Assembly: GCF_000279145.1 (NCBI RefSeq)
Contig: NC_018178.1
Location: forward strand, 124,001 to 188,000
From: Melioribacter roseus P3M-2
GTDB lineage: Bacteria; Bacteroidota; Ignavibacteria; Ignavibacteriales; Melioribacteraceae
Direction: 5' to 3'
Length of the DNA stretch: 64,000 nt
The position numbers and the translations under genes were made by a program. Shown one piece after another: positions 1 through 64,000 of the stretch. Within the stretch, counting starts at the first letter, position 1. The number at the start of each line of letters is the position of its first letter. The notes below the pieces were generated by a model, which saw only the letters and a program-made list of their open reading frames with translations, was not told the origin of the DNA and made no database searches.

Positions 1-165
1 CACAGCGGCTACATCTCCTTCGATTACAAAGGAAACATATCCGCTCCCGACCTGCCGCCACTCGACGACGTCTACGTTTGCCGCTTTTACAGCCGTATCC
101 GCGCCGAGCACCAAAGGCGCAAATCCTTTTGTCTCTAAAATACCGATAGCGTTTTTAATTGCCAT
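1..165 (-). CDS. BMC-H hexameric shell protein (3' end cut by window edge)
   Basis: This is the first 55 residues of a bacterial microcompartment shell protein of the PduA/EutM (BMC-H) family. Such proteins form the hexagonal tiles of the shell, and the loop at the six-fold axis makes a pore for metabolites. The visible part starts MAIKNAIGILETKGFAP and contains the pore-loop segment QVGSGYV and the family's EGDVAAV stretch. The start codon at 163-165 is preceded by an AAGGAG ribosome site at 172-177. The gene lies 24 bp after the aldehyde dehydrogenase in the same operon. Its pore residues (GSGY) differ from those of the two other shell paralogues here, so it may admit a different metabolite. 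The C-terminal third is outside the window. Confidence 0.9.
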   Translation of the reverse strand, partial: MAIKNAIGILETKGFAPLVLGADTAVKAANVDVVEWRQVGSGYVSFVIEGDVAAV

Positions 166-189
166 TTTATTCTCCTTCAATTAAAAATT

Positions 190-1605
190 TTATACAAATC
201 TGAATGATTTATGAGTCATAATACGTCGTTTTCTTACAAAATGAATAGGAGTACAAATTCCCTCTCCCGTCGGAGTAGCAATCGTATGGGAAAAGTATCC
301 TTCTCCGAGATCGCCGCCGTTACCCCTTAAAGTTCCGCCGTTAATTACATGCACGTCGCAGTCCAACACTCTGGTAAATATTGTAACGCGTTCAAGGTCT
401 CTGGAAAAAATACTTGCAGTGTGTTTAAAACCGTGTTCGGCTTTTAGCGCCGCCTGCAAACCTTCTTCGAAATTTTTTACACGTACGACAGGTATGCAAC
501 AGGTCATCTGTTCGGCAACCACCCACGGATGATTCTTTTCCACTTCGCCGAACAATAACGGCACGTCACCTTGCAGATTAAGCCCGAGCGCTTTGCCCAA
601 TACCGCAGCGCTTTTTCCGGCAAAATCTCTTTTTATCAGCCAGTGTTTACCCGACAATTCCAGCGCTTTTTCTGCCAGGCGGTTCATCTCTTCGGTCGAC
701 AGTCGATAATTACCGGCTCTTTCCATTTCAGCCATAAAACGTTCGAATACGCTGTCGACAACGAAAATTTCCTTTTCGGCAATACAGAGAATATTATTGT
801 CGAAACTTGCGCTCATTGTAATTTCCTGCGCTGCAAGTTCAAGGTCGGCTGTTTCGTCAACCAGAACGGGAGGATTGCCCGGTCCGGCGGCGATAACTTT
901 TTTGGGATACTCAAGAGCCATTTTAACTACCTGAGGACCGCCGGTTACAGACAATAGTTCAACCTTGTCATGCCCGAACAGAGTCCTGGCAGTTTCAAGC
1001 GTCGGTTCGGCAACGCAGGTTACGAGATTCTTCGGAGCGCCGGCTTCGTACATATATTTATTTGCCAACTGAATTACTTTTGCGCTTACCTTTTTAGCCG
1101 AAGGATGAGGGTTAAAAACAATCGTATTTCCGCCGGCTAATTGAATAATAATATTGTTAATTATTGTCGGGCCCGGATGCGTGCTCGGCGAAATGTTTCC
1201 TATAACTCCGAACGGGGCGTATTCGTCGACTGCCAATCCGTTCCTGCCCGACCAGGCTTCCGGCTGCAAATATTCCACTCCGGGGCTATGATTTGCCGCA
1301 TTGACGTATTTTGATATTTTATGGTCGACTCGACCCATCCCTGTTTCTTCAACGGTCATTTGCGCCAATTCTTCTTTATTTTCGAGAGCCATTTTTCGAA
1401 CCGCGTCGATAAATTTTTTGCGGCATTGAATACTTCTGTCCTTAAATTGCAAGAAAGCTTCGTGAGCCGCTTCGACCGCGTCGTTCATCTCCGTAAAAAC
1501 GCCCCAATCGCCTTTTGCGCCGGATGAGCCGGCAATCGTTTGCGACATTACCTTTTCAACTACCCGTTCAACAATTTTTCGAATTTCATTTTCGTTCAAA
1601 TCCAC
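190..1605 (-). CDS. pduP: CoA-acylating aldehyde dehydrogenase, microcompartment-encapsulated (PduP/EutE type)
   Basis: This 471-residue enzyme should oxidise an aldehyde to the acyl-CoA with NAD+ and CoA inside the microcompartment. The dehydrogenase body starts near residue 35. The probable catalytic cysteine is Cys274 in SFDNNILCIAEKE, and a glycine-rich nucleotide-site segment (SVTGGPQVV) lies near residue 220. Residues 5-20 (IRKIVERVVEKVM) form a short amphipathic helix joined by a flexible linker, as expected for an encapsulation peptide that binds the inside of the shell. Its neighbours are shell genes on both sides and PduL at the head of the operon, which would convert the acyl-CoA to acyl-phosphate. 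The substrate aldehyde (acetaldehyde, propionaldehyde or lactaldehyde-derived) cannot be told from this sequence. Confidence 0.93.
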   Translation of the reverse strand: MDLNENEIRKIVERVVEKVMSQTIAGSSGAKGDWGVFTEMNDAVEAAHEAFLQFKDRSIQCRKKFIDAVRKMALENKEELAQMTVEETGMGRVDHKISKYVNAANHSPGVEYLQPEAWSGRNGLAVDEYAPFGVIGNISPSTHPGPTIINNIIIQLAGGNTIVFNPHPSAKKVSAKVIQLANKYMYEAGAPKNLVTCVAEPTLETARTLFGHDKVELLSVTGGPQVVKMALEYPKKVIAAGPGNPPVLVDETADLELAAQEITMSASFDNNILCIAEKEIFVVDSVFERFMAEMERAGNYRLSTEEMNRLAEKALELSGKHWLIKRDFAGKSAAVLGKALGLNLQGDVPLLFGEVEKNHPWVVAEQMTCCIPVVRVKNFEEGLQAALKAEHGFKHTASIFSRDLERVTIFTRVLDCDVHVINGGTLRGNGGDLGEGYFSHTIATPTGEGICTPIHFVRKRRIMTHKSFRFV

Positions 1606-1627
1606 TTGATTCCCCGTTTAAATTTTT

Positions 1628-1921
1628 TTACTGTTTCTTTAAATTTAGCGGTTCAATCGGAAACTTACCCGAAATTTTATCCGAAGGGCGAGGTATAATA
1701 ACCTCCGACAAAACATTTCCGATATTCGAAGCGGCCTGAACGCCCGCGTCGACGGCGGCTTTAACCGCCGCTACGTCGCCTCTAATAATAATGCTTACTC
1801 TTCCGCCGCCAACTTTGACCCATTGCGCCAATCTTATATTAGCGGATTTAACGGCTGCATCGGCAGCTTGAATTGCGGCTGTAAAACCCAAAGTTTCTAT
1901 GATGCCCAATGCTTCCAGCAT
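1628..1921 (-). CDS. BMC-H hexameric shell protein
   Basis: A 97-residue single-domain microcompartment shell protein. It starts MLEALGIIETLGFTAA, has the pore segment KVGGGRV around residue 39 and the conserved IIRGDVAAVKAAVDAG stretch. A tail of about 20 residues (PSDKISGKFPIEPLNLKKQ) extends past the core fold. The arginine next to the pore glycines is unlike the tyrosine in the other two paralogues, so this tile probably has a more positive pore. The gene begins 9 bp after the preceding shell gene and ends 22 bp before the aldehyde dehydrogenase, as in one transcript. Confidence 0.93.
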   Translation of the reverse strand: MLEALGIIETLGFTAAIQAADAAVKSANIRLAQWVKVGGGRVSIIIRGDVAAVKAAVDAGVQAASNIGNVLSEVIIPRPSDKISGKFPIEPLNLKKQ

Positions 1922-1930
1922 GTTACGCTC

Positions 1931-2212
1931 CTATTTGTTTAACATTAATAATTCGAATACTTCCTCGTGAGCCGAGGGTATGATGTTTGTGCAGACCAGT
2001 TCGCCTACTCTAGCAGCCGCTTCCGCTCCGGCTTCAACCGAAGAGCGGACGGCGCCTACTTCGCCTCTTACCAATGCGGTAACATATCCGCCGCCGATTT
2101 CTACTCGCTTTACAAATTCTACATTTGCCGTTTTGAGCATGGCGTCGATTGCGTTGACCGCTCCCGTATTACCTCTGGTTTCAATAAAACCGAGAGCTAC
2201 TCCTTTTGCCAT
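1931..2212 (-). CDS. BMC-H hexameric shell protein
   Basis: A 93-residue microcompartment shell protein of the PduA/EutM family. It starts MAKGVALGFIETRGNTGAV, has the pore segment EIGGGYV and the RGEVGAVRSSVEAGAEAA helix typical of BMC-H tiles. The length matches the family. It lies 11 bp after the small cargo-like gene and 9 bp before the next shell gene. With the other two BMC-H proteins and the BMC-P vertex protein it would build the shell. Confidence 0.93.
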   Translation of the reverse strand: MAKGVALGFIETRGNTGAVNAIDAMLKTANVEFVKRVEIGGGYVTALVRGEVGAVRSSVEAGAEAAARVGELVCTNIIPSAHEEVFELLMLNK

Positions 2213-2223
2213 TTTTACTCCTA

Positions 2224-2520
2224 TCAGATTTGTTTATAAATTATTTTTATTCTTTTTTTATTAATAAATTCCTTGGCGCCCGGAGTAATAACCGTTCCCT
2301 TGGGAATGACTATTCGGGAAAAATTATTACCCGCTTGCGTCAGCATATTTTCAGTAAGCACGGGAGTTTTGAATTCTCTCATATCAATTTCGTATGAATC
2401 GTTTTTGTTTTCATTGTCCTTATTATCTACAAATGTAATTTCATATCCTCTCTTATCGAGTTCGTTTATAACCTCCGTAACTATCAGTTCGATTAATTTT
2501 TTAATATTAATACCGCTCAA
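2224..2520 (-). CDS. Small microcompartment-associated protein with an encapsulation-peptide-like N-terminus
   Basis: A 98-residue protein whose function I do not recognise with certainty. The N-terminus (IKKLIELIVTEVI, residues 5-17) is an amphipathic helix that lines up with the aldehyde dehydrogenase targeting helix (IRKIVERVVEKVM), so the protein is probably taken into the shell. A charged linker rich in N, D, E and K (about residues 33-42) follows. A C-terminal segment, IVIPKGTVITPGAKEF then KRIKI, resembles the TPxA(R/K)xxxxxxxI element seen in several small BMC-locus proteins. Its start overlaps the stop of the pentamer gene by 4 bp (ATGA), which suggests coupled translation. It could be a scaffold or core-assembly protein. 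This reading is inference. Confidence 0.8.
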   Translation of the reverse strand: MSGINIKKLIELIVTEVINELDKRGYEITFVDNKDNENKNDSYEIDMREFKTPVLTENMLTQAGNNFSRIVIPKGTVITPGAKEFINKKRIKIIYKQI

Positions 2521-2816
2521 GATCGACTATTTTTTTTGTAAATAATTTTATTTCCGTGCGACACCGAATCGACAATTCCGATAATAGTATTATCGGTTGC
2601 CGCGTCTTTTGTCTGTTCGGTCAATCTTGCCGAAGAAGACGAGCAGAGCAGAACAATATCGCCCTCGCCGGCGTTAACCGTATCGACGCAGGCGGAAGTG
2701 TGAGAAGTTCTCTCCAGATTTTCATTAAGATAATTAACAACCAGAATTTTCAATCCTTTCAATTTGCCCGCTTTTTTGGTTGAAACCACGCTCCCTATGA
2801 CCAATCCGAATTTCAT
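2517..2816 (-). CDS. eutN: BMC-P pentameric vertex protein (EutN/CcmL family)
   Basis: A 99-residue vertex protein whose pentamers would cap the corners of the microcompartment shell. Family features are visible along its length: KFGLVIGSVVSTKKAGKLKG at the N-terminus, VDTVNAGEGDIVLLCSSSSAR in the middle and IIGIVDSV near the end. Only one pentamer gene is visible, whereas many loci have several, so others may lie outside the window. It starts 2 bp after pduL ends and overlaps the next gene by 4 bp, consistent with a tightly coupled operon. Confidence 0.95.
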   Translation of the reverse strand: MKFGLVIGSVVSTKKAGKLKGLKILVVNYLNENLERTSHTSACVDTVNAGEGDIVLLCSSSSARLTEQTKDAATDNTIIGIVDSVSHGNKIIYKKNSRS

Positions 2817-2818
2817 AT

Positions 2819-3553
2819 TTACATTTTTCCCAGATACTCGGCATAAACTTCGCCTTTTATAAACGCCGCATTGGCGTCGTCTGTATCGAGGTGCATTTGA
2901 AGCCGCCAGTTGTCATTTATTCTAATCAACACATTTTCAAAAATCGTACTTTTGATTCCCGCTATTCTAACTTTACAGTAATCGCCGTTTTTTACGCCCA
3001 ATACGAGCGCGTCCCCGGAAGTCATGTGGATATGTCGATTGGCAATAATTGCGCCTCTTTCGAGAAAGACCGAGGATTTGGGTCCAACAAGGGTGATAGG
3101 AGCGGCGGTATCGAGCGAGCCCGAATTTGTAACCGGCGGATTCAAACCCAGATAGATAGAATCGGTAAGCGATATTTCAACCTGGTCGTATTTTCTTAAG
3201 GGTCCGAGAATTCTTACTTTTTCGATTGCTCTCAATTTAGAGCCTACGATTGTCAGTGTATGCTTCGAAGCAAATTCTCCCGGTTGGTAAAGCGGGCGCA
3301 TTTCTTCGAATTTTGCATCCTGCCCAAATAGTTTTTTGAAGGTTTTTTCGGTAAGATGTATATGTCTGTTCGATACTCCTACGGGGATAAGAGGATATGA
3401 ACTTTTGAACAGGGCGCTGTATTTATCTTCAATCGAGCGGGAAATTTCATCTGCCAGAGCGGCAATGAAATCTTTTTGCTCGCCGCCGTAGTTTTCACCT
3501 ACGATGGTTTTAATGTCGAAACCAGCCAAAACGACCCTCCCCTTAATCATCAT
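2819..3553 (-). CDS. pduL: PduL-type phosphate acyltransferase
   Basis: A 244-residue microcompartment phosphotransacylase, first gene of the BMC operon. It would convert the acyl-CoA made by the aldehyde dehydrogenase plus phosphate into acyl-phosphate and recycle CoA inside the shell. Both zinc-binding histidine motifs are present: VGVSNRHIHL near residue 58 and IANRHIHM near residue 170. The C-terminal MHLDTDDANAA motif is also present. The N-terminal 50 residues precede the first PduL domain and could hold a targeting helix (FIAALADEISRSIEDK). The start has no strong ribosome site and ATGATG offers two adjacent choices. It is driven by the promoter at 3621-3651 with a palindrome between promoter and gene. 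Confidence 0.95.
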   Translation of the reverse strand: MMIKGRVVLAGFDIKTIVGENYGGEQKDFIAALADEISRSIEDKYSALFKSSYPLIPVGVSNRHIHLTEKTFKKLFGQDAKFEEMRPLYQPGEFASKHTLTIVGSKLRAIEKVRILGPLRKYDQVEISLTDSIYLGLNPPVTNSGSLDTAAPITLVGPKSSVFLERGAIIANRHIHMTSGDALVLGVKNGDYCKVRIAGIKSTIFENVLIRINDNWRLQMHLDTDDANAAFIKGEVYAEYLGKM

Positions 3554-3597
3554 TAAATTTCAAAAGTGGACAGGAAATAAGTAAGAGAAACCAACGA

Positions 3598-3617
3598 AAA
3601 GGTTTTCGAAAACCTTT
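3598..3617. promoter_or_regulatory. Perfect 20-bp palindrome, probable repressor operator of the BMC operon
   Basis: AAAGGTTTTCGAAAACCTTT is identical to its reverse complement. It has a central CG flanked by A/T runs, like operators of LacI-family sugar regulators. It begins 3 bp downstream of the extended -10 element of the minus-strand promoter, so a bound protein would block initiation of the microcompartment operon. No LacI-type gene is in the window. The identity of the binding protein is inference. Confidence 0.65.
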
Positions 3618-3620
3618 AAG

Positions 3621-3651
3621 CAAAAGTAAGATATCTATTTTGTTTTGTCAA
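3621..3651 (-). promoter_or_regulatory. Promoter of the BMC operon (TTGACA, 17 bp, TACTTTTG)
   Basis: Read on the minus strand, TTGACA (3646-3651) is separated by exactly 17 bp from TACTTTTG (3621-3628). That element fits both the usual -10 box and the TANNTTTG element known from Bacteroidota. It lies about 70 bp upstream of pduL and would produce a leader of about 60 nt containing the palindrome. Confidence 0.6.
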
Positions 3652-3706
3652 GTAAAGAAAGCATAATTTTTCAGAAAGTAATAATAAAATCCGATATAAT
3701 CCGTCA

Positions 3707-3714
3707 TAAATTTG
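3707..3714 (+). promoter_or_regulatory. Possible -7 element (TAAATTTG) for the patatin gene
   Basis: TAAATTTG matches TANNTTTG exactly and ends 35 bp before the chosen ATG at 3750. I see no good upstream -33 element. It fits the choice of 3750 as start, because transcription would begin downstream of the longer reading frame's TTG. Confidence 0.3.
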
Positions 3715-3749
3715 TAAATTATATTTTCTCTTTTTTAATTACGGGTAAA

Positions 3750-4658
3750 ATGGACAAAAGACATAACAAAACCGGTCTTGCTCTGGGAACTGGAGCAGCC
3801 CGAGGACTAACGCATATCGGTGTGCTCAAAGCAATCGAAGAATACGGCATCAAAATAGATTATATATCGGGCAGCAGCATCGGAGCATTAATTGGCGGCG
3901 CTTATGCAATGGGACTGAGCGCCAAAGAAATTGAAGAGATTGCATTAAAAACCAACTGGAAGCTGATGGCAAAAATTTTTACCCCCACCCTTTCACTGTC
4001 TTCGCTTGTCAACTCCGATTATTTGGATGAATTCCTGAGCACGATTTTCGGCGGTAAGAATTTTAATGATCTTCGAATACCCTTTTCTGCAATTGCCACC
4101 GACATTTTAACGGGAAAGATGGTAGCGCTCGACAAAGGCGATTTGACAACGGCAATACGAGCAAGTATTTCGCTACCGATAATATTTTCCCCGGTTACAT
4201 ACGGCAAATATAAATTACTCGACGGCGGACTCGTAAATCCTACGCCCGTCGATATAGTTAGAAAACATAATGTCGATACAGTAATAGCCGTCAATCTGCG
4301 AAGATTCGAAACTTACGGCATAAATCAAATACCCGAATCCGACAATAAACGAATGTCCGACAGCGAACTTAAAAAATTGTCGCTCAACGAAAAAATTCAG
4401 TACTTTATTAAAAATCCTCTCCACTATATCAACAACCGCAATGAAACTCCCGACCCTAAATTTTGGGAAGTGCTTTATCAAATGTTCATAATAGTTCAGG
4501 TACAGATCAGCGAACTTACAATGCAGATAGCCAAACCGGATATTTTGATTGAACCCGATACGGGCAAATACAAGCTCCTCGAGTTCAACAAAGCCGAAGA
4601 ATTAATTGAAATAGGCTACAGGACAGCCAAAAGCAAATTGAAACAGCTCAAAAATTAA
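3750..4658 (+). CDS. Patatin-like phospholipase (cytoplasmic, RssA/NTE type)
   Basis: A 302-residue patatin-family lipid acyl hydrolase. The oxyanion-hole motif LGTGAARGL is at residues 12-20. The nucleophile is Ser43 in GSSIG and the catalytic Asp158 lies in LLDGGLVNPTP, so the Ser-Asp dyad is complete. No signal peptide is present. It resembles the RssA/YlbK group of bacterial patatins more than secreted toxins. The frame is open back to a TTG at 3645, but ATG 3750 is preferred because the oxyanion motif then sits at the usual distance from the N-terminus and a possible promoter element lies at 3707-3714. It is divergent from the BMC operon. The natural lipid substrate is unknown. Confidence 0.88.
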   Translation: MDKRHNKTGLALGTGAARGLTHIGVLKAIEEYGIKIDYISGSSIGALIGGAYAMGLSAKEIEEIALKTNWKLMAKIFTPTLSLSSLVNSDYLDEFLSTIFGGKNFNDLRIPFSAIATDILTGKMVALDKGDLTTAIRASISLPIIFSPVTYGKYKLLDGGLVNPTPVDIVRKHNVDTVIAVNLRRFETYGINQIPESDNKRMSDSELKKLSLNEKIQYFIKNPLHYINNRNETPDPKFWEVLYQMFIIVQVQISELTMQIAKPDILIEPDTGKYKLLEFNKAEELIEIGYRTAKSKLKQLKN

Positions 4659-4758
4659 CGGCTATATTCGCAACCATTTATTGTATTCGATACACTTATT
4701 TTTATTAACTTATAATCGTTAATTATTTTTTCTTATAGTATAATAAACCGGGGGAGAT

Positions 4759-6615
4759 ATGAAAACAATTTCACGCAATAAGAAAACATCGTTTTTGAAA
4801 TTACTGCTTTTAATAACAATCGCCCTCAACGTTTCTCTTACAGCTCAACCTTCCGGAGGTCCTTACGGCCCGATGACGTTGAAATATAATATTCCAGATA
4901 TTAGCGGAACCGTCTACTATGTTTCTCCGGACGGCGACGCAGCAGCCGATGGAGTAAGCCTCGATAAACCGACCGCTATTGAATCGGCTTTTCAAAGAGC
5001 AAAAACAGGGGACGCGATTATATTGCGCGGCGGAGTTTATCGTACGGGAAATCTGATTTTCAACCAGGGTATTATAGTTCAACCGTATCTGGACGAACAA
5101 CCGATTCTCAAAGGCACGTATGTGGCGGACAAATGGGAAGACCTGGGTAACGGACTGTGGATTACAAAATGGGAACGTCTCTTCCCTTCCAAACCGCAGA
5201 GCTGGTGGCGCAGGAATCGCGAAGGGAAAAAAACGCCATTGCATAAATTCAACAACGACATGGTTTTTGTCGACGGCAAATTTCTCCAATCTGCCGGCTG
5301 GGAAGGCGAAGTGGATGAGAACAGTTATTACATCGACTACGACAGAGGATTGGTTTATATCGGGATTAACCCCGAAAAACATTTAGTCGAAATTACGGCA
5401 TTCGACGCCGCCCTTATAAGAACGACGAAAGAGGTAAACGGAAAAGCTCCGGATAATAAAGGATTCATGCTCAGAGGCGTTACGTTGACTCAGTATGCTT
5501 ACCGCGCAATCGAAATCGAAGGCAAAGACCCCGAAGGCTTATCGGACGAAAAGAATCACGGTAAAGACGTGGTCGGAACAGTAATAGAAAATTGTACGAT
5601 AACTTACTGTTCGCGAGTAGCTGGCTATTTCAGGGGCGATAGTCTCGTTATCCGTAATTGCCTGATCAGCGACACAAGCACCGAAGGTCTCTACATACTC
5701 AGTTCATCAGATGTTCTTCTTGAGAAAAATATCATAAAGAGGAATAATATTGAACGTATTACAGGATATTATCCCGCAGCGGTTAAAATTTTCAATCAAT
5801 GTTATCGGGTTACCTGCAATGACAATCTCGTTATTGACCATCCCTACTCTAACGGAATCTGGTACGACGTGGGCAACGTGGACGGAGTTTTTATCAACAA
5901 CTGGATTGAAAACATTGGCGATTATACATCGCCTTATTCAATTGAACGTCCCTGGCCAAGCGACAACGGATTTTTCTTCGAAATTTCCAAAGGCGCTGTC
6001 TGCGCGGGAAATGTATTTGTAAATTGCGACCATGGAGTCTGGGCGCTTAACAGCTCGAATGTGAAATTCTACAACAACACTTTCATAAACAGTATGGCGT
6101 GCATATCGCGCAACGAAAGAAGCGCTCAAGGCGACCATTTCGGATGGCATCCGAGCACGGGCCCCGACGTGGACGAAAGAGTGGGACATGAATTCGTAAA
6201 CAATCTTTTGTATGCCGACGAAAGCTACAACAGACCCCTGCTCTACGTTTGGCAGCCGGCTTCAATTTGCGATACGATTAACGACCCGCAAGTAACAAAG
6301 CTCGATTATAACGTATACGTACACAAATCGGACAATCCGCATAAGCCGGCTTTCATTTGGAGCCCTGCGGATAACGAGCGCTGTCAATATCTGTTCGATT
6401 CTTACGACGACTTTGCGGATAAATTTCCTCAGTACACTAAGCATAGTAAATATTTCAAAAACTACAACGGTCCGTTATTCAAAAGCATTGAACTGCACAA
6501 TCTGGAACTGTTAAAGGGATTTCCCGCAGCTAATACGGGTACGGATTTACCGGCTAAAATTGAAAAGTTAATCGGGAAAAGATTCAAGTCCGTGGGCGCT
6601 TATATTGTAAAATAA
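4759..6615 (+). CDS. Secreted right-handed beta-helix protein, probable carbohydrate-active
   Basis: A 618-residue exported protein. Residues 1-33 are a Sec signal peptide ending around LTAQ. The mature part opens with VYYVSPDGDAAADGVSLDKP and an IILRGGVYRTG element, typical of proteins with a DUF1565/Beta_helix parallel beta-helix. Repeated NN-rich rungs run from about residue 270 to 460 (VIENCTITYC, LVIRNCLISD, VLLEKNIIKR, VKFYNNTFIN). There is no T9SS sorting domain, so it is probably periplasmic or released. Such proteins are often polysaccharide lyases or hydrolases, but I cannot assign a family. It is monocistronic, followed by a strong terminator at 6624-6663, and convergent with the neighbouring polysaccharide region. 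Confidence 0.85.
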   Translation: MKTISRNKKTSFLKLLLLITIALNVSLTAQPSGGPYGPMTLKYNIPDISGTVYYVSPDGDAAADGVSLDKPTAIESAFQRAKTGDAIILRGGVYRTGNLIFNQGIIVQPYLDEQPILKGTYVADKWEDLGNGLWITKWERLFPSKPQSWWRRNREGKKTPLHKFNNDMVFVDGKFLQSAGWEGEVDENSYYIDYDRGLVYIGINPEKHLVEITAFDAALIRTTKEVNGKAPDNKGFMLRGVTLTQYAYRAIEIEGKDPEGLSDEKNHGKDVVGTVIENCTITYCSRVAGYFRGDSLVIRNCLISDTSTEGLYILSSSDVLLEKNIIKRNNIERITGYYPAAVKIFNQCYRVTCNDNLVIDHPYSNGIWYDVGNVDGVFINNWIENIGDYTSPYSIERPWPSDNGFFFEISKGAVCAGNVFVNCDHGVWALNSSNVKFYNNTFINSMACISRNERSAQGDHFGWHPSTGPDVDERVGHEFVNNLLYADESYNRPLLYVWQPASICDTINDPQVTKLDYNVYVHKSDNPHKPAFIWSPADNERCQYLFDSYDDFADKFPQYTKHSKYFKNYNGPLFKSIELHNLELLKGFPAANTGTDLPAKIEKLIGKRFKSVGAYIVK

Positions 6616-6623
6616 TATAACGG

Positions 6624-6663
6624 CGGGCTGACCCGGCTTTGGCGCCGGGCAGTCCGTTTTTTT
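6624..6663 (+). terminator. Intrinsic terminator after the beta-helix gene
   Basis: A GC-rich stem (left arm 6624-6636, right arm 6645-6656, one G-T pair and a bulged A) closes an 8-nt loop and is followed by seven T at 6657-6663. It begins 9 bp after the stop codon. Confidence 0.85.
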
Positions 6664-6737
6664 ATATTCAAAATTGCAGTTTAATGGAAGAATAAGAATT
6701 ATTCGACGCCTCTATAAGTATTTACAGAAAAAAAATA

Positions 6738-7820
6738 TTATTTAAAATAGCCGGTTTTTTCCGAATAAATCTTTTTATTGTCTTCACTGGTTATTGTCAG
6801 GGTACCGGTAATTTCAGGTCCGTTCAAGAGCGTCTTTTTATTAATAATGACTTTCTCTCTCGGTCCTCTCTCCTTATTGAGATTCCACATACGGTCGCCT
6901 ACGGCATCCATATAAATTCTTTTCATCGTAAGTTTTAACCGGTTGCCGCACAACTCGCCTACGAGATAGTCGAGCGTGTTAACGACTTTTCTTCCCCAAG
7001 AAGATCCGTGGACAATTTGCCAGACGCCGTCCGATTCGAGAATTGTAACATCGTGAAATTCGCCAGCAAGGTATAAATCGACGCCATATTCTTTCAAAGA
7101 TTTATAGAACTCGCTTTCTTTTCCTCCGTTCAGCATCAATTTGCTCGAGGAGCGCGCTTTTATTTCGCCCCATATCGGAACATGCCCTTGCACAATCTTA
7201 AACTTCGCGTCTTTATTTTCGTTTAATACTTTTTTTACCCATTCAAGCTGTTCGCCTATCACTCCCACATTCATCGTGTCCGACTCTACCTCAAAAGTTT
7301 CAACGGTAATCAGCAGCAAATCTCCTTCTCTTACAAAATAAGCCAACCCTTTTTTGCCGTCGGGGCCATTTTCGGGCATCGCAAGGATTTTTCTGTAAAC
7401 ATTTTCGAAATAAGGAATTAATTTAATTTTTTCGGGCGGCCAGGGATCGTCGCCCAGTTCGTGATCGCCCACTGCGGTATAATATTTCAAACCGAACTTA
7501 TTGAGTCTTCTTATCCATCCGGAATAATAGAGGGTTCCCAAATGTTCTACGCATTGAGGACTGTCCCACCAGTGACCGTTTACAAGGTCCCCCGCAATTA
7601 ATACAAACGACGGTTCTTCGCTTTTTACCTGTTCCAAAAAATAAGCGACCGCAGTATCATAATCCGGCCAGGGTTCCGGTATGTCGAAGTTGAAAAAGTC
7701 GGGAAAACTTACAAACTTTAGCGTTTTGTAATTCTTAACGTTCTCTTTGCCTTGCGCCTCTGTATTCCGGGCAATCGATAAAGCGATTACGACTAACACG
7801 ATTATTTTTACGACTTTCAT
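6738..7820 (-). CDS. Exported calcineurin-like metallophosphoesterase
   Basis: A 360-residue exported protein with a signal peptide (residues 1-22, ending NTEAQ) and a calcineurin-type phosphoesterase fold. Visible metal-site motifs are IAGDLVNGHWW, VGDHELGDD (normally GNHE) and VQGHVPIWG. The first motif (FPDFFNFD) lacks the usual DxH histidine, and the last reads AGEFHD instead of GHxH, so two metal ligands may be changed. It is the last gene of the glycan region, 153 bp after the DUF5107 gene, and may be transcribed separately. The substrate is unknown. A phosphodiesterase acting on a surface or nutrient phosphate ester is possible, and so is loss of catalysis. Confidence 0.85.
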   Translation of the reverse strand: MKVVKIIVLVVIALSIARNTEAQGKENVKNYKTLKFVSFPDFFNFDIPEPWPDYDTAVAYFLEQVKSEEPSFVLIAGDLVNGHWWDSPQCVEHLGTLYYSGWIRRLNKFGLKYYTAVGDHELGDDPWPPEKIKLIPYFENVYRKILAMPENGPDGKKGLAYFVREGDLLLITVETFEVESDTMNVGVIGEQLEWVKKVLNENKDAKFKIVQGHVPIWGEIKARSSSKLMLNGGKESEFYKSLKEYGVDLYLAGEFHDVTILESDGVWQIVHGSSWGRKVVNTLDYLVGELCGNRLKLTMKRIYMDAVGDRMWNLNKERGPREKVIINKKTLLNGPEITGTLTITSEDNKKIYSEKTGYFK

Positions 7821-7920
7821 TCTTATCTCATTTTTGTTTCGCGATTAATTATGGCAAGTATAAAAAAATATTTTACGAAAAGCAGAGATATAAGGAAGAG
7901 GATTTAAGTATTCCGGACTC

Positions 7921-7950
7921 GTAACCGCATTGGCTAATCGAACCGGTTAC
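7921..7950. repeat. Inverted repeat GTAACCG / CGGTTAC between the DUF5107 and phosphoesterase genes
   Basis: Arms at 7921-7927 and 7944-7950 enclose 16 bp. It lies downstream of the DUF5107 gene on the minus strand but is not followed by a T run, so it is at best a weak terminator or an mRNA-stabilising hairpin. Confidence 0.3.
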
Positions 7951-7973
7951 TTTAAAATAAAGAAAAGAGTATA

Positions 7974-9704
7974 CTACTTCATCAGAATCATTTTTCTTAC
8001 TTTCGATTTTCCGTTATAATAAATTCCGTAGAAATAAATTCCGGATGCGTATTGGCTGCCGTTCCAACTCACGATATGTTTTCCTTCAATTTGATTTCCA
8101 TGATAGATTGTTTCAGCCTCTTTGCCCAGCGCGTCAAATACAACAATTTTAACATTGCCCGTTTCGGGAATATAATACTCGATATTCGTAACAGGGTTAA
8201 ACGGATTGGGATAGTTTTGTTTAAGATAAAATTCATTTGCTATTTCCGCTCCGCTTTCTTTTACGGATGTAATTTTATCCGGGGATACTGCAACGTCTAT
8301 ACTTTTATTCCTGTATAAATTTGCAACCTTTACTCTCAATGAATCGATATTATTATTAAAAACATCGTCTGGTATTTTTAGCAATACTTCGTTTCCTTTG
8401 CGCGGATCGGGCATTAAATTGATTTCGGATACTGTGTAATTGGTATCGCCTTCGGCTTCGATTATTACAATATGCTCGTCCCCGGGATTGTCAGTAACAA
8501 ATATCACTTCAAATTCTTTGTTGTAAAAAAATCCGGCGGTGTCGATCGATAGAATGAAATTATAATTTGCCTTGGTAATTTTATTCAATTTTACGGTAGG
8601 GAAAAATGTTTCCCGCCATTTGAGAGTGGAGCCGGCGGACAGAATAGCGGGTTCGAAAAATTCGTGCGAATTGCCCGCCCACAATTCCACGTAAGGTCGT
8701 TTAACATTATCCGGATTCTCGAACGGATTGACGTTTTCATAATCGTCAAATTTCCATGCCCAGATTTTTATACCAGGAGTAATGTTATTATCCGCAACTC
8801 TAATCAAGCCTTCCTCGTTGTCATGGTTTATTACTCCCCAGTAATTAAGATTTTCATCATCCCATACATAAGCGATACCGTCGTTGACCCAATTCTTCCA
8901 AAGTCGCAGCTTATCGAAATAATAGACGCCTCTTTGTCCCGTTACATGTTTTTCCTGCCGGGCAATATCGGGATACCATGCAGGTATTTTTATTTTATCC
9001 GCCGGAACAATGATCTCCAGCCCGTCCGTACAAAACGGATTATTCCTGTCGGAGCCTGGAGCCAGAGTTATGCAAGTCCAGTACTCGTACTCGACAGTTT
9101 CGTTTTTGTTATTTTTAAGTTCTACTTCGGTTTTAAGAACCGAGCTCCCTTTAACAAGAGTTATATAATAATTGCATTCGATATCGGTTATGCCATATTT
9201 CCACTTATTCGGGTCGGCGTTTTTAAATTCAACCGTATCCCGCCATCTCATAACACATTTTATACTGTCTTCTGATTGACGGACTACTTTAAATTCCCAC
9301 GGTAATAACCAGGCTTTGCCGTGTTCGGGCTCCGTCAATGTAGGGAATATACCGCCGTAGACCATCAGCCATTTATAATAAAACCAATCCTGACCGACGC
9401 CATACGGAACGCCGACCGGATTTCTGTAGAGCTGCTCGTGTCCTGTCGGTTTATAAATAAGAGAGAGAATTCTGCCGCCGAATTCCGGCAACAATAATAT
9501 TTTCAAGTACTCGTTTTCGAGAATATACGCGTTGAATTTTACCGAGGTTGTGTCGAACGGCTCCGGAGAAAAAGAGTCAATTGAATTGTCGTCATTAAGC
9601 GTATATTCGAAAGTGCGCCAAGTTATTACGGTATCTTTCAGTATAACCTGCGCATGCGTATTAAAAATTGTTATCAGAAAAATAATCGAAGTAATATTCT
9701 TCAT
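7974..9704 (-). CDS. DUF5107-domain secreted protein with T9SS sorting domain
   Basis: A 576-residue exported protein. A short signal peptide ends at NTHAQ (residue 19). The region of about residues 55-370 looks like DUF5107, a galactose-mutarotase-like sandwich found in Bacteroidota glycan loci (NEYLKILLLPEFGGRILSLIY, MVYGGIFPTLTEPEHG, VELWAGNSHEFFE). About 110 residues of beta-rich linker follow. The C-terminal 80 residues form a type A T9SS sorting domain, with NYPNPFNPVTNIEYYIP at its start and SGIYFYGIYYNGKSKVRKM near the end. The protein should be exported across the outer membrane and anchored or released. It is 29 bp after the GH55-like gene in the same operon. Its activity is not known; sugar binding or glycosidase action is an inference from domain and context. 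Confidence 0.88.
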   Translation of the reverse strand: MKNITSIIFLITIFNTHAQVILKDTVITWRTFEYTLNDDNSIDSFSPEPFDTTSVKFNAYILENEYLKILLLPEFGGRILSLIYKPTGHEQLYRNPVGVPYGVGQDWFYYKWLMVYGGIFPTLTEPEHGKAWLLPWEFKVVRQSEDSIKCVMRWRDTVEFKNADPNKWKYGITDIECNYYITLVKGSSVLKTEVELKNNKNETVEYEYWTCITLAPGSDRNNPFCTDGLEIIVPADKIKIPAWYPDIARQEKHVTGQRGVYYFDKLRLWKNWVNDGIAYVWDDENLNYWGVINHDNEEGLIRVADNNITPGIKIWAWKFDDYENVNPFENPDNVKRPYVELWAGNSHEFFEPAILSAGSTLKWRETFFPTVKLNKITKANYNFILSIDTAGFFYNKEFEVIFVTDNPGDEHIVIIEAEGDTNYTVSEINLMPDPRKGNEVLLKIPDDVFNNNIDSLRVKVANLYRNKSIDVAVSPDKITSVKESGAEIANEFYLKQNYPNPFNPVTNIEYYIPETGNVKIVVFDALGKEAETIYHGNQIEGKHIVSWNGSQYASGIYFYGIYYNGKSKVRKMILMK

Positions 9705-9733
9705 TATGCCCTCTTATTGCGTACCTTAAAAGG

Positions 9734-12640
9734 CTACTCTTTTATTTTATAAATATATATTGAACTTCTTGCAGCTATATAAAGCAGATTCTTTTTACCG
9801 TCAATCACAACGTTTGTCGGGCGTTCCGGTACTTTGATTCTTTTCAGTAGTTTTCCCGTATTATCGTATACGTAAATATCGCCTGCGGGAATGTAGACAT
9901 TGCCTTTCGAATCGACTGCTACGTCGTGTTCTCCCTGCTCGGCGAATAAATGAGGGTCGGCAAGCATACCGTTCTGTTTGACTTTAAACTTCCAGGTTTT
10001 CTGACCGAATTCATCAGCCATATAAAATTCATTGCCCGGGACTGCATATCTGAGCGCTACCGCTCTGTTAAGGTCGTTATATTTTGGTATAATCAAGGAG
10101 CTGTCTGTCGAGATAAAATATTCTTCAAACGGATTGCTGTTGTTTCTGAAGTACATAGTATAAGAAGAATGGCTGTAAGGATAACAAGCTGCCGAGTCCG
10201 CGGTAATTATCAAAAAATCGTGTTCGTCCCGCCACAGATGCGAAGGATGAGCTGCAAAACGAGGCATTATCTCCCCGGGTTTAATTGTTTTCAAGGGCGT
10301 AAGATTTTCATCCGTATTTTTCAAATTGGCGCTGTAAGCCTCTCCGAAAGCCGACGTGATAATTAAATTGCCGCTCTTGTCAAAAGCCAATGCCGCCGGT
10401 TCGAATGTTAAGTCCTTTACCGTAGAAAGCGTATTTTTATCTACCGACCATTTATAAATCTTTTTAAAACGTGAATCGGTAAAATAGACGTCCCCATTAT
10501 CGTCCAGAACCGCGCCTGTAATAAACTCAAAACCTCCTACCAATTTTTCTACTTCGTATCGTTCCTGTTGGGATTCATCGCCTTTTACTGTTAATCGAGC
10601 AATTTCTCTTTCTCGCACATATATATTTTTATTTATGTCGTACAATGTATTGTCGTATGAAAGCGCCGTGGGACTGTAAACGTGAATGCCGCGGAATTCT
10701 ATATCTCTGCTGTCGCTTACAATTATGCCGTAGGGATAAGGAGTTTTCATTCTTATAACTCTATAAAGGTATAGATTGGCAAAGAGCAAATTAGATGAAT
10801 TTTCAATCCTCAATGGAAGCGCTTCGGGACTTTCTGCGCTCTCTTCTTCCATTTGCAAAGCGTATATTTCCCAGTTGGATACGTTTTTTATTATCACTTC
10901 ATTACGTACGTGATGCTCTACCGACATTGCATAAATTTTACCTGGAGCGCTCGTCTCAGAAATATATAATCCAGCCGTTGCATACGTATTAGGCGTCCAG
11001 ATATCTTTAAATATCCCTCCTCCTCCGTTTGTAATCCAGAGGCTCCAATATTGTTTATCCCAGTCCCAATCTTTCAGCGGGTCTCCGGTTCGGTATTCGT
11101 TATAAATCGGAACGTAATTACCGGATGCCGTATAAGTACCGTGCCCTCCGAGAAGGCGAACGTCGTTCATTAGAGATTTTCTACCTGCCATCCATTTAAC
11201 AGCGACCGCTCTGTTATTGTAAAGTCCCGGATCCACGCCGATACCCGTAATAATATTACTGCCTCCTTCCGGAGTTTCCAAAACAGCGAGCGGACTGCCT
11301 TCTTTACTGAATTCAGGCAGTTTTTCTTCCAAGACTAGTTGAGTTGTTATGGGATTAAGGCCGATTAATATTGTATTTTTATTAAGTCGTATTGTCTCTT
11401 TCACTTTATATCTTCCCGTTGGGAAATAAATAACGTCGTATTTTGAAATCGCTTCTTTTATAATCCGGGTGTCATCATCGATTCCGTTTCCCTTTGCCCC
11501 GAGCATTTTAATATTCATCCATTCTTTATCTTTTGGGAGGGGCGGTATTTCTTTTATATAGTTCTTTAATTGTTTGTAATCATTGTCATATTCGAAAGTC
11601 GTCTTTATTTCCGAAGGCGCGTTAAGGCTGTCGATCTGAAGTCCGTGGATAAAATCGATTATTCGAAATTTCGCAGCGGGCGACTCAATAATTTTTCCGC
11701 TTTTTCTGAATGCCGCAAGAGTACGAACGTTTTTACACGATACATTTTTCAAACTATATTGAGCGGTTGAATTATATTCTTCGCTTATCGTAAGAAGAGC
11801 GCCCGTGATGTTTTCAAAATAAGAGCGGGTAATAAACAGTCTTTCAGCTCTGTCGGGGTTAACAGTAATTGCTTTCGGTAAATTCCGAAAGATCGAGTTA
11901 ACTATAGTAAACCCTGCTTCTTCTGTTTTAATGGCTGCAATTTTTTGATCCTCGAAAATACAGTCAATCATAAGGAATGGCCAGCTCGGCGAAGTTTTAG
12001 TTGCTATGATGCCGTATTTCCCCCCCACAAACCGGCAGTCCTCAATTTCGTTGCCGATTTCTTCGATGCCTGCCAGAGCGTTTCCGATATTGAAATCGAC
12101 ATGAGAAATGTAAGAATGCTGCGCAAAATGCGAACGAACAGCAACAGCGGACGGATTACCGTCATTGATAACTATTGCAACGTTACTAAGGGCGCTGTAA
12201 AATGTACCCGGGTTTGCGTCTCGTATCGGTTGTCCCTTACGGGGCTTATTGCTGGCAAAGTGGAACAGATATTTGTTCTCTTCGCCGCTGAAGCCCGGAG
12301 TGTTTTCTTTAAGTAGAAAAACCGGTTTGTTTTTTCCTATACCAATTACTCTTATTCCCTTCCAAATATAAACCGTACCCGAAATTTCATACTCGCCTTC
12401 CGGAATAAAAACAATACCGTATTTCGATTTTTCTTCAACCTCGTCTATCGCGTTCTGCAGAGCTTGCGTGTCGTCGCCTTCCGAATTTGGGGTTACATCA
12501 AATTTATCCGGCGTTAAATAGACTGCCAACGAATCCGATATGTAAGGAGGGTAAAATGATTCCGATATTTTTTGAGCATATCTTTCAGGAAGAATTAAAA
12601 AAAATAACACAATAAAGGGTAATATCTTTTTGCCGCTCAT
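9734..12640 (-). CDS. GH55-like double beta-helix protein fused to a beta-propeller
   Basis: A 968-residue exported protein. Two pectate-lyase-3-type beta-helix modules are in tandem: one opening DVTPNSEGDDTQALQNAID, the other MNIKMLGAKGNGIDDDTRI. This is the layout of GH55 exo-beta-1,3-glucanases. After about residue 690 an NHL/SMP-30-like propeller follows (GAVLDDNGDVYFTDSRFKK, ALAFDKSGNLIITSA, VAVDSKGNVYIPAGD). The start at 12640 gives a clean signal peptide (MSGKKILPFIVLFF) with a GGGG ribosome site. The upstream ATG at 12694 would lie just outside the terminator stem at 12683-12710 and encode a poor N-terminus. No T9SS domain is present. I cannot identify the catalytic glutamate. In context it probably attacks beta-1,3-glucan. 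Confidence 0.82.
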   Translation of the reverse strand: MSGKKILPFIVLFFLILPERYAQKISESFYPPYISDSLAVYLTPDKFDVTPNSEGDDTQALQNAIDEVEEKSKYGIVFIPEGEYEISGTVYIWKGIRVIGIGKNKPVFLLKENTPGFSGEENKYLFHFASNKPRKGQPIRDANPGTFYSALSNVAIVINDGNPSAVAVRSHFAQHSYISHVDFNIGNALAGIEEIGNEIEDCRFVGGKYGIIATKTSPSWPFLMIDCIFEDQKIAAIKTEEAGFTIVNSIFRNLPKAITVNPDRAERLFITRSYFENITGALLTISEEYNSTAQYSLKNVSCKNVRTLAAFRKSGKIIESPAAKFRIIDFIHGLQIDSLNAPSEIKTTFEYDNDYKQLKNYIKEIPPLPKDKEWMNIKMLGAKGNGIDDDTRIIKEAISKYDVIYFPTGRYKVKETIRLNKNTILIGLNPITTQLVLEEKLPEFSKEGSPLAVLETPEGGSNIITGIGVDPGLYNNRAVAVKWMAGRKSLMNDVRLLGGHGTYTASGNYVPIYNEYRTGDPLKDWDWDKQYWSLWITNGGGGIFKDIWTPNTYATAGLYISETSAPGKIYAMSVEHHVRNEVIIKNVSNWEIYALQMEEESAESPEALPLRIENSSNLLFANLYLYRVIRMKTPYPYGIIVSDSRDIEFRGIHVYSPTALSYDNTLYDINKNIYVREREIARLTVKGDESQQERYEVEKLVGGFEFITGAVLDDNGDVYFTDSRFKKIYKWSVDKNTLSTVKDLTFEPAALAFDKSGNLIITSAFGEAYSANLKNTDENLTPLKTIKPGEIMPRFAAHPSHLWRDEHDFLIITADSAACYPYSHSSYTMYFRNNSNPFEEYFISTDSSLIIPKYNDLNRAVALRYAVPGNEFYMADEFGQKTWKFKVKQNGMLADPHLFAEQGEHDVAVDSKGNVYIPAGDIYVYDNTGKLLKRIKVPERPTNVVIDGKKNLLYIAARSSIYIYKIKE

Positions 12641-12667
12641 CACCGCCCCGCAGTTAAAATGAAATAG

Positions 12668-12710
12668 GATAAAAAAATAATACAGGGCGCCCAATATAAC
12701 AGGCGCCCTG
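12668..12710 (-). terminator. Terminator between the T9SS beta-helix gene and the GH55-like gene
   Basis: A perfect 9-bp stem (12683-12691 with 12702-12710), a 10-nt loop and a T-rich tract on the minus strand (12668-12682). It lies 9 bp after the stop of the upstream gene and inside the operon. It probably reduces expression of the downstream genes relative to the receptor genes rather than ending the operon completely. Confidence 0.75.
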
Positions 12711-12719
12711 AAGTGGAGG

Positions 12720-14393
12720 CTATTTAAGTAACATCATCTTCTTGACCTGGATATTATTTTCCATTTCTAGTTTATAGAAATAAATACCTGCAGGCACGCT
12801 TATGCTGGCGGAATTTTTTCCGTTCCAAGTTACAAAATGACTTCCTGCATTTTTAACGTCGTCAACCAGAGTAATTACTTTTTCTCCCAACAAATTAAAT
12901 ACGCTTAGCTTTACATAACCGGATTTGTTGAGATTGAATCTGATGATTGTCGAGGGATTAAACGGATTGGGATAATTTTGCAGCAGTTGGAAATCATTCG
13001 GAACGCCATTCGAATTTTCTTCAACGCTTACCAAATCGGGATAATATCTGAGATCTCCAATCGGCAGTCCGTCGGTGCCTACCAATCCTGCGTAAGATCT
13101 GAAGTTTTCAGGCAGCGGATAAGGATTGATCAAACGATAGAATTGGGGATCGGAAACCTGGTCGGCGTCCCAATCCCATTCGTGCATTGAGCCCGCTCTG
13201 ATATCCAGACATACCTGAACCAATTTTGCGGTAGCTTCCGAAAGCTGAGGAAAATCGTTGAACATCGGATCCTGATTCCAGGTATTTTCTTCGACTAAGC
13301 CTGGCCATTCTGCATCGTTGTCGAACATGGCTCTTGTACGGCTGTTCATCCAAACCTGAGCTTTAACGGAGTCGTTATTAGCCCAGTAATCCTGGAGATC
13401 CTGAGTAAAGTAATAAAGATTATTCTTTACAATTATCTCTCTTTCACTTTCGGGAATAGTATATTGGCCGGGTTGGCCCAGTTCATTGGCGGCGAGTGTA
13501 TCGACGTTAATCAGACCGTATTCAAGGTGATCGGGATCCTGACCTTCTTCTTCCGTTTCGGTCAAAGAAAGAGCGCTCACATTATAGAAAATATTATTGG
13601 TAAATTTGGCTTTTAACCACTGTGTTTCGTGGAAGGGCCACTTTAACAAATTCACGAATGTACAGTGGTCAACTTCAATATATTGGATTACATCAGGAGG
13701 AAATATAAAGAAGCTGTTCGATTGGAAGTAGGTGCAATTTTTAGCGACAAAAGTATCCACTACTCCCGCATTTTCTAAGAAAAAGACAAACGTCGTCCAT
13801 TGGTCGCCCGGATTTTGCTCGTTGCGAGCGTGGAGGTTATTGATGAACCAGCTCGTGTGAGGCTGTGCTGTAGCTATTGCAGACCAGCCGTTATAATCGA
13901 GCCAGACGCCGTCGAGCGTAACCGTAACAAAAGAATCCTGAACAGCCAATGCCTGTCCATATCCCCAGCCTCTGTTTTGACCTCCGGCGTCAATGCCAGC
14001 CAACCATACGTTTTTAATTGTAATGTCAGCCCAGGTATTAATGAGATTCATTGTGGCTGTTCCTCCGTCAGCGGTAACATTTGATAAGATTTTCGGCGGA
14101 GCTTTTTCCGGATCGTTTTCAACCGGCGGGTCGGCAACAATTTTAACGGGATTTTTCAAGTCGACGGCTTTGTCGACAATGTAGAAACTCCCTCTTTCGA
14201 GTTTATATACGGAATGCAACTGTTCGCCTGCGGCGTTTGTATCGGCAACTATATAATCGATAAGCGAATTGACGTACGGGTCGCCGTTTTCTTTGTTCGC
14301 AGGCACGTAGACAGTGTCCGTTTGTTGTGCAAATATCACTCCCCCATAGAGCGTTACCGTCAGAATAAACAGTAAAAGTTTTTTCAGCTTCAT
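12720..14393 (-). CDS. T9SS-exported beta-helix-like protein beside the TonB receptor
   Basis: A 557-residue exported protein of unknown activity. Residues 1-22 are a signal peptide (GGVIFAQ). The central part (about 90-330) has irregular beta-helix rungs (ITIKNVWLAGIDAGG, VTVTLDGVWLDYNG, FVAKNCTYFQSNS, IEVDHCTFVN, FTNNIFYNVS), like the chondroitinase-B-like/DUF4957 group. The C-terminal 85 residues are a T9SS type A sorting domain (NYPNPFNPSTIIRFNLNKSG, PAGIYFYKLEMEN). It lies 82 bp downstream of the TonB receptor, the position normally held by a SusD glycan-binding lipoprotein. It may be the surface glycan-binding partner, which is inference. Confidence 0.82.
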   Translation of the reverse strand: MKLKKLLLFILTVTLYGGVIFAQQTDTVYVPANKENGDPYVNSLIDYIVADTNAAGEQLHSVYKLERGSFYIVDKAVDLKNPVKIVADPPVENDPEKAPPKILSNVTADGGTATMNLINTWADITIKNVWLAGIDAGGQNRGWGYGQALAVQDSFVTVTLDGVWLDYNGWSAIATAQPHTSWFINNLHARNEQNPGDQWTTFVFFLENAGVVDTFVAKNCTYFQSNSFFIFPPDVIQYIEVDHCTFVNLLKWPFHETQWLKAKFTNNIFYNVSALSLTETEEEGQDPDHLEYGLINVDTLAANELGQPGQYTIPESEREIIVKNNLYYFTQDLQDYWANNDSVKAQVWMNSRTRAMFDNDAEWPGLVEENTWNQDPMFNDFPQLSEATAKLVQVCLDIRAGSMHEWDWDADQVSDPQFYRLINPYPLPENFRSYAGLVGTDGLPIGDLRYYPDLVSVEENSNGVPNDFQLLQNYPNPFNPSTIIRFNLNKSGYVKLSVFNLLGEKVITLVDDVKNAGSHFVTWNGKNSASISVPAGIYFYKLEMENNIQVKKMMLLK

Positions 14394-14475
14394 TGTACCT
14401 CCTAATTGATTAATGAGTGTTTTTTGTTGTTAATTGAGCTATTAATTTGTTATATATCAAACCACCTCCTGAAGT

Positions 14476-17385
14476 TTAATTTAGCGTATATGTAATTCCC
14501 AAATCTGCAGTCAGACCGTAATAGCTTCGGTAGCTGAACCAACCCGTGCCGTAATTAGAAGTCTGGTCCACAGCTTTAGTCAGATTATTTACGTTGAAGT
14601 AGATTTGCAGACCGTCAACCGGCAGCATCTGTCTTACTTTTACGGTCCACAATGTTAACGGATCGGTTGTTTGCTGCAGCTCTTTATACCAGTTGTCTGC
14701 GCGGAATACGTCGGATTTGAATTGAGCCGAACCTCTTACAGAGAATCCTTTGTAGTCGAATCCCACAGTGAAATTAAAAATATGCGTTGGCTGATCAAGC
14801 AGGCGCGCGTTATAACTTCCGTCGCCTGTGCCGACTATTTTAGGTATCTTAATTGGACCTACTTTCACGTATTCATAAATAGGAACTGTTCTGGGATATT
14901 TCAGATCGGAGTGGGTATAAGTATAATTGACGTTAATTACCAATCCGCGCCAAATGCCCGGCAGGAACCAGAAATTCGACTGCCATTCGGCTTCAATACC
15001 CCAAAGCTTAGCAGTATTCGGATTATTGATGAAACCGTTTATTTGACCGCCCGGTTTAACGCTTGCAGGCCATTCAGGTTGCAAATAAGACGAATCTGCA
15101 ATCCAGGTAGTAGCGCCGTATATAAATCCTTTTATTTGCTTGTTGAATACGCCAAATGTCAACAAGCCCAATTTATCCGTATAAAACGAGAAGAAAATGT
15201 CTAAGTTTTTGGCTTCCGCAGGTTTCAAATTCACATTATTCCACGTAATGCTGTTGCCGTAGGTTGTCCATGTCGGTATAATTCTGTTGTAATCGGGACG
15301 GGATAGCGTCTGCGTATAACTTGCTCTAACATCGAACCAATCGGTAACCTGATACTTGAGATGAATCATTGGAAGCAGATAATTGTTCTTACGCGTCGAA
15401 GTGTACGAGAAATACACATAAGGATCAGTGTCTCTTCCCGGGCTGTTGGATCTGTTTGCCGTATATTCGGTCTTATTATATTCGTATCTGAAACCGGGTA
15501 TGAATATAACTTTATTGTTTCCGAATGTAATTGTCGGCAGAATATATGCCCCGAAATAATTTTCGTAACCGTAATAGTCGTTTGAATTGGAGGGCACATA
15601 ATCATAATAAATTGTCTTTCCGGTGGGAATACCGCGTACGCTGGTCAGGTTTTCAATTTCATGATAAACGTCTACCATAGTATTTTTGTCCGGCACGCGA
15701 CTGATCGTATAATCGATACCGGCTTTGAAATCGCCCGCAGTGTAATTCCTGTCGATAAAGGGAGCATACGGAAAATCGCCGGCGATATCGTAATTGGTCA
15801 GACCGAATCTGTCTTTCAGATAGAGTCTAACGATATCCAAGTCGTTCCATGCAATCGGTATTTCGCTCTGTTCGTAGTCGTACTTTTTATATTTATGCTT
15901 ATATTCGCCGCCGAATTTCAATTTAATATCAGCTTCACCGATTCTAAAGCCCCATTCAAAATTCAGATTGGCGGCTTCTTCTTCTTCGAGCATGTCGCTG
16001 TTGCTTTTTACAAATCTGTTAAGGTAAGTCTTAGTTGTATCGTTTAAAGCTTTGGTTACAATATCAAAAGGATATATCTGATAATCGTCCCACGTCCAGC
16101 TCCTTACGAACGCATTAGCTTCTTGGGCATTCATCGAAATCTGTTCCGGCAATTTATTGGAAGATCTGGAATAGCTGGCTCCGCCGGTTATTTTTAAGTC
16201 GCCTATAAACTGTTCCACATCGAGGGCGTTAATCATAGTCAGCAGATTGCGTTCGGAATAATTGCCGTAGTAATTATGATTCCTTCCAACCGGGTCGAAA
16301 TTTTCCTGACGCAGGAAAGTGTTGATGTCGATTCTATTAAGCGTGTTTGACAGTTTTATTTTCGTTGTGGCAGATTCGTAGTCGAGCACAAGAACGCCGC
16401 CCATTCGCTTATTAACTCTGTCGATATCTTCGAGATTCAAACTGTTGGCAAGCGTAAGAGTATCGTGCTGCATTTGATATCCGGCGCCGGCGCTGTTATT
16501 GCTCCTGTCCGTTCGTTCCAGATTAAGCTGGGTAAAGACGCCAAGTTTGTCGTCAAAGAATCTTTTGCCTCCGCCCAGCACATAATAATAGTTGCCGATT
16601 TCATCACGCAAACCGTTATAACCTCCTTGCGCGGTAAAATTAAACACAGGTTTTTTGGGAGCTCCTTTCAGAATAAAATTGACGGTGCCTCCCAAGTGAT
16701 CGGCTTCCTGGTCTGCCATGGCTGTTTTACTGACTTCGATACCGGAAAGTATGTAAGGCGAAATCATACTCAGGTCAACGCTTCTGTCGGCTTCGCCGGT
16801 AGCAGCCATGCTTACTCCGTTCAACTGAATTTTATTGTATTGCGGAGACAAGCCTCTAATTACCACTTTGCTGCCTTCGCCGCCTTCGCGTAAAAGAGAT
16901 ATGCCGGGCAAACGTCCCACCGCTTCTGCGGCATTTGCTTCGGGTAATTCTTCGATCTTAGAAGCGGATACTATATTTTTCACCGTCAATGCGCTCTTCT
17001 GCTGATTAATCGCTTGAATCTGCCCTTCCGCTTGTGCGGTAATTAATATTTCTTCGCCTTCCAATACCATGTATTCGAGTTTAGCATTGTATTCGAGAGT
17101 TCTGTTGTCGGGCACTTCGATTTCAAATTGCTGAGGTTTATATCCCAGATATGATATCTGAAGCGTATATTTTCCCGGGGGAACGCCCAAAATAATATAT
17201 TCGCCTTCGATATCGGTAGCTGCGCCTAGATTCGTATTTTTCAAAATAACATTAGCACCCGGTATCGGCTCCCCCGTGCCTTTATCGACAACTTTACCTC
17301 TGATTTTAGAACTGGCGTATATAATACCGGGGATTAATAAAAAAAGGAGTATCGGTATCATAAAATAGTTTTGTAGCCTCTTCAT
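14476..17385 (-). CDS. TonB-dependent outer-membrane receptor with N-terminal carboxypeptidase-regulatory-like domain
   Basis: A 969-residue outer-membrane transporter. A signal peptide (residues 1-25) precedes a carboxypeptidase-D regulatory-like domain (about 27-105: IRGKVVDKGTGEPIPGANVI, GEYIILGVPPGKYTLQISYLGY). A plug domain (about 125-240: AAEAVGRLPGISLLREGGEG, VVIRGLSPQYNKIQLNGV) and a C-terminal 22-strand barrel ending in TADLGITYTLN follow. The plug resembles the TonB-dependent carbohydrate receptor group more than classic SusC, which fits the missing SusD. It would import oligosaccharides released by the surface glycosidases using energy from TonB. It lies 14 bp after the GH94-like gene in the operon. 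Confidence 0.93.
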   Translation of the reverse strand: MKRLQNYFMIPILLFLLIPGIIYASSKIRGKVVDKGTGEPIPGANVILKNTNLGAATDIEGEYIILGVPPGKYTLQISYLGYKPQQFEIEVPDNRTLEYNAKLEYMVLEGEEILITAQAEGQIQAINQQKSALTVKNIVSASKIEELPEANAAEAVGRLPGISLLREGGEGSKVVIRGLSPQYNKIQLNGVSMAATGEADRSVDLSMISPYILSGIEVSKTAMADQEADHLGGTVNFILKGAPKKPVFNFTAQGGYNGLRDEIGNYYYVLGGGKRFFDDKLGVFTQLNLERTDRSNNSAGAGYQMQHDTLTLANSLNLEDIDRVNKRMGGVLVLDYESATTKIKLSNTLNRIDINTFLRQENFDPVGRNHNYYGNYSERNLLTMINALDVEQFIGDLKITGGASYSRSSNKLPEQISMNAQEANAFVRSWTWDDYQIYPFDIVTKALNDTTKTYLNRFVKSNSDMLEEEEAANLNFEWGFRIGEADIKLKFGGEYKHKYKKYDYEQSEIPIAWNDLDIVRLYLKDRFGLTNYDIAGDFPYAPFIDRNYTAGDFKAGIDYTISRVPDKNTMVDVYHEIENLTSVRGIPTGKTIYYDYVPSNSNDYYGYENYFGAYILPTITFGNNKVIFIPGFRYEYNKTEYTANRSNSPGRDTDPYVYFSYTSTRKNNYLLPMIHLKYQVTDWFDVRASYTQTLSRPDYNRIIPTWTTYGNSITWNNVNLKPAEAKNLDIFFSFYTDKLGLLTFGVFNKQIKGFIYGATTWIADSSYLQPEWPASVKPGGQINGFINNPNTAKLWGIEAEWQSNFWFLPGIWRGLVINVNYTYTHSDLKYPRTVPIYEYVKVGPIKIPKIVGTGDGSYNARLLDQPTHIFNFTVGFDYKGFSVRGSAQFKSDVFRADNWYKELQQTTDPLTLWTVKVRQMLPVDGLQIYFNVNNLTKAVDQTSNYGTGWFSYRSYYGLTADLGITYTLN

Positions 17386-17399
17386 AAACCACCTATTTT

Positions 17400-20300
17400 T
17401 TATTGCTTATTTATATTATTTATCAATACGATAACGCTCGAAATTTTTCCTTCGCGCTTAAAGATAGAATCGCTCCATTTTCTCGAAAGGACTAATCCTT
17501 CTTCCACCTCGCGTTCGCCGTCTGTCAGGTTTACAATAATTTTCGATTCGTCAGATAATGAATAGACTATCGGCACCTGGCAATAAGTAAATATCAACAT
17601 CCCGGCATTAATTATCATTGTCTGTTCTTTTTCGTAAACATCGTAGTAGTTGAATATTTGCGATTTATTTAAGAACTCATTGTCGTTCAAAAAATGAGGG
17701 ACAAAAGAAATTTGTCCTTCTTTAATAACAATTCCAAGTTCTCCTAACCGCGATATCACATCCTCTTTCACCTGACCGGTTAAACCCGGTTGCTGAACTC
17801 CCGAATTGAGAGGCGTATGCGAATACGGATCGGTAGTAAACGCTCCGTATTCATCGGGCGATTTGTGAATTCCCAACCCTTCTTTTATTTCGTAATATCG
17901 CTCTTTCAGCTTATCGAGCAGATTGAGATTCTTGTCCGAAAAAATAATTCGATAATAATTCTCTTCCACTGCCAACAGCAACTTGGATACCATGTGCCAG
18001 TAGATACTGCCGATTCCTTCATATTTATAAAATGTGCCCGACCTGCCTGTGAAATAACGATGTTGAAATACTTTTTCGTAAATATCGACAATAATATTTT
18101 TTTCACTTTCTATTAAATCGCCGTAATCATTTTTCAATTTTTCCAATTCGTTTTTGAGCAAAGCAGCGTTACGTAAATGCTTTTTGAAATGATAATTGCC
18201 GTTTTTGTCCGGGACGATCAATCTGTAATCCCTGTTCGCCAGCATCGTCTTTAATAGTTGCGACTTTTCAATTTCTCTATCGGGTATTTGATTTTTTTTG
18301 ATAAAAGGGGGCAATGTTTTTACAGGATAGAGCGTATAACTTTTCTGGTCGGCTCTATAAAGTCTGCTGTTTCGCAGACTGTCGAGTAATTCGAGCGTTT
18401 CTCCGCCGGTTAGATACCCCGAACTCAAAACAGCCACCTGCCCTTCGAGCATTTCATCCAGACGATGAATTGATATTGCATTATCCGAAATTTCCATCAA
18501 ATTATACGAATGATATAATCCGTCTTCTCTCCTGTTATATTTTATCGAATGGTCTATAATTTCCATCATCAGTTTGAATAATCGCAATAACTTATTCTTG
18601 TCATAACCCACTTTACCCTTGCGGAACGCGGCGTTATAAATTGTGTTTCGATAATCGCTTCCCGCTTTTCCAAGTCCGTCGACTATTTTTTTTCGTATTT
18701 CGTCGTTTAATTTATCATTGAACAAATCTTTTGATTCTGCGAGTGTTTTTTCAATGGCTTCTATAAAATCACAGAGCTCTTTGCTAAGAGTCAGATTATC
18801 ATTTCCAAAGTCTTCGATTAAATCTATCAGGAAAGCGATATATCGCCTCATGTAAAAAAGCGTAACCATCGATGCTCCGTAACCTGCCAAAGCATTGTTG
18901 GCGTCGTTCCATTCCGGTCTTTGAGTATTCATCCAAATCCCGGCTTCTGGCACGAAATTCGAAATTTTGGTCATTAGAGGGATTATCAACTTTTCTGCTA
19001 ATGTCGCTCTGTGGGGAACGTCGTTTTTATCAAGCAAATATTTGCCGGTCTCTCCCAGCGTAGATACTTTTTGTTTTATACTATCGTTGAGTTGATAGTC
19101 GAAGTCGATTGAATTTCTGGGGTCTTTCAGAATTTCATCGTACGGTTTAATCCTATACGGGACATTTGCAAACACAAACAAATCTTCTTCGAGCAACTCG
19201 GCGAGTCTGGACGGTTTGAATTTCGAAAGCGTTTCCAGGAGCTTCAGTAAATAAATTATTTGATGGTCGCCCCAATATCCGATGTACGACCATTCGTCGT
19301 CCGGGTCTAATTCTTCCCAATCGAAACTTTCTTTCGTAAGTCTGTACGGATTATATCCGTCCGCAGTTGAAGCGTTAAGAAATTTGAAGATCATCGATTC
19401 GGTATATTCAGGGAACGAATACGATAAAGCTTCCCAGTTCTGGAATATATCTCTCCAATTGCCCTGGTAATTATAAACTTTATTACCGTATTCGTCTTTA
19501 ATGTCTATTGAGAACAAATTCCACGGTCTGCTCGGGTCGCCGTGTCTACGGCTGAAAGACAGAGGCATATACTCAATTGCCATTCTGAGCAATTCTTTAT
19601 CGCCGGTCTCATCGGCAAATTGAACAAGCGAATCTTTTGTTATACTGCCCGGAAGCTTTTCCAGACGGGAAATATATTGGTCATATGATCGGACGCTTAT
19701 CGCACGGAGATATTTAATAAAATCGTCTTTGTCTATATTATAATTATTATCGAATACTCCTCCTCTCATAATGTTGAACATTACATTCGAGAGATGGCGG
19801 TAATTTGTCAGGCGGTCGCTCGTCAACTGGCAACCGTCGGCTTTGGCTATTAATAATTTGAGTTTCGAAGTATCCTCTTCGATTTCTTTTTCAATCGAAG
19901 AGACAGGGTCGATTCCCGATTCGAGTATTGAAATAAGCTCTACGAGTTTGGAGTGGTCATAATCAACGTCGGCGACTATGTACCAATATTTTTGTTCGCT
20001 CGGTATTAAATCGAATTCAGAATGAATAAAATAACTACCGCGTTTACCGTTGGAATTGAGTTCTTTCGAGACGACCGAGTCGCTTCTGAAATTATTTAAT
20101 TGATCTGTCGAAAGAAGTATGTCCGTTTCGTGTAAGCCGCACGACCATACGACAGATGTTTCCAAAGATTCGCTGGGCTCGGCTCTGTCCGTTGGCACGG
20201 AGCTGAGCGCAAAGATTCCGAGATTAATTTCTTCCAGCAATTCATTCTTTTTATAAGCATCGAGGAGCGAGCTGTATTCGAGCTGGAACCTTCTGTTAGT

Positions 20301-20864
20301 CCCGGAAGGCATTATATTCATAATACCGTCGAGTAATCTGACTGTGACAACGCGTTCATCGAGATTTTCAATAAAAGATTTTTTTACGAATCCGTATTTA
20401 TCGCACGATGTCCATTGGTATCTGAAAGCTAACTTGAGATCGTGATTAATTTCTTCGAAAATAATTTTATTGCCGGAAATATTTTTATATAGATTTCTCT
20501 CCGCGTTATAAATCGACTCGTATTTACCCGATAGCGGTTCCCACAAAAAATTATTAGAATCTTTGCGTACTATTAAAATGGTTTTGCCGCCCGTAATATC
20601 TCTGCTGTCGTGAATTTTATCTTCGGTATAATAAGGAAACAAAGCATGGTCGGGATTAATGCGACCTGCGGTAAGGCCGCCGTAACTCGAAATAAACATC
20701 CACAAATCCGAGCCGCTAACAATACTCATCAGAAAGGGATTCATTAAATCAAAATTGCGTATACAATTAAACTCCTCGTTATCGATTTTAACGATCTCGC
20801 TTTTAATGGTTTTCGTTTCGTAACGAAGCGGATGAAAACCGATTTGTATACTGTTTTGATTCAT
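17400..20864 (-). CDS. Large cytoplasmic GH94-like (alpha/alpha)6-barrel protein, possible glucan phosphorylase
   Basis: A 1154-residue protein without signal peptide. The N-terminal 300 residues look like the beta-sandwich domain of GH94-clan phosphorylases (GSDLWMFISSYGGLTAGR). The rest is helical, with YIGYWGDHQIIYLLKLLE and QRPEWNDANNALAGYGASM, the latter resembling the WND motif that holds the catalytic aspartate in that clan. The size is above ordinary cellobiose phosphorylases (about 800) and closer to the long beta-1,3-oligoglucan phosphorylase families (GH149, GH161). A role in cytoplasmic phosphorolysis of imported beta-1,3-oligosaccharides fits the GH16/GH30/GH55-like neighbours, but the family assignment is inference. 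It lies 8 bp after the GH16 gene. Confidence 0.75.
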   Translation of the reverse strand: MNQNSIQIGFHPLRYETKTIKSEIVKIDNEEFNCIRNFDLMNPFLMSIVSGSDLWMFISSYGGLTAGRINPDHALFPYYTEDKIHDSRDITGGKTILIVRKDSNNFLWEPLSGKYESIYNAERNLYKNISGNKIIFEEINHDLKLAFRYQWTSCDKYGFVKKSFIENLDERVVTVRLLDGIMNIMPSGTNRRFQLEYSSLLDAYKKNELLEEINLGIFALSSVPTDRAEPSESLETSVVWSCGLHETDILLSTDQLNNFRSDSVVSKELNSNGKRGSYFIHSEFDLIPSEQKYWYIVADVDYDHSKLVELISILESGIDPVSSIEKEIEEDTSKLKLLIAKADGCQLTSDRLTNYRHLSNVMFNIMRGGVFDNNYNIDKDDFIKYLRAISVRSYDQYISRLEKLPGSITKDSLVQFADETGDKELLRMAIEYMPLSFSRRHGDPSRPWNLFSIDIKDEYGNKVYNYQGNWRDIFQNWEALSYSFPEYTESMIFKFLNASTADGYNPYRLTKESFDWEELDPDDEWSYIGYWGDHQIIYLLKLLETLSKFKPSRLAELLEEDLFVFANVPYRIKPYDEILKDPRNSIDFDYQLNDSIKQKVSTLGETGKYLLDKNDVPHRATLAEKLIIPLMTKISNFVPEAGIWMNTQRPEWNDANNALAGYGASMVTLFYMRRYIAFLIDLIEDFGNDNLTLSKELCDFIEAIEKTLAESKDLFNDKLNDEIRKKIVDGLGKAGSDYRNTIYNAAFRKGKVGYDKNKLLRLFKLMMEIIDHSIKYNRREDGLYHSYNLMEISDNAISIHRLDEMLEGQVAVLSSGYLTGGETLELLDSLRNSRLYRADQKSYTLYPVKTLPPFIKKNQIPDREIEKSQLLKTMLANRDYRLIVPDKNGNYHFKKHLRNAALLKNELEKLKNDYGDLIESEKNIIVDIYEKVFQHRYFTGRSGTFYKYEGIGSIYWHMVSKLLLAVEENYYRIIFSDKNLNLLDKLKERYYEIKEGLGIHKSPDEYGAFTTDPYSHTPLNSGVQQPGLTGQVKEDVISRLGELGIVIKEGQISFVPHFLNDNEFLNKSQIFNYYDVYEKEQTMIINAGMLIFTYCQVPIVYSLSDESKIIVNLTDGEREVEEGLVLSRKWSDSIFKREGKISSVIVLINNINKQ

Positions 20865-20872
20865 ATCAATGA

Positions 20873-21967
20873 TTATTTTATTAATACAAGTTTACGGCTT
20901 TGCGAACGCCCCCCGGCATTTAATGAATAAGTATAAACTCCCGAACTCAATTTCGATGCGTCGTAAAAATATTTATAATTGCCCGCATTGTGATATTCAT
21001 CCACAATTACATCGGCGGTTTGTCCGTAGATATTATAAAGCGTTATTTTAACGTTGGCTGCTTTGGGCAATTGATATTCAATGACAGTTTGCGAGTTAAA
21101 AGGATTCGGATAATTCTGTCCCAAATAAAAATCTGAGGGTTTTCCCGAATTGTTTCCTTCTTCGATATCCGTGCTCACTTTTTGATAAACTCTGACGTAA
21201 TCGATAACGAATTCCTGAGGAAATTTAGTGGAACCGTCCGGATTTCCCGGCCAGTTGCCGCCTACGGCTAAGTTGAGAATCAGATGAAAACGTTGATCAA
21301 ACGGCGCGGGGAAACTTTGCCCCGATGTGTACCAATGCGTCTGCGTTTGATAGAGTTGCCCGTCTACGTACCAATCCATTCTGCCTTCTTCCCAAACCAG
21401 AGTAAAAGTATGGAAGTCTTCGTTGAATCCGCCCGACTTTAGAGTATACGATTTTCCGGAATGAACGTTATTTGGCCACGAACCCCCGTAATGAAGAGTG
21501 CCGTAAACAGTGGTTGTATCGTGACCGAGATATTCCATAATATCGATTTCGCCGCTGGCAGCCCAGCCGCCGTATACGTTGTCGGTGGGCAGCATCCATA
21601 TGGCTGGCCAGAGTCCTTTACCTTTGGGCATTTTGGCTCTTATTTCGAACTTGCCGTATTTCCAATCTCCCTTATTGATTGTTCTTATACGGGAAGAGGT
21701 GTATTGGAAACCTTGATAATTTTCCTTCTTTGCCGTGATGGTCAGAAATCCGTCGCTAACAGTAGCGTTTTCTTTTCTGTAATATTCGAGTTCGTTATTG
21801 CCCCACCCTGCGGGCGGTCCGTTGCCAATCTGAAATTCCCATTTATCCGTATCCAGCTCGGCGCCGTCGAATTCGTCGGACCAAACCAATTGATATTCCT
21901 GCGAAAATATCAAGTCAACTTTTAATGTCAGCGCAATTAATAAGAGCAATAATATTCTTGTTCTCAT
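20873..21967 (-). CDS. GH16 beta-glucanase (laminarinase type) with T9SS sorting domain
   Basis: A 364-residue secreted endoglucanase. The signal peptide ends near residue 22 (LIFSQ). The GH16 jelly-roll domain covers about 25-265, with the catalytic motif GEIDIMEYLG: Glu140 is the likely nucleophile and Glu145 the acid/base. The MEY form with an extra residue is typical of beta-1,3(4)-glucanases. LWPAIWMLP and WDGQ-like loop residues (WYVDGQLYQTQTHW) support this. The last 80 residues are a T9SS sorting domain (NYPNPFNSQTVIEYQLP, SGVYTYSLNAGGRSQSRK). It should be displayed on the cell surface, where it would cut beta-1,3-glucan. It overlaps the transporter stop codon by 4 bp. Confidence 0.95.
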   Translation of the reverse strand: MRTRILLLLLIALTLKVDLIFSQEYQLVWSDEFDGAELDTDKWEFQIGNGPPAGWGNNELEYYRKENATVSDGFLTITAKKENYQGFQYTSSRIRTINKGDWKYGKFEIRAKMPKGKGLWPAIWMLPTDNVYGGWAASGEIDIMEYLGHDTTTVYGTLHYGGSWPNNVHSGKSYTLKSGGFNEDFHTFTLVWEEGRMDWYVDGQLYQTQTHWYTSGQSFPAPFDQRFHLILNLAVGGNWPGNPDGSTKFPQEFVIDYVRVYQKVSTDIEEGNNSGKPSDFYLGQNYPNPFNSQTVIEYQLPKAANVKITLYNIYGQTADVIVDEYHNAGNYKYFYDASKLSSGVYTYSLNAGGRSQSRKLVLIK

Positions 21968-23334
21968 TTAATACCCTCCTGTTGTCCATTCGCTTTTCTT
22001 AATTTAAGGTCGTTTTCGATTTTTTTCATTGTATTGTCGTCGAGTTCGTAAAAGAATGCGGCTATAGTTGCAATTAAAGTTCCCGCGGCAGGAATAAAAC
22101 TCATCATCATTTTAATACCGTCCAGAGTTTCGGGAGCTTGCGCCGTATTCGGAACGAACCCGAAGAGAGCCAGCATCCATCCCGCCATACCTCCTCCAAC
22201 GGCAATTCCGAATTTCTGAGCGAATGTGGCGGCTGAAAATACAAGTCCGGTGGCTCGTCTTTCATTTTTCCATTCCGAATAGTCGGCTGTATCGGCATAC
22301 ATTGCCCACAATAACGGAGCCTGCGGCGCCATTATAAACGAGATTAAAATATGCAATGCGAAAATCAAAAATATCTGGTCGGACGGAAGGAAATAAAAAA
22401 TCATTGTCAATATGGTAGTCAATGACATCACAAAAATGTAGAATCTCTTTTTGCCGAATTTTTTTGCAAAAAATTGAGTCGACGCCACGCCCGCAATAAC
22501 TCCGATAGTGCCGAGCACCATAAAGAGCGAAGCCAGCGCTTCGCTGCCAATATAATACTTGAAATAATATAAAATAGTGCCGCTTCGAATAATAATATAT
22601 CCGAGCGTAAAGATTCCCATAACCAGCAAATACATCCATGGTCTGTTACGAATCAAATCCCTGAGATCATCCTTTAAAGCAGTTTTTTGGTCGGACGATA
22701 CAACGACTCTTTCCCTGGTAGTTTTAAACGTTATATAGAACAAAATGCATGCAAGAATTCCGTAGACGCCCATTGTAAAGGGGAAGCCCAGCGCCTGATC
22801 TCCGCCGCCAAAGAAATCGACCAACGGGAGAGTCAAACCCTGCACTATAAAAGCGCCGACAAATGCTAGCACAAAACGGAATGTAGAAACGCTTGTTCTT
22901 TCCTGTGAATTCGGAGAAATTACGCCCATCAACGCCGAATAAGGAATGTTTACCGCAGTGTAAGCCATCATTACAAGCGTAAAAGTAATGTATGCATAAA
23001 TGATTTTTCCGGTTACATCGAAAGGCGGCGTCGTAAAAGCCAGGACTCCGAATATTGCCAGAGGACCGGACATCCAGATTAAATACGGTCGAAATTTGCC
23101 CCACTTTGTATTGGTACGGTCGGCGATAATTCCCATGATAGGATCGTTAGCCGCGTCCCAGAAACGCGAAACCATCAACATTGTGCCCGCAGCTGCAGCG
23201 GGTATTCCGAATATATCAGTATAAAAGAAAAGGAGAAAATTGACAAACATCTGGAAATAAAGATTCGAAGCCGTATCTCCAAGCCCGTATCCGATTTTCT
23301 CTTTAAGGGACAATTTCTCGCCGGTATTATCCAT
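21964..23334 (-). CDS. GPH-family glycoside:cation symporter (MFS)
   Basis: A 456-residue inner-membrane sugar transporter with about 12 membrane segments. The GPH/MelB family signatures are visible: KIGYGLGDTASNLYFQMFVNF at the N-terminus, SRFWDAANDPIMGIIADRT and WGKFRPYLIW. It would take up mono- or oligosaccharides delivered to the periplasm, driven by Na+ or H+. It is the first gene of the long glycan operon. Its upstream region holds two TAGTAACA repeats 21 bp apart (23413-23441), so it is probably switched on by the hybrid two-component regulator at 25971-30116. Confidence 0.93.
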   Translation of the reverse strand: MDNTGEKLSLKEKIGYGLGDTASNLYFQMFVNFLLFFYTDIFGIPAAAAGTMLMVSRFWDAANDPIMGIIADRTNTKWGKFRPYLIWMSGPLAIFGVLAFTTPPFDVTGKIIYAYITFTLVMMAYTAVNIPYSALMGVISPNSQERTSVSTFRFVLAFVGAFIVQGLTLPLVDFFGGGDQALGFPFTMGVYGILACILFYITFKTTRERVVVSSDQKTALKDDLRDLIRNRPWMYLLVMGIFTLGYIIIRSGTILYYFKYYIGSEALASLFMVLGTIGVIAGVASTQFFAKKFGKKRFYIFVMSLTTILTMIFYFLPSDQIFLIFALHILISFIMAPQAPLLWAMYADTADYSEWKNERRATGLVFSAATFAQKFGIAVGGGMAGWMLALFGFVPNTAQAPETLDGIKMMMSFIPAAGTLIATIAAFFYELDDNTMKKIENDLKLRKANGQQEGIK

Positions 23335-23412
23335 TTTCTCACTCCGAAATTCTTATAATGCTGGCTCTTTGACTACAAAAAAAATAATTAACTATTGTTT
23401 AATCTCGGCTTA

Positions 23413-23441
23413 TAGTAACAATTAATAGTACTATAGTAACA
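23413..23441 (-). promoter_or_regulatory. Paired TGTTACTA repeats upstream of the glycan operon, probable HTCS binding site
   Basis: TAGTAACA occurs at 23413-23420 and 23434-23441 in direct orientation, exactly 21 bp apart (two helical turns). The same pair with the same spacing occurs at 25921-25949 upstream of GH30. On the minus strand a T-rich stretch ending TTTTG ends 37 bp after the proximal repeat, a similar distance to that at the other site (36 bp), and may be the -7 region. AraC-type dimers bind such paired direct repeats. Confidence 0.65.
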
Positions 23442-23469
23442 TCGTATTTTTTCATTTATTTTATTGTTT

Positions 23470-24351
23470 TCAAACGTTTTCAATATTTATATCAAACGTA
23501 AAAGTTCTTATCCATTCGTCTTTTTCGCCCGGATTCAATTCGATTTTTTTGTACAATTCCGGACTAACCACATGACGTTTTCCCCATAAATTGATTTTAG
23601 ACGCCGCGAAATTTCCCATTTCGGATATCATACATCCGTATGTTCTGTTTATAATCCTCCATTCAGCTTTGCAATTACAGTTTATATTTTCCAGAAAATA
23701 TTCGGTTTGAGGTTCATTCTTCCAGGAGAGAAAATTTCCGCCGAATATTAAATTGTTTTCTTTATCGATTACTTTATGAATTTCTTCTTTTATGATTTCA
23801 AATGGAAAAATCAACCGATAAGTCCCAGATATCTTCTCCGAATTAACCGAAATGAAATTGTGAACATACTCGTTGGTTCGAATAACTTTATCGCCTTTAT
23901 TTTCAATTTTGTATTTAATATCGAATTGATTGCCCGTCAAAGCGATTTCTTTTTCGGCTTCAAAAACATAACCGCTAGAATTGCAGAGATAACGATAAAT
24001 AATTTTCCCCTGCTCTATACAATAATCGAAATCAAACGGGCGGAATTTATATTCGAAAAAGAAATCGTATGGTTTATCCGACTCTTTTATTAAATATCCG
24101 ACTCCCGGTTTAATAAATTCTTCGCCGGGCTTAATTTCATCGTACCCCAAAGGACTGTCGATGCCGAATTCATTAAAAAAACCGCAGCCTTTTTTGAGGT
24201 CGTACTTTTCGGATTCGGTTGTACCGAATTCAATACCGTTATAAATAACTCTTCTAATTTTTCCTGTATAGTCGAAACGCGCGCCGGAATAACCTTCTTC
24301 AGGCAGTTCAATTATAAGACTCAGTTTGTTGTTTTTTAATTCAACCGGCAT
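23470..24351 (-). CDS. Galactose-mutarotase-like (aldose 1-epimerase fold) protein
   Basis: A 293-residue cytoplasmic protein. The mutarotase-like supersandwich is suggested by LSLIIELPEEGYSGARFDYTG at the start, the internal EYVHNF motif with its histidine and the closing ELNPGEKDEWIRTFTF. It may interconvert sugar anomers or bind a sugar product. The usual second catalytic histidine and glutamate are not obvious to me. It is 1 bp downstream of GH30 and so co-transcribed and probably co-induced with it. It could also be a non-catalytic member of the fold. Confidence 0.7.
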   Translation of the reverse strand: MPVELKNNKLSLIIELPEEGYSGARFDYTGKIRRVIYNGIEFGTTESEKYDLKKGCGFFNEFGIDSPLGYDEIKPGEEFIKPGVGYLIKESDKPYDFFFEYKFRPFDFDYCIEQGKIIYRYLCNSSGYVFEAEKEIALTGNQFDIKYKIENKGDKVIRTNEYVHNFISVNSEKISGTYRLIFPFEIIKEEIHKVIDKENNLIFGGNFLSWKNEPQTEYFLENINCNCKAEWRIINRTYGCMISEMGNFAASKINLWGKRHVVSPELYKKIELNPGEKDEWIRTFTFDINIENV

Positions 24352-24352
24352 A

Positions 24353-25849
24353 TCATTTTATAATAATTGTTTGCAATGAATTCCCGGGCAGATTGTAATT
24401 AATATATTTTCCTGCAATCTCAACCGAGTATGTAAATTCTTTTTCAGTCGGATTAAATAATTCGACTGCAATCGATATGTCTTCGTTGATTGCCGCTGTC
24501 GCCATAATACCGGAATTGTTAATATCGAGTTTAATCCTATGAGCCCCCGGTCTTATATACTTGCTGAAATGCGACATTACGTAATAGAGCGGAGTGTAAT
24601 AAACCTCGTCTTCTTCAGGTTTAACGATTACAGGCGCAATGCACCAATTTTGAGCGTGATTCGGTCCTCCTTTATCGTCGAGAACAATATTCCAGTCGAT
24701 CCATCCTGTAAGCCAACTGTTAAGCCCCCCGATAATATCACGCGCATATCGGAATACGGGCACGTATTTAGGATGCAGATGCTTGGTTTCCGGCGAAGCC
24801 CAATCGTAACCCCAATCGGTAGCCTCTTTGCTCCAGTACCAGAGGTCGTCCTTCCAAACCGGGACTTCCGAATCGATACACCCTTCGGTGTGCATTAAGT
24901 GTTTATCGGGAAATTTTTTGTGCACTTCATTCAAAGCTTCGGGATACCACGAAATTGTACTGCTGTACCAGTGAACCGCCGTTCCCCATACGTATTTTGC
25001 CGCGTCGGGATCGCCGAGAATTTTTTCCGCCCACTCTACAACTTCGTCCCTGTTCTGGTCGTAAATCAAAATATTAGCGTCGATGCCTTCTTTTTGGAAA
25101 GTCGGTCCCAAATGATTCTTAACGAAATCAGCCATTTGTTCGGGAGTATAAATCATGCTTTCCCAATTTTCATCGTTCCCCAGCGGCTCGTTTTCGACTG
25201 TCACTCCCCAAATATCGATTCCCAGACTGTCATAAGCTTCAATATATTTTACAAAGAATTTAGCCCAGACCGGATAGTATTCCGGTTTTAAAGATCCTCC
25301 GTTCCAATCGTTATTGTCTTTCATCCACGGCGGAGCCGTCCAGGGTGACGCTAACAGCTTGAAACCTTCCGCAGAGATTTTCCGGGCATCTTTAATCAGC
25401 GGAACTAAATCGTCCAAATCCTCTTTGACGGTAAAATATTTCAGAGCCGTATCGCCGGGCACATCGGCATATGAATAATTTTTCAGCGAAAAATCGCAAC
25501 TGTTAATATGAGTTCTCATCAATGAATAATCAGCGCCCGATTTTGAGAAATATGCGTTCAATACCTCTGTTCTTTTTTCGGGACTGATTTGATTTAGAAC
25601 ATAAGCCGAAGATTCAGTAAACGCGCCTCCGAATCCGACAATTTTTTGATAAAGCGTGTCCGGTTCAAGCTTAATTAGGATATCGGAGTTATACCCCTGA
25701 GAGCTTAAATTGAAAAGTCCCTTCTCTGACAGTTTATCGCCAGATTTCGAAGTCTGGACTACAACCGCTTCAGAGTATTCATACCCATCGCGGGCGCATG
25801 CCGCGGCAATAATTATCAGCAATACGAATAATAAATTTGTCCTCTTCAT
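24353..25849 (-). CDS. GH30 glycosidase lipoprotein (glucosylceramidase/beta-1,6-glucanase type)
   Basis: A 498-residue lipoprotein of glycoside hydrolase family 30. Cys18 in IIAAACA is a lipobox. The TIM barrel opens with KIVGFGGAFTESSAYVL. The acid/base is Glu221 in VENEP and the nucleophile Glu322 in HTEGCID. A C-terminal beta-sandwich follows (AAINEDISIAVELFNPTEKE). GH30 members in glucan loci often cut beta-1,6 branches or linkages, which would complement GH16 on laminarin. The frame stays open to 26038, but ATG 25849 has a CCGGAGGA ribosome site and a proper signal sequence. Two TAGTAACA repeats lie upstream at 25921-25949. Confidence 0.93.
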   Translation of the reverse strand: MKRTNLLFVLLIIIAAACARDGYEYSEAVVVQTSKSGDKLSEKGLFNLSSQGYNSDILIKLEPDTLYQKIVGFGGAFTESSAYVLNQISPEKRTEVLNAYFSKSGADYSLMRTHINSCDFSLKNYSYADVPGDTALKYFTVKEDLDDLVPLIKDARKISAEGFKLLASPWTAPPWMKDNNDWNGGSLKPEYYPVWAKFFVKYIEAYDSLGIDIWGVTVENEPLGNDENWESMIYTPEQMADFVKNHLGPTFQKEGIDANILIYDQNRDEVVEWAEKILGDPDAAKYVWGTAVHWYSSTISWYPEALNEVHKKFPDKHLMHTEGCIDSEVPVWKDDLWYWSKEATDWGYDWASPETKHLHPKYVPVFRYARDIIGGLNSWLTGWIDWNIVLDDKGGPNHAQNWCIAPVIVKPEEDEVYYTPLYYVMSHFSKYIRPGAHRIKLDINNSGIMATAAINEDISIAVELFNPTEKEFTYSVEIAGKYINYNLPGNSLQTIIIK

Positions 25850-25920
25850 TGTTCCTCCGGTAAGTAAAAATTTAAGACGCATGACAAAATATTCGGATTG
25901 CAAGCGATTGTCTTGGATAT

Positions 25921-25949
25921 TAGTAACAAAAATCAGGACTATAGTAACA
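25921..25949 (-). promoter_or_regulatory. Paired TGTTACTA repeats upstream of GH30, probable HTCS binding site
   Basis: TAGTAACA at 25921-25928 and 25942-25949, direct orientation, 21 bp apart. The distal copy shares the longer core ACTATAGTAACAT with the copy at 23431-23442. They lie in the 121-bp gap between the regulator gene's stop and the GH30 start. Confidence 0.65.
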
Positions 25950-25970
25950 TTGGCAGCGTTAGGGCGCGGG

Positions 25971-28900
25971 TCAATTATTTTTATTCGACATGTATTCGGA
26001 GGGGGATTTGCCGTATTGTTTTTTGAAACAGCGGGCAAAGTATGTCAAATCGTTAAAACCGACGGCATAAGCTATTTCCGTAATGGTCATTTTTTTCTGT
26101 TCGAGCATTTGCGTGGCTTTTTTCAATCTGATATTTCGAATGAACTCGTGCACGGTTTGATCCGTCAACCCTCTCAATTTCCTGTATAATTGCATTCTGC
26201 TCATTCCGATTTCTTTACTTAGCATATCGGCGTTGAATTTTTCGTCGGATATGTGATCTTCGATTATTTTAACAAGACTTTCGAGGAAGCGGGTGTCGAT
26301 GTCCGTTAAAGGAATTTTCGAATCGCCGTAGATAAATTCTTTGCTGAATTTTTCCTGCATTTTCTTTCTCGATTCGAGAAGATTTGTAATATAAGCTTCG
26401 AGCACGCTTATGTTGAAAGGTTTGGGCAAATATGCGTCAGCCCCCTGATTGATGCTCTTAATATGGTACTCCTGCGTATTGTAACTTGTTAAAATTATTA
26501 CGGGAATATGACTCGTTTTTTTGTCGTTCTTGAGTTTATTGCACAAAGTAATGCCGTCCAATTTTTTCATTTTTACGTCGCTAATTATAATATCGGGAAT
26601 AATTTGCAGGGCTTTTTTGTAGCCTGTTTCGCCGTCTTCGGCTTCGTGCACGCGATAAGCGTACTGGAATGAATTCTTAATATATTCCCTTATTTCGTCG
26701 TCGTCTTCTACTATCAACAAAACCGGAACGTTGTGCAATTTGTATTTAACGAGAGAGGCTTCATTGTTCTTTCCGTTGCCCGGTTCGGGTAAAAATTGAT
26801 TGTTCGACGACAGTTTGAATTTTGCCACGAGCTGATTTTCTTCCAGGTAATGTTCGTCCAAAGGAATTTGCACCGTAAATTTGGCTCCTTCGCCTTCTTT
26901 GCTTTCAACTAAAATGCAACCCCTGTAGAGTTTAATCAGTTCGTAAACCAGAGCCAGACCGATTCCCATTCCGTCGTAACGTTTGCCTTTATAATCTTCG
27001 ATGTGATAATAACGTTCGAAAATATGTTCGATTTTGTTTTCCGGAATGCCTATTCCCGTATCTTCAACAATAATTTCAATGTAATTATCCGCATTTTCGT
27101 CCGCACCGTTTCCTTTGAAATCGCCGGAGCCGATAATATTAACCGAGACCGAAATGACGCCGCCGTCGGGAGTAAATTTAAACGCATTCGACAGGAGATT
27201 ATAAATTACCTTGTCTATTTTATCGGCATCGAACCAGGCGATATAATTTTCAACCCCTGAAGAAAAGCGGAAATCAATTTTGTGGTCGATTGCAATATCA
27301 TGGAAAGAATACGTACTCTCCCGAATGAAATTAATAATATCTCCTCTCGACAAATACAATTTGAGATCGCCGGTGTCGAGTTTATTCAAATCTTTCAATT
27401 GATTTGCCATCCGTTGAAGCCGTTTGGCATTACGATAAATAACCATCAGATTATTCTTTATTTTATCGCCCACATCTTCGGAAGAGATTATTTTTTCAAG
27501 GGGACTTAAAACAAGCGTGAGCGGCGATTGCAGTTCGTGCGATATATTTGTGAAAAATTGATTTTTCAGGTGGTCGAGTTCGTACATCTTTTCGAGTTCG
27601 ATATGTTCCTTTTTCAATGCGTTTCTGAGACGCTTCCGGCTCATATAATAATTAGAAATAAAATAAGCGATTATGCTTAGCATCAAAAATTCGATGAGAT
27701 ATGCCCACCATGTTTTATAGAACGGCGGTTCAATTACAATGTTCAATACAGCTCCCGCTTCGTTCCAGACCCCGTCGTTGTTCGACGCTTTCACTTTTAA
27801 TATGTATTCTCCGGGGTCGAGATTCGTGTATGTAGCGGTTCGCACGTTTCCTACATAATTCCAATCTTTGTCGAAACCTTCCAGCATATAAGCATATTGA
27901 TTTTTTTCGGGGCTGTTGTAATTAAGCGCGACAAATCCGAAAGAGATAACGGAATGCTTGTATGATAGGATCAATTCTTTTGTATTGATTAAATTTTCTT
28001 TCAAAGGGGAATCTTCTTTACCTACTGCTACAGGCTTATTGAAAATCTTCAAGTCTGTAATGTAAACAGGCGGCACCGATTTATTGTCTACCAATTTGTC
28101 GGGTTCGAAAAGATTGAATCCGTTATTTCCGCCGAATAATATTTCCCCTTTCGAAGTCATATAACCGGACCGGGCGGTAAATTCGCCGTTTTGCAATCCG
28201 TCGGAAACGTCATAATTTTTAACCGTCCCGTCGGAAGGATTAAAACGCGTAATCCCTTTTGTGGTGCTTATCCAGAGGTTATTGTTTTTATCTTCCACAA
28301 TAGCCATTACTTCGTCGCCGGGCAGCCCGTCCTGAGTAGTGAAGTGAACGAATCCGCCGGTTTCGGGTTCGTACTTGTTGAGTCCGCTTGTGGTTCCAAT
28401 CCAGAGCGACGAATCGCGCGCCTCGAGTATAAAAGTAACAAATCCTTTCGTAATACTTTTTGAGTCTTCGTTATTATGCCTGAAGAGTTTGAAAGTTTCG
28501 GTTTTAGGATCGAATAATTCGAGTCCGATATCCGTACCGATCCAGAGTTTGCCCGTATGGTCTTTAATGATAGCCCTTAAATCGTTGTCGCTAATGCCCG
28601 AATTATCCGTATTGTATATTTTTACTTTGCCCGTTTCGATATCCAGTCGCGTAAGCCCGCCCCAGAAAGTACAAAGCCACAATTGTTTATTGTCGTCTTC
28701 GACCATTTGAAAGATATTATCGCTGGCCAATCCCCGGTTATCCTTGGTATAATGAGTAAACTGTTCCGATTTGGTATCGTACTTGAACAGCCCGTTGCCC
28801 CAAGTTCCGATCCAGAGATTCCCATTACTGTCTTCGTAAAATGAGAGGACCACATCTATACTGCCGTCGTTTTTTCTGAGTTTCTTGTGTGAAAACCTGT

Positions 28901-30116
28901 TTGTCTTCCTGTCGAAGATATCGATGCCGCTTCCGCCCGTTGCAATCCAGATATTGCCTCTGGCGTCCTCCCAGAAACAATTTACTATGTTATGCCCCAG
29001 CGAATATTTGTTACCGGGAATATTTTTATAATGGTGAAAATAAGCTTTCCCTTTTACGACGAGATTTATTCCTCCCGCATACGTACCCAGCCATACGTTA
29101 CCGTCCCTGTCTTCATAAATCGAATAGATCGAATTGTTATTTAAGCTGAACGGCTCAATCGGGTTAGCCTTGTATACAATGAAGTTGTCGTTGGCAGGAT
29201 CGTAAATCGAAAGTCCTTCGTCTTCCGTCCCTATCCAAACAAATCCGTTTCTGTCAATCATAAGGGAAAATACAACGTTTCCGCTTATGCTGTTGCCGTT
29301 AGCCGGATTGTGAATATATCTTTTTACCGATAAAGAATCATCGTCGTTGAAAGTAAGCCTGAGTAGTCCGTCGCCCTGAGTGCCTATCCAAACGGTTCCG
29401 TCGGGCGATTGCGATATGGCGGTCACGGGCATATTCGTAAGTTTTTTGCCGTTCAAATAAAGCGGCTTAAAAAGCGAATCGTTCGCGTTTTTAATGTCGA
29501 TAGAGCCGTTCCAGTGTCCTATCCAAAGCCTGCCCTTATTGTCTTCGAATATTTCCCTTACAAAATTGCTGCTGATTCCGCCGGGATTATTCTCCTTGTA
29601 ATAATAATGTTTGAAACGATTGGTCTTTTCGTCGTATAAATTCAGTCCTCCGTTTCGAGTCCCTATCCAGAGTCGTTTTTGACTGTCTTCAAAAATTGTT
29701 TCGATTTGGTTGTCGCTTACGGAAAAAGGATTTTTCCCGTCGCGCCGGAAACGCACAAAATTGTCGCGTGAACCGACGTATTTATTCAAGCCGTCGCTGG
29801 TGCCAACCCACAGGTCTCCTTTGTAATCCTGAGTAATCGAAGAGATGTAATTGTGGCTCAAACTCGTGGAATCATTCTGAACATAATGATAAACCTGAAA
29901 ATCATAACCGTCAAAGCGGTTCAGTCCGTTAAACGTGCCCGCCCATATAAATCCTTTGTTGTCTTGTATAATACAGGTGACGCTTGCGCGTGATAATCCT
30001 TCGTTCGGAGTAAAATGCTCGAACCGAAGACTCCTGTACTGGGCATTAACCGGTATATTTATTGCAAGAAGTATTATAAAAATAAATTTGAGCCGAAAGT
30101 CCGACATAAATTTCAC
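25971..30116 (-). CDS. Hybrid two-component system sensor/regulator (HTCS)
   Basis: A 1381-residue one-protein two-component system. In order: signal peptide (to about 25), about 14 two-component propeller repeats with NLWIGT-type strands (about 30-690), Y_Y_Y domain (about 700-775), one membrane helix (WWAYLIEFLMLSIIAYFIS), HisKA with the phospho-histidine in FFTNISHELQSPL, ATPase (NLLSNAFKFTPDGG, EDTGIGIP, GMGIGLALV), receiver (IVEDDDEI, IISDVKM, YLPKPF) and AraC-type HTH at the end. The periplasmic propeller would sense an oligosaccharide and the HTH would activate the locus. It lies directly upstream of GH30, and the paired repeats at two promoters are its likely targets. Confidence 0.96.
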   Translation of the reverse strand: MKFMSDFRLKFIFIILLAINIPVNAQYRSLRFEHFTPNEGLSRASVTCIIQDNKGFIWAGTFNGLNRFDGYDFQVYHYVQNDSTSLSHNYISSITQDYKGDLWVGTSDGLNKYVGSRDNFVRFRRDGKNPFSVSDNQIETIFEDSQKRLWIGTRNGGLNLYDEKTNRFKHYYYKENNPGGISSNFVREIFEDNKGRLWIGHWNGSIDIKNANDSLFKPLYLNGKKLTNMPVTAISQSPDGTVWIGTQGDGLLRLTFNDDDSLSVKRYIHNPANGNSISGNVVFSLMIDRNGFVWIGTEDEGLSIYDPANDNFIVYKANPIEPFSLNNNSIYSIYEDRDGNVWLGTYAGGINLVVKGKAYFHHYKNIPGNKYSLGHNIVNCFWEDARGNIWIATGGSGIDIFDRKTNRFSHKKLRKNDGSIDVVLSFYEDSNGNLWIGTWGNGLFKYDTKSEQFTHYTKDNRGLASDNIFQMVEDDNKQLWLCTFWGGLTRLDIETGKVKIYNTDNSGISDNDLRAIIKDHTGKLWIGTDIGLELFDPKTETFKLFRHNNEDSKSITKGFVTFILEARDSSLWIGTTSGLNKYEPETGGFVHFTTQDGLPGDEVMAIVEDKNNNLWISTTKGITRFNPSDGTVKNYDVSDGLQNGEFTARSGYMTSKGEILFGGNNGFNLFEPDKLVDNKSVPPVYITDLKIFNKPVAVGKEDSPLKENLINTKELILSYKHSVISFGFVALNYNSPEKNQYAYMLEGFDKDWNYVGNVRTATYTNLDPGEYILKVKASNNDGVWNEAGAVLNIVIEPPFYKTWWAYLIEFLMLSIIAYFISNYYMSRKRLRNALKKEHIELEKMYELDHLKNQFFTNISHELQSPLTLVLSPLEKIISSEDVGDKIKNNLMVIYRNAKRLQRMANQLKDLNKLDTGDLKLYLSRGDIINFIRESTYSFHDIAIDHKIDFRFSSGVENYIAWFDADKIDKVIYNLLSNAFKFTPDGGVISVSVNIIGSGDFKGNGADENADNYIEIIVEDTGIGIPENKIEHIFERYYHIEDYKGKRYDGMGIGLALVYELIKLYRGCILVESKEGEGAKFTVQIPLDEHYLEENQLVAKFKLSSNNQFLPEPGNGKNNEASLVKYKLHNVPVLLIVEDDDEIREYIKNSFQYAYRVHEAEDGETGYKKALQIIPDIIISDVKMKKLDGITLCNKLKNDKKTSHIPVIILTSYNTQEYHIKSINQGADAYLPKPFNISVLEAYITNLLESRKKMQEKFSKEFIYGDSKIPLTDIDTRFLESLVKIIEDHISDEKFNADMLSKEIGMSRMQLYRKLRGLTDQTVHEFIRNIRLKKATQMLEQKKMTITEIAYAVGFNDLTYFARCFKKQYGKSPSEYMSNKNN

Positions 30117-30249
30117 CGTAAGATATTACTCACAGAATCTATTTTCCCCCGAATTTCTAATCGTTAAGATAATAAATTCCTTACGATTGGGAAATAATAC
30201 CGTAGATTTGCATACCCTTACGGCAGGGCGTTATTTACAATTTCCCGCT

Positions 30250-30291
30250 TCTAAAAAATAAAAAAGCCGTAACCCGGCGCGTTACGGCTTT
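30250..30291 (-). terminator. Terminator after the eRF1-like gene
   Basis: An 11-bp perfect stem AAAGCCGTAAC / GTTACGGCTTT (30263-30273 with 30281-30291), 7-nt loop, followed on the minus strand by a T-rich tract (30250-30265). It lies about 50 bp after the stop of the 30340-31557 gene. Confidence 0.85.
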
Positions 30292-30339
30292 GTTTCAATC
30301 GAAAATATTAATTAAGGAAATAGTTTTCATTAAAAGGGA

Positions 30340-31557
30340 TTACCATCTTGGCAGCGCCGCCATCCCCCCCATTTCCTTCAAAAGACGTTCTTCCGCTTTG
30401 CCCCGCACGAATTCTAAATCGGAGCCGTATTCCGCTGCCAATCTTAGTACGTATTCACGCAACGGAACTTCTTCAGGTTGGCTGCAAACAGTTTCGGCTA
30501 TCTCACGCGAAGCGGCTATAAAACCGCCCTCTGAACACCGCCATATATTTATATCGAGCGACCAGGGCAATATCCAAACCTGTACTCTCCCCATCTGTAA
30601 TGCGTCCAGAACCTTATCTATCCCGCGTAGTCCTTCATTTCCGTTTAATTTATCCAGCAGTTCCATTTCGTTTTTTCTTTCCGCCTCAATAAGCGCTAGC
30701 TCAACCCTCCGCCAAACCGTATTCGGCGACAGTTTTCCTGAGTCGGGCCACAGCGGAATTCTGGCGACAATCCGGTTTTGCAAACGTCTCGTTAAATAAG
30801 TTTCAAAATGCGAGGTTTGCCATTTTTCGCCTACCAGCGCCAGTCGCTCGATCGGTAGAGAGTCTACGGTTCTACTGAGAGCGCGGGCTAATTTATTATA
30901 ATATTTATTGAGCCAGGCATCCGTCCTTGCAGACGCGCGATCTTTGGGCGATAACTTATCAAAACGTCCGCCCGGATTGGCAGCGCGATAATTCATTTCC
31001 GTTGAAATTCTTTCGTTAGATTTTGCGATCAGATTCCAGTCTTCGCCGGGCGTATCTCCGAAGATCTCTTCAACTTCGCGCGCTTCGCCTAAAAAGACTT
31101 CGTAAAATTTCCAACCGTCAGGCTTCATTATCAATATACCCGTGCGTTCATATTCGTCGACGGCAAACAACAATGGAGTTAAATACGGATCGCCGTAACG
31201 TACGTCTACACGCCCGTTTGCCAAATTCACAATGGGCAAATCAATCTGTAAATCGAGTCGTTCGGCTCTCAATTTTTTATTTTTGTCCCGATATGCAAAG
31301 AGCGCGAGTGTACGCGCTTCCGGTTTTTCTTGTTCCAAAAGTTCCATTACGAGGTCATACAATGGTTCGTCCCTCTTTCCCTGACTGTCGCGGATTTCGG
31401 GCAATTCCTGCAACGCATTCTTAATTCTTTTGAGCCATGAACGACCCGCATTTTCCGGATTGGCCGGATTAACGTCGGCGTAAATTGTTAAAATGTCGGC
31501 ATCAGCTGTTTCGATCCACTCGCGTAATTCATTCAGCCTGGATTCTATCTGCAACAT
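30340..31557 (-). CDS. eRF1-like protein (baeRF/VLRF1-type release-factor homologue)
   Basis: A 405-residue protein that I place in the bacterial/archaeal eRF1-like group by overall layout and by the typical ending EYGSDLEFVRGKAEERLLKEMGGMAALPRW. The middle has PGGRFDKLSPKDRASARTDAWLNKYYNKLARAL, which corresponds to the glycine-rich loop plus basic helix of Vms1-like factors, where the catalytic GGQ/Gln would sit. Here the position reads GGRF, so peptidyl-tRNA hydrolysis is uncertain. Family members are thought to act on stalled ribosomes or in translation stress. It is a single gene with its own terminator, between the glycan region and the defence island. Confidence 0.7.
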   Translation of the reverse strand: MLQIESRLNELREWIETADADILTIYADVNPANPENAGRSWLKRIKNALQELPEIRDSQGKRDEPLYDLVMELLEQEKPEARTLALFAYRDKNKKLRAERLDLQIDLPIVNLANGRVDVRYGDPYLTPLLFAVDEYERTGILIMKPDGWKFYEVFLGEAREVEEIFGDTPGEDWNLIAKSNERISTEMNYRAANPGGRFDKLSPKDRASARTDAWLNKYYNKLARALSRTVDSLPIERLALVGEKWQTSHFETYLTRRLQNRIVARIPLWPDSGKLSPNTVWRRVELALIEAERKNEMELLDKLNGNEGLRGIDKVLDALQMGRVQVWILPWSLDINIWRCSEGGFIAASREIAETVCSQPEEVPLREYVLRLAAEYGSDLEFVRGKAEERLLKEMGGMAALPRW

Positions 31558-31929
31558 AGGATTTATCCCCCTGTTTTTGTTCGATAATGATAATAACGAA
31601 TACGATTTACTAATGCCGATACCGATATCTTATACCGGCAATATTACGTGTGTGTTTTTTGGCGACAGTTCTACCATTACAGCCGGCAAAGAGTTCCGCG
31701 CGAATAACTCCTGAGAACACGCCGAATTTTACCGCCGAATCATAGCCATAGGTAAATGCCTGCCATACGATATGAAAGCATTTTTTATATGAGCGCATTA
31801 GGATTCTAACAATTTTACAGCTTCCGCTCGGCTTCGATTTTAGAGACAATACGGCTCTGGACTTCGAGGGGAGGGAGGGGGGGAATGCTTTGTGAAATTA
31901 TAAATTATGATAAAATAACAAATAGTTAT
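31558..31929. other. Intergenic stretch without an intact gene
   Basis: These 372 bp separate the eRF1-like gene from hamB. Apart from the hsdS remnant at 31815-31882 I see no coding frame with a ribosome site, no tRNA and no convincing terminator. It is probably the worn edge of the defence island. Confidence 0.6.
31815..31882 (-). pseudogene. hsdS: Relic of a type I restriction specificity gene (hsdS fragment)
   Basis: On the minus strand this encodes PLEVQSRIVSKIEAERKL followed by a stop. It matches PLEVQQRIVEKIESERRV of the intact specificity subunit (coding 36060-36130) at 13 of 18 residues, and the DNA is similar over about 60 bp. The proline codons just before it are frameshifted in a run of C (G on the plus strand). 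It is the conserved helix of an HsdS target-recognition domain, cut short after AERKL. It marks a lost or rearranged hsdS at the far side of the hamAB module. Confidence 0.75.
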
Positions 31930-34900
31930 TTAATAATTTAACTTTTCCCAGATTCTTTTATACTCCTCTGCAGTTAATGGAGAATTTGTTGGTATTGCCT
32001 GCTCCCAAATTTCTAATCGTTGCTCCTTTAACCAAGAACTTACCGTAGCAGTTTTTACATTATAAATTTCTTCTCCCATGTTGTTTTTATATATTAAACC
32101 AATGTTATTAGCAATACTTCTTGGAACGTTTGCTTTTCGCATTAAAACTCCTTCGTCAGTATTAACACCATAAAAAAGATATGCTGGGATATTCATCATT
32201 TTTTTCTTTTCAACTTCGGATAGATCATTCCAATCAATTCCACTAGTTGGTATCTTTTGAATTGCTGATATTCCCCAGCTTCCAATGTTCGCTATTACTT
32301 TATAAATGGCTTTAGTTGTTTTCTCAATTGCTTTTGTTAAATCTTCATTTGGAAATAGACTTTTAGCTATGTCATAAATGGTTTTTCCATTTACCCAATT
32401 AAGAATTAATCGAGAAATGCTTTTTTGATCTAAAATATTATCACCAATTTTTATTTCTTCTAATGATTTTCTTATTTCATAGGTATTCATCATAATACCT
32501 ACCAATTTTTTCATAGTTTCATTTTGCTCCGAAAAGAGTTGTTCTTTTCTCCAATCATTTGGTGAAATATTTGATTGGGCTAATCTTGAAATGATTAGTC
32601 TAATGGAGACGGTTGAAAATCCAGTGGAGTCAGCTATTCGGGCATATTCTAATGATATTTTCTGAGCATATTCTCTCAGTTTACTTATTAAGAATCTTTT
32701 TTTCTCTTCCGATATTTGCTTGAAACCAAGAGTTGCTTGTAATTTTTCTTCGAGATGATTTATAAACTCATTTAAATCGGCTATTTGGGTTCGTAAATGA
32801 GAAATATATTGCAATACCGCTGACCATCTTTCATCTAAATAAAGCCATTTAGAAAAATCCTCGTTTTGATTATTCATTGCGGTTTCAACAACACTTTCTA
32901 ATTGTGAGAGTAAATCAGTAGATGCTTTTTTAACGTAATCAGCAATATTTTTTTCATCTCGTGTTTTTTTGGAAACCATTCCAATCCAACCCATTGATTT
33001 CTGACCCACACGACCAACACGGCCGGCAAGATTCCAAAAATCACGAGTTGGCATTGGTCCTTGAAATGGATAATTATATGATCCCATAACTACAGCTGAA
33101 ACTGGAAAATTTATACCTTGTGCAATAGTAGTTGTTGCAACAAGTGCTTGTAACTTTCCCTCTGTCATAAGTAATTCAATTAAGTATCTTATTTCGTCGG
33201 GAATAGCTGAACTATGAATGGCGATTCTTTTATCTAAATATTTAACAAGTGGGAAATCATTACCCAATTCACTTTGAACAAACTTCTTCAATAAATCAAT
33301 ATCTTCATCATTATTAAAATTATGATTGCAGTTTTCCGTCAAATAATCTGCAATTGTATAGGTTTCTGATATACCTGATGCTAAGATAATAATAGGTGAA
33401 TTATAACTTAAAATTTTACTGCTAAAAAACTTTAAGAATTCTAATTTAGAAGATGTAACCTTTGATTTTATTATATTTTCACTTTTTATTTTAATTATAG
33501 GAATTTTATTCCCAATATTATACGAGCCTTTTACAGTATTTAAAGTTTGTAAATAAATATCAAAATTTCTACCTCTTCCTTCAGTTTTCAAAGTACCAAC
33601 TACACGTTCGTTGGGTTGCCACCAGTCAAATTCAATTTGTATATTTTTGCCTCGTTCACCTCCAAGCCATTCGGCTACTTGTTTTGCATTAGGAATATCT
33701 GGAGTTAAAAGCATAAAGTTTGCTTCTTTACAGTCATTTCTAATTGTTGCCAATAATAATTCCAGATTAAGCCCTCTTTGTTTTTCTTCAATATTATGAG
33801 CTTCATCTACTACAACCAAAACAAGAGGTCTTTTTTCAGTAGTGCCTAATCCTTGCCTTATTAAAAGATTTAATTTTTCATAAGTAGTAACCAATACGTC
33901 AAAGTCAGTATAATCTCCTTTATTTTCTACTAAATATGACTCAAATCCATCTATTTCTATGGCGCCACTAGCTTTCTCTATTTTTAATCCAATAGGATTG
34001 AAATCTTTATTTAAACGGATATAAATTTGATTAACTAATGCCTTAGTGGGTACAATATATGCCACCCATCCACCTCTTTTTTTGAATTCATTAAGTGCCT
34101 GTAAAATCTTGTATTCTGCTATTAAAGTTTTTCCACTGGATGTTGGTAAACTTACTACAAATGTTCTGTAAGCAGGATTTAATAATTCGCCTTTTAATAT
34201 AGATTCCTTTTGTGGATATAATAACTCAAAGATTGGATTTTGTTTTTGTTTGCTAATGAATTTATTAAATTCACTTACCCAATGATTTACGCCGGTTAAT
34301 GTATACCAGATAGTATTTCTTATGAGTTTAATCCCAAATGCTTCAAGATATTGATATAGTAGTTCCAGCATCATATTCCCTGATGCATTGGCAAACTCCT
34401 TTGCAATTCTTATATGGTATTTTATTTTATTCTCAATGTCATAATGGCTATTCTCAATTTTCCCTTCTAAAAGATATTGTCCTAATATTTCAATTGTTTT
34501 AGCAAAATGATAAAGAGAGACAATTTCAGCTGCTCCATAAGGTTGGCTTTCTTCTTTTATTTGATTTAAGAAGATCCCTTCATATTGTTTTTGTTCTTCT
34601 CGCAACTGGTTTATTAATTCAACTGCTTTAGAAATATCATTCCACGATTTTTTTATGACTAAACTTACAATAACTTGAAAACATTTTCTCAATAACCTAC
34701 TATTCCATCTTTTAGGTATATCTAAATCAAATATTTGTTCTATCTGTTGGTTTAAAAAATCTTTTACAAAATGAGAATGTTCTCCTAAGTATCCAAATGT
34801 GATTATTTTAATTAGTTCGAAAATATATTCATCTGAATCAATTTCTTCTACCTTGATAGTTGCTAAATCAAAATAAATCGAACAGAGAACTTTAAAATCT

Positions 34901-35103
34901 TCAGTATCTTGTTTATCCCATAATTCGATAATTTTAAGTTCACATAATTCTTTAGCTCTTGATATTTCTTGAAATTCACTTTCATTCAATCTAATAGTTT
35001 CAAATCGATTAGCAATTTTTGCCTTTTGTATAATTAAATTAATATTCTGAATTAATTCAGGAAAAGTCTTTGAAAGAATATTATATTTTTCGTTCGCTTT
35101 CAT
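31930..35103 (-). CDS. hamB: HamB-like superfamily 2 helicase (Hachiman-type defence)
   Basis: A 1057-residue DEAD/DEAH-type SF2 helicase of Ski2-like appearance. Motif I is SLPTSSGKT (about residues 319-326), motif II is VVDEAHNIEE (about 430), and the second lobe has ATTTIAQGINFPV and the NLAGRVGRVGQ motif VI. About 310 residues precede the helicase core, and a helical C-terminal region of 350 residues follows. In Hachiman systems HamB monitors DNA and restrains the nuclease HamA. The start at 35103 overlaps the hamA stop by ATGA; the longer frame starts at 35133 inside hamA. Base composition is visibly more AT-rich than the flanking core genes, as expected for acquired defence genes. Confidence 0.85.
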   Translation of the reverse strand: MKANEKYNILSKTFPELIQNINLIIQKAKIANRFETIRLNESEFQEISRAKELCELKIIELWDKQDTEDFKVLCSIYFDLATIKVEEIDSDEYIFELIKIITFGYLGEHSHFVKDFLNQQIEQIFDLDIPKRWNSRLLRKCFQVIVSLVIKKSWNDISKAVELINQLREEQKQYEGIFLNQIKEESQPYGAAEIVSLYHFAKTIEILGQYLLEGKIENSHYDIENKIKYHIRIAKEFANASGNMMLELLYQYLEAFGIKLIRNTIWYTLTGVNHWVSEFNKFISKQKQNPIFELLYPQKESILKGELLNPAYRTFVVSLPTSSGKTLIAEYKILQALNEFKKRGGWVAYIVPTKALVNQIYIRLNKDFNPIGLKIEKASGAIEIDGFESYLVENKGDYTDFDVLVTTYEKLNLLIRQGLGTTEKRPLVLVVVDEAHNIEEKQRGLNLELLLATIRNDCKEANFMLLTPDIPNAKQVAEWLGGERGKNIQIEFDWWQPNERVVGTLKTEGRGRNFDIYLQTLNTVKGSYNIGNKIPIIKIKSENIIKSKVTSSKLEFLKFFSSKILSYNSPIIILASGISETYTIADYLTENCNHNFNNDEDIDLLKKFVQSELGNDFPLVKYLDKRIAIHSSAIPDEIRYLIELLMTEGKLQALVATTTIAQGINFPVSAVVMGSYNYPFQGPMPTRDFWNLAGRVGRVGQKSMGWIGMVSKKTRDEKNIADYVKKASTDLLSQLESVVETAMNNQNEDFSKWLYLDERWSAVLQYISHLRTQIADLNEFINHLEEKLQATLGFKQISEEKKRFLISKLREYAQKISLEYARIADSTGFSTVSIRLIISRLAQSNISPNDWRKEQLFSEQNETMKKLVGIMMNTYEIRKSLEEIKIGDNILDQKSISRLILNWVNGKTIYDIAKSLFPNEDLTKAIEKTTKAIYKVIANIGSWGISAIQKIPTSGIDWNDLSEVEKKKMMNIPAYLFYGVNTDEGVLMRKANVPRSIANNIGLIYKNNMGEEIYNVKTATVSSWLKEQRLEIWEQAIPTNSPLTAEEYKRIWEKLNY

Positions 35104-35921
35104 TTTTCTAATCCATTTATGATATTTAGCCATTTTTCTTTGGGAAGAGGCAGATAAATAGCGAGTAATTTTAATCCTATCGTATTTTCAAGAATTTCTT
35201 TGTTTAATTTATCAAAACTTTGTTTTAAGTCTTTTTTATCTGGATTTGTATCTCTTACTAAAATACCATATAACATATATGTTGAGTTATGTTGATTATA
35301 ATAGTTTTTTATAGCAGCAGCAAAATCATTTTTAAAAGTATCATTTTTTATTAGATTAATTTTGTTTTTAATATATGAAATAAGTATTAGTCGTTTATTT
35401 TTATCTTTATATAAGTCTCTTAATTGATTTTCTAACCCATAAGGATTCGTCATAACTTGAGGAGGCGATTGTTTTTCTGACGATGTTTTTACTTCACCAA
35501 ATAAAAATAATACTTCACCATTATCTATTTCGATAAACCCCACTAAATCGGCTCCTGTTTTATTTCCTTTTGGGTTTCGAGAATCCCGAAGCTCATTCCA
35601 ATAAAAACGACAATTAAAATTTTCTTCCAATACCACCTCTGCCAATGCTTCCCCGATTCTAAAATCTTGAACATCTATTACTGAATTTTGTAATGCTTGA
35701 ATATCTGCCAAAAGTGTTTCAGATAATTGAAAACCTGTATCTTGTTGTAAGACTTGTAAATAATTAATAAATTCATCTCTTTGAGGTTTATCTATAAGTT
35801 TCTTTTTTACATTATCTATAAACAAACCTTTAGTCTGAGTTTCATCTATCAAAATTCCTTGATAACCTCTAAGATTATTTTCTTCATAATAAGAATATAA
35901 TCTTTTACTCATAAAACTCAT
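35100..35921 (-). CDS. hamA: HamA-like DUF1837 nuclease (Hachiman-type defence effector)
   Basis: A 273-residue protein of the HamA/DUF1837 group. A PD-(D/E)xK nuclease core is visible: Asp125 in TGADLVGFIE, then Glu143 and Lys145 in LFGEVKTSS. These are the expected metal-binding and catalytic residues for a DNase that kills or arrests infected cells. The family label rests on size, motif and its partner helicase downstream. ATG 35921 is chosen because GGAGAG lies 6 bp upstream (35928-35933); the frame extends to ATG 35951 without one. It lies 63 bp after hsdMS and is translationally coupled to hamB. Confidence 0.82.
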   Translation of the reverse strand: MSFMSKRLYSYYEENNLRGYQGILIDETQTKGLFIDNVKKKLIDKPQRDEFINYLQVLQQDTGFQLSETLLADIQALQNSVIDVQDFRIGEALAEVVLEENFNCRFYWNELRDSRNPKGNKTGADLVGFIEIDNGEVLFLFGEVKTSSEKQSPPQVMTNPYGLENQLRDLYKDKNKRLILISYIKNKINLIKNDTFKNDFAAAIKNYYNQHNSTYMLYGILVRDTNPDKKDLKQSFDKLNKEILENTIGLKLLAIYLPLPKEKWLNIINGLEK

Positions 35922-35984
35922 TTTATTCTCTCCAGTAAGTAATTTTTTCATAGCTATTAAACATTTAACCTTGTATCCTTTATA

Positions 35985-38594
35985 TTATACCACACCCCCC
36001 CACACCTTATCAATCACCCTTTTTATCTTCTCCTCATAGGCCTTCACCATCTCCCGCAGGCTGTCTATCACCCTCCGCTCGGATTCGATTTTTTCGACAA
36101 TACGCTGCTGGACTTCAAGGGGCGGAAGGGGGATTGTTAAATTTTCAACATCATTAGTATTTATGCTGGGATATGCCCCTTTACCCATTTTAATTGTCAT
36201 TTGTTTCATAGTTGCTTCTGAAAAAATACAAGTATAAAGATATTCAGGGATTATGCTTTCTTTACTCCTTAATACAGCAAATCCTGTTGAAGCAATTGAA
36301 TTCTTTGGTAATCCTTTAAGTAGTGCAAAAGCTTTTAAGTTAGGACGAACAGTTGATAACAAAATATCATTTTCTTTTATTACTCGTTTTGCACGGCTCG
36401 GAGCATTTTTAGCTGAAATTTTGTTTTCAAAAGAGACTTTTCCTGTTCCATTCTCTACGGAAGTTATGTCAATGTAAACAATTTCAGTTTCACCAAATAT
36501 ATCGTATGGATAGACGGAGTCAGGATTTATCTCACATACCTCTCCCAGCTTCACCATCGGCCACCCTTCGACAGGCTCAGGGCGGTGACCTTCGGCAAGT
36601 TCTTCCTGCTTTCCCGGGTGCTCTGCAAGGTAGGTCTTGAGCTCTTCCTCCAGGTAGCCTTCCACATCGGGCTTCCAGGCATCTATCACCTGCCTGCAGC
36701 CGTCGATAAGCTTCCGGTAGCCTTCTATCTCTGCCACTATCTCTTGCTGCACTTCAGGCGGAGGGAGTGGGATTTGGATATTTTTAATTTCTAAACTTAC
36801 ACCACCAATTATACCTTTTATATATGGTTGCAATAAACTTTTGAATTGATTTGATTGTAATATTCTAAAAAGAAATTGGTTTTTGATATCTTTATTGGCT
36901 CTAAATATATAAACATGCTCATTGACAGCCGCTTTATCACTGTATTTCCAATATCCAATTTTCCCAGTAGTAGCTCCATCTTTTACCATTAATACGTCCC
37001 CATAATGAAGGATACCTTTTTTCATTTCTTTGAAATATTCTTCTGTAATATATTTCATTTTGTCGAATCGTATTGATCCATCTTCTGATATTTGTTCTCC
37101 ACCAATACTATAAATACCTTTTTCAACAGCTCCACCTTTTTGACGTGAACCAGTTTCAATCTCACACACCTCCCCCAGCTTCACCATTGGCCATTTCCGG
37201 TGTTTGCGTTTTTCTACTACCCGGTATCTATCGCCGGTGAGGTAATATTCGCCATTTTCGGCAAGTTTTTCTTTTTTCACCAGCAGGGCAGAGCAGGGTT
37301 TTTCGTCGGCATTAAATTCATCCACTTTGCCATTTCTTACCTTACCCAGATATTCACGGATCACCTGCAGAGCATCGGGCAGATCGTTTCTGTCAATGGG
37401 GCGGCGCTGGGCACCGAGGTCAAAGCCGTCGTTTTCAATTTTTATAAACAGAATGCTATCGGTCTTTCTGGCAAGTTCTTTATCCATAAGCAGGATTGAG
37501 GTCTTCACCCCTGAATAAGGCTGAAAAACTCCGGCAGGCAGCGAGACCACAGCATACAGATAATTTTCAACCAGCATCCTGCGAAGCTGCTTATAGGCAT
37601 TTGCACTCTGGAAAATAATGCCTTCGGGGACAATCACCGCCGCCCTTCCTGTGGGAGTAAGATGCTCGGCGATATAGTCGACAAAAAGCACCTCGCTACG
37701 TTTACTCTGCACGCTAAACTTTTTATGCGGCTTGATACCTCCCTTCGGAGTCATAAAGGGAGGGTTGGCAAGGATTACATCGGCATATTCGTTCCATCGG
37801 TCTTCGCTCGTCAGGGTGTCGTATTCGTATATTTGAGGGTTTACAAAGCCGTGAAGATACATATTGACAAGCGAAATTCTCACCATATCGGGCGAAATGT
37901 CATAGCCTTTGAAGTTGGTAAGCAGTTTTTTCTTTTCATCGGTAGTAAGCAAGTCGCCTCTTCCGTTACCGTTTTGTGAGCGGTATTTTTCGGAAGTATT
38001 TTCACGCATAATATATTTGTATGCTGAAATTAAAAATCCGGCAGTGCCGCAGGCAGGGTCAAGGATGAGTTCGTTTTTTTGAGGGCTAACTATTTCAACC
38101 ATAAAATCGATTATATGCCGTGGGGTGCGAAATTGCCCGGCATCGCCCTGACTGCCAAGTACAGAAAGCAAATACTCAAAAGCATCGCCGAGGCTCTCGG
38201 AATGGTCGTAGGTGAATTCGTTTATGGTTTTCAGAAAGAGTTTGAGCGTTTCGGGGTCGCGATAGGGCAAATAGGCGTTTTTGAAAATGTTACGAAAAAG
38301 CTCGGGCAAATTGGTATTCTGACTCATCCTTGTTATGGCATCAGCATAAAGACTGAGCATCTCATGCCCACCAAGACGAGGGTCAAAAATTTTGTCCCAG
38401 CTATATTTTTCATATTCTCCTGTGAAAAAGGTTCGCTTACCGCCCATCTCTAGTGATTCTTTATCCATGTCATTCATAAACTTGTAGATTAGGGCGATGG
38501 TAATCTGCTCCACCTGACTCTTTGGGTCGGGCACTTTGCCCACAAGGATATCACGGGCGGTGTCGATTCGTCTTTTAGTTTCAGAATCAAGCAT
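35985..38594 (-). CDS. hsdMS: Type I restriction-modification: fused methyltransferase-specificity protein (HsdM-HsdS)
   Basis: An 869-residue protein joining two subunits that are normally separate. Residues 1-460 are the N6-adenine methyltransferase, with SAM motif DPACGTAGFL (179-188) and catalytic NPPF (277-280). Residues 468-869 are a specificity subunit with two target-recognition domains, each opening WPMVKLGEVCEI (468 and 678) and closing with the dimerising helix IPLPP(P/L)EVQQ(E/R)IV (near 608 and 822). A full-length HsdS is therefore present and in frame. A repeat-encoded RPEPVEG segment (671-677) lies between the domains. With HsdR it would form a restriction complex recognising a bipartite site, and the methylase would protect the host. 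Confidence 0.92.
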   Translation of the reverse strand: MLDSETKRRIDTARDILVGKVPDPKSQVEQITIALIYKFMNDMDKESLEMGGKRTFFTGEYEKYSWDKIFDPRLGGHEMLSLYADAITRMSQNTNLPELFRNIFKNAYLPYRDPETLKLFLKTINEFTYDHSESLGDAFEYLLSVLGSQGDAGQFRTPRHIIDFMVEIVSPQKNELILDPACGTAGFLISAYKYIMRENTSEKYRSQNGNGRGDLLTTDEKKKLLTNFKGYDISPDMVRISLVNMYLHGFVNPQIYEYDTLTSEDRWNEYADVILANPPFMTPKGGIKPHKKFSVQSKRSEVLFVDYIAEHLTPTGRAAVIVPEGIIFQSANAYKQLRRMLVENYLYAVVSLPAGVFQPYSGVKTSILLMDKELARKTDSILFIKIENDGFDLGAQRRPIDRNDLPDALQVIREYLGKVRNGKVDEFNADEKPCSALLVKKEKLAENGEYYLTGDRYRVVEKRKHRKWPMVKLGEVCEIETGSRQKGGAVEKGIYSIGGEQISEDGSIRFDKMKYITEEYFKEMKKGILHYGDVLMVKDGATTGKIGYWKYSDKAAVNEHVYIFRANKDIKNQFLFRILQSNQFKSLLQPYIKGIIGGVSLEIKNIQIPLPPPEVQQEIVAEIEGYRKLIDGCRQVIDAWKPDVEGYLEEELKTYLAEHPGKQEELAEGHRPEPVEGWPMVKLGEVCEINPDSVYPYDIFGETEIVYIDITSVENGTGKVSFENKISAKNAPSRAKRVIKENDILLSTVRPNLKAFALLKGLPKNSIASTGFAVLRSKESIIPEYLYTCIFSEATMKQMTIKMGKGAYPSINTNDVENLTIPLPPLEVQQRIVEKIESERRVIDSLREMVKAYEEKIKRVIDKVWGGVV
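36563..36582. repeat. Copy of the widespread short repeat ACCCTTCGACAGGCTCAGGG inside hsdS
   Basis: This 20-bp sequence is translated in frame on the minus strand as RPEPVEG at the junction of the two target-recognition domains. I know the same short sequence as a dispersed element in many unrelated bacterial genomes. It may be an insertion that became a linker. Confidence 0.45.
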
Positions 38595-38645
38595 AGTTTC
38601 TAATTTAATTGATGAACAAATTGTCTTTTTTCAACATACTGATAA

Positions 38646-38727
38646 AACATGTCGAGATTTTCCGTTTTTTTCGACATATCAAACAGAACATGTCGAAATT
38701 TTCCGTTTTTTTCGACATGTTAACTCT
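38646..38727. repeat. Two tandem 41-bp repeats, each an inverted repeat, between hsdR and hsdMS
   Basis: Units 38646-38686 and 38687-38727 begin AACATGTCGA and share the central TTTTCCGTTTTTTTCGACAT. In the second unit arms AACATGTCGAAA (38687-38698) and TTTCGACATGTT (38710-38721) pair perfectly over 12 bp around an 11-nt loop. In the first unit 9 of 12 positions pair. A decayed third start is at 38625-38645. They lie in the 227-bp gap upstream of hsdMS and could be a tandem operator for it or hairpins ending hsdR transcription. Confidence 0.7.
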
Positions 38728-38821
38728 TCGATAATGATATTTCTGAAGTTAAATCAAAGTTTTTAAATAATAGAAACAAAGGCTCGTTAATAAAATAGTT
38801 CACTCATTTTTTTAATATTCT

Positions 38822-41344
38822 TTATGCAACAAATTTATTTAGCGAAACAAAATCCTTTATATATTCTGGAATAGCTTTACGAAGCTCTGGGGATAAACGC
38901 TTGAATGCTTCACCATACGGCGACACATTGAGCAATGCAAAATTGCCGTTGTCTATTATCTGTCTAAATTCAGCATCAAGGATATAAGCCTTAAACACTG
39001 TTTTTGCATATTCAAAATACTCTTCCTTGGGCAAATAGCGGCTGTCGAATTTATCAAACTCCTCGTCTAAAAGTTCATCGCGTGTTTTAAAGTATGGAAT
39101 CATACCGAACACTTTTTCAATAATTTCCCTCAATGTAATACGGCGATCGATGTTAATCGATTTCCGCAATTTTTCAAGCGTGAAATACTCTTCAGGCTTG
39201 TTAAGAATGTTTTGCTCAAGGTATGTCATCAATTCATTCCATCTATCGTTTTCTGCATATTCTTTAAGAGCCGGATGTTCAAAAACTTTTTTCTCAAACT
39301 TCTGGAAATACATACGGTCTATCTTCATGCCCTCGTATCCAATAACCGTTTCTTCAATGGATAATATAGAATCGGGTTGTGTGGTTTCAAAGAAATCGAC
39401 TGGAAGCCTAGAATCGTCACCCCCTGTACTTCGGGTTGAAATTCGTGGCAATTCTAAGACTTCATCATAATTAAATTTTTCTTCGAAATACTCACAATTA
39501 GCAAAGAAGTCAAAAATCTTATAGTTCTCTTTTTGTTTTTCACCCACATTATTTCTTTTTAGCAAATCAGTAATATCATTAGCAAAATCATATTTTCTTG
39601 TGCCTCTTCCTTTGATTTGAATAAACTCCGTAGCTGAAAATATGGGTCTCATTAAACAGAGGTTAAGAATATCCCGGCAGTCATATCCTGTTGTCATCAT
39701 ACCAACTGTTACGCACACTCTTGTTTTGCTGGTTTTATAAATAGGTAAAAAATTGCCAGAACCAGAAAGATTATTATAGGAAAAGTTAATGGCGTATTGC
39801 TGTGCAGCGGGAACATTGGAAGTAACCTGTACAGCAAAATCAGATTGATACTTCCCCGGAAACATTTGGTCTGCAAATTCGTTTAGTATTTGAGTAATTT
39901 TAGCAGCGTGGTTTTGCGATACACAGTAAACAATTGTTTTGCCTATTTCATTACTTATAGGATCTCTAAGGGCATTTTTAATAAATGCTTCGCAAAATGC
40001 CCTATTTGTATTTTCTGAAAAGAATTTTTTCTCAAAGTCTTTATGAATAAAAAATTCTTCGACTTTTTCTCCATCTTCGGTTTGTGTAATGACCGCATAG
40101 CCTTTATCAGAAAGTAATTGAGTAGAGATTTCCGTTCGAGCATCGACTACAATCGGATTTACCAGAAAGCCGTCTCTAACGCCATCAATAAGCGAATATC
40201 TGAAAGTCGGTTCGCCATTTTCACAACCAAAAGTCTTGTATGTGTCAAGAAGAAGTCTTCTTTCAAGCTGACGCGGGTCATTTTCACCAAGTTTTGATAT
40301 GTCGATATTTTTTAGATAGTTTTTTGGCGTGGCTGTTAATCCCAATTTATATCCAATAAAATATTCAAACACAGCACGGCTATTTCCGCCTATGCTTCTG
40401 TGAGCTTCATCAGATATCACAAGGTCAAAATCGTCTGGTGAAAATGCTCTTTTATATCGGTTCTTTGATAGGAATGTTTGAATAGTAGAGACTACAATTT
40501 CAGCTTTTTGCCAATCACCTCTATTCTCTTTATAGATAACCGTAGTGTAATCATTTTTTAAATATTCCCTGAAGGCTTTATATGCCTGATCTTCAAGTTC
40601 AAGCCTGTCTACTAAAAATAATACACGACGAGCATTTCCCGTTCGTAAAAACAATTTTATAATTGCTGCAGAAACAAGAGTTTTACCTGTCCCTGTAGCC
40701 ATTTCAAAAAGGAATCTATCTTTCCCCTGGCGAACTGCATTCTGAATTGCTGTGATTGCAAGTAATTGATACTTTCTTAAAAACCGTAATTTATTTTCTT
40801 CAATAAAACGCTTGCGAGTTTGCTCGTCAATATATGAAGGATCATTTTTATAATCGGGCTTTTGTGTAAGAACAATGTAATCGTCCTTAATAATTTCATT
40901 AATCAATCGGTTTCTATCGGGCTTAAAAGTCTCATACCCTTTTATTGTTTGGAGCGATGGAAGTTTACTTATGATATGAGGATTGCCTCTTTCTAAATCC
41001 CAGAAATAATGAATATTTCCATTTGAAAGGATAACAAACCTACAATGCTGAGCCTCTGCATATCTACGCGCTTGTTCTTTGCCAAAAAGCGGATTTTTAT
41101 CTTCAGCTTTTGCTTCCAGCACAACAAGTGGAAACCCTCTATCGTCAAGAAGAAGGAAATCAACAAATCCGTTTGTTGTGCGCTCAAAATTTTCACCAAA
41201 CTCGTTAAGCCTCCGCTCTGTTATTTTCACATTATTTTCCAACAATATATTTGCTTTCCCCTCTTCAGTGTCAAAAAACCGCCAGCCCGCTTCTTCCAGA
41301 AGTTTATTTATTTTTATCCTTGATTTAGCTTCCTTATCTGGCAT
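38822..41344 (-). CDS. hsdR: Type I restriction endonuclease subunit R (HsdR)
   Basis: An 840-residue DNA translocase and nuclease. The N-terminal nuclease has Asp62 (GFVDFLL) and Glu77-Ala-Lys79 (VVLEAKAE). The SF2 motor has Walker A ATGTGKT (216-222), DEAH (VISDEAHRSIG), GLTATP and the second-lobe motif QIKGRGTRKY. A C-terminal helical region of about 170 residues would contact HsdM/HsdS. Length and motifs fit the shorter EcoEI-like type I R proteins. It is the first gene of the defence island, separated from hsdMS by tandem palindromic repeats, so hsdMS may have its own promoter. This would allow methylation to be set before restriction. Confidence 0.93.
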   Translation of the reverse strand: MPDKEAKSRIKINKLLEEAGWRFFDTEEGKANILLENNVKITERRLNEFGENFERTTNGFVDFLLLDDRGFPLVVLEAKAEDKNPLFGKEQARRYAEAQHCRFVILSNGNIHYFWDLERGNPHIISKLPSLQTIKGYETFKPDRNRLINEIIKDDYIVLTQKPDYKNDPSYIDEQTRKRFIEENKLRFLRKYQLLAITAIQNAVRQGKDRFLFEMATGTGKTLVSAAIIKLFLRTGNARRVLFLVDRLELEDQAYKAFREYLKNDYTTVIYKENRGDWQKAEIVVSTIQTFLSKNRYKRAFSPDDFDLVISDEAHRSIGGNSRAVFEYFIGYKLGLTATPKNYLKNIDISKLGENDPRQLERRLLLDTYKTFGCENGEPTFRYSLIDGVRDGFLVNPIVVDARTEISTQLLSDKGYAVITQTEDGEKVEEFFIHKDFEKKFFSENTNRAFCEAFIKNALRDPISNEIGKTIVYCVSQNHAAKITQILNEFADQMFPGKYQSDFAVQVTSNVPAAQQYAINFSYNNLSGSGNFLPIYKTSKTRVCVTVGMMTTGYDCRDILNLCLMRPIFSATEFIQIKGRGTRKYDFANDITDLLKRNNVGEKQKENYKIFDFFANCEYFEEKFNYDEVLELPRISTRSTGGDDSRLPVDFFETTQPDSILSIEETVIGYEGMKIDRMYFQKFEKKVFEHPALKEYAENDRWNELMTYLEQNILNKPEEYFTLEKLRKSINIDRRITLREIIEKVFGMIPYFKTRDELLDEEFDKFDSRYLPKEEYFEYAKTVFKAYILDAEFRQIIDNGNFALLNVSPYGEAFKRLSPELRKAIPEYIKDFVSLNKFVA

Positions 41345-42517
41345 AATTTTATTTAATGCATGCGATTGTTTATTGTGTTGTGATTTATTAGCCTTTCAAA
41401 AGTAGTGATTTCTACTCGTATGTTTAAGTCCTCTGTTGATATAGCTATAAGACATTTTACAATGTCTTTTGCATAGCGTAATATTATCTTTTCCCCTCTT
41501 CGCACATAAGAACATTGGCAACTTAAAAAAATTTAGACTGCCCTTCAACAATTACTCTTGCATAGTTGAACAAATTTATTGCTGGACTAATCACATTAAT
41601 ACTATCATTTTTGTAAATTATTCTCAAGATAGTGCTTGGACTATTTCAGTCACTCTGATATGTTATATTAAAATTACTTGCTTTGATGTTGTAACATGAA
41701 TCCCCCTTATTTCAACTAGTCGGCTTTTAATGTTCTTAATGACAAATTATCGAATTCCAATTAAGCATTTTACTGCGAGCATACAATAAGTCCATATTTT
41801 AAGCAAACGAAATCGTTCAGCTTATTAATGGCATATACTGTTCAATAACTTTTACAGCACGGCATATATTAAACAAAGAGCAGAAGTTTAAATTGATAAA
41901 CTATATTTGGAGAAAGACAGTTAAATTCGTCGAGGTAATACTAATACAAATACACAAAAGTTGTTATAATTACACTTCTCCGATGAAAAAAAATAATTGC
42001 TCATATTTAAGAAACTTCATTAGAGAATTATTTAAAAACATTTCTGTCTATATTCAGTTGTTGCGAAGCATCAATTATATTCACTCTTTGGTAAAGCTAT
42101 ATTTATATTGCGCGGCTCCGTCAAAAAAAATTTTGCTTTACTTTAACAGCCGGGACAGCAATATACTTTATTTACAGATTTAGCAGGTTATATAATTTCA
42201 GGCGTGTTTAAATAAGACACTGTTTTTAAAGCTGGAAAGACAATTTCGATTTATGTTGTCTTACACATATTTTTAGCGGCAATCGGTTGAAGGATTCATT
42301 GGAGTAGAAAGTTAGGAGCTTACTAATTAAATTACCAGTTAGGAAATAGAATGAATTTGTTTGATGGCATTCATTGGTAAAATTTTACTAGGGTGAATGA
42401 GTTATACGTCCGGAAACATAATCTTAGGTCAAGCTTTTTAATTTGGCCTATCTTACAAAGCCTATGAAGGCATTCCAGACTACTTCAGTTTCTACTTCAG
42501 TCGAAATTTCTTTAAAC
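41345..42517. other. 1.2-kb AT-rich region without a convincing gene
   Basis: Only short frames without ribosome sites or family signatures are visible, the longest open frame being 41893-42183 on the plus strand. No insertion-sequence ends, integrase or repeat array is seen. It lies between the defence island and tRNA-Val and is probably decayed DNA at an island boundary. Confidence 0.55.
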
Positions 42518-42553
42518 TAAAAAAGCCTTGTAACTTATTGAATTACAAGGCTT
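42518..42553 (-). terminator. Terminator after tRNA-Val
   Basis: Perfect 11-bp stem AAGCCTTGTAA / TTACAAGGCTT (42523-42533 with 42543-42553), 9-nt loop, followed by six T on the minus strand. It begins 7 bp after the tRNA 3' end. Confidence 0.85.
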
Positions 42554-42560
42554 AAGTGAG

Positions 42561-42635
42561 TGGGCGCTGAAGGATTCGAACCTACGACCCCCTGCTTGTA
42601 AGGCAGGTGCTCTGAACCAGCTGAGCTAAGCGCCC
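42561..42635 (-). tRNA. tRNA-Val (anticodon TAC)
   Basis: Seventy-five nucleotides fold into a full cloverleaf: acceptor GGGCGCT/AGCGCCC, D arm GCTC..GAGC, anticodon stem CCTGC/GCAGG with loop CTTACAA (TAC), T arm GTAGG TTCGAAT CCTTC with one T-T mismatch, discriminator A. CCA is not encoded. It is followed by a terminator. Confidence 0.95.
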
Positions 42636-42713
42636 AAACATATTATCAAAAAATTGAGTATCAATTATAGCTGATTTAAAGTAAATATTCAATACCTCTA
42701 AAAAATTTTTTTG

Positions 42714-42786
42714 AGCGGGCGACGGGACTCGAACCCGCGACATGCAGCTTGGGAAGCTGCCACTCTACCAACTGAGTTACGCCCGC
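42714..42786 (-). tRNA. tRNA-Gly (anticodon CCC)
   Basis: Seventy-three nucleotides form a cloverleaf: acceptor GCGGGCG/CGCCCGC, D arm ACTC..GAGT, anticodon stem GCAGC/GCTGC with loop TTCCCAA (CCC), T arm GCGGG TTCGAGT CCCGT, discriminator T. CCA is not encoded. It lies 78 bp upstream of tRNA-Val on the same strand and downstream of three repeats copied from its own 5' half. Confidence 0.95.
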
Positions 42787-43002
42787 ATATTTTTATGTTT
42801 TTTATTTTTTCTACAGGCTGCCACTCTGCCTCCGTCAGTTGACGGATGAGTTACGCCCGCATATTTTTTATGTTTTTTATTTTTTCCTACAGGCTGCCGC
42901 TCTGCCTCCGTCAGTTGACGGATGAGTTACGCCCGCTTAATTTTTGTCACTTTTTTATTTTTTCCTACAAACTGCCACTCTACCTCCGTCAGTCGACGGA
43001 TA
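42787..43002 (-). repeat. Three tandem ~76-bp repeats derived from the tRNA-Gly 5' half and its leader
   Basis: Each unit contains an A/T-rich leader (ATATTTTTTATGTTTTTTATTTTTTC on the plus strand, split by short variation) and a tRNA-Gly 5' part. The tRNA-derived parts are at 42816-42860, 42892-42936 and, truncated, 42970-43002. In all three the D-loop is replaced by a small palindrome-containing insert (TCCGTCAACTGACGGA on the minus strand; TCGACTGACGGAGG in the last). The 3' half of the tRNA is missing, so none can be a working tRNA. Confidence 0.85.
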
Positions 43003-43109
43003 AAACAATTTTTCAATGAACTCAAATAATCTAATTTTTTAACCTATTATCAATTGCAAAATTATCAACAGTCAAATTCAGATTCAATATTTTTTTATAA
43101 CTTTATATC

Positions 43110-43855
43110 ATGAAAAATTTCAACAAGATAACGGAATTGATACTTATAACCGCCTCTCTTTTAACCATAGTCATATTATGGGATACTAAAATTATCTATC
43201 CAGTAAAACTTATGTTCATATTGTTTCATGAAGCTAGTCATGCGCTGGCGACCTTTCTCACAGGCGGGAAGATTGTCGGCATTGAATTGAACAATAATCT
43301 ATCGGGAGGTTGCGTTGCAGAAGGCGGAAGCAATCTATTGATTGCGCTGAGCGGCTACCCCGGCAGCTTTTTGATTGCCGCCTTATTGTTTTTTTCGGCT
43401 TACAATAAAAATTAAAACTTATCTCTGCGTTCGGAATACCGGCGGCTTTGGTTTTTATTGCGGCTAATTTCATTGAAGATACGGTAATGTCGATAATTAT
43501 ATTAATAATTGCTGCGGCTTTTTTTGTTATAGCGCGTTTTACTCCGGAAGCGTTAAATCGATTGTTTTTCAGAATTATCGGACTTACCGGATTGATTTTC
43601 GTGGCGCTCGATCTTTTTGCTGATTCAACAGGGGAAAATTTAATCCGTTCCGACGTAGCTCTGTTGTCGCGTCAAAGCGGCATTCCCGAATTCGCCTGGA
43701 TAGCTTTATGGCTTTTGATTTTTCTGGTTTTGTTTTGGTATATGGGCAAAAAAAATTATTTTCAACAAAAACTGATTTATTTATCGCGAACCGCCCCGAG
43801 AAATAACAGACCAACCACAAAAAATATACCTATACTTAAAATGGCATATTTCTGA
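43110..43855 (+). pseudogene. M50-type membrane metalloprotease-like gene, split by a frameshift
   Basis: Two adjacent frames make up one membrane protein of about 245 residues. The first part (43110-43415) has a membrane helix and the zinc motif FHEASHALATFLTGGK (HExxH) typical of M50B-like peptidases. It stops at 43413 after SAYNKN. The second part continues in the -1 frame as KLKLISAFGIPAALVFIAANFIEDT and three more membrane helices. The shift falls in AATAAAAATTAAAAC (43404-43418), an A-rich run. It may be a true disruption, a slippage site or a sequencing error. The last 79 bp overlap the convergent MFS gene. Confidence 0.7.
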
Positions 43856-45084
43856 TTCCCGGTCAGATAACTTGTAATCCCGAATACCAGAGGACCAAGT
43901 ATAGCCGAACTTTTTCCGAAAAACGAGTAGAATCCGAAAAATTCAGTCTTCTTGTCGTAAGGAGTAAGTTTCGACATCAAACTACGACTTATCGATTGTG
44001 TTGCGCCCATAACCATACCTGCCAAAAGTCCAACCAAATAAAAATAACGGCTCAATAACAAATGCCCGTCTGATTCCGGACTCAAATTAAAGATCGACGC
44101 CGTTAATTCGATTAACGGCGAATCTACCGAACTCGTGAAATACGCCAGAAGAATCGTTGCAATCCAGATAGAAAGCGATATTACAAGAGACTTTTTTTGC
44201 CCGATCGAATCGGATATTATTCCGAAAATTACCGAGCCGATAATTGCCGTAGTTTGAACAATCATAAAAAAGACGATCAATTCTTTCATCGAAAACGACA
44301 ACGTAGTACTGGCATAATTTCCCGAAAAATAGATAACCGTATTGACTCCTTCGATAAAAAAGAAGTATGAAACCAGAAAAAGAACAAGGTTTCGATAATT
44401 CTTCAGATTCTTCAATGTAGCCGTAACTCTGCCGAAACCGATTGCAAAATACGACTCGTCGGCAGTCCTGCTCTTTCTCGAATCTTTCAGAAAGAGAAAC
44501 AAAGGCATGGCAAAAATCAAAAAGACTAGAGCCGACAACGGAAAAGTTTCTTTTATCATTTCGCGTTCTATAAAAGGATAAACTACCAACAGAGTAGTAA
44601 ACGAACCCAAATATCCCATTGCAAATCCGTATCCGCTTACTCTGCCATAGCTGCTTTCTTTAGTAATTTCCGGCAAAAAGGCGTCATAAAAAACCAATCC
44701 CGCTTCGAACCCGATATTTGCAAGAATAAAAAGGAGAAGTCCGGAAACCAAATCCCCGCTGCCGACGAAATAGAGCATGAAAGTGGACAAAATACATAAA
44801 GCGGTAAAAAACAACAGGAATCTTTTTTTGCCCGCTGAATAATCGGCTATGGCGCCCAGCACAGGCGAGATTAGAGCGGTTATCAACATGGAAATACTTG
44901 TGCCGATACTCCAATAGAAGTCTCCTATCGGCTCGCCGTTGGCAACCGTGTGTTTGAAATAGACAGCGTAAAGGAATGTAACTACAACTATCGAATATGA
45001 CGTGTTTGCGAAGTCGAACAGAGTCCAGACAAAAATTCTGAATTTTTCATTATTTCTAAGATTCTTGATCGTCAATAGATTCAT
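43777..45084 (-). CDS. MFS transporter of the UMF1/Atg22-like family
   Basis: A 435-residue inner-membrane permease with about 12 helices. The family opening VWTLFDFANTSYSIVVVTFLYAVYF and the motifs GAIADYSAGKKRFLLFF and GATQSISRSLMSKLTP are characteristic of UMF1 (YxiO-like) transporters. The substrate is unknown; related yeast Atg22 exports amino acids. ATG 45084 is preferred to the TTG at 45117 because it shortens the overlap with nusB and puts the conserved start near the N-terminus. It overlaps nusB by 29 bp, so the two are likely co-transcribed. Confidence 0.88.
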   Translation of the reverse strand: MNLLTIKNLRNNEKFRIFVWTLFDFANTSYSIVVVTFLYAVYFKHTVANGEPIGDFYWSIGTSISMLITALISPVLGAIADYSAGKKRFLLFFTALCILSTFMLYFVGSGDLVSGLLLFILANIGFEAGLVFYDAFLPEITKESSYGRVSGYGFAMGYLGSFTTLLVVYPFIEREMIKETFPLSALVFLIFAMPLFLFLKDSRKSRTADESYFAIGFGRVTATLKNLKNYRNLVLFLVSYFFFIEGVNTVIYFSGNYASTTLSFSMKELIVFFMIVQTTAIIGSVIFGIISDSIGQKKSLVISLSIWIATILLAYFTSSVDSPLIELTASIFNLSPESDGHLLLSRYFYLVGLLAGMVMGATQSISRSLMSKLTPYDKKTEFFGFYSFFGKSSAILGPLVFGITSYLTGNQKYAILSIGIFFVVGLLFLGAVRDK

Positions 45085-45562
45085 TTTTTTTAGACGATTT
45101 TGTAAGCGACTGGTCAATCAAGCCTCTGCCGCTTTTGTTCAACTTGCCGGACTCTTTCAAGTCGGATAGAATGGCGTCGAGGATTCCGTTAATAAATTTA
45201 TTGCTGTTGGAAGTGGAAAAGTCCTTGGCGATTTCGATAATTTCATTAATTGTAACTTTCGGCGGGATGTCCGGGAAATAGAGCAACTCACAAATACCGA
45301 TACGCAAAAGAATTCTGTCGATCAATGCAATTCTGTCCATTTCCCAATTAGCCACTTTTTCTTTAATTTTTTCGTCGAGTTCTTTTCTGTTAATGATCGT
45401 TTTTTCGATTAATTCTCTGGCAAAATCGATATCGGTTTGGACGGATAAATCCGACAGGAGCCCGTTTATAAGCGCTTCGAGACCTTCGCCGTTAAGTTCA
45501 TAAGCATAAAGAACCTGAAGCGCTCTTTCGCGTAGAATTCTTCTTACTGATTTCTTATTCAT
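45056..45562 (-). CDS. nusB: Transcription antitermination factor NusB
   Basis: A 168-residue all-helical RNA-binding factor that, with NusE and NusG, allows RNA polymerase to read through ribosomal RNA operons. Family features: RRILRERALQVLYAYELNG at the start, WEMDRIALIDRILLRIGICELLYFPDIPPKVTINEIIEIAKDFSTSNSNKFINGILDAI at the end (read as a long conserved C-terminal block). The GTG at 45589 is an alternative start, but ATG 45562 gives the normal N-terminus. A charged tail of about 25 residues after SDLKES is longer than usual. Confidence 0.94.
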   Translation of the reverse strand: MNKKSVRRILRERALQVLYAYELNGEGLEALINGLLSDLSVQTDIDFARELIEKTIINRKELDEKIKEKVANWEMDRIALIDRILLRIGICELLYFPDIPPKVTINEIIEIAKDFSTSNSNKFINGILDAILSDLKESGKLNKSGRGLIDQSLTKSSKKNESIDDQES

Positions 45563-45639
45563 TATATAAAAGACCGGATTTTTTAACACACAAATCTAAG
45601 ATACTTGTCGGTAAAATGAAAATCGTTCGACAATTATTC

Positions 45640-46668
45640 TCAAATCGCAAATAGCCAAAAGAGAATAAGCGCAATGCCCTCCCTGAGCCGGTAATAAAAC
45701 GCTCGGGAAAAAATCATTTTATAACCGGAAGGTATCAGGTCGGCTTTAATGCCGAAGAAGCCGCACGTTTGATTAATTCTTGGCAGATGAAATTTATCGG
45801 AAATAATTGCGAGATTTTCGGAATTACTGTTTGCATTCTTAATGTAATATAAATATTTAATCTGCTCCCGGGTAGCGCCCGATTTATCTTCTTTAATAAT
45901 CGACCGTGTATCGACTCCGAGATTCAATAAAAAATGATAACCCGCATCGGCTTCGCTCAATTCGCCGGGCGCTTTTCCTCCGGTTAAAATAATTTTTTTA
46001 ACGATACCGCTTCTGTATAAATCGAGAGTTTTTCTCAAACGCGCTTCGAAAATGGGACTGGGCGATTTTTTGTTCCATACCGCGGCGCCCGGAACCAACG
46101 CATAGTCGTATGTCTTCCCTTTGATTTCTTCCGGCGAAGCAGGATAGAACCAAACATAAAACAGACTGATTACAAAAAAGAGAGTCAGGAGAAGTAAAGT
46201 TCTGAAGAATGAGACCAAATAAACGGTTCTCTCTTTTGAAAGAGCCCTACTCCAGAGATAAATCATCATATAAAGTTGAAAGAAATACGAAATAAGAAAC
46301 AACAGACCGACATGAATTTTTTTGATCTGGAAAGTGAAAAAATATTCTTCGGAAGTATACGAATCGAGCAGATTCAGCAAACCTGTATATTTGTCTATGA
46401 ATATTAAAATCAATGGCGTTACCGATAGAATAAGCAGCAAATACAAAAGTATTCCTGAAAGATTTTTCGATTTCCTTTTGGCGGCAATTAAACCCGCAAT
46501 TGTCAAAAACGTTACGATTATATTGAGCAGGTTCCCGAAAAAGTACGGGTTGTAGCCGACAGGATTTAATCCGTTATTCAGATATTTTAGCGTCGAAATA
46601 AATACAAAAAGCGCAATGACTGCGGCAATTAAGAAAGGCAAAGAAATTTGTTTTTTAGCCGGTTTCAA
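45640..46668 (-). CDS. DUF218/YdcF-SanA-like protein with membrane-spanning N-terminus
   Basis: A 342-residue membrane protein. Residues 1-185 contain about five membrane helices. The C-terminal 155 residues form a DUF218 domain: YALVPGAAVWNKKSPSPIFEARL, KKIILTGGKAPGELSEAD and the histidine in ISDKFHLPR. The domain is found in SanA/YdcF-like proteins linked to envelope integrity, but the reaction is not known. Its start overlaps the ABC ATPase stop by 4 bp, so the two are probably translated together. Confidence 0.85.
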   Translation of the reverse strand: MKPAKKQISLPFLIAAVIALFVFISTLKYLNNGLNPVGYNPYFFGNLLNIIVTFLTIAGLIAAKRKSKNLSGILLYLLLILSVTPLILIFIDKYTGLLNLLDSYTSEEYFFTFQIKKIHVGLLFLISYFFQLYMMIYLWSRALSKERTVYLVSFFRTLLLLTLFFVISLFYVWFYPASPEEIKGKTYDYALVPGAAVWNKKSPSPIFEARLRKTLDLYRSGIVKKIILTGGKAPGELSEADAGYHFLLNLGVDTRSIIKEDKSGATREQIKYLYYIKNANSNSENLAIISDKFHLPRINQTCGFFGIKADLIPSGYKMIFSRAFYYRLREGIALILFWLFAI

Positions 46669-47462
46669 TTCAATTTATCGGGTTTGACCAAAACATTTAA
46701 AATATCGTCCGTATATTTAATTACTTCCGCATTAACTTTAAATATTTCTCTGATATTTTTTTCGTTAAGCGCTTCGCTTTTTTTGCCGGATATTACGATT
46801 CTTCCGTTGACCATAAATGCAATATCGTCCGAATAAATGCCCGCCAGATTGAGATCGTGGGTAACCGTAAGAATAGTAATGCGCTTTTGTCTCCTGAGTT
46901 CGTTTAATATTCCGTAAATGCTAACCTGATGTTCAATATCGAGGTGCGCATTCGGTTCGTCGAGTAGTATAATCGAGGCGTCTTGCGCAACGGCTCTCGC
47001 AATCATTACCCGCTGCAATTCGCCGCCGGACAATTCATTGATCCCTTTATGTTTAATATGATCGATTTCAAATGTTTCGAGCGCGTGTTTAACGATCCGC
47101 CGGTCGTCTTCGTCTTCAAAACCCATAAAATTCATATAGGGCGTTCTTCCCATCATGACGGTTTCATATACGGAATACGGAAAGGCGGAGGTGATTTTTT
47201 GAGGAACATAAGCGACTGTTTTGGCCAGGTCTTTTCTTTTATAATTTTTAATGTCGACGCCGTTTATAAAGATACTTCCCCGGTCGGGTTTAATAAAACG
47301 AAGTATTAATTTCAGGAGGGTCGATTTTCCGCTTCCATTCGGTCCGAGCAAACTCAAAAAGGCGCCTTTATTAATTCCCCAGTCGTCTACCGAAAGTTTA
47401 AATTGATTGTACTCCTTACCGCTTTGGTAGCTAAAATAAAGGTTGTTAATTTTAATTATCAA
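46665..47462 (-). CDS. ABC transporter ATP-binding protein (iron complex/cobalamin type)
   Basis: A 265-residue ATPase of the FepC/BtuD type. Walker A is GPNGSGKSTL, the signature is LSGGELQRVMIARAVAQD, Walker B is IILLDEPNAHLD and the switch histidine is in TVTHDLN. AYVPQKITSAFPYSVYETVMMGR is the usual Q-loop segment of siderophore, heme or B12 importers. No permease or binding protein is adjacent: upstream is a terminator and tonB, downstream a DUF218 gene. It must therefore serve a permease encoded elsewhere. The start is a TTG with no strong ribosome site. Confidence 0.92.
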   Translation of the reverse strand: MIIKINNLYFSYQSGKEYNQFKLSVDDWGINKGAFLSLLGPNGSGKSTLLKLILRFIKPDRGSIFINGVDIKNYKRKDLAKTVAYVPQKITSAFPYSVYETVMMGRTPYMNFMGFEDEDDRRIVKHALETFEIDHIKHKGINELSGGELQRVMIARAVAQDASIILLDEPNAHLDIEHQVSIYGILNELRRQKRITILTVTHDLNLAGIYSDDIAFMVNGRIVISGKKSEALNEKNIREIFKVNAEVIKYTDDILNVLVKPDKLN

Positions 47463-47494
47463 TTTAGTTTGCAGATAATTTATAAATATGCGGA

Positions 47495-47581
47495 GATAAA
47501 AAAATAAAGGGGCTTTCTAAAAAGTTTATTGAATTTCGGATTCTTCCGCCGCAGCGGAACAATTACTTTTTAGACAGCCCC
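47495..47581 (-). terminator. Terminator after the tonB-like gene
   Basis: A long stem pairs 47509-47525 (GGGGCTTTCTAAAAAGT) with 47565-47581 (ACTTTTTAGACAGCCCC) with two mismatches. It encloses a smaller hairpin (TTCCGC CGCA GCGGAA) and is followed by a T-rich tract on the minus strand. It starts 8 bp after the stop codon. Confidence 0.65.
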
Positions 47582-47588
47582 AGAACTT

Positions 47589-48248
47589 TTATTGAAGCTT
47601 GAATACAACCGGAATGGATACCTGAACTTTTACCGGTTTGCCTCTTTGTCTGCCGGGTTTGAATTTGGTTTCCATTACGGCTTTGACTGCGGCCTCGTCG
47701 CATCCTGCTCCAATGCCTTTTATCACTTCCGCTTTAACCACGTTGCCGTTTTCGTCGACAAAAGCTTTAATATAAACTCTGCCCTGCACGCCGGCGCGTT
47801 TAGCTATTTCAGGATAAACAATTTTTTTCTGAATAGCTTCAATACCGCCTATCGGTTCGGGTTGTTCTTCAACTGCGACGAAGAATACAGCCTCTTCTTC
47901 TTCTTTGGCTTCTTCTTTCGGCGGCGGCGGAGGAGCCGCTGTTACCTGCTCGTTAATATCAAGCTCGGTTTCGCCAATTTCAATATCCTCCAGTACATCT
48001 TCGGACGGAGCTTCGATCGGAATTGGCGGCTTTGGCGGCGGAGGAGGAGCCGTTTCCTGTTTTGTATTAACCACATCCTCAACGTTTACCAATTCTTGCG
48101 CCGCTTCAAGTTTTACGACCTCTTTTTTCATCTGCGGGAAAAACTTGAAGGCAAGAATTATAACAGCCAGAGAGATAATAATACTAATTTCGAAAACCCT
48201 CTGATACTGTCTTTTAAGATCTGCTTTTGGATTTTTCTTTAAAGCCAC
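47589..48248 (-). CDS. tonB: TonB family energy transducer
   Basis: A 219-residue protein with one N-terminal membrane helix (about 16-35), a proline-rich and acidic periplasmic spacer (PPPPPKPPIPIEAP, AAPPPPPKEEAKEEEE) and a C-terminal TonB domain (AIQKKIVYPEIAKRAGVQGRVYIKAFVDENGNVVKAEV, KPVKVQVSIPVVFKL). It would pass energy from ExbB/ExbD to outer-membrane receptors such as the one at 14476-17385. ExbB/D are not in the window. Translation starts at GTG with AGGAG 7 bp upstream. It is followed by its own terminator. Confidence 0.93.
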   Translation of the reverse strand: MALKKNPKADLKRQYQRVFEISIIISLAVIILAFKFFPQMKKEVVKLEAAQELVNVEDVVNTKQETAPPPPPKPPIPIEAPSEDVLEDIEIGETELDINEQVTAAPPPPPKEEAKEEEEAVFFVAVEEQPEPIGGIEAIQKKIVYPEIAKRAGVQGRVYIKAFVDENGNVVKAEVIKGIGAGCDEAAVKAVMETKFKPGRQRGKPVKVQVSIPVVFKLQ

Positions 48249-48340
48249 AATTTATCTCCTATTTACACATTTAGCCTTAGCAAACTTAAAAAATTGAGAG
48301 TGAATAGTCAATTTGTTTCTCTTGTTTTACCCTTCATATT

Positions 48341-48772
48341 TTATATTGTTTCAATTCTTTTTACATTTTTTAAAAATTTATACACAATCAGCGCCCCTAA
48401 CGCGCCGCCCGCAATATCAAAAATCAAATCGAATATATCGCAATACCTGCCCGGAATGAATGCCTGATGAATTTCGTCCAGCGAGGCATAGATAATAATA
48501 AACCAGAGAGTTATTTTGAGCGGCATTCGTGAAAATTTAGGAATTTTACGCTGGAAATGCAGTGTAAGCTCCAACATCATCGACAGAATAAGATACGCGA
48601 TGAAATGCTGAATCTTATCTTGCCAAACGAATATCTGAGGCAATTTATCGGCGGGAATGGTTGTAAGCGAAAATAATAAGAGCCAATATATTACAAGCGG
48701 AATATAAACGTATCGACGCGGATTAGTCCTCAATATCCGGTAAAAAAGTATCAATAATGAATTTGATTGCAT
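48341..48772 (-). CDS. VanZ-like membrane protein
   Basis: A 143-residue protein with about four membrane helices and the VanZ-like signatures DKIQHFIAYLILS and DEIHQAFIPGRYCDIFDLIFDIAGG. The cellular role of these small membrane proteins is poorly known; the name comes from a teicoplanin-resistance cluster, and no glycopeptide genes are here. Its first 50 bp overlap the end of nnrDE, so it probably depends on that transcript. Confidence 0.85.
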   Translation of the reverse strand: MQSNSLLILFYRILRTNPRRYVYIPLVIYWLLLFSLTTIPADKLPQIFVWQDKIQHFIAYLILSMMLELTLHFQRKIPKFSRMPLKITLWFIIIYASLDEIHQAFIPGRYCDIFDLIFDIAGGALGALIVYKFLKNVKRIETI

Positions 48773-50291
48773 AAGGAATTTTTTCCATTAAATCATTCGC
48801 GGTAAAACCGTAAATTGTTTTTTCTTCGGCTAACAAATCAGCGGCAAGGCTGTGTAGATAAACGCCCGAAATTGCAGAAGCTTCGTTATTACCCGATTGA
48901 GCCAGAAACGAAGAGATTACTCCCGTCAGTACGTCGCCTGTACCGAATTTTGCCATCCCCTGATTTCCGGTTGTATTAACGAACACCTCGCCGGCAGGAT
49001 TGAAAATTAATGTAGGCGCGCCTTTCAATACCAGATGACATTTGTTTTTAGCGGCAAATTTTTTTGCATGCGGAATTGGATTTACTTTCAGATCCTCGAC
49101 CGCAATACCGATGAGATTGGCAAATTCACCTAAATGCGGCGTTAATATCGAATTCTTTAGATATTGCTTCGAATTTGCCAGGGCAAAAATTGCATCTGCA
49201 TCGATAACGAATTTTTTCCCGTTATTCTTTTTAAGAATATTTATTACTGCGTTAATTGTATCCTTGTCTCGTCCGAGTCCGGGTCCGATTGCAATTGTAT
49301 CCGCCCAACAAATTTTTTCTTCGAGTTGAGAGGTCGCCTCTTCCGTTAAGAACCCCTTGCCATTATCATTATATGAAATTACTACTGCGGAACCGATTTT
49401 TGTCCGTACCGTCTCCGAAATTGAATCGGGCACAGCCAGAATAACCGCGCCAGCGCCCGCTCTTAATGCGGTTTCCGCAGCCAAGATAGCGGCTCCGGGC
49501 AAATTTCTTGAACCGGCTATTAGCAATACCTTCCCCGCCGAATATTTGTGGAGATCGGGCTCTTTGAGCGGAATATTCACGAAAGCGTCTTCCGGTTCGA
49601 TTAAATAAGTATCTGTTTCCAACCGATTATAATATTCCGAACCGATTCCAATGGAACCTTTTACAACTTTACCGCAGTGAGTATAACCTTTACCGTAAAA
49701 AAGTCCCGTTTTGTATTCGGAAAGCGTAACGGTCAAATCGGCTTCGAATACAACGTCTCCGTACCCCGTATCAACATCCAGTCCCGTCGGTAAGTCCACT
49801 GCGACTTTAAATGCGTCAATTGAGTTTAATTTTTCAACGATAGATTTATAGGGCTCTCTTAATTCGCCTTTGCTACCCGTGCCCAGTATTGAATCGACGA
49901 TTACATCCGCATTTTTTAATATTGAAAGGTCGTTTAGCCTTTTGTACTTAATTAATTTTGAATCGGGATAATATTTAATGAGATTTCTCAGCGCCCTAAA
50001 ATTTACAAGAGCGTCGCCTTTTAATTCTTTGTCGTCGGCAAGAGCAATAACAATTACTTTGTATCCGTTAATCAAAAGATGGCGCGCAAGGGCAAATCCG
50101 TCGCCCCCGTTATTTCCTTTCCCGGAGACTACGCCGAATGTAGTATTTTCAGAGAGGGGTAAATTTAATTTAATCTGCTCAAAGATGCTCCTGGCCGCAT
50201 TTTCCATTAAGACCAAGCCCGGCAAACCGAGCTTCGCAATTGCAAATTCATCGGCACTACGGACTTGTCGCGATGTAAATAAAGGAATCAT
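48723..50291 (-). CDS. nnr: Bifunctional NAD(P)H-hydrate epimerase / ADP-dependent dehydratase
   Basis: A 522-residue metabolite-repair enzyme. Residues 1-220 form the epimerase (YjeF_N) with VVSGKGNNGGDGFALARHL and VDLPTGLDVDTG. Residues 235-515 form the ribokinase-like dehydratase with LLIAGSRNLPGAAILAAETALRAGAGAV, IGPGLGRD and the catalytic GTGDVLTGVISSFLAQ. It would reconvert damaged NADH and NADPH hydrates. It starts 4 bp after nuoN ends, so it may be the last well-expressed gene of the complex I transcript, with the VanZ gene overlapping its end. Confidence 0.95.
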   Translation of the reverse strand: MIPLFTSRQVRSADEFAIAKLGLPGLVLMENAARSIFEQIKLNLPLSENTTFGVVSGKGNNGGDGFALARHLLINGYKVIVIALADDKELKGDALVNFRALRNLIKYYPDSKLIKYKRLNDLSILKNADVIVDSILGTGSKGELREPYKSIVEKLNSIDAFKVAVDLPTGLDVDTGYGDVVFEADLTVTLSEYKTGLFYGKGYTHCGKVVKGSIGIGSEYYNRLETDTYLIEPEDAFVNIPLKEPDLHKYSAGKVLLIAGSRNLPGAAILAAETALRAGAGAVILAVPDSISETVRTKIGSAVVISYNDNGKGFLTEEATSQLEEKICWADTIAIGPGLGRDKDTINAVINILKKNNGKKFVIDADAIFALANSKQYLKNSILTPHLGEFANLIGIAVEDLKVNPIPHAKKFAAKNKCHLVLKGAPTLIFNPAGEVFVNTTGNQGMAKFGTGDVLTGVISSFLAQSGNNEASAISGVYLHSLAADLLAEEKTIYGFTANDLMEKIPYAIKFIIDTFLPDIED

Positions 50292-50295
50292 AACT

Positions 50296-51726
50296 TCAAC
50301 CGACGGCTATGCTGATAACTCTTAACAGCAGGTCGGGAAACAGTCCGAATATCAAAACAAAAAGAGCTGAAATTATTATTGCAGACAAACTGTATGGACT
50401 AACGTTTATGGTTAAATCTTTTTGGGGCTCTTTGAAGTAAATATATACGACGACTTTAAGATAAAAATAGACGCTGATTACGCTCGACAATACGCCGACA
50501 ATTGCAAGCCAGGTAAGTCCTCCTTCGATTGCTCCCAGGAATACATAATACTTTCCGAAGAACCCGGCGAGAGGGGGAATTCCCGCCAGGGCAAACATAA
50601 AGAGCGACATAACTGCGGCGAGGAACGGACTGCGCGAATTCAAGCCGGCATACGAATCGATGTCCAGGTTGGCATCCGACTCGCCTTCAATGACCGATAT
50701 AATCGCAAAGGCTCCGATATTCATAAATGTATATGCGGCAAGATAAAAAATAATGCCGCTGATACTTTCGACGTTGTTTGCCGCAAGACCTATCGACATA
50801 TACCCCGCATGAGCAATCGACGAATATGCCAAAAGTCTTTTCAAATTGCTTTGAGACAACGCAATGACGCTTCCCGCTACCATGGACAAAGTAGCTATAA
50901 CTGCAAAATACGGTTGCAGCACATTATTCCCGTTTACCGGAGACGATAAAGCCAATAAGATAATAAGAACGCCGAAGGCTGCGGTTTTACCTGCGGTGGA
51001 CATTAATCCCGTAACTGTAGTCGCAGCTCCCTGATAAACGTCGGGCACCCACATATGGAAGGGAACAGCCGCAATCTTAAAACTGAAACCGACTACCAAA
51101 AGCAACACGCCCGTCCAGAATACAATATTACCCTGCATCGATACGATATTATCCACTATTGTAAAAATGCCCGTAGTTTGAGTAGCGCCGTAAACGAGAG
51201 CCAATCCGTACAAAATAAATCCCGAAGCAAAAGCGCCGAGGAGAAAATATTTTAACGAGGCTTCATTTGCGGTTAATTTTTTTCTGTTAATTCCAGCAAG
51301 AATATAAAAACAAATCGACATCAGTTCGAGACCCATAAAGATCATCAGCAAATCCTGAGTGCTTGCCATTACCATCATTCCTAGTACGGAGGATTGTATC
51401 AATATATAATACTCGCCGTAATAAGTGCCGTATTTTTTCAGATAATCGGCGGAAGCTAGCACAACAAGCATTGCAGCCACATTAAAAATAAAATTAAATA
51501 TGGCGGATATTCCCCCGGCTTCTATCATACCGCCGAACAGCAGCGCACGCTCGTTAATATTCCAGAGAGAAATAATACCAGCAGCCAAAAAAGCGATAGC
51601 GGAGAACCAGGGTAAAATTTCCTCGCTGCGTTTGAAATAAATTTCTATTAAAACCGATATTAATATTGTAACTCCCATCAGAATGAAGGGAATCAACATT
51701 AAATATTCTTGATTACTTGTAGGCAT
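50296..51726 (-). CDS. nuoN: NADH-quinone oxidoreductase subunit N
   Basis: A 476-residue antiporter-like subunit of complex I with about 14 membrane helices. Visible signatures include MIFMGLELMSICFYILAG with the conserved Glu, VGFSFKIAAVPFHMWVPDVYQGAATTVTGLMSTAGKTAAF with the central Lys and His, and RLLAYSSIAHAGYM. It pumps protons together with NuoL and NuoM. It is 2 bp after the small unknown gene and last of the nuo genes here. Confidence 0.97.
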   Translation of the reverse strand: MPTSNQEYLMLIPFILMGVTILISVLIEIYFKRSEEILPWFSAIAFLAAGIISLWNINERALLFGGMIEAGGISAIFNFIFNVAAMLVVLASADYLKKYGTYYGEYYILIQSSVLGMMVMASTQDLLMIFMGLELMSICFYILAGINRKKLTANEASLKYFLLGAFASGFILYGLALVYGATQTTGIFTIVDNIVSMQGNIVFWTGVLLLVVGFSFKIAAVPFHMWVPDVYQGAATTVTGLMSTAGKTAAFGVLIILLALSSPVNGNNVLQPYFAVIATLSMVAGSVIALSQSNLKRLLAYSSIAHAGYMSIGLAANNVESISGIIFYLAAYTFMNIGAFAIISVIEGESDANLDIDSYAGLNSRSPFLAAVMSLFMFALAGIPPLAGFFGKYYVFLGAIEGGLTWLAIVGVLSSVISVYFYLKVVVYIYFKEPQKDLTINVSPYSLSAIIISALFVLIFGLFPDLLLRVISIAVG

Positions 51727-51728
51727 AA

Positions 51729-52094
51729 TTACTCTATAAACAATATGTCTTCGTTAGTTTCTTCGATAATTAACTTATGATTTTCTTTAATGTGCAGAGC
51801 CAATTTTCTGTGATTCTCAAAATCGAAAATATCTTTCCCCTCCTCTACTACCACTAATTTAATGGTTTCATACTCCGTTACAACCTCTTCGAGATTCGGA
51901 TATTCGAAAAAATAAATTTCGGTAAAATTATCATACTTGTTGTAACAGGCTTCTTTTCGTTGGCTGCTGAAATCCATTATTATGTCGTTTTCCACGACGG
52001 CTTTGAGTATGTCCGCTTTGAAAGGAAGGAGCACTCTATTGCCGTAATGAAGTCCGTTAATATTATTTTTTAAAACCTCGTCTAATGTTCTCAT
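51729..52094 (-). CDS. Unknown 121-residue protein inside the complex I operon
   Basis: I do not recognise a family. The protein is soluble and acidic (IKLVVVEEGKDIFDFENH, HKLIIEETNEDILFIE) with alternating beta-strand-like and helical segments, no signal peptide and no membrane helix. ATG 52094 is chosen because AGAGG lies just upstream (52100-52104) and it follows the antiporter stop directly; the frame extends to 52118. It lies between the NhaD-type antiporter and nuoN with 1-2 bp gaps, so it is co-translated with them. A regulatory or assembly role is possible but not shown. Confidence 0.75.
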   Translation of the reverse strand: MRTLDEVLKNNINGLHYGNRVLLPFKADILKAVVENDIIMDFSSQRKEACYNKYDNFTEIYFFEYPNLEEVVTEYETIKLVVVEEGKDIFDFENHRKLALHIKENHKLIIEETNEDILFIE

Positions 52095-52095
52095 A

Positions 52096-53460
52096 TTAAC
52101 CTCTGCCATAATAAACAATAAACCATAAAATAGTAAATAAAGGCAATAAAATCGGGATTGAATATTTAATCAAATAACCGAAGAAACTCGGCATTTTAAT
52201 ACCGGCTCTTTCGCAAATCGATTTAACCATAAAATTGGGACCGTTGCCGATATAAGTCATTGCTCCGAAGAATACCGCCGCCACCGAAATTGCCTGAAGG
52301 TATAACGGATGCAACCACGCAAATTCGCTCACCTGTTCTTTTATCGTCACATCCATGCCGTATTTACCCAATGCGGCGCTGAGGAAATTCAGAAACGTGG
52401 GAGCGTTATCTAAAAACGCAGACAACGAACCCGTAGCCCAATAGAATATTCCGGCGTTCAATTGCTCGCCGTAGACCTTTGCTTCGTATGAAATTAATTG
52501 AAGGGCGGGTATCATGGTTGCAAATATTCCGATAAACAGATACGCCACTTCTCTGATAGGTTCGAAATTAAATTCGTTTTTCTCGAGTATTTCCTTATCG
52601 GCATTTTTGTAAGAAAGGTAAACTACAGTAAACATAATGATTTCTCTTACACCGATCGGAAGCGGAGCCAAAGAAGGCACCCAGCTAAAAATACCGGGGT
52701 CGAGAAATACTGAGATTAAAATAACCAGTAAATAGATAAGATTCTTGGTGCCCTTGATTTCAATCTTACCGGTATAATCCGTATCGGTTTCCGGCTCTTT
52801 GTTTCTAGAATCGATAACGTAAAAAATCGCCATCAATACAATCAATGTGGGCAGCCATAAATACCAGAGATGTTCTACGAACCAGAAGAAATCTACCCCT
52901 CTCAAAAATCCGAGAAACAACGGAGGGTCGCCGATCGGAGTTAATGCTCCTCCGATGTTGCTAACCGAAAAAATAAAGAAAATTATGTGATACGGCTTAA
53001 TCCTGTTCTTATTAATACGAATATAAGGACGTATCAAAAGCATCGATGCGCCGGTTGTACCGATGATATTTGCAATAACAGAGCCGAACAAAAGCACGAA
53101 GATATTGAGCAACGGCGTCGATTTTTTGTCTATCTTAATAAGAATTCCGCCGGAAGCCACAAACAGCGAGGCCAATAAAGCAATAAATGAAATATATTCG
53201 GCGGCAGTGTGCAACAAAGTATGAGTATCGTTTAACAATACCAAATAATAAAACGTGGTTATGCTTCCCAATGCAATTGCTATCTTAGGATAATTCTTTT
53301 CCCAGAAGTGATGATAAAAAAGAGGACCCGTAGCAATCATAATCAACAAGACCGCAAACGGAATTACCATCCAGGGATTTGGCAGCGCGTGAGCGGCTTC
53401 GCCTCCGGAGGCAAAAATATCTTTCGATAAAAACGCCAATAGTAATACTAATTTTTTCAT
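52096..53460 (-). CDS. nhaD: NhaD-type sodium:proton antiporter within the nuo operon
   Basis: A 454-residue ion-transporter-superfamily protein with about 12 membrane helices. The N-terminus (LLLAFLSKDIFASGGEAAHA) looks like a signal-like first helix. IIGTTGASMLLIRPYIRINK and SNIGGALTPIGDPPLFLGFLRG are typical of NhaD/CitMHS-like antiporters, and IGNGPNFMVKSICERAGIKMPSFFGY marks the second half. It would exchange Na+ for H+. It lies between nuoM and nuoN, 7 bp after nuoM, which suggests its work is tied to the ion gradient made by complex I. Confidence 0.88.
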   Translation of the reverse strand: MKKLVLLLAFLSKDIFASGGEAAHALPNPWMVIPFAVLLIMIATGPLFYHHFWEKNYPKIAIALGSITTFYYLVLLNDTHTLLHTAAEYISFIALLASLFVASGGILIKIDKKSTPLLNIFVLLFGSVIANIIGTTGASMLLIRPYIRINKNRIKPYHIIFFIFSVSNIGGALTPIGDPPLFLGFLRGVDFFWFVEHLWYLWLPTLIVLMAIFYVIDSRNKEPETDTDYTGKIEIKGTKNLIYLLVILISVFLDPGIFSWVPSLAPLPIGVREIIMFTVVYLSYKNADKEILEKNEFNFEPIREVAYLFIGIFATMIPALQLISYEAKVYGEQLNAGIFYWATGSLSAFLDNAPTFLNFLSAALGKYGMDVTIKEQVSEFAWLHPLYLQAISVAAVFFGAMTYIGNGPNFMVKSICERAGIKMPSFFGYLIKYSIPILLPLFTILWFIVYYGRG

Positions 53461-53467
53461 CTTTTCC

Positions 53468-54991
53468 CTATTTAATTAATGGTACGTATTCTGCAATCTG
53501 ATTCAACAATGAATCGACCGAAGACTGCGTCATGTGTAAAAATGTCGAAGGATAAACTCCAATCCATACTATAAAAATGAGAATTGGAATAAGCACAATC
53601 ATTTCGCGTTGATTTAAATCCGTAAGCTGTTCTTTCAAAACGGGATTCTTTACTTCGCCAAAAACAACTCTTTGATACATCCACAACAAATAAACCGCCG
53701 CAAATATTACTCCCGTTGCGGCAAATACCACATACCACCAGCTGCCGAGAACTTCCGATTTAAATGCGCCGAGCAGAATTAAGAACTCGCCGATGAAACC
53801 GTTTAAACCGGGCAGTCCGATTGAAGAAAGGGAAACTATCATCAATATTGTAGAATAGAGCGGCACGATTCTGGCAATTCCTCCATAGTATGCAATGTCT
53901 CTTCTGTGAGTTCTCTCATAAATTGCGCCTACCAGCAAGAACAAAGCGCCTGTCGAAAGCCCATGGTTAACCATCTGAATAACGGCTCCCTGCAGCGCTT
54001 CGGAGTTAAACGCAAATATTCCAAGCACTACAAATCCGAGGTGGGATACCGACGAATAAGCCACCAATTTTTTCATATCGGGCTGCACCATTGCGACCAA
54101 CGCGCCGTAGATAATACCTATGACGGCAAGCGCTGAAATTATAGGCGCGTATTGGATGGCAGACTGAGGAAATAAGGGGAGATTGAAACGCACCAATCCG
54201 TATGTTCCCATTTTCAAAAGAACTCCCGCCAGTATTACAGAACCTGCAGTAGGAGCTTCGACGTGCGCATCGGGCAACCAGGTATGCAACGGAAACAAAG
54301 GAACTTTTATTGCAAAACTTAAAAAGAACGCCAGAAACATCCAGTTCTGAATGTCGCGAGTTATAGTCGGAGCCACTTTATAAAGTTCGAGCAGATTTGT
54401 GCTGAAGGCGCCCGTTTGATTGGCGGCATAAACAGCCAGCCAGATAATTGCAACCAGCATCAATAAGCTTCCGAACATCGTATAAAGGAAAAACTTCACG
54501 GAAGCGTAAATTCTTCTCTCCCCTCCCCAAATACCGATAATAAAATACATCGGGATAAGCATTGCTTCCCAGAAGATATAAAACAGAAATAAGTCGAGCG
54601 AAATAAAAACTCCCAACATTCCGGCTTCGAGAAGCAGCATTGAAAACGTAAACATTTTGACGTTCTTATCGATGGCTTTCCACGTGGAAAGCAAAGTAAG
54701 AGGAGTTAAAAATGTTGTCAGCAATACAAGTATTAAAGAAATTCCGTCGACTCCCACAAAATAGCTGACATTCAAACTTTCAATCCAAAGGGTTTGATGC
54801 GTAAATTGGAATCCCGGAGAAGCCGAATTAAATCCCGCATAAACTACGAGAGAAATAACAAATGCAATTAAAGAGATAAATAATCCCGTCCACTTAATGA
54901 ACTTCTCGTTATCCTTTTTTAAAAAGAGCACCAAAATACTGCCGATAATCGGTGTGAATAATAAGTATGTTAATATATTACTGGATTCCAT
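53468..54991 (-). CDS. nuoM: NADH-quinone oxidoreductase subunit M
   Basis: A 507-residue antiporter-like complex I subunit with about 14 membrane helices. FYIFWEAMLIPMYFIIGIWGGERR carries the conserved Glu. SFAIKVPLFPLHTWLPDAHVEAPTAGSVILAGVLLKMGTYGL carries the channel Lys and His. SSVSHLGFVVLGIF and LPGLNGFIGEFLIL are also typical. It lies 21 bp downstream of nuoL. Confidence 0.97.
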   Translation of the reverse strand: MESSNILTYLLFTPIIGSILVLFLKKDNEKFIKWTGLFISLIAFVISLVVYAGFNSASPGFQFTHQTLWIESLNVSYFVGVDGISLILVLLTTFLTPLTLLSTWKAIDKNVKMFTFSMLLLEAGMLGVFISLDLFLFYIFWEAMLIPMYFIIGIWGGERRIYASVKFFLYTMFGSLLMLVAIIWLAVYAANQTGAFSTNLLELYKVAPTITRDIQNWMFLAFFLSFAIKVPLFPLHTWLPDAHVEAPTAGSVILAGVLLKMGTYGLVRFNLPLFPQSAIQYAPIISALAVIGIIYGALVAMVQPDMKKLVAYSSVSHLGFVVLGIFAFNSEALQGAVIQMVNHGLSTGALFLLVGAIYERTHRRDIAYYGGIARIVPLYSTILMIVSLSSIGLPGLNGFIGEFLILLGAFKSEVLGSWWYVVFAATGVIFAAVYLLWMYQRVVFGEVKNPVLKEQLTDLNQREMIVLIPILIFIVWIGVYPSTFLHMTQSSVDSLLNQIAEYVPLIK

Positions 54992-55012
54992 AATCTATAC
55001 GTTTTGTGTTAT

Positions 55013-56959
55013 TTACAAACTCAGAATCAGCCAAAGGAGCGCAATGGCGATTCCCATCATCATTATAAATGCATAAAATTGCACGAAACCGTTTTGTATT
55101 TTTCTGATTACACCCGACAGACCGCCGATAAGACGAGCCGTCCCGTTTACGACTCCGTCAATAACGGCTGCGTCGGTAAATTTCCAAAGAATTTTTTCGG
55201 AGCCTTTTTGAATCGGTTGAACTACTGCGGCTTCGTATAATTCGTCCACATAATATTTATTCAATAATATTCTGTAAAGAGCGGCAAACTTTTCCGACGC
55301 CTTACGGGCAATTTCAGGTTTTTTAGTATAGATATACAAAGCGGCGTAAATGCCAGTCAATGCGAGGGCTACCGAAATAGCCATCAGCAATATTTCTTCG
55401 AAGTGCGTATGGAAACCGTAAATCGACAATTTTTCCATTGCCGGTTGATACACAGGCTCAAGCCATACTTCGAAGAGATTTCCATGTTCGCCGGAAAATA
55501 CTTCAGGTATTCCGATATAGCCGCCGACCACCGACAGAAACGCAAGAATCATCAAAGGAATCGTCATTACCGCTGGAGATTCATGCGGATGAACTTCGTT
55601 ATGATTAAATCTCTCTTTGCCCAGAAACGTCAGCGAGAATAGTCTGAAAATATAAAACGCCGTCAGCATTGCGGTTATTGCTCCGATAATCCAATAGAAC
55701 AAACCGCCGTTTGCATAGGAATACCATAAGATTTCGTCTTTGCTGAAGAAACCGGAAAAACCCGGGAAACCTGCGATTGCAAGCGAAGCAATTAAAAACG
55801 TTACGTAGGTTTTTGGCATATACTTTTTAAGTCCGCCATAATGACGAATATCCTGGCGCTCGTGCATGCCGTGAATTACCGAGCCTGCGCCGAGGAACAA
55901 GAGAGCTTTGAAAAAAGCGTGCGTCATAACGTGAAATATAGAAGCTCCGAAAGCGCCGACGCCTGCGGCGAGAAACATATATCCTAACTGGCTGACAGTA
56001 GAATATGCCAATACTTTTTTAATGTCGTTTTGAACCAATCCGATTGTTGCTGCAAAAATGGCAGTAGCCAAACCGATTACCGCGACAACTGTCATGACAG
56101 CGGGGGCCGACGCAAAGATTATCGACGCTCGTGATACCATATAAACGCCGGCGGTAACCATTGTAGCGGCATGTATCAGCGCCGAGACGGGCGTAGGACC
56201 AGCCATCGCGTCAGGAAGCCAAACATAAAGCGGTATTTGAGCCGACTTGCCGGTAGCTCCGATAAACAAAAACAAAGCGATTAGACCGAAAGTAGTTTCC
56301 GATACCGGAAACGAAGCGGCTTTACTGAAAACTTCGTTGAATGTAAGCGAATCAAATGTATAGAAAATCAAGAACATACCGAGCAGAAAACCGAAGTCGC
56401 CGATTCTGTTTACAACGAACGCCTTTTTGGCGGCTTCGGATGTTGTGCCTTTCTCGAATTTCCTGTCGTACCAGAAGCCGATTAAAAGATATGAACAAAG
56501 ACCGACGCCTTCCCATCCGAGGAATAAAAGCACGAAATTATCGGCGAGGATAAGATTCATCATAGCGAAAATGAATAAATTCAGATACGCAAAGAAACGC
56601 CAGAAGGCTTTGTCGCCGTGCATATAACCGATCGAATAAACATGAATCAAAAATCCGACTCCCGTTACAATCAAAGCCATGGTAAGAGAAAGCTGGTCTA
56701 CCAGATAAGCGGCGTTAATTTTAAGACCCGCGACGGATATCCATGTAAATAATTCAACGGTATTAGACCTCTGGTCGGCGGGCAATCCGAGCGTTTCAAT
56801 AAAAGCCATAACCGTAATAAAGAAACCGAGCCCGACGGCGCCGCTGCCGATTATACCGATTATCTTTTCATTTTTAATCTTTCTGCCGAAAAGTCCGTTA
56901 ATCAGGAATCCGACAAACGGAAATACAACAGTTAAATAGATTAAGTCGATCATTAACAC
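55013..56959 (-). CDS. nuoL: NADH-quinone oxidoreductase subunit L
   Basis: A 648-residue complex I subunit with about 16 membrane helices, including the long lateral helix and C-terminal anchor expected for NuoL. FLGWEGVGLCSYLLIGFWY carries the conserved Glu. GATGKSAQIPLYVWLPDAMAGPTPVSALIHAATMVTAGVY carries the channel residues. STVSQLGYMFLA and GFPGFSGFFSKDEILW also fit. It starts 1 bp after nuoK ends. Confidence 0.97.
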   Translation of the reverse strand: MLMIDLIYLTVVFPFVGFLINGLFGRKIKNEKIIGIIGSGAVGLGFFITVMAFIETLGLPADQRSNTVELFTWISVAGLKINAAYLVDQLSLTMALIVTGVGFLIHVYSIGYMHGDKAFWRFFAYLNLFIFAMMNLILADNFVLLFLGWEGVGLCSYLLIGFWYDRKFEKGTTSEAAKKAFVVNRIGDFGFLLGMFLIFYTFDSLTFNEVFSKAASFPVSETTFGLIALFLFIGATGKSAQIPLYVWLPDAMAGPTPVSALIHAATMVTAGVYMVSRASIIFASAPAVMTVVAVIGLATAIFAATIGLVQNDIKKVLAYSTVSQLGYMFLAAGVGAFGASIFHVMTHAFFKALLFLGAGSVIHGMHERQDIRHYGGLKKYMPKTYVTFLIASLAIAGFPGFSGFFSKDEILWYSYANGGLFYWIIGAITAMLTAFYIFRLFSLTFLGKERFNHNEVHPHESPAVMTIPLMILAFLSVVGGYIGIPEVFSGEHGNLFEVWLEPVYQPAMEKLSIYGFHTHFEEILLMAISVALALTGIYAALYIYTKKPEIARKASEKFAALYRILLNKYYVDELYEAAVVQPIQKGSEKILWKFTDAAVIDGVVNGTARLIGGLSGVIRKIQNGFVQFYAFIMMMGIAIALLWLILSL

Positions 56960-56960
56960 C

Positions 56961-57269
56961 TTACCATTTGAAAATATTGATTTCGTCTATATTGACCGTA
57001 AGTTTATTACGGAAGATCGCTATAATTATCGCCAGGCCCACGGCAGCTTCGGCTGCAGCCACTGTCATAACAAAAAACACAAACACCTGTCCGGCCGGAT
57101 TTCCTAAATACGAAGAAAATGTAACCAGCGCCAAATTTGCAGAATTAAGCATCAATTCGATACACATAAAAACAACAATTGCATTCCTGCGTAAAAGCAC
57201 GCCCGTAACTCCTACGGTAAACATAAAGGCGCTTAAAACCAGATAATATTCCATTGGTATATTTGTCAT
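56961..57269 (-). CDS. nuoK: NADH-quinone oxidoreductase subunit K
   Basis: A 102-residue complex I subunit with three membrane helices. Glu in [16 protein letters not shown] and Glu in [18 protein letters not shown] are the conserved intramembrane carboxylates of NuoK. It lies 20 bp after nuoJ. Confidence 0.97.
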
Positions 57270-57289
57270 TACAACGGCTCCGTCGGAAT

Positions 57290-57799
57290 TTATTCAAATT
57301 TTCTTTTTGCCAAAATCAAAGCTCCGATTGTGGCTGCCAACAGCAAAAAGCCCGCTACTTCGAACGGGATAATATAATTAGTATAGAGTTCCCTGCCGAT
57401 CGACTGGATCGTTCCGATTTCCACGCTTTTCATTACATCGGGCGACGCGTTTCTCGATGGCGCGCCGTATAATATTATGTATGCCACCTGGAGAAATACG
57501 AATATCGAAATACCGATTGCAAAATATTTTAACAATTTCTTTTCGCTGAAGATCTTAGCTTCGCTGTCGGTGCGCAACAGCATTATTACGAAAAGGAAGA
57601 GCACCATAATCGCGCCGGCGTAGACGATAATTTGAGCGACGGCAATAAATTGCGCATTGAGCAATAAATAGAGCCCTGCCAGCGCAAAGAAATTAAGAAT
57701 AAGAAAGAGAGCGCTTATTACCGCATTTCTCCTTGTGATCATCATTATTGACGAAACTGCCGCAATCAGCGCCAGAATAATAAAAAGTGCTAATTCCAT
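57290..57799 (-). CDS. nuoJ: NADH-quinone oxidoreductase subunit J
   Basis: A 169-residue complex I subunit with five membrane helices. [49 protein letters not shown] is the conserved core with the pi-bulge tyrosine-glycine region ([10 protein letters not shown]). Its start codon is directly adjacent to the asnS stop, so no promoter of its own is likely in between. NuoA-I are not in the window. Confidence 0.96.
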
Positions 57800-59098
57800 T
57801 TACGGTGTATTCCTGTAAATCATTCTGGGAAATGGTATTGCTTCTCTTAAATGCTCCAGTCCGCAAATCCAGCTAACGGTTCTTTCCAAACCGAGTCCGA
57901 AACCCGAGTGCGGAACCGAACCGTATCTGCGCAAGTCAAGATACCATTCGAAAAATTCCTGAGGCAGATTATGTTCTTTTATTCTGGAAATGAGCGTGTC
58001 GTAGTCGTCTTCTCTCTGGCTGCCTCCGATAATTTCCCCGTAGCCTTCTGGCGCAAGCACGTCGACGGCAAGAGCAAGATTAGGATTCTCGGGGTCTCTT
58101 TTCATGTAAAACGCTTTTACTTCCGCAGGATATCTGTGAACCATTACAGGGCGGTCAAATTGCTCGGAAATAATAGTTTCGTCGGCGCCTCCAAAATCGT
58201 CTCCCCATTTGAAATCGACGCCGTTTTTCTTCAGAATTTCGACCGCCTCGTCGTACGTAATTCTCGGGAAGGGCCGCATTACTTTTTCGAGTTTCGAAGT
58301 ATCGCGTTCGAGCTCTTTCAGTTCTTCTTTTCTGTCTTCCAAAACCGTTTGAACTATATATTCCAGAAACTCCTCAGCCAGGTCCATATTATCGTTCAAG
58401 TCGTAAAAAGCCATTTCTGGTTCGACCATCCAGAACTCGGTAAGGTGTCTCCTGGTTTTCGATTTTTCCGCTCTGAAGGTAGGCCCGAAAGTATAAACTT
58501 TTCCGAGAGCCAGCGCTCCGCTTTCGGCATACAGTTGTCCCGACTGCGTAAGGTAGGCTTTACCCAGATCGAAATAATCCATTTCGAAAAGGGTCGAAGT
58601 GCCTTCGCATGCATTCGGGGTTATAATCGGAGCGTCGAAAAGAGTGAATCCGTGCGAATCGAAAAAGTCTCGAATGGCTTTAACAACGCGATGTCTTATT
58701 TTAAGAATAGCCACCTGCTTTTTAGACCTTACCCACAAATGGCGGTGATCGATCAAAAATTCGATGCCGTGTTCTTTCGGGGTAATGGGGTATTCCTGCG
58801 AGAGTGAAATTAATTTCAGATCAGTAACGTCGAGTTCATAACCGCCAATTGCGCGCTTGTCTTCCCTTACTGCTCCTTTGACTTCAAAGGAAGATTCTTG
58901 CGTTATTTTGTCGGCTAATTCAAAAATTTCGGGTGCAACATTCCCTTTGAAAACTACACACTGGAGATAGCCTGTGCCGTCTCTCATTATAAGGAATTTA
59001 ATTTTTCCGCTGGAGCGTTTGTGGTAAAGCCAGCCTTTTAAGCTGACTTCCTTACCGACGTGCTCTCTTAAATCTTTAATATAAACAGAAGGTCTCAT
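57800..59098 (-). CDS. asnS: Asparaginyl-tRNA synthetase
   Basis: A 432-residue class IIb synthetase that charges tRNA-Asn. The OB-fold anticodon-binding domain (residues 1-115) opens [31 protein letters not shown]. Class II motif 2 is [25 protein letters not shown], and motif 3 is [16 protein letters not shown]. The ending RMIYRNTP is typical of AsnS, not AspS. It heads the nuoJKLMN unit with zero spacing to nuoJ, so the two are probably on one transcript. Confidence 0.96.
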
Positions 59099-59178
59099 TA
59101 TCTGGAAATTCTCGAAAAATTATAATCAAATATAATGAAGTGACTTATTATAATGCAAAAAAAGATGATTCTTTATGT

Positions 59179-60735
59179 TCATTGTTTTGCCAATTCGGTT
59201 AAAACCTTTTTGCCGAAAATTTCTTCGAACAGTTTTTTCCTCCGCTCCAGATTCCACAGTTCGATAACAGGTTCCATGCTTTTTTTATGTTTTACAGTGA
59301 TTATTACCTTTTTAGGTTCAACCGAAGCAGATAGACGGCTTACAATTTTTCTGTGCGTTCTGTCGAAGGAATCGGCAATTCTGAGAATTGACGAAAGTTT
59401 TTTTATTATTTCCCTGGTCTGATCGTTTAATTTCATAAATTCGGAGTGACCAGGTTTGGGATGACTTTTTCTGTGATACCGCGCGGTGTGCGCTATAATT
59501 TCGATTTCATTTTCCGAAAACCCGAGCAACTCGCTGTTCTTAATTATATAATAGCTGTGATGATGGTGATTTGTATGCGAGATGTGATAACCGACGTCAT
59601 GTAATATCGATGCGGCTTCGAGATATTCGCGGCATTCGGGTTTTAATTTATGAAGCGGAACAAGGTCGTCATAAAGCTCCAAAGCCAACCGCGATACATG
59701 AATGCAATGCTTTCTGTCGTATTCGCATTTTTCAGCCAGATGCATAACGGATTCTTTGCGTATGTCAGCCAAAACCGGCTTCGATTTTTCCGAGGCGCTT
59801 TTTTGTAAAGTATCGATGATTATGCCCTCCCGAAGAGCATATCCGGAAATTGTCATTTCGTTGATCCCGAGCAAGTCAAAAATTGTTTCGAGAATAATAA
59901 CTCCGGCGGGAATAATATCGGCGCGTTTTTCGTCGAGCCCTTTTATCTTTTTTCTTTTTTCAGGCGTTTTTTTAGAAAGCGCTTCTTTTACGACCTCCTT
60001 CAATTCGTTTTTGGAAAAAGTAAAATTATTCAGGATGGCTGAGTCGCTCGTTTTTTTCTTCTTCGCATTAATCATAAATCCGCACGACATTATCGTGCCG
60101 GAAGAGCCGACAATTTTATCGACGCGGAATTGTTTCAATTGATTTGCCACGGGAAAAATTTCGCCTTCGACCCATCTTCTGCAGGCTTCGACTCGCGAAG
60201 GAGTGATCTTAAAATCAGGAAAAAACTTTTCAGATAATCTTACGGCTCCCAATTTCAAGCTAACCGAGAAATCGATATGCCCTTCAAAGCCCACGACAAA
60301 TTCAGTGCTCCCGCCTCCTATATCCACCAACAACGTTCTGTTGTTATAAATTGGCAAAGCTTTTAAGGCTCCGAGATAAATCAAACGGGCTTCTTCGTGC
60401 CCGCTTACCACTTCAATCTCGACGCCTGTTTTCTGCCTTACTAATTCGATAAACTCGTTCCGGTTATGCGCTTCTCTTACGGCGCTTGTAGCGACAGCTC
60501 TAATAATTGCGTTATGCGAAGCCGCTATCTCTTTAAATCGAACCAGGCAATCTACGGCTCTTTTTATCGCCGCGGGCAATATCTTTTTGATATCCGTACT
60601 GCTGCCTTCGCCCAGACGAATAACTTCTTTTTCCCGGTCTATAATTTCAAAATTTCCTTTGTTCTTAATTTTAACCACAATAAGATGAAAAGAATTTGTG
60701 CCGATATCGATGGCGGCAAGATTTTTATTTAGCAT
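59179..60735 (-). CDS. Ppx/GppA phosphatase with C-terminal HD domain
   Basis: A 518-residue exopolyphosphatase/guanosine pentaphosphatase. The ASKHA fold (residues 1-305) has AAIDIGTNSFHLIV, GHEEARLIYLG with the catalytic glutamate, and LLVDIGGGSTEFVVG. The C-terminal 200 residues hold an HD-type region (ASILHDVGYHISHTNHHHHSYY). It would break down polyphosphate and/or pppGpp, linking it to phosphate and stringent responses. It overlaps the glycosyltransferase gene by 11 bp. The long run of five histidines after SHT is notable but fits the HD region. Confidence 0.92.
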   Translation of the reverse strand: MLNKNLAAIDIGTNSFHLIVVKIKNKGNFEIIDREKEVIRLGEGSSTDIKKILPAAIKRAVDCLVRFKEIAASHNAIIRAVATSAVREAHNRNEFIELVRQKTGVEIEVVSGHEEARLIYLGALKALPIYNNRTLLVDIGGGSTEFVVGFEGHIDFSVSLKLGAVRLSEKFFPDFKITPSRVEACRRWVEGEIFPVANQLKQFRVDKIVGSSGTIMSCGFMINAKKKKTSDSAILNNFTFSKNELKEVVKEALSKKTPEKRKKIKGLDEKRADIIPAGVIILETIFDLLGINEMTISGYALREGIIIDTLQKSASEKSKPVLADIRKESVMHLAEKCEYDRKHCIHVSRLALELYDDLVPLHKLKPECREYLEAASILHDVGYHISHTNHHHHSYYIIKNSELLGFSENEIEIIAHTARYHRKSHPKPGHSEFMKLNDQTREIIKKLSSILRIADSFDRTHRKIVSRLSASVEPKKVIITVKHKKSMEPVIELWNLERRKKLFEEIFGKKVLTELAKQ

Positions 60736-61816
60736 GCTCTTTATCCCGTGAATTTAAAATCGAATTGCAAAGAGAAATAACTTCGTCGACGCCGATGTCC
60801 GAAACCAGGTCGGATTTTCTCAAGAAAAATTTATTATTGCCCAGCGGAGCCCAATTGAAAGGATTCGTCGGACCGAAGAGCGAAATTTGCGGGGTTTCGG
60901 TAGCCCCAGCCACATGCATAATCCCCGTATCGTTTGTAATAAAAAGATCGCTGATGGAAATCAAAGCGGCGATTTCCGGAATGCTCCTGTTAATAAAATA
61001 TCCCGCTTCAAAATTGAGATTATCCCGGAGAAATTCAATTTCGTTCCTGTCGGCGGAGCTTCCCGTAATGTAAATTTTTGCCTTGAACTTTTCTTTTATG
61101 TATTTAATCAGCTCTAGAAAATTTTCCATCGGCCATCTGTTTTGAGGCTTTCCGGCTCCCACATGAAACCCCACTAATTTTTCGCCTTCGAGCTGTAATG
61201 CAAAGTTACGCGCGAAGTCCATATCTTTTTGGTCGAATTCAATCCGGGATTTGAAATCCTTGGTCGTAACTTTAAACGGTCTGACAATATCGAGTATGAA
61301 ATCCGAAACATGAGCGTCTGGGTTAACGCGCCAATCGAGATCAATCCCGTAATGAAACAAATACGATATATAATTTTCCTTTCCGTTCAACGACGCCGGA
61401 CCTATCTTAATAGCGGTGTTCGAAAACGCAGCCAATATGCAACTGGTTTTCGATATTGCCACGGTTGCCGGCACAATCGCAACGTCGTATTTTTTTCGAA
61501 GAACGCGGAATAATTTTATAATGTAAAAAGGGTTGAATATTTTTTTCTTATCGAAAACGAAGAGTTTGTCGATAAATTTATTTTTCGTTACCGCATAAAA
61601 ATTTTCCGGGCTTGCAATCAACGTCACTTCCGCCGTCGGGAACGATTCTTTTACCGCTCTGAAAAGCGAAACGCTCGCCAGCATGTCTCCGAGTTGATTA
61701 TGCTGTCGAACAATCAAAATTCTTTTCGGCAAACCGAGATTAAAGTCGTTCAGACTTTCAACTGAGAAATATTTTTTCAGAAATGATTCGAAAGGATTTT
61801 TCTTTTGACGGGACAT
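60725..61816 (-). CDS. Glycosyltransferase family 9 (heptosyltransferase-like)
   Basis: A 363-residue GT-B enzyme of the ADP-heptose:LPS heptosyltransferase group. ILIVRQHNQLGDMLASVSLFRAV is the N-terminal motif, KLVGFHVGAGKPQNRWPMENF the acceptor-side block, and FITNDTGIMHVAGATETPQISLFGPTNPFNWAPLG the donor-binding site. It would add a sugar to the lipopolysaccharide core or a similar envelope glycan. No other LPS gene is adjacent. Its start overlaps the neighbouring stop by 1 bp. Confidence 0.92.
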   Translation of the reverse strand: MSRQKKNPFESFLKKYFSVESLNDFNLGLPKRILIVRQHNQLGDMLASVSLFRAVKESFPTAEVTLIASPENFYAVTKNKFIDKLFVFDKKKIFNPFYIIKLFRVLRKKYDVAIVPATVAISKTSCILAAFSNTAIKIGPASLNGKENYISYLFHYGIDLDWRVNPDAHVSDFILDIVRPFKVTTKDFKSRIEFDQKDMDFARNFALQLEGEKLVGFHVGAGKPQNRWPMENFLELIKYIKEKFKAKIYITGSSADRNEIEFLRDNLNFEAGYFINRSIPEIAALISISDLFITNDTGIMHVAGATETPQISLFGPTNPFNWAPLGNNKFFLRKSDLVSDIGVDEVISLCNSILNSRDKEHAK

Positions 61817-62028
61817 CAGGAATTATTGTTTTCTTTCGGTTTAATTTCTTCGAATTTCGCTTCTATTACGTCTTCTTTATTGATTTTATATTTTGAATTC
61901 TTTCCGGATTTCGGACTTTTATTTGTTTTTGAATCGTCCGATTTAAGCGCCCTGAAAACGGCTTTAATCAATCGGTAAATTATAGTCACCAAAAGTATCC
62001 ATATAATAACTCTCAAAATACTAATCAT
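61816..62028 (-). CDS. Small single-pass membrane protein of unknown function
   Basis: A 70-residue protein: one hydrophobic helix (residues 3-20, ISILRVIIWILLVTIIYRL) followed by a charged, lysine-rich cytoplasmic tail ending in EDVIEAKFEEIKP. The acidic tail motif resembles small DUF4834-like membrane proteins of Bacteroidota, but I am not sure of the family. It overlaps both neighbours by 1-8 bp and is surely co-translated with the deoxynucleoside kinase. Confidence 0.75.
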   Translation of the reverse strand: MISILRVIIWILLVTIIYRLIKAVFRALKSDDSKTNKSPKSGKNSKYKINKEDVIEAKFEEIKPKENNNS

Positions 62029-62671
62029 TATTGCTTGCCTCCGGTTTGAAGTACTCTATAAAACCCCTGTCTTCTCTGAATATCTGTTCGTAGAGTTCGT
62101 CGAAATCTTTTTTGTTATTAACAAAATCGATTTCCGATGTATTGACAATAAGAAGAGGAGTTTGACTGTATTTGAAAAAGAAATTATTGTATGCTTCCGC
62201 TAATTCCACGATGTATGCCCGGGTCAGGTGCTTTTCCATAGGCCTGGCGCGCTTTTTAATATTGTGCATCAGCCTGTCGATACTCGCCTGCAGAAAAATT
62301 ACCAAATCCGGCTTGGGAATATCGCGCTCCAATAACGGAAAGATCGACTCGTAGAGTTTTAGCTCCTCGCCTTGCAAATTGAGATATGCAAATATCTTGT
62401 CTTTGTCGAAGATGTAATCGGATACGATATAACGGGCAAACAAATCCTGTTGATTTAGCTGCTGTTGCTGTTTGTAACGATTCACAAGAAAAAACATTTG
62501 AGTCTGGAACGCATATCGATGTCGGTCTTCGTAGAATTTTTCGAGGAAGGGATTTTCCTGGAATTCTTCGAGAATCAGATTGGCGTCGAGTTTTTCGGCA
62601 AGCATTTTTGCCAATGTGGTTTTGCCAGCCCCGATAACGCCTTCGATTGCTATATATCTGATATCCTGCAC
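62021..62671 (-). CDS. Deoxynucleoside kinase (dGK/dCK family)
   Basis: A 216-residue kinase that phosphorylates deoxynucleosides for salvage. The P-loop is IEGVIGAGKTTLA (residues 9-21). EEFQENPFLEKFYEDRHRYAFQTQMFFLVNRY is the substrate-site block with the usual ENPF and the Gln-Met segment, and KKRARPMEK the lid with arginines. VSDYIFDKDKIFA matches the DRS-like motif region in this family. It follows folK by 11 bp. Which deoxynucleoside it prefers cannot be told. Confidence 0.92.
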   Translation of the reverse strand: MQDIRYIAIEGVIGAGKTTLAKMLAEKLDANLILEEFQENPFLEKFYEDRHRYAFQTQMFFLVNRYKQQQQLNQQDLFARYIVSDYIFDKDKIFAYLNLQGEELKLYESIFPLLERDIPKPDLVIFLQASIDRLMHNIKKRARPMEKHLTRAYIVELAEAYNNFFFKYSQTPLLIVNTSEIDFVNNKKDFDELYEQIFREDRGFIEYFKPEASNND

Positions 62672-62682
62672 CGTTGAGCGCC

Positions 62683-63186
62683 TTATATTAAAGTTGAATC
62701 GAGTTTACCGATAATATATCGATCGAGATCGGAGAAATCAATTTCCCTCAGTTTTTTCTTTTGACCCGGCGGAACGTAATCCGGCGCAATTTCCAATAAC
62801 GGAACTATCACAAAATCCCTTTTGAAAACTTCCGGGTGAGGAATAATAATGTCGCCCGTGTCATAAACCAACGTGTTGAGGAAAAGAATGTCGAGGTCGA
62901 TTTCGCGCGGACCCCATTTTACGTCGTCTTCCTTTCTACCCAAATCCTTTTCGATATTTTTCAAGAATTCAAACAAACCGATTACACCGAGACCCGTGTC
63001 GATTTCGATTACAGCGTTATAAAAATTCTCCTGGTTCGGATTTCCGTACGGCTTACTTTCGTATACCGAAGAGACGGCAAGCACTTTACAACTTTCGTGC
63101 TCTTTGATTTTTTTAACGGCTTCCCTCAAAGACTGAAGACGATTGCCTTTGTTCGAGCCGAGACCGATATAGATATTATCTACCAT
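62683..63186 (-). CDS. folK: 2-amino-4-hydroxy-6-hydroxymethyldihydropteridine pyrophosphokinase (HPPK)
   Basis: A 167-residue folate-biosynthesis enzyme that transfers pyrophosphate from ATP to the pterin. YIGLGSNKGNRLQSLREAV is the N-terminal signature, and KWGPREIDLDILFLNTLVYD with IIPHPEVFKRDFVIVPLLEIAPD is the catalytic block. It overlaps folB by 11 bp, so the aldolase product is handed to a co-made enzyme. Confidence 0.97.
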   Translation of the reverse strand: MVDNIYIGLGSNKGNRLQSLREAVKKIKEHESCKVLAVSSVYESKPYGNPNQENFYNAVIEIDTGLGVIGLFEFLKNIEKDLGRKEDDVKWGPREIDLDILFLNTLVYDTGDIIIPHPEVFKRDFVIVPLLEIAPDYVPPGQKKKLREIDFSDLDRYIIGKLDSTLI

Positions 63187-63544
63187 TTTCTTTAATTACC
63201 TCCGCTTCGACATAATCGATTACTCCGCCGACCGGAACGTGATGCTTCCTTACGCGTACTGCAATTTTCTTGATTGAAGGATATTTTTCCAATAATCCGT
63301 CGGCAATTATTGTAGCCAAAGTTTCAATCAAATATAATTTTTTTTGATGAACGAGACTATTGATGTATTTATATACTTCGTCGTAATTAATAGTAAGTTT
63401 CAAGTCGTCTTTTGCCGCGGCTTCCGAAAAATCGGTATAAATATCGACGTCGGCTTCGAATTTTCCGCCGATATTCTGTTCTTCCTTCAAAGCGCCGTGA
63501 TAAGCATAGAAAACAGCGTTTCTTAATCGAATTATATTCGTCAT
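63176..63544 (-). CDS. folB: Dihydroneopterin aldolase
   Basis: A 122-residue aldolase that makes hydroxymethyl-dihydropterin for folate synthesis. Signatures: VFYAYHGALKEEQNIGGKFEADVDIYTD with the catalytic region, INYDEVYKYINSLV and LIETLATIIADGLLEKYPSIKKIAVRVRKHHVPVGG. It overlaps the EamA stop by 4 bp and folK by 11 bp. Confidence 0.97.
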   Translation of the reverse strand: MTNIIRLRNAVFYAYHGALKEEQNIGGKFEADVDIYTDFSEAAAKDDLKLTINYDEVYKYINSLVHQKKLYLIETLATIIADGLLEKYPSIKKIAVRVRKHHVPVGGVIDYVEAEVIKENGR

Positions 63545-64000
63545 ATATTCACTCGGCTCCTCCGCATATGAAAATATTTAATTAACCCTTTAAAATTAGC
63601 AAATAATATACCGATAAGCACTAAAGAACTTCCCATAATTACTCTTTGTGAAAAATATTCGTCGAGGATCAACCACCCGAGAACAACGGCAATAATCGGC
63701 GTAATAAATGCGCTCAACGAAAGAATTACAACGTTCATTCTTTTCAGAAGCCAATAATAAGTTGTAAAAGTTACTACCGTTCCGAAGAAAGCAAGATATA
63801 GAATAGAGCCCACCGATTTAGCGTCGAAAATCCAGCGCGACGGAGTTTCAAATATAAACGCAATCGGAATCAATACGATTCCTGCAATTAACAGCGGTAG
63901 AAAATTCATCGACAGCGGATGCAGATGACCACCGTGTTTTTTCATCGCTACGGCTATAAAAGCCTGCATCATAGAACTTACGAGCACGGCTATCATTCCC
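63541..64000 (-). CDS. EamA/DMT-family transporter, C-terminal half (5' end outside window)
   Basis: The visible 150-odd residues form the second EamA repeat: five membrane helices ending with FITPIIAVVLGWLILDEYFSQRVIMGSSLVLIGILFANF. Full-length members have about 290 residues with two repeats, so the open end at 64000 is the window edge and not a real start; the Met at 63996 is internal. It is a drug/metabolite exporter of unknown substrate at the head of the fol genes. Confidence 0.88.
   Translation of the reverse strand, partial: GMIAVLVSSMMQAFIAVAMKKHGGHLHPLSMNFLPLLIAGIVLIPIAFIFETPSRWIFDAKSVGSILYLAFFGTVVTFTTYYWLLKRMNVVILSLSAFITPIIAVVLGWLILDEYFSQRVIMGSSLVLIGILFANFKGLIKYFHMRRSRVNI

Follow-up and report, generated by a model that had tools for sequence, protein, structure and literature searches.

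Arrays of disabled tRNA halves beside intact tRNA genes in Melioribacter roseus and related bacteria: a candidate homing-like element of tRNA genes

Organization of the tRNA-Gly(CCC) locus

The window analysed here is a 64-kb stretch (64,000 nucleotides) of the M. roseus P3M-2 genome (3,300,414 bp, one contig). It carries a tRNA-Gly(CCC) gene preceded by tandem units made of its leader and 5' half (Table 1). On the tRNA strand, the first two units each consist of tRNA nt 1-14, the insert TCCGTCAACTGACGGA replacing GTT of the D-loop, approximately nt 18-33 and an AT-rich leader; the insert is a 16-bp palindrome. The original prediction of three leader-plus-5'-half units of ~76 bp, all with the same palindrome-containing insert in the D-loop, describes units 1 and 2 well and the outermost copy less so, as the latter is truncated and its insert differs by one base. 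Because the insert is shared by the units, the proposal that one altered copy was amplified within the array is upheld.

Table 1. Features of the tRNA-Gly(CCC) locus (positions in the window)
Feature	Position	Strand	Description
tRNA-Val(TAC)	42560..42635	-	Downstream of tRNA-Gly(CCC)
Intact tRNA-Gly, anticodon CCC	42713..42786	-	ARAGORN; Rfam RF00005, 68.9 bits
Unit 1	42787..42862	-	Leader of the intact tRNA-Gly, tRNA nt ~18-33, D-loop insert, nt 1-14
D-loop insert of unit 1	42831..42846 (genome 166831-166846)		TCCGTCAACTGACGGA (tRNA strand), in place of GTT of AGTTGGTA
Unit 2	42863..42938	-	Composition as unit 1
D-loop insert of unit 2	42907..42922		Identical to the unit 1 insert
Unit 3 (outermost)	42941..43002	-	Truncated; starts at the palindrome, without tRNA nt 1-14
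D-loop insert of unit 3	42985..43000		TCCGTCGACTGACGGA; one base differs from units 1 and 2

Tandem Repeats Finder reported a 76-bp array at 42773-43001 (three copies, 90% matches) with a score of 363, against 49 for the next best array in the window, which excludes chance as its origin. The same units were delimited by a direct-repeat search (42787-42862, 42863-42938 and 42941-43016). The predicted fold of the unit is stable (-24.0 and -20.7 kcal/mol). No Rfam family besides RF00005 (tRNA) reached its gathering score in the window, and the RtT RNA model was unmatched. No GIY-YIG ORF was found within 42787-43002.

An assembly error, one of the conditions under which the original prediction was to fall, is unlikely and we reject it: the genome is complete, its repeat regions were verified by PCR and sequencing (PMC3534657), and the same architecture occurs in other genomes.

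Two further features of the window deserve mention. A membrane-protease-like frame with a HEASH motif (MKNFNKITELILITASLL...) at 43110-43855 appears to be split into 43110-43415 and 43448-43855, perhaps by a frameshift. A restriction-modification methylase/specificity-like ORF at 35985-38594 (-) includes AEGHRPEPVEG, which resembles a translated short repeat of the GCTTCGAC...GCTCAGCG type lying within the gene.

Arrays at other tRNA genes of M. roseus

A search for the palindrome elsewhere in the genome, as had been suggested, revealed a second array of the same plan upstream of tRNA-Thr(TGT). Reading the flanks of all located tRNA genes showed upstream 5' fragments at Gly(CCC), Thr(TGT), Val(GAC) with five units of 136 bp, Arg(ACG) with five units of ~100 bp, Ser(TGA) with three units, Ser(GCT) and Cys. 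Downstream 3' fragments accompany Asn, Asp, Pro, Cys, Ser(CGA) and two tRNA-Met. An element limited to tRNA-Gly, as first conceived, is thus too narrow a description: the plan recurs at other isotypes and in other families, upstream as well as downstream of tRNA genes, and the unit often includes a GIY-YIG gene. A one-off amplification is rejected on the same grounds, arrays of the same plan being present at other tRNAs.

Many fragments carry an insert of 15-60 nt, often palindromic, in a conserved loop. It lies in the D-loop of 5' fragments or the T-loop of 3' fragments, or else the anticodon arm is replaced; the D-loop palindrome is therefore one among several loop inserts used. The units are short and uniform, measuring 64-136 bp without an ORF and ~300-450 bp with one. 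The 5' units include the leader region and the 3' units include terminator-like hairpins. At Gly, Thr and Arg, the outermost unit has its start at or within the palindrome, which led us to consider that the palindrome may be a cruciform cut by a nuclease; the outermost units at other loci, however, start in the acceptor.

Disabled copies were also seen for the tRNA-Cys located downstream of tRNA-Gly(GCC) (L071, L074, L080), in which a palindrome such as CCCCGATTTAATCGGGG links the anticodon region directly to the T-loop.

Survey of tRNA flanks in three genomes

The stretches around RF00005 matches were surveyed in M. roseus (43 tRNAs) and in two complete genomes from another family of the order, G069 (42 tRNAs) and G071 (41 tRNAs). 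The survey was near-complete, two G071 tRNAs (at 3.679 and 3.688 Mb) being left out. Adjoining fragments were detected at 11 tRNAs in M. roseus, 13 in G069 and 13 in G071, out of ~42 per genome; these counts are lower bounds, as the cut-off used (E<=0.01) misses even the array at Gly(CCC). In these free-living bacteria roughly one-third of all tRNA genes have tandem broken copies of themselves alongside. In an E. coli control, 13 of 15 tRNAs had no fragment, and tyrT/tyrV carry known 3' repeats.

All 36 of the 5'-end fragments in the three genomes lie upstream of the intact gene and all 63 of the 3'-end fragments downstream. Such an arrangement is expected of any tandem duplication in which one gene stays intact, but such duplication does not by itself account for the recurrent breakpoints and insert positions.

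Units bearing an ORF were found at Leu(CAG) (five), Arg(CCT) (three) and Ser(TGA) (three) in G069, at Asp (five) in G071 and at Pro (three) in G058, where the 317-bp unit comprises tRNA nt 1-52 and a GIY-YIG gene; the G069 Arg(CCT) and G071 Ser(TGA) units are similar. Units without an ORF were found at Leu(CAA) (about nine) and Thr (seven) in G069 and at Thr (10) and Glu (six) in G071. The same tRNA may have different forms: Ser(TGA) has ORF-less units upstream in M. roseus, ORF-bearing units upstream in G071 and ORF-bearing units downstream in G069. A loose D-loop pattern run on relatives gave mostly chance matches, and only loci adjoining a tRNA were kept; the named database records that have the D-loop insert are from uncultured Ignavibacterium.

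An orphan Val-like tRNA 3' fragment with the T-loop insert TCCAAAGGATGCTTCGCA lies at L264 (G069:C1:141500-143200), with no intact tRNA within 1.7 kb.

GIY-YIG nuclease genes within the units

Somewhat under half of the fragment-bearing loci have a GIY-YIG gene inside a unit, and more than half of the arrays are without one. At M. roseus Ser(GCT), a 5' half with a D-loop insert is followed by a whole ORF placed at the anticodon loop, then by the leader and the intact tRNA gene. This ORF (MYYVYILKS...YYIGHT...) encodes a GIY-YIG protein (PF01541). Among solved structures it is closest to UPF0213 proteins, followed by SLX1 and I-TevI. The 3' form starts with the intact tRNA and a trailer; the ORF comes next, and after it a tRNA 3' fragment with insert and again a trailer. 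This form has an ORF at Pro, Asn, Asp and Cys of M. roseus and lacks one at Met; in the Pro cassette the stop codon of the ORF falls in the D-loop of the fragment.

Leaving aside UvrC-type genes and two hits below threshold, M. roseus has 16 GIY-YIG hits, grouped in 11 clusters. Seven of these 11 non-UvrC clusters lie less than 400 bp from a tRNA gene, a location expected for 0.9% of the genome (p=1.6e-12). Among the top-scoring GIY-YIG loci of relatives, 15 of 29 had an intact tRNA somewhere in the 3 kb retrieved. Within our sample the link is rarer in the wider phylum and weak away from the class. Inspection by eye showed no GIY-YIG remnants within the ORF-less units. As the ORF is absent at Gly(CCC) and present in sister units elsewhere, the Gly(CCC) array is a related ORF-less array and not a member of a SegB-like cassette type.

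Distribution and pairing of the loop insert

Across isotypes and genera the insert falls at set positions, in the D-loop between nt 14 and 18 and in the T-loop around nt 55-58; the T-loop inserts of G069 and G071 lie between GGTTC and GAATCC. The sequence of the insert is not conserved between relatives. The G069 T-loop insert TGCRMAGCANCCTYYGGA has 16 exact copies in its genome, every one within a fragment derived from a tRNA; one copy is in reverse orientation to its tRNA. The strict motif CCGTC(N4)GACGG has 13 sites in M. roseus: five in tRNA halves, seven at the ends of two CRISPR arrays and one elsewhere.

Stems exceeded those of shuffled sequences (p<0.05) in nine of the 21 inserts measured and were no better than shuffles in the other 12, and in G069 the pairing decays between sister units. 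Disruption of the loop therefore looks more constant than palindromy. The lack of conserved stems between the G069 sister units argues against a required RNA hairpin there; a palindrome serving as such a hairpin is weakened as an explanation by the same two observations.

The Rickettsia palindromic elements are short palindromic DNA inserted in and between genes. REPs are likewise short palindromic sequences inserted in and between genes (PMC3733652). The G069 insert differs from REP/RAYT and from the Rickettsia elements in that its exact copies are confined to tRNA fragments and not dispersed, and a dispersed REP-like palindrome is largely rejected for that genome. With 13 sites, 12 of them in tRNA halves or CRISPR ends, the strict M. 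roseus motif likewise lacks the wide scatter between genes of a REP-type element.

In M. roseus, the repeats at one end of each of two CRISPR arrays (L005, G000:C1:928600-930700; L007, G000:C1:2662800-2664900) are degenerate. Palindromes (CCCGTCGGAGTCGGG, CCCGACTCTGACGGG) take the place of their central loop, and more palindromes, for example TCCGTCGACTGACGGA, stand between repeats in tandem blocks. No GIY-YIG gene was found near these repeats in the 2 kb read.

Orthologous loci in relatives

The Gly(CCC)-Val(TAC) pair of M. roseus is also present in G131, which belongs to another family of the same class. There, one 5' half lies upstream of tRNA-Gly(CCC), with the D-loop insert ATTCCCGCTAGACGCGGGATAAAGTGC and a break at the anticodon loop as in M. 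roseus (judged by eye). At the neighbouring tRNA-Val(TAC) there are two 5' units without an ORF, as well as a GIY-YIG ORF and a 3' fragment on the downstream side. The different insert in the G131 half implies that the M. roseus array is either old, with inserts that change, or has formed at this position on more than one occasion. For the proposed comparison of copy number with related strains, a search of the same-genus genome G001 for the array locus recovered the tRNA-Thr unit and not Gly(CCC). The Thr unit also occurs in G036 and G065, beside what by eye is apparently the same divergent methyltransferase-like gene.

Discussion

Broken tRNA copies of a common anatomy recur at tens of tRNA loci, follow the upstream/downstream rule, carry inserts at set loop positions, exist in forms with an ORF inside the unit and are found at orthologous loci. 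On this sequence evidence we lean towards regarding the Gly(CCC) array as a homing-like element of tRNA genes in a form without the ORF, either non-autonomous or decayed. The full form would be a cassette made of a 5' or 3' tRNA fragment, disabled by a loop insert, and a UPF0213/SLX1-like GIY-YIG ORF of ~80-110 aa, so placed that one intact tRNA gene is left.

Two known systems bear on this reading. SegB of phages T4/T6 is a free-standing GIY-YIG homing endonuclease encoded next to phage tRNA genes; it cuts inside tRNA genes with a preference for RAWTSGAAC and drives segmental amplification of the tRNA locus by recombination (PMC13096335). The likeness lies in a GIY-YIG gene beside tRNA genes, in cutting of these genes and in tandem amplification of segments with tRNA DNA; the M. 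roseus proteins, only tentatively likened to SegB, have the size of UPF0213 proteins. By our own comparison, the reverse complement of the SegB motif, GTTCSAWTY, fits the T-loop GGTTCGAATCC, the site of the T-loop inserts. SegB differs in belonging to phages and not to a bacterial chromosome and in amplifying a unit that includes a full-length tRNA, and disabled tRNA halves with loop inserts are unreported in the available part of that account (PMC13096335).

The second system is that of mobile ORFs in fungal mitochondria that come with a duplicated gene end, described for atp6 of Allomyces and for atp6, atp9, cox2 and nad3 of Glomus. There, the gene that holds an endonuclease ORF is made whole again by an inserted copy of its end, and the native end, now displaced, lies beyond the ORF (PMC3630166). 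This is the anatomy of the M. roseus Pro, Asn, Asp and Cys 3' cassettes and does not apply to the ORF-less Gly array. The fungal elements differ in residing in mitochondrial protein genes, with a LAGLIDADG enzyme in Glomus atp6, and the portion of the source available reports neither a loop insert nor tandem ORF-less arrays.

From cutting and amplification by SegB and from the anatomy of the fungal mobile ORFs we infer loop breaks by nucleases, duplication by repair and a disabling insert. The nuclease would cut the tRNA gene within conserved loop DNA. Recombinational repair would then produce a segmental tandem duplication, placing the leader and tRNA 5' part upstream or the tRNA 3' part and trailer downstream. 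The insert, at or near the cut site, would destroy the target in the extra half or make this half inert as RNA. Unequal recombination would later alter the number of units, and ORF-less units would presumably derive from ORF-bearing ones.

Several observations count against homing. The Gly(CCC) array has no GIY-YIG ORF and most arrays are ORF-less. The presumed target is still present in the intact tRNA next to the nuclease, which calls for a protection rule such as recognition that reaches the native flank. The palindromes of the arrays also occur in degenerate CRISPR repeats without a GIY-YIG gene in 2 kb. The GIY-YIG/tRNA link is weak outside the class as sampled, and the SegB motif fits the T-loop and not the D-loop. 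Nor does homing supply a source for the inserts.

The half-duplications could alternatively have originated by replication slippage, promoted in this lineage by hairpins and replication-transcription conflict, with REP-like palindromes gathering only in dead copies and the GIY-YIG genes as later settlers. We consider this unlikely, though it is the strongest competitor: it accounts for the upstream/downstream rule, as would any tandem duplication sparing one gene, for the palindromes in degenerate CRISPR repeats, another redundant hairpin-forming sequence, and for inserts that are sometimes not palindromic, but it does not predict set loop positions across isotypes and genera, the confinement of the exact G069 insert to tRNA fragments or GIY-YIG clusters adjoining tRNAs far above chance. 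A functional RNA appears improbable. The halves would be co-transcribed with the tRNA and either processed into tRNA-half-like RNAs or used as a structured leader or trailer tuning tRNA output, the insert preventing mis-pairing with the intact tRNA; the leader region in 5' units, the terminator-like hairpins in 3' units and the stable unit folds are in keeping with it. So is the annotation of the small RNA rttR at the E. coli tyrT/tyrV repeats. The unconserved insert stems of the G069 sister units, the variation of copy number and sequence among relatives and the lack of Rfam matches other than tRNAs speak against such an RNA, and it leaves the GIY-YIG link unexplained.

Mobile DNA is well known to land in tRNA genes, which are classic att sites, and att ends are marked by partial tRNA copies. 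On this background, the fragments could be serial scars of integrase-type elements (tyrosine-recombinase islands) that once entered the tRNA gene and have since been lost, but such an origin is very improbable: at the loci read the units are short and uniform with only a GIY-YIG ORF inside, the breaks lie in several loops, upstream 5' fragments are frequent and the loop inserts go unexplained.

The distal repeats of E. coli tyrT/tyrV (rttR, tpr) resemble the arrays in being tandem, downstream of the tRNA and in each containing a 19-nt tRNA 3' end. They differ in being restricted to the 3' side and in having no loop insert, and only one locus in the four sampled E. coli stretches has such repeats; no GIY-YIG gene is annotated in the 5-kb stretch of that locus.

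The known kind to which a homing-like tRNA-gene element would belong is that of homing-endonuclease elements with gene-end duplication; what is new here is the arrays of disabled tRNA halves. The original prediction knew of no described element of this sort, and we too found no account of such bacterial arrays in the open-access literature searched, although absence there is not proof. Relative to that literature, elements able to break tRNA genes and restore them from one half or the other, with arrays of disabled halves left behind, would be novel. If the homing-like reading is true, it would assign a role to the UPF0213-type GIY-YIG genes that abound next to tRNAs in these bacteria, extend SegB-type amplification from phages to bacterial chromosomes and provide a natural archive of recurrent breakage in essential RNA genes. 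A broader and more doubtful possibility, which we put forward tentatively, is a class of selfish elements on tRNA genes, based on UPF0213-type GIY-YIG nucleases, in which the tRNA half would be a spare part, the insert a lock making this half uncuttable and the ORF-less arrays followers mobilised in trans, together occupying about one-third of the tRNA genes in a bacterial order.

Tandem GIY-YIG genes also occur apart from tRNA genes: in a 5-kb stretch devoid of intact tRNA from another family of the phylum (L260, G143:C34:5800-10800), eight GIY-YIG ORFs of ~83 aa follow one another ~364 bp apart.
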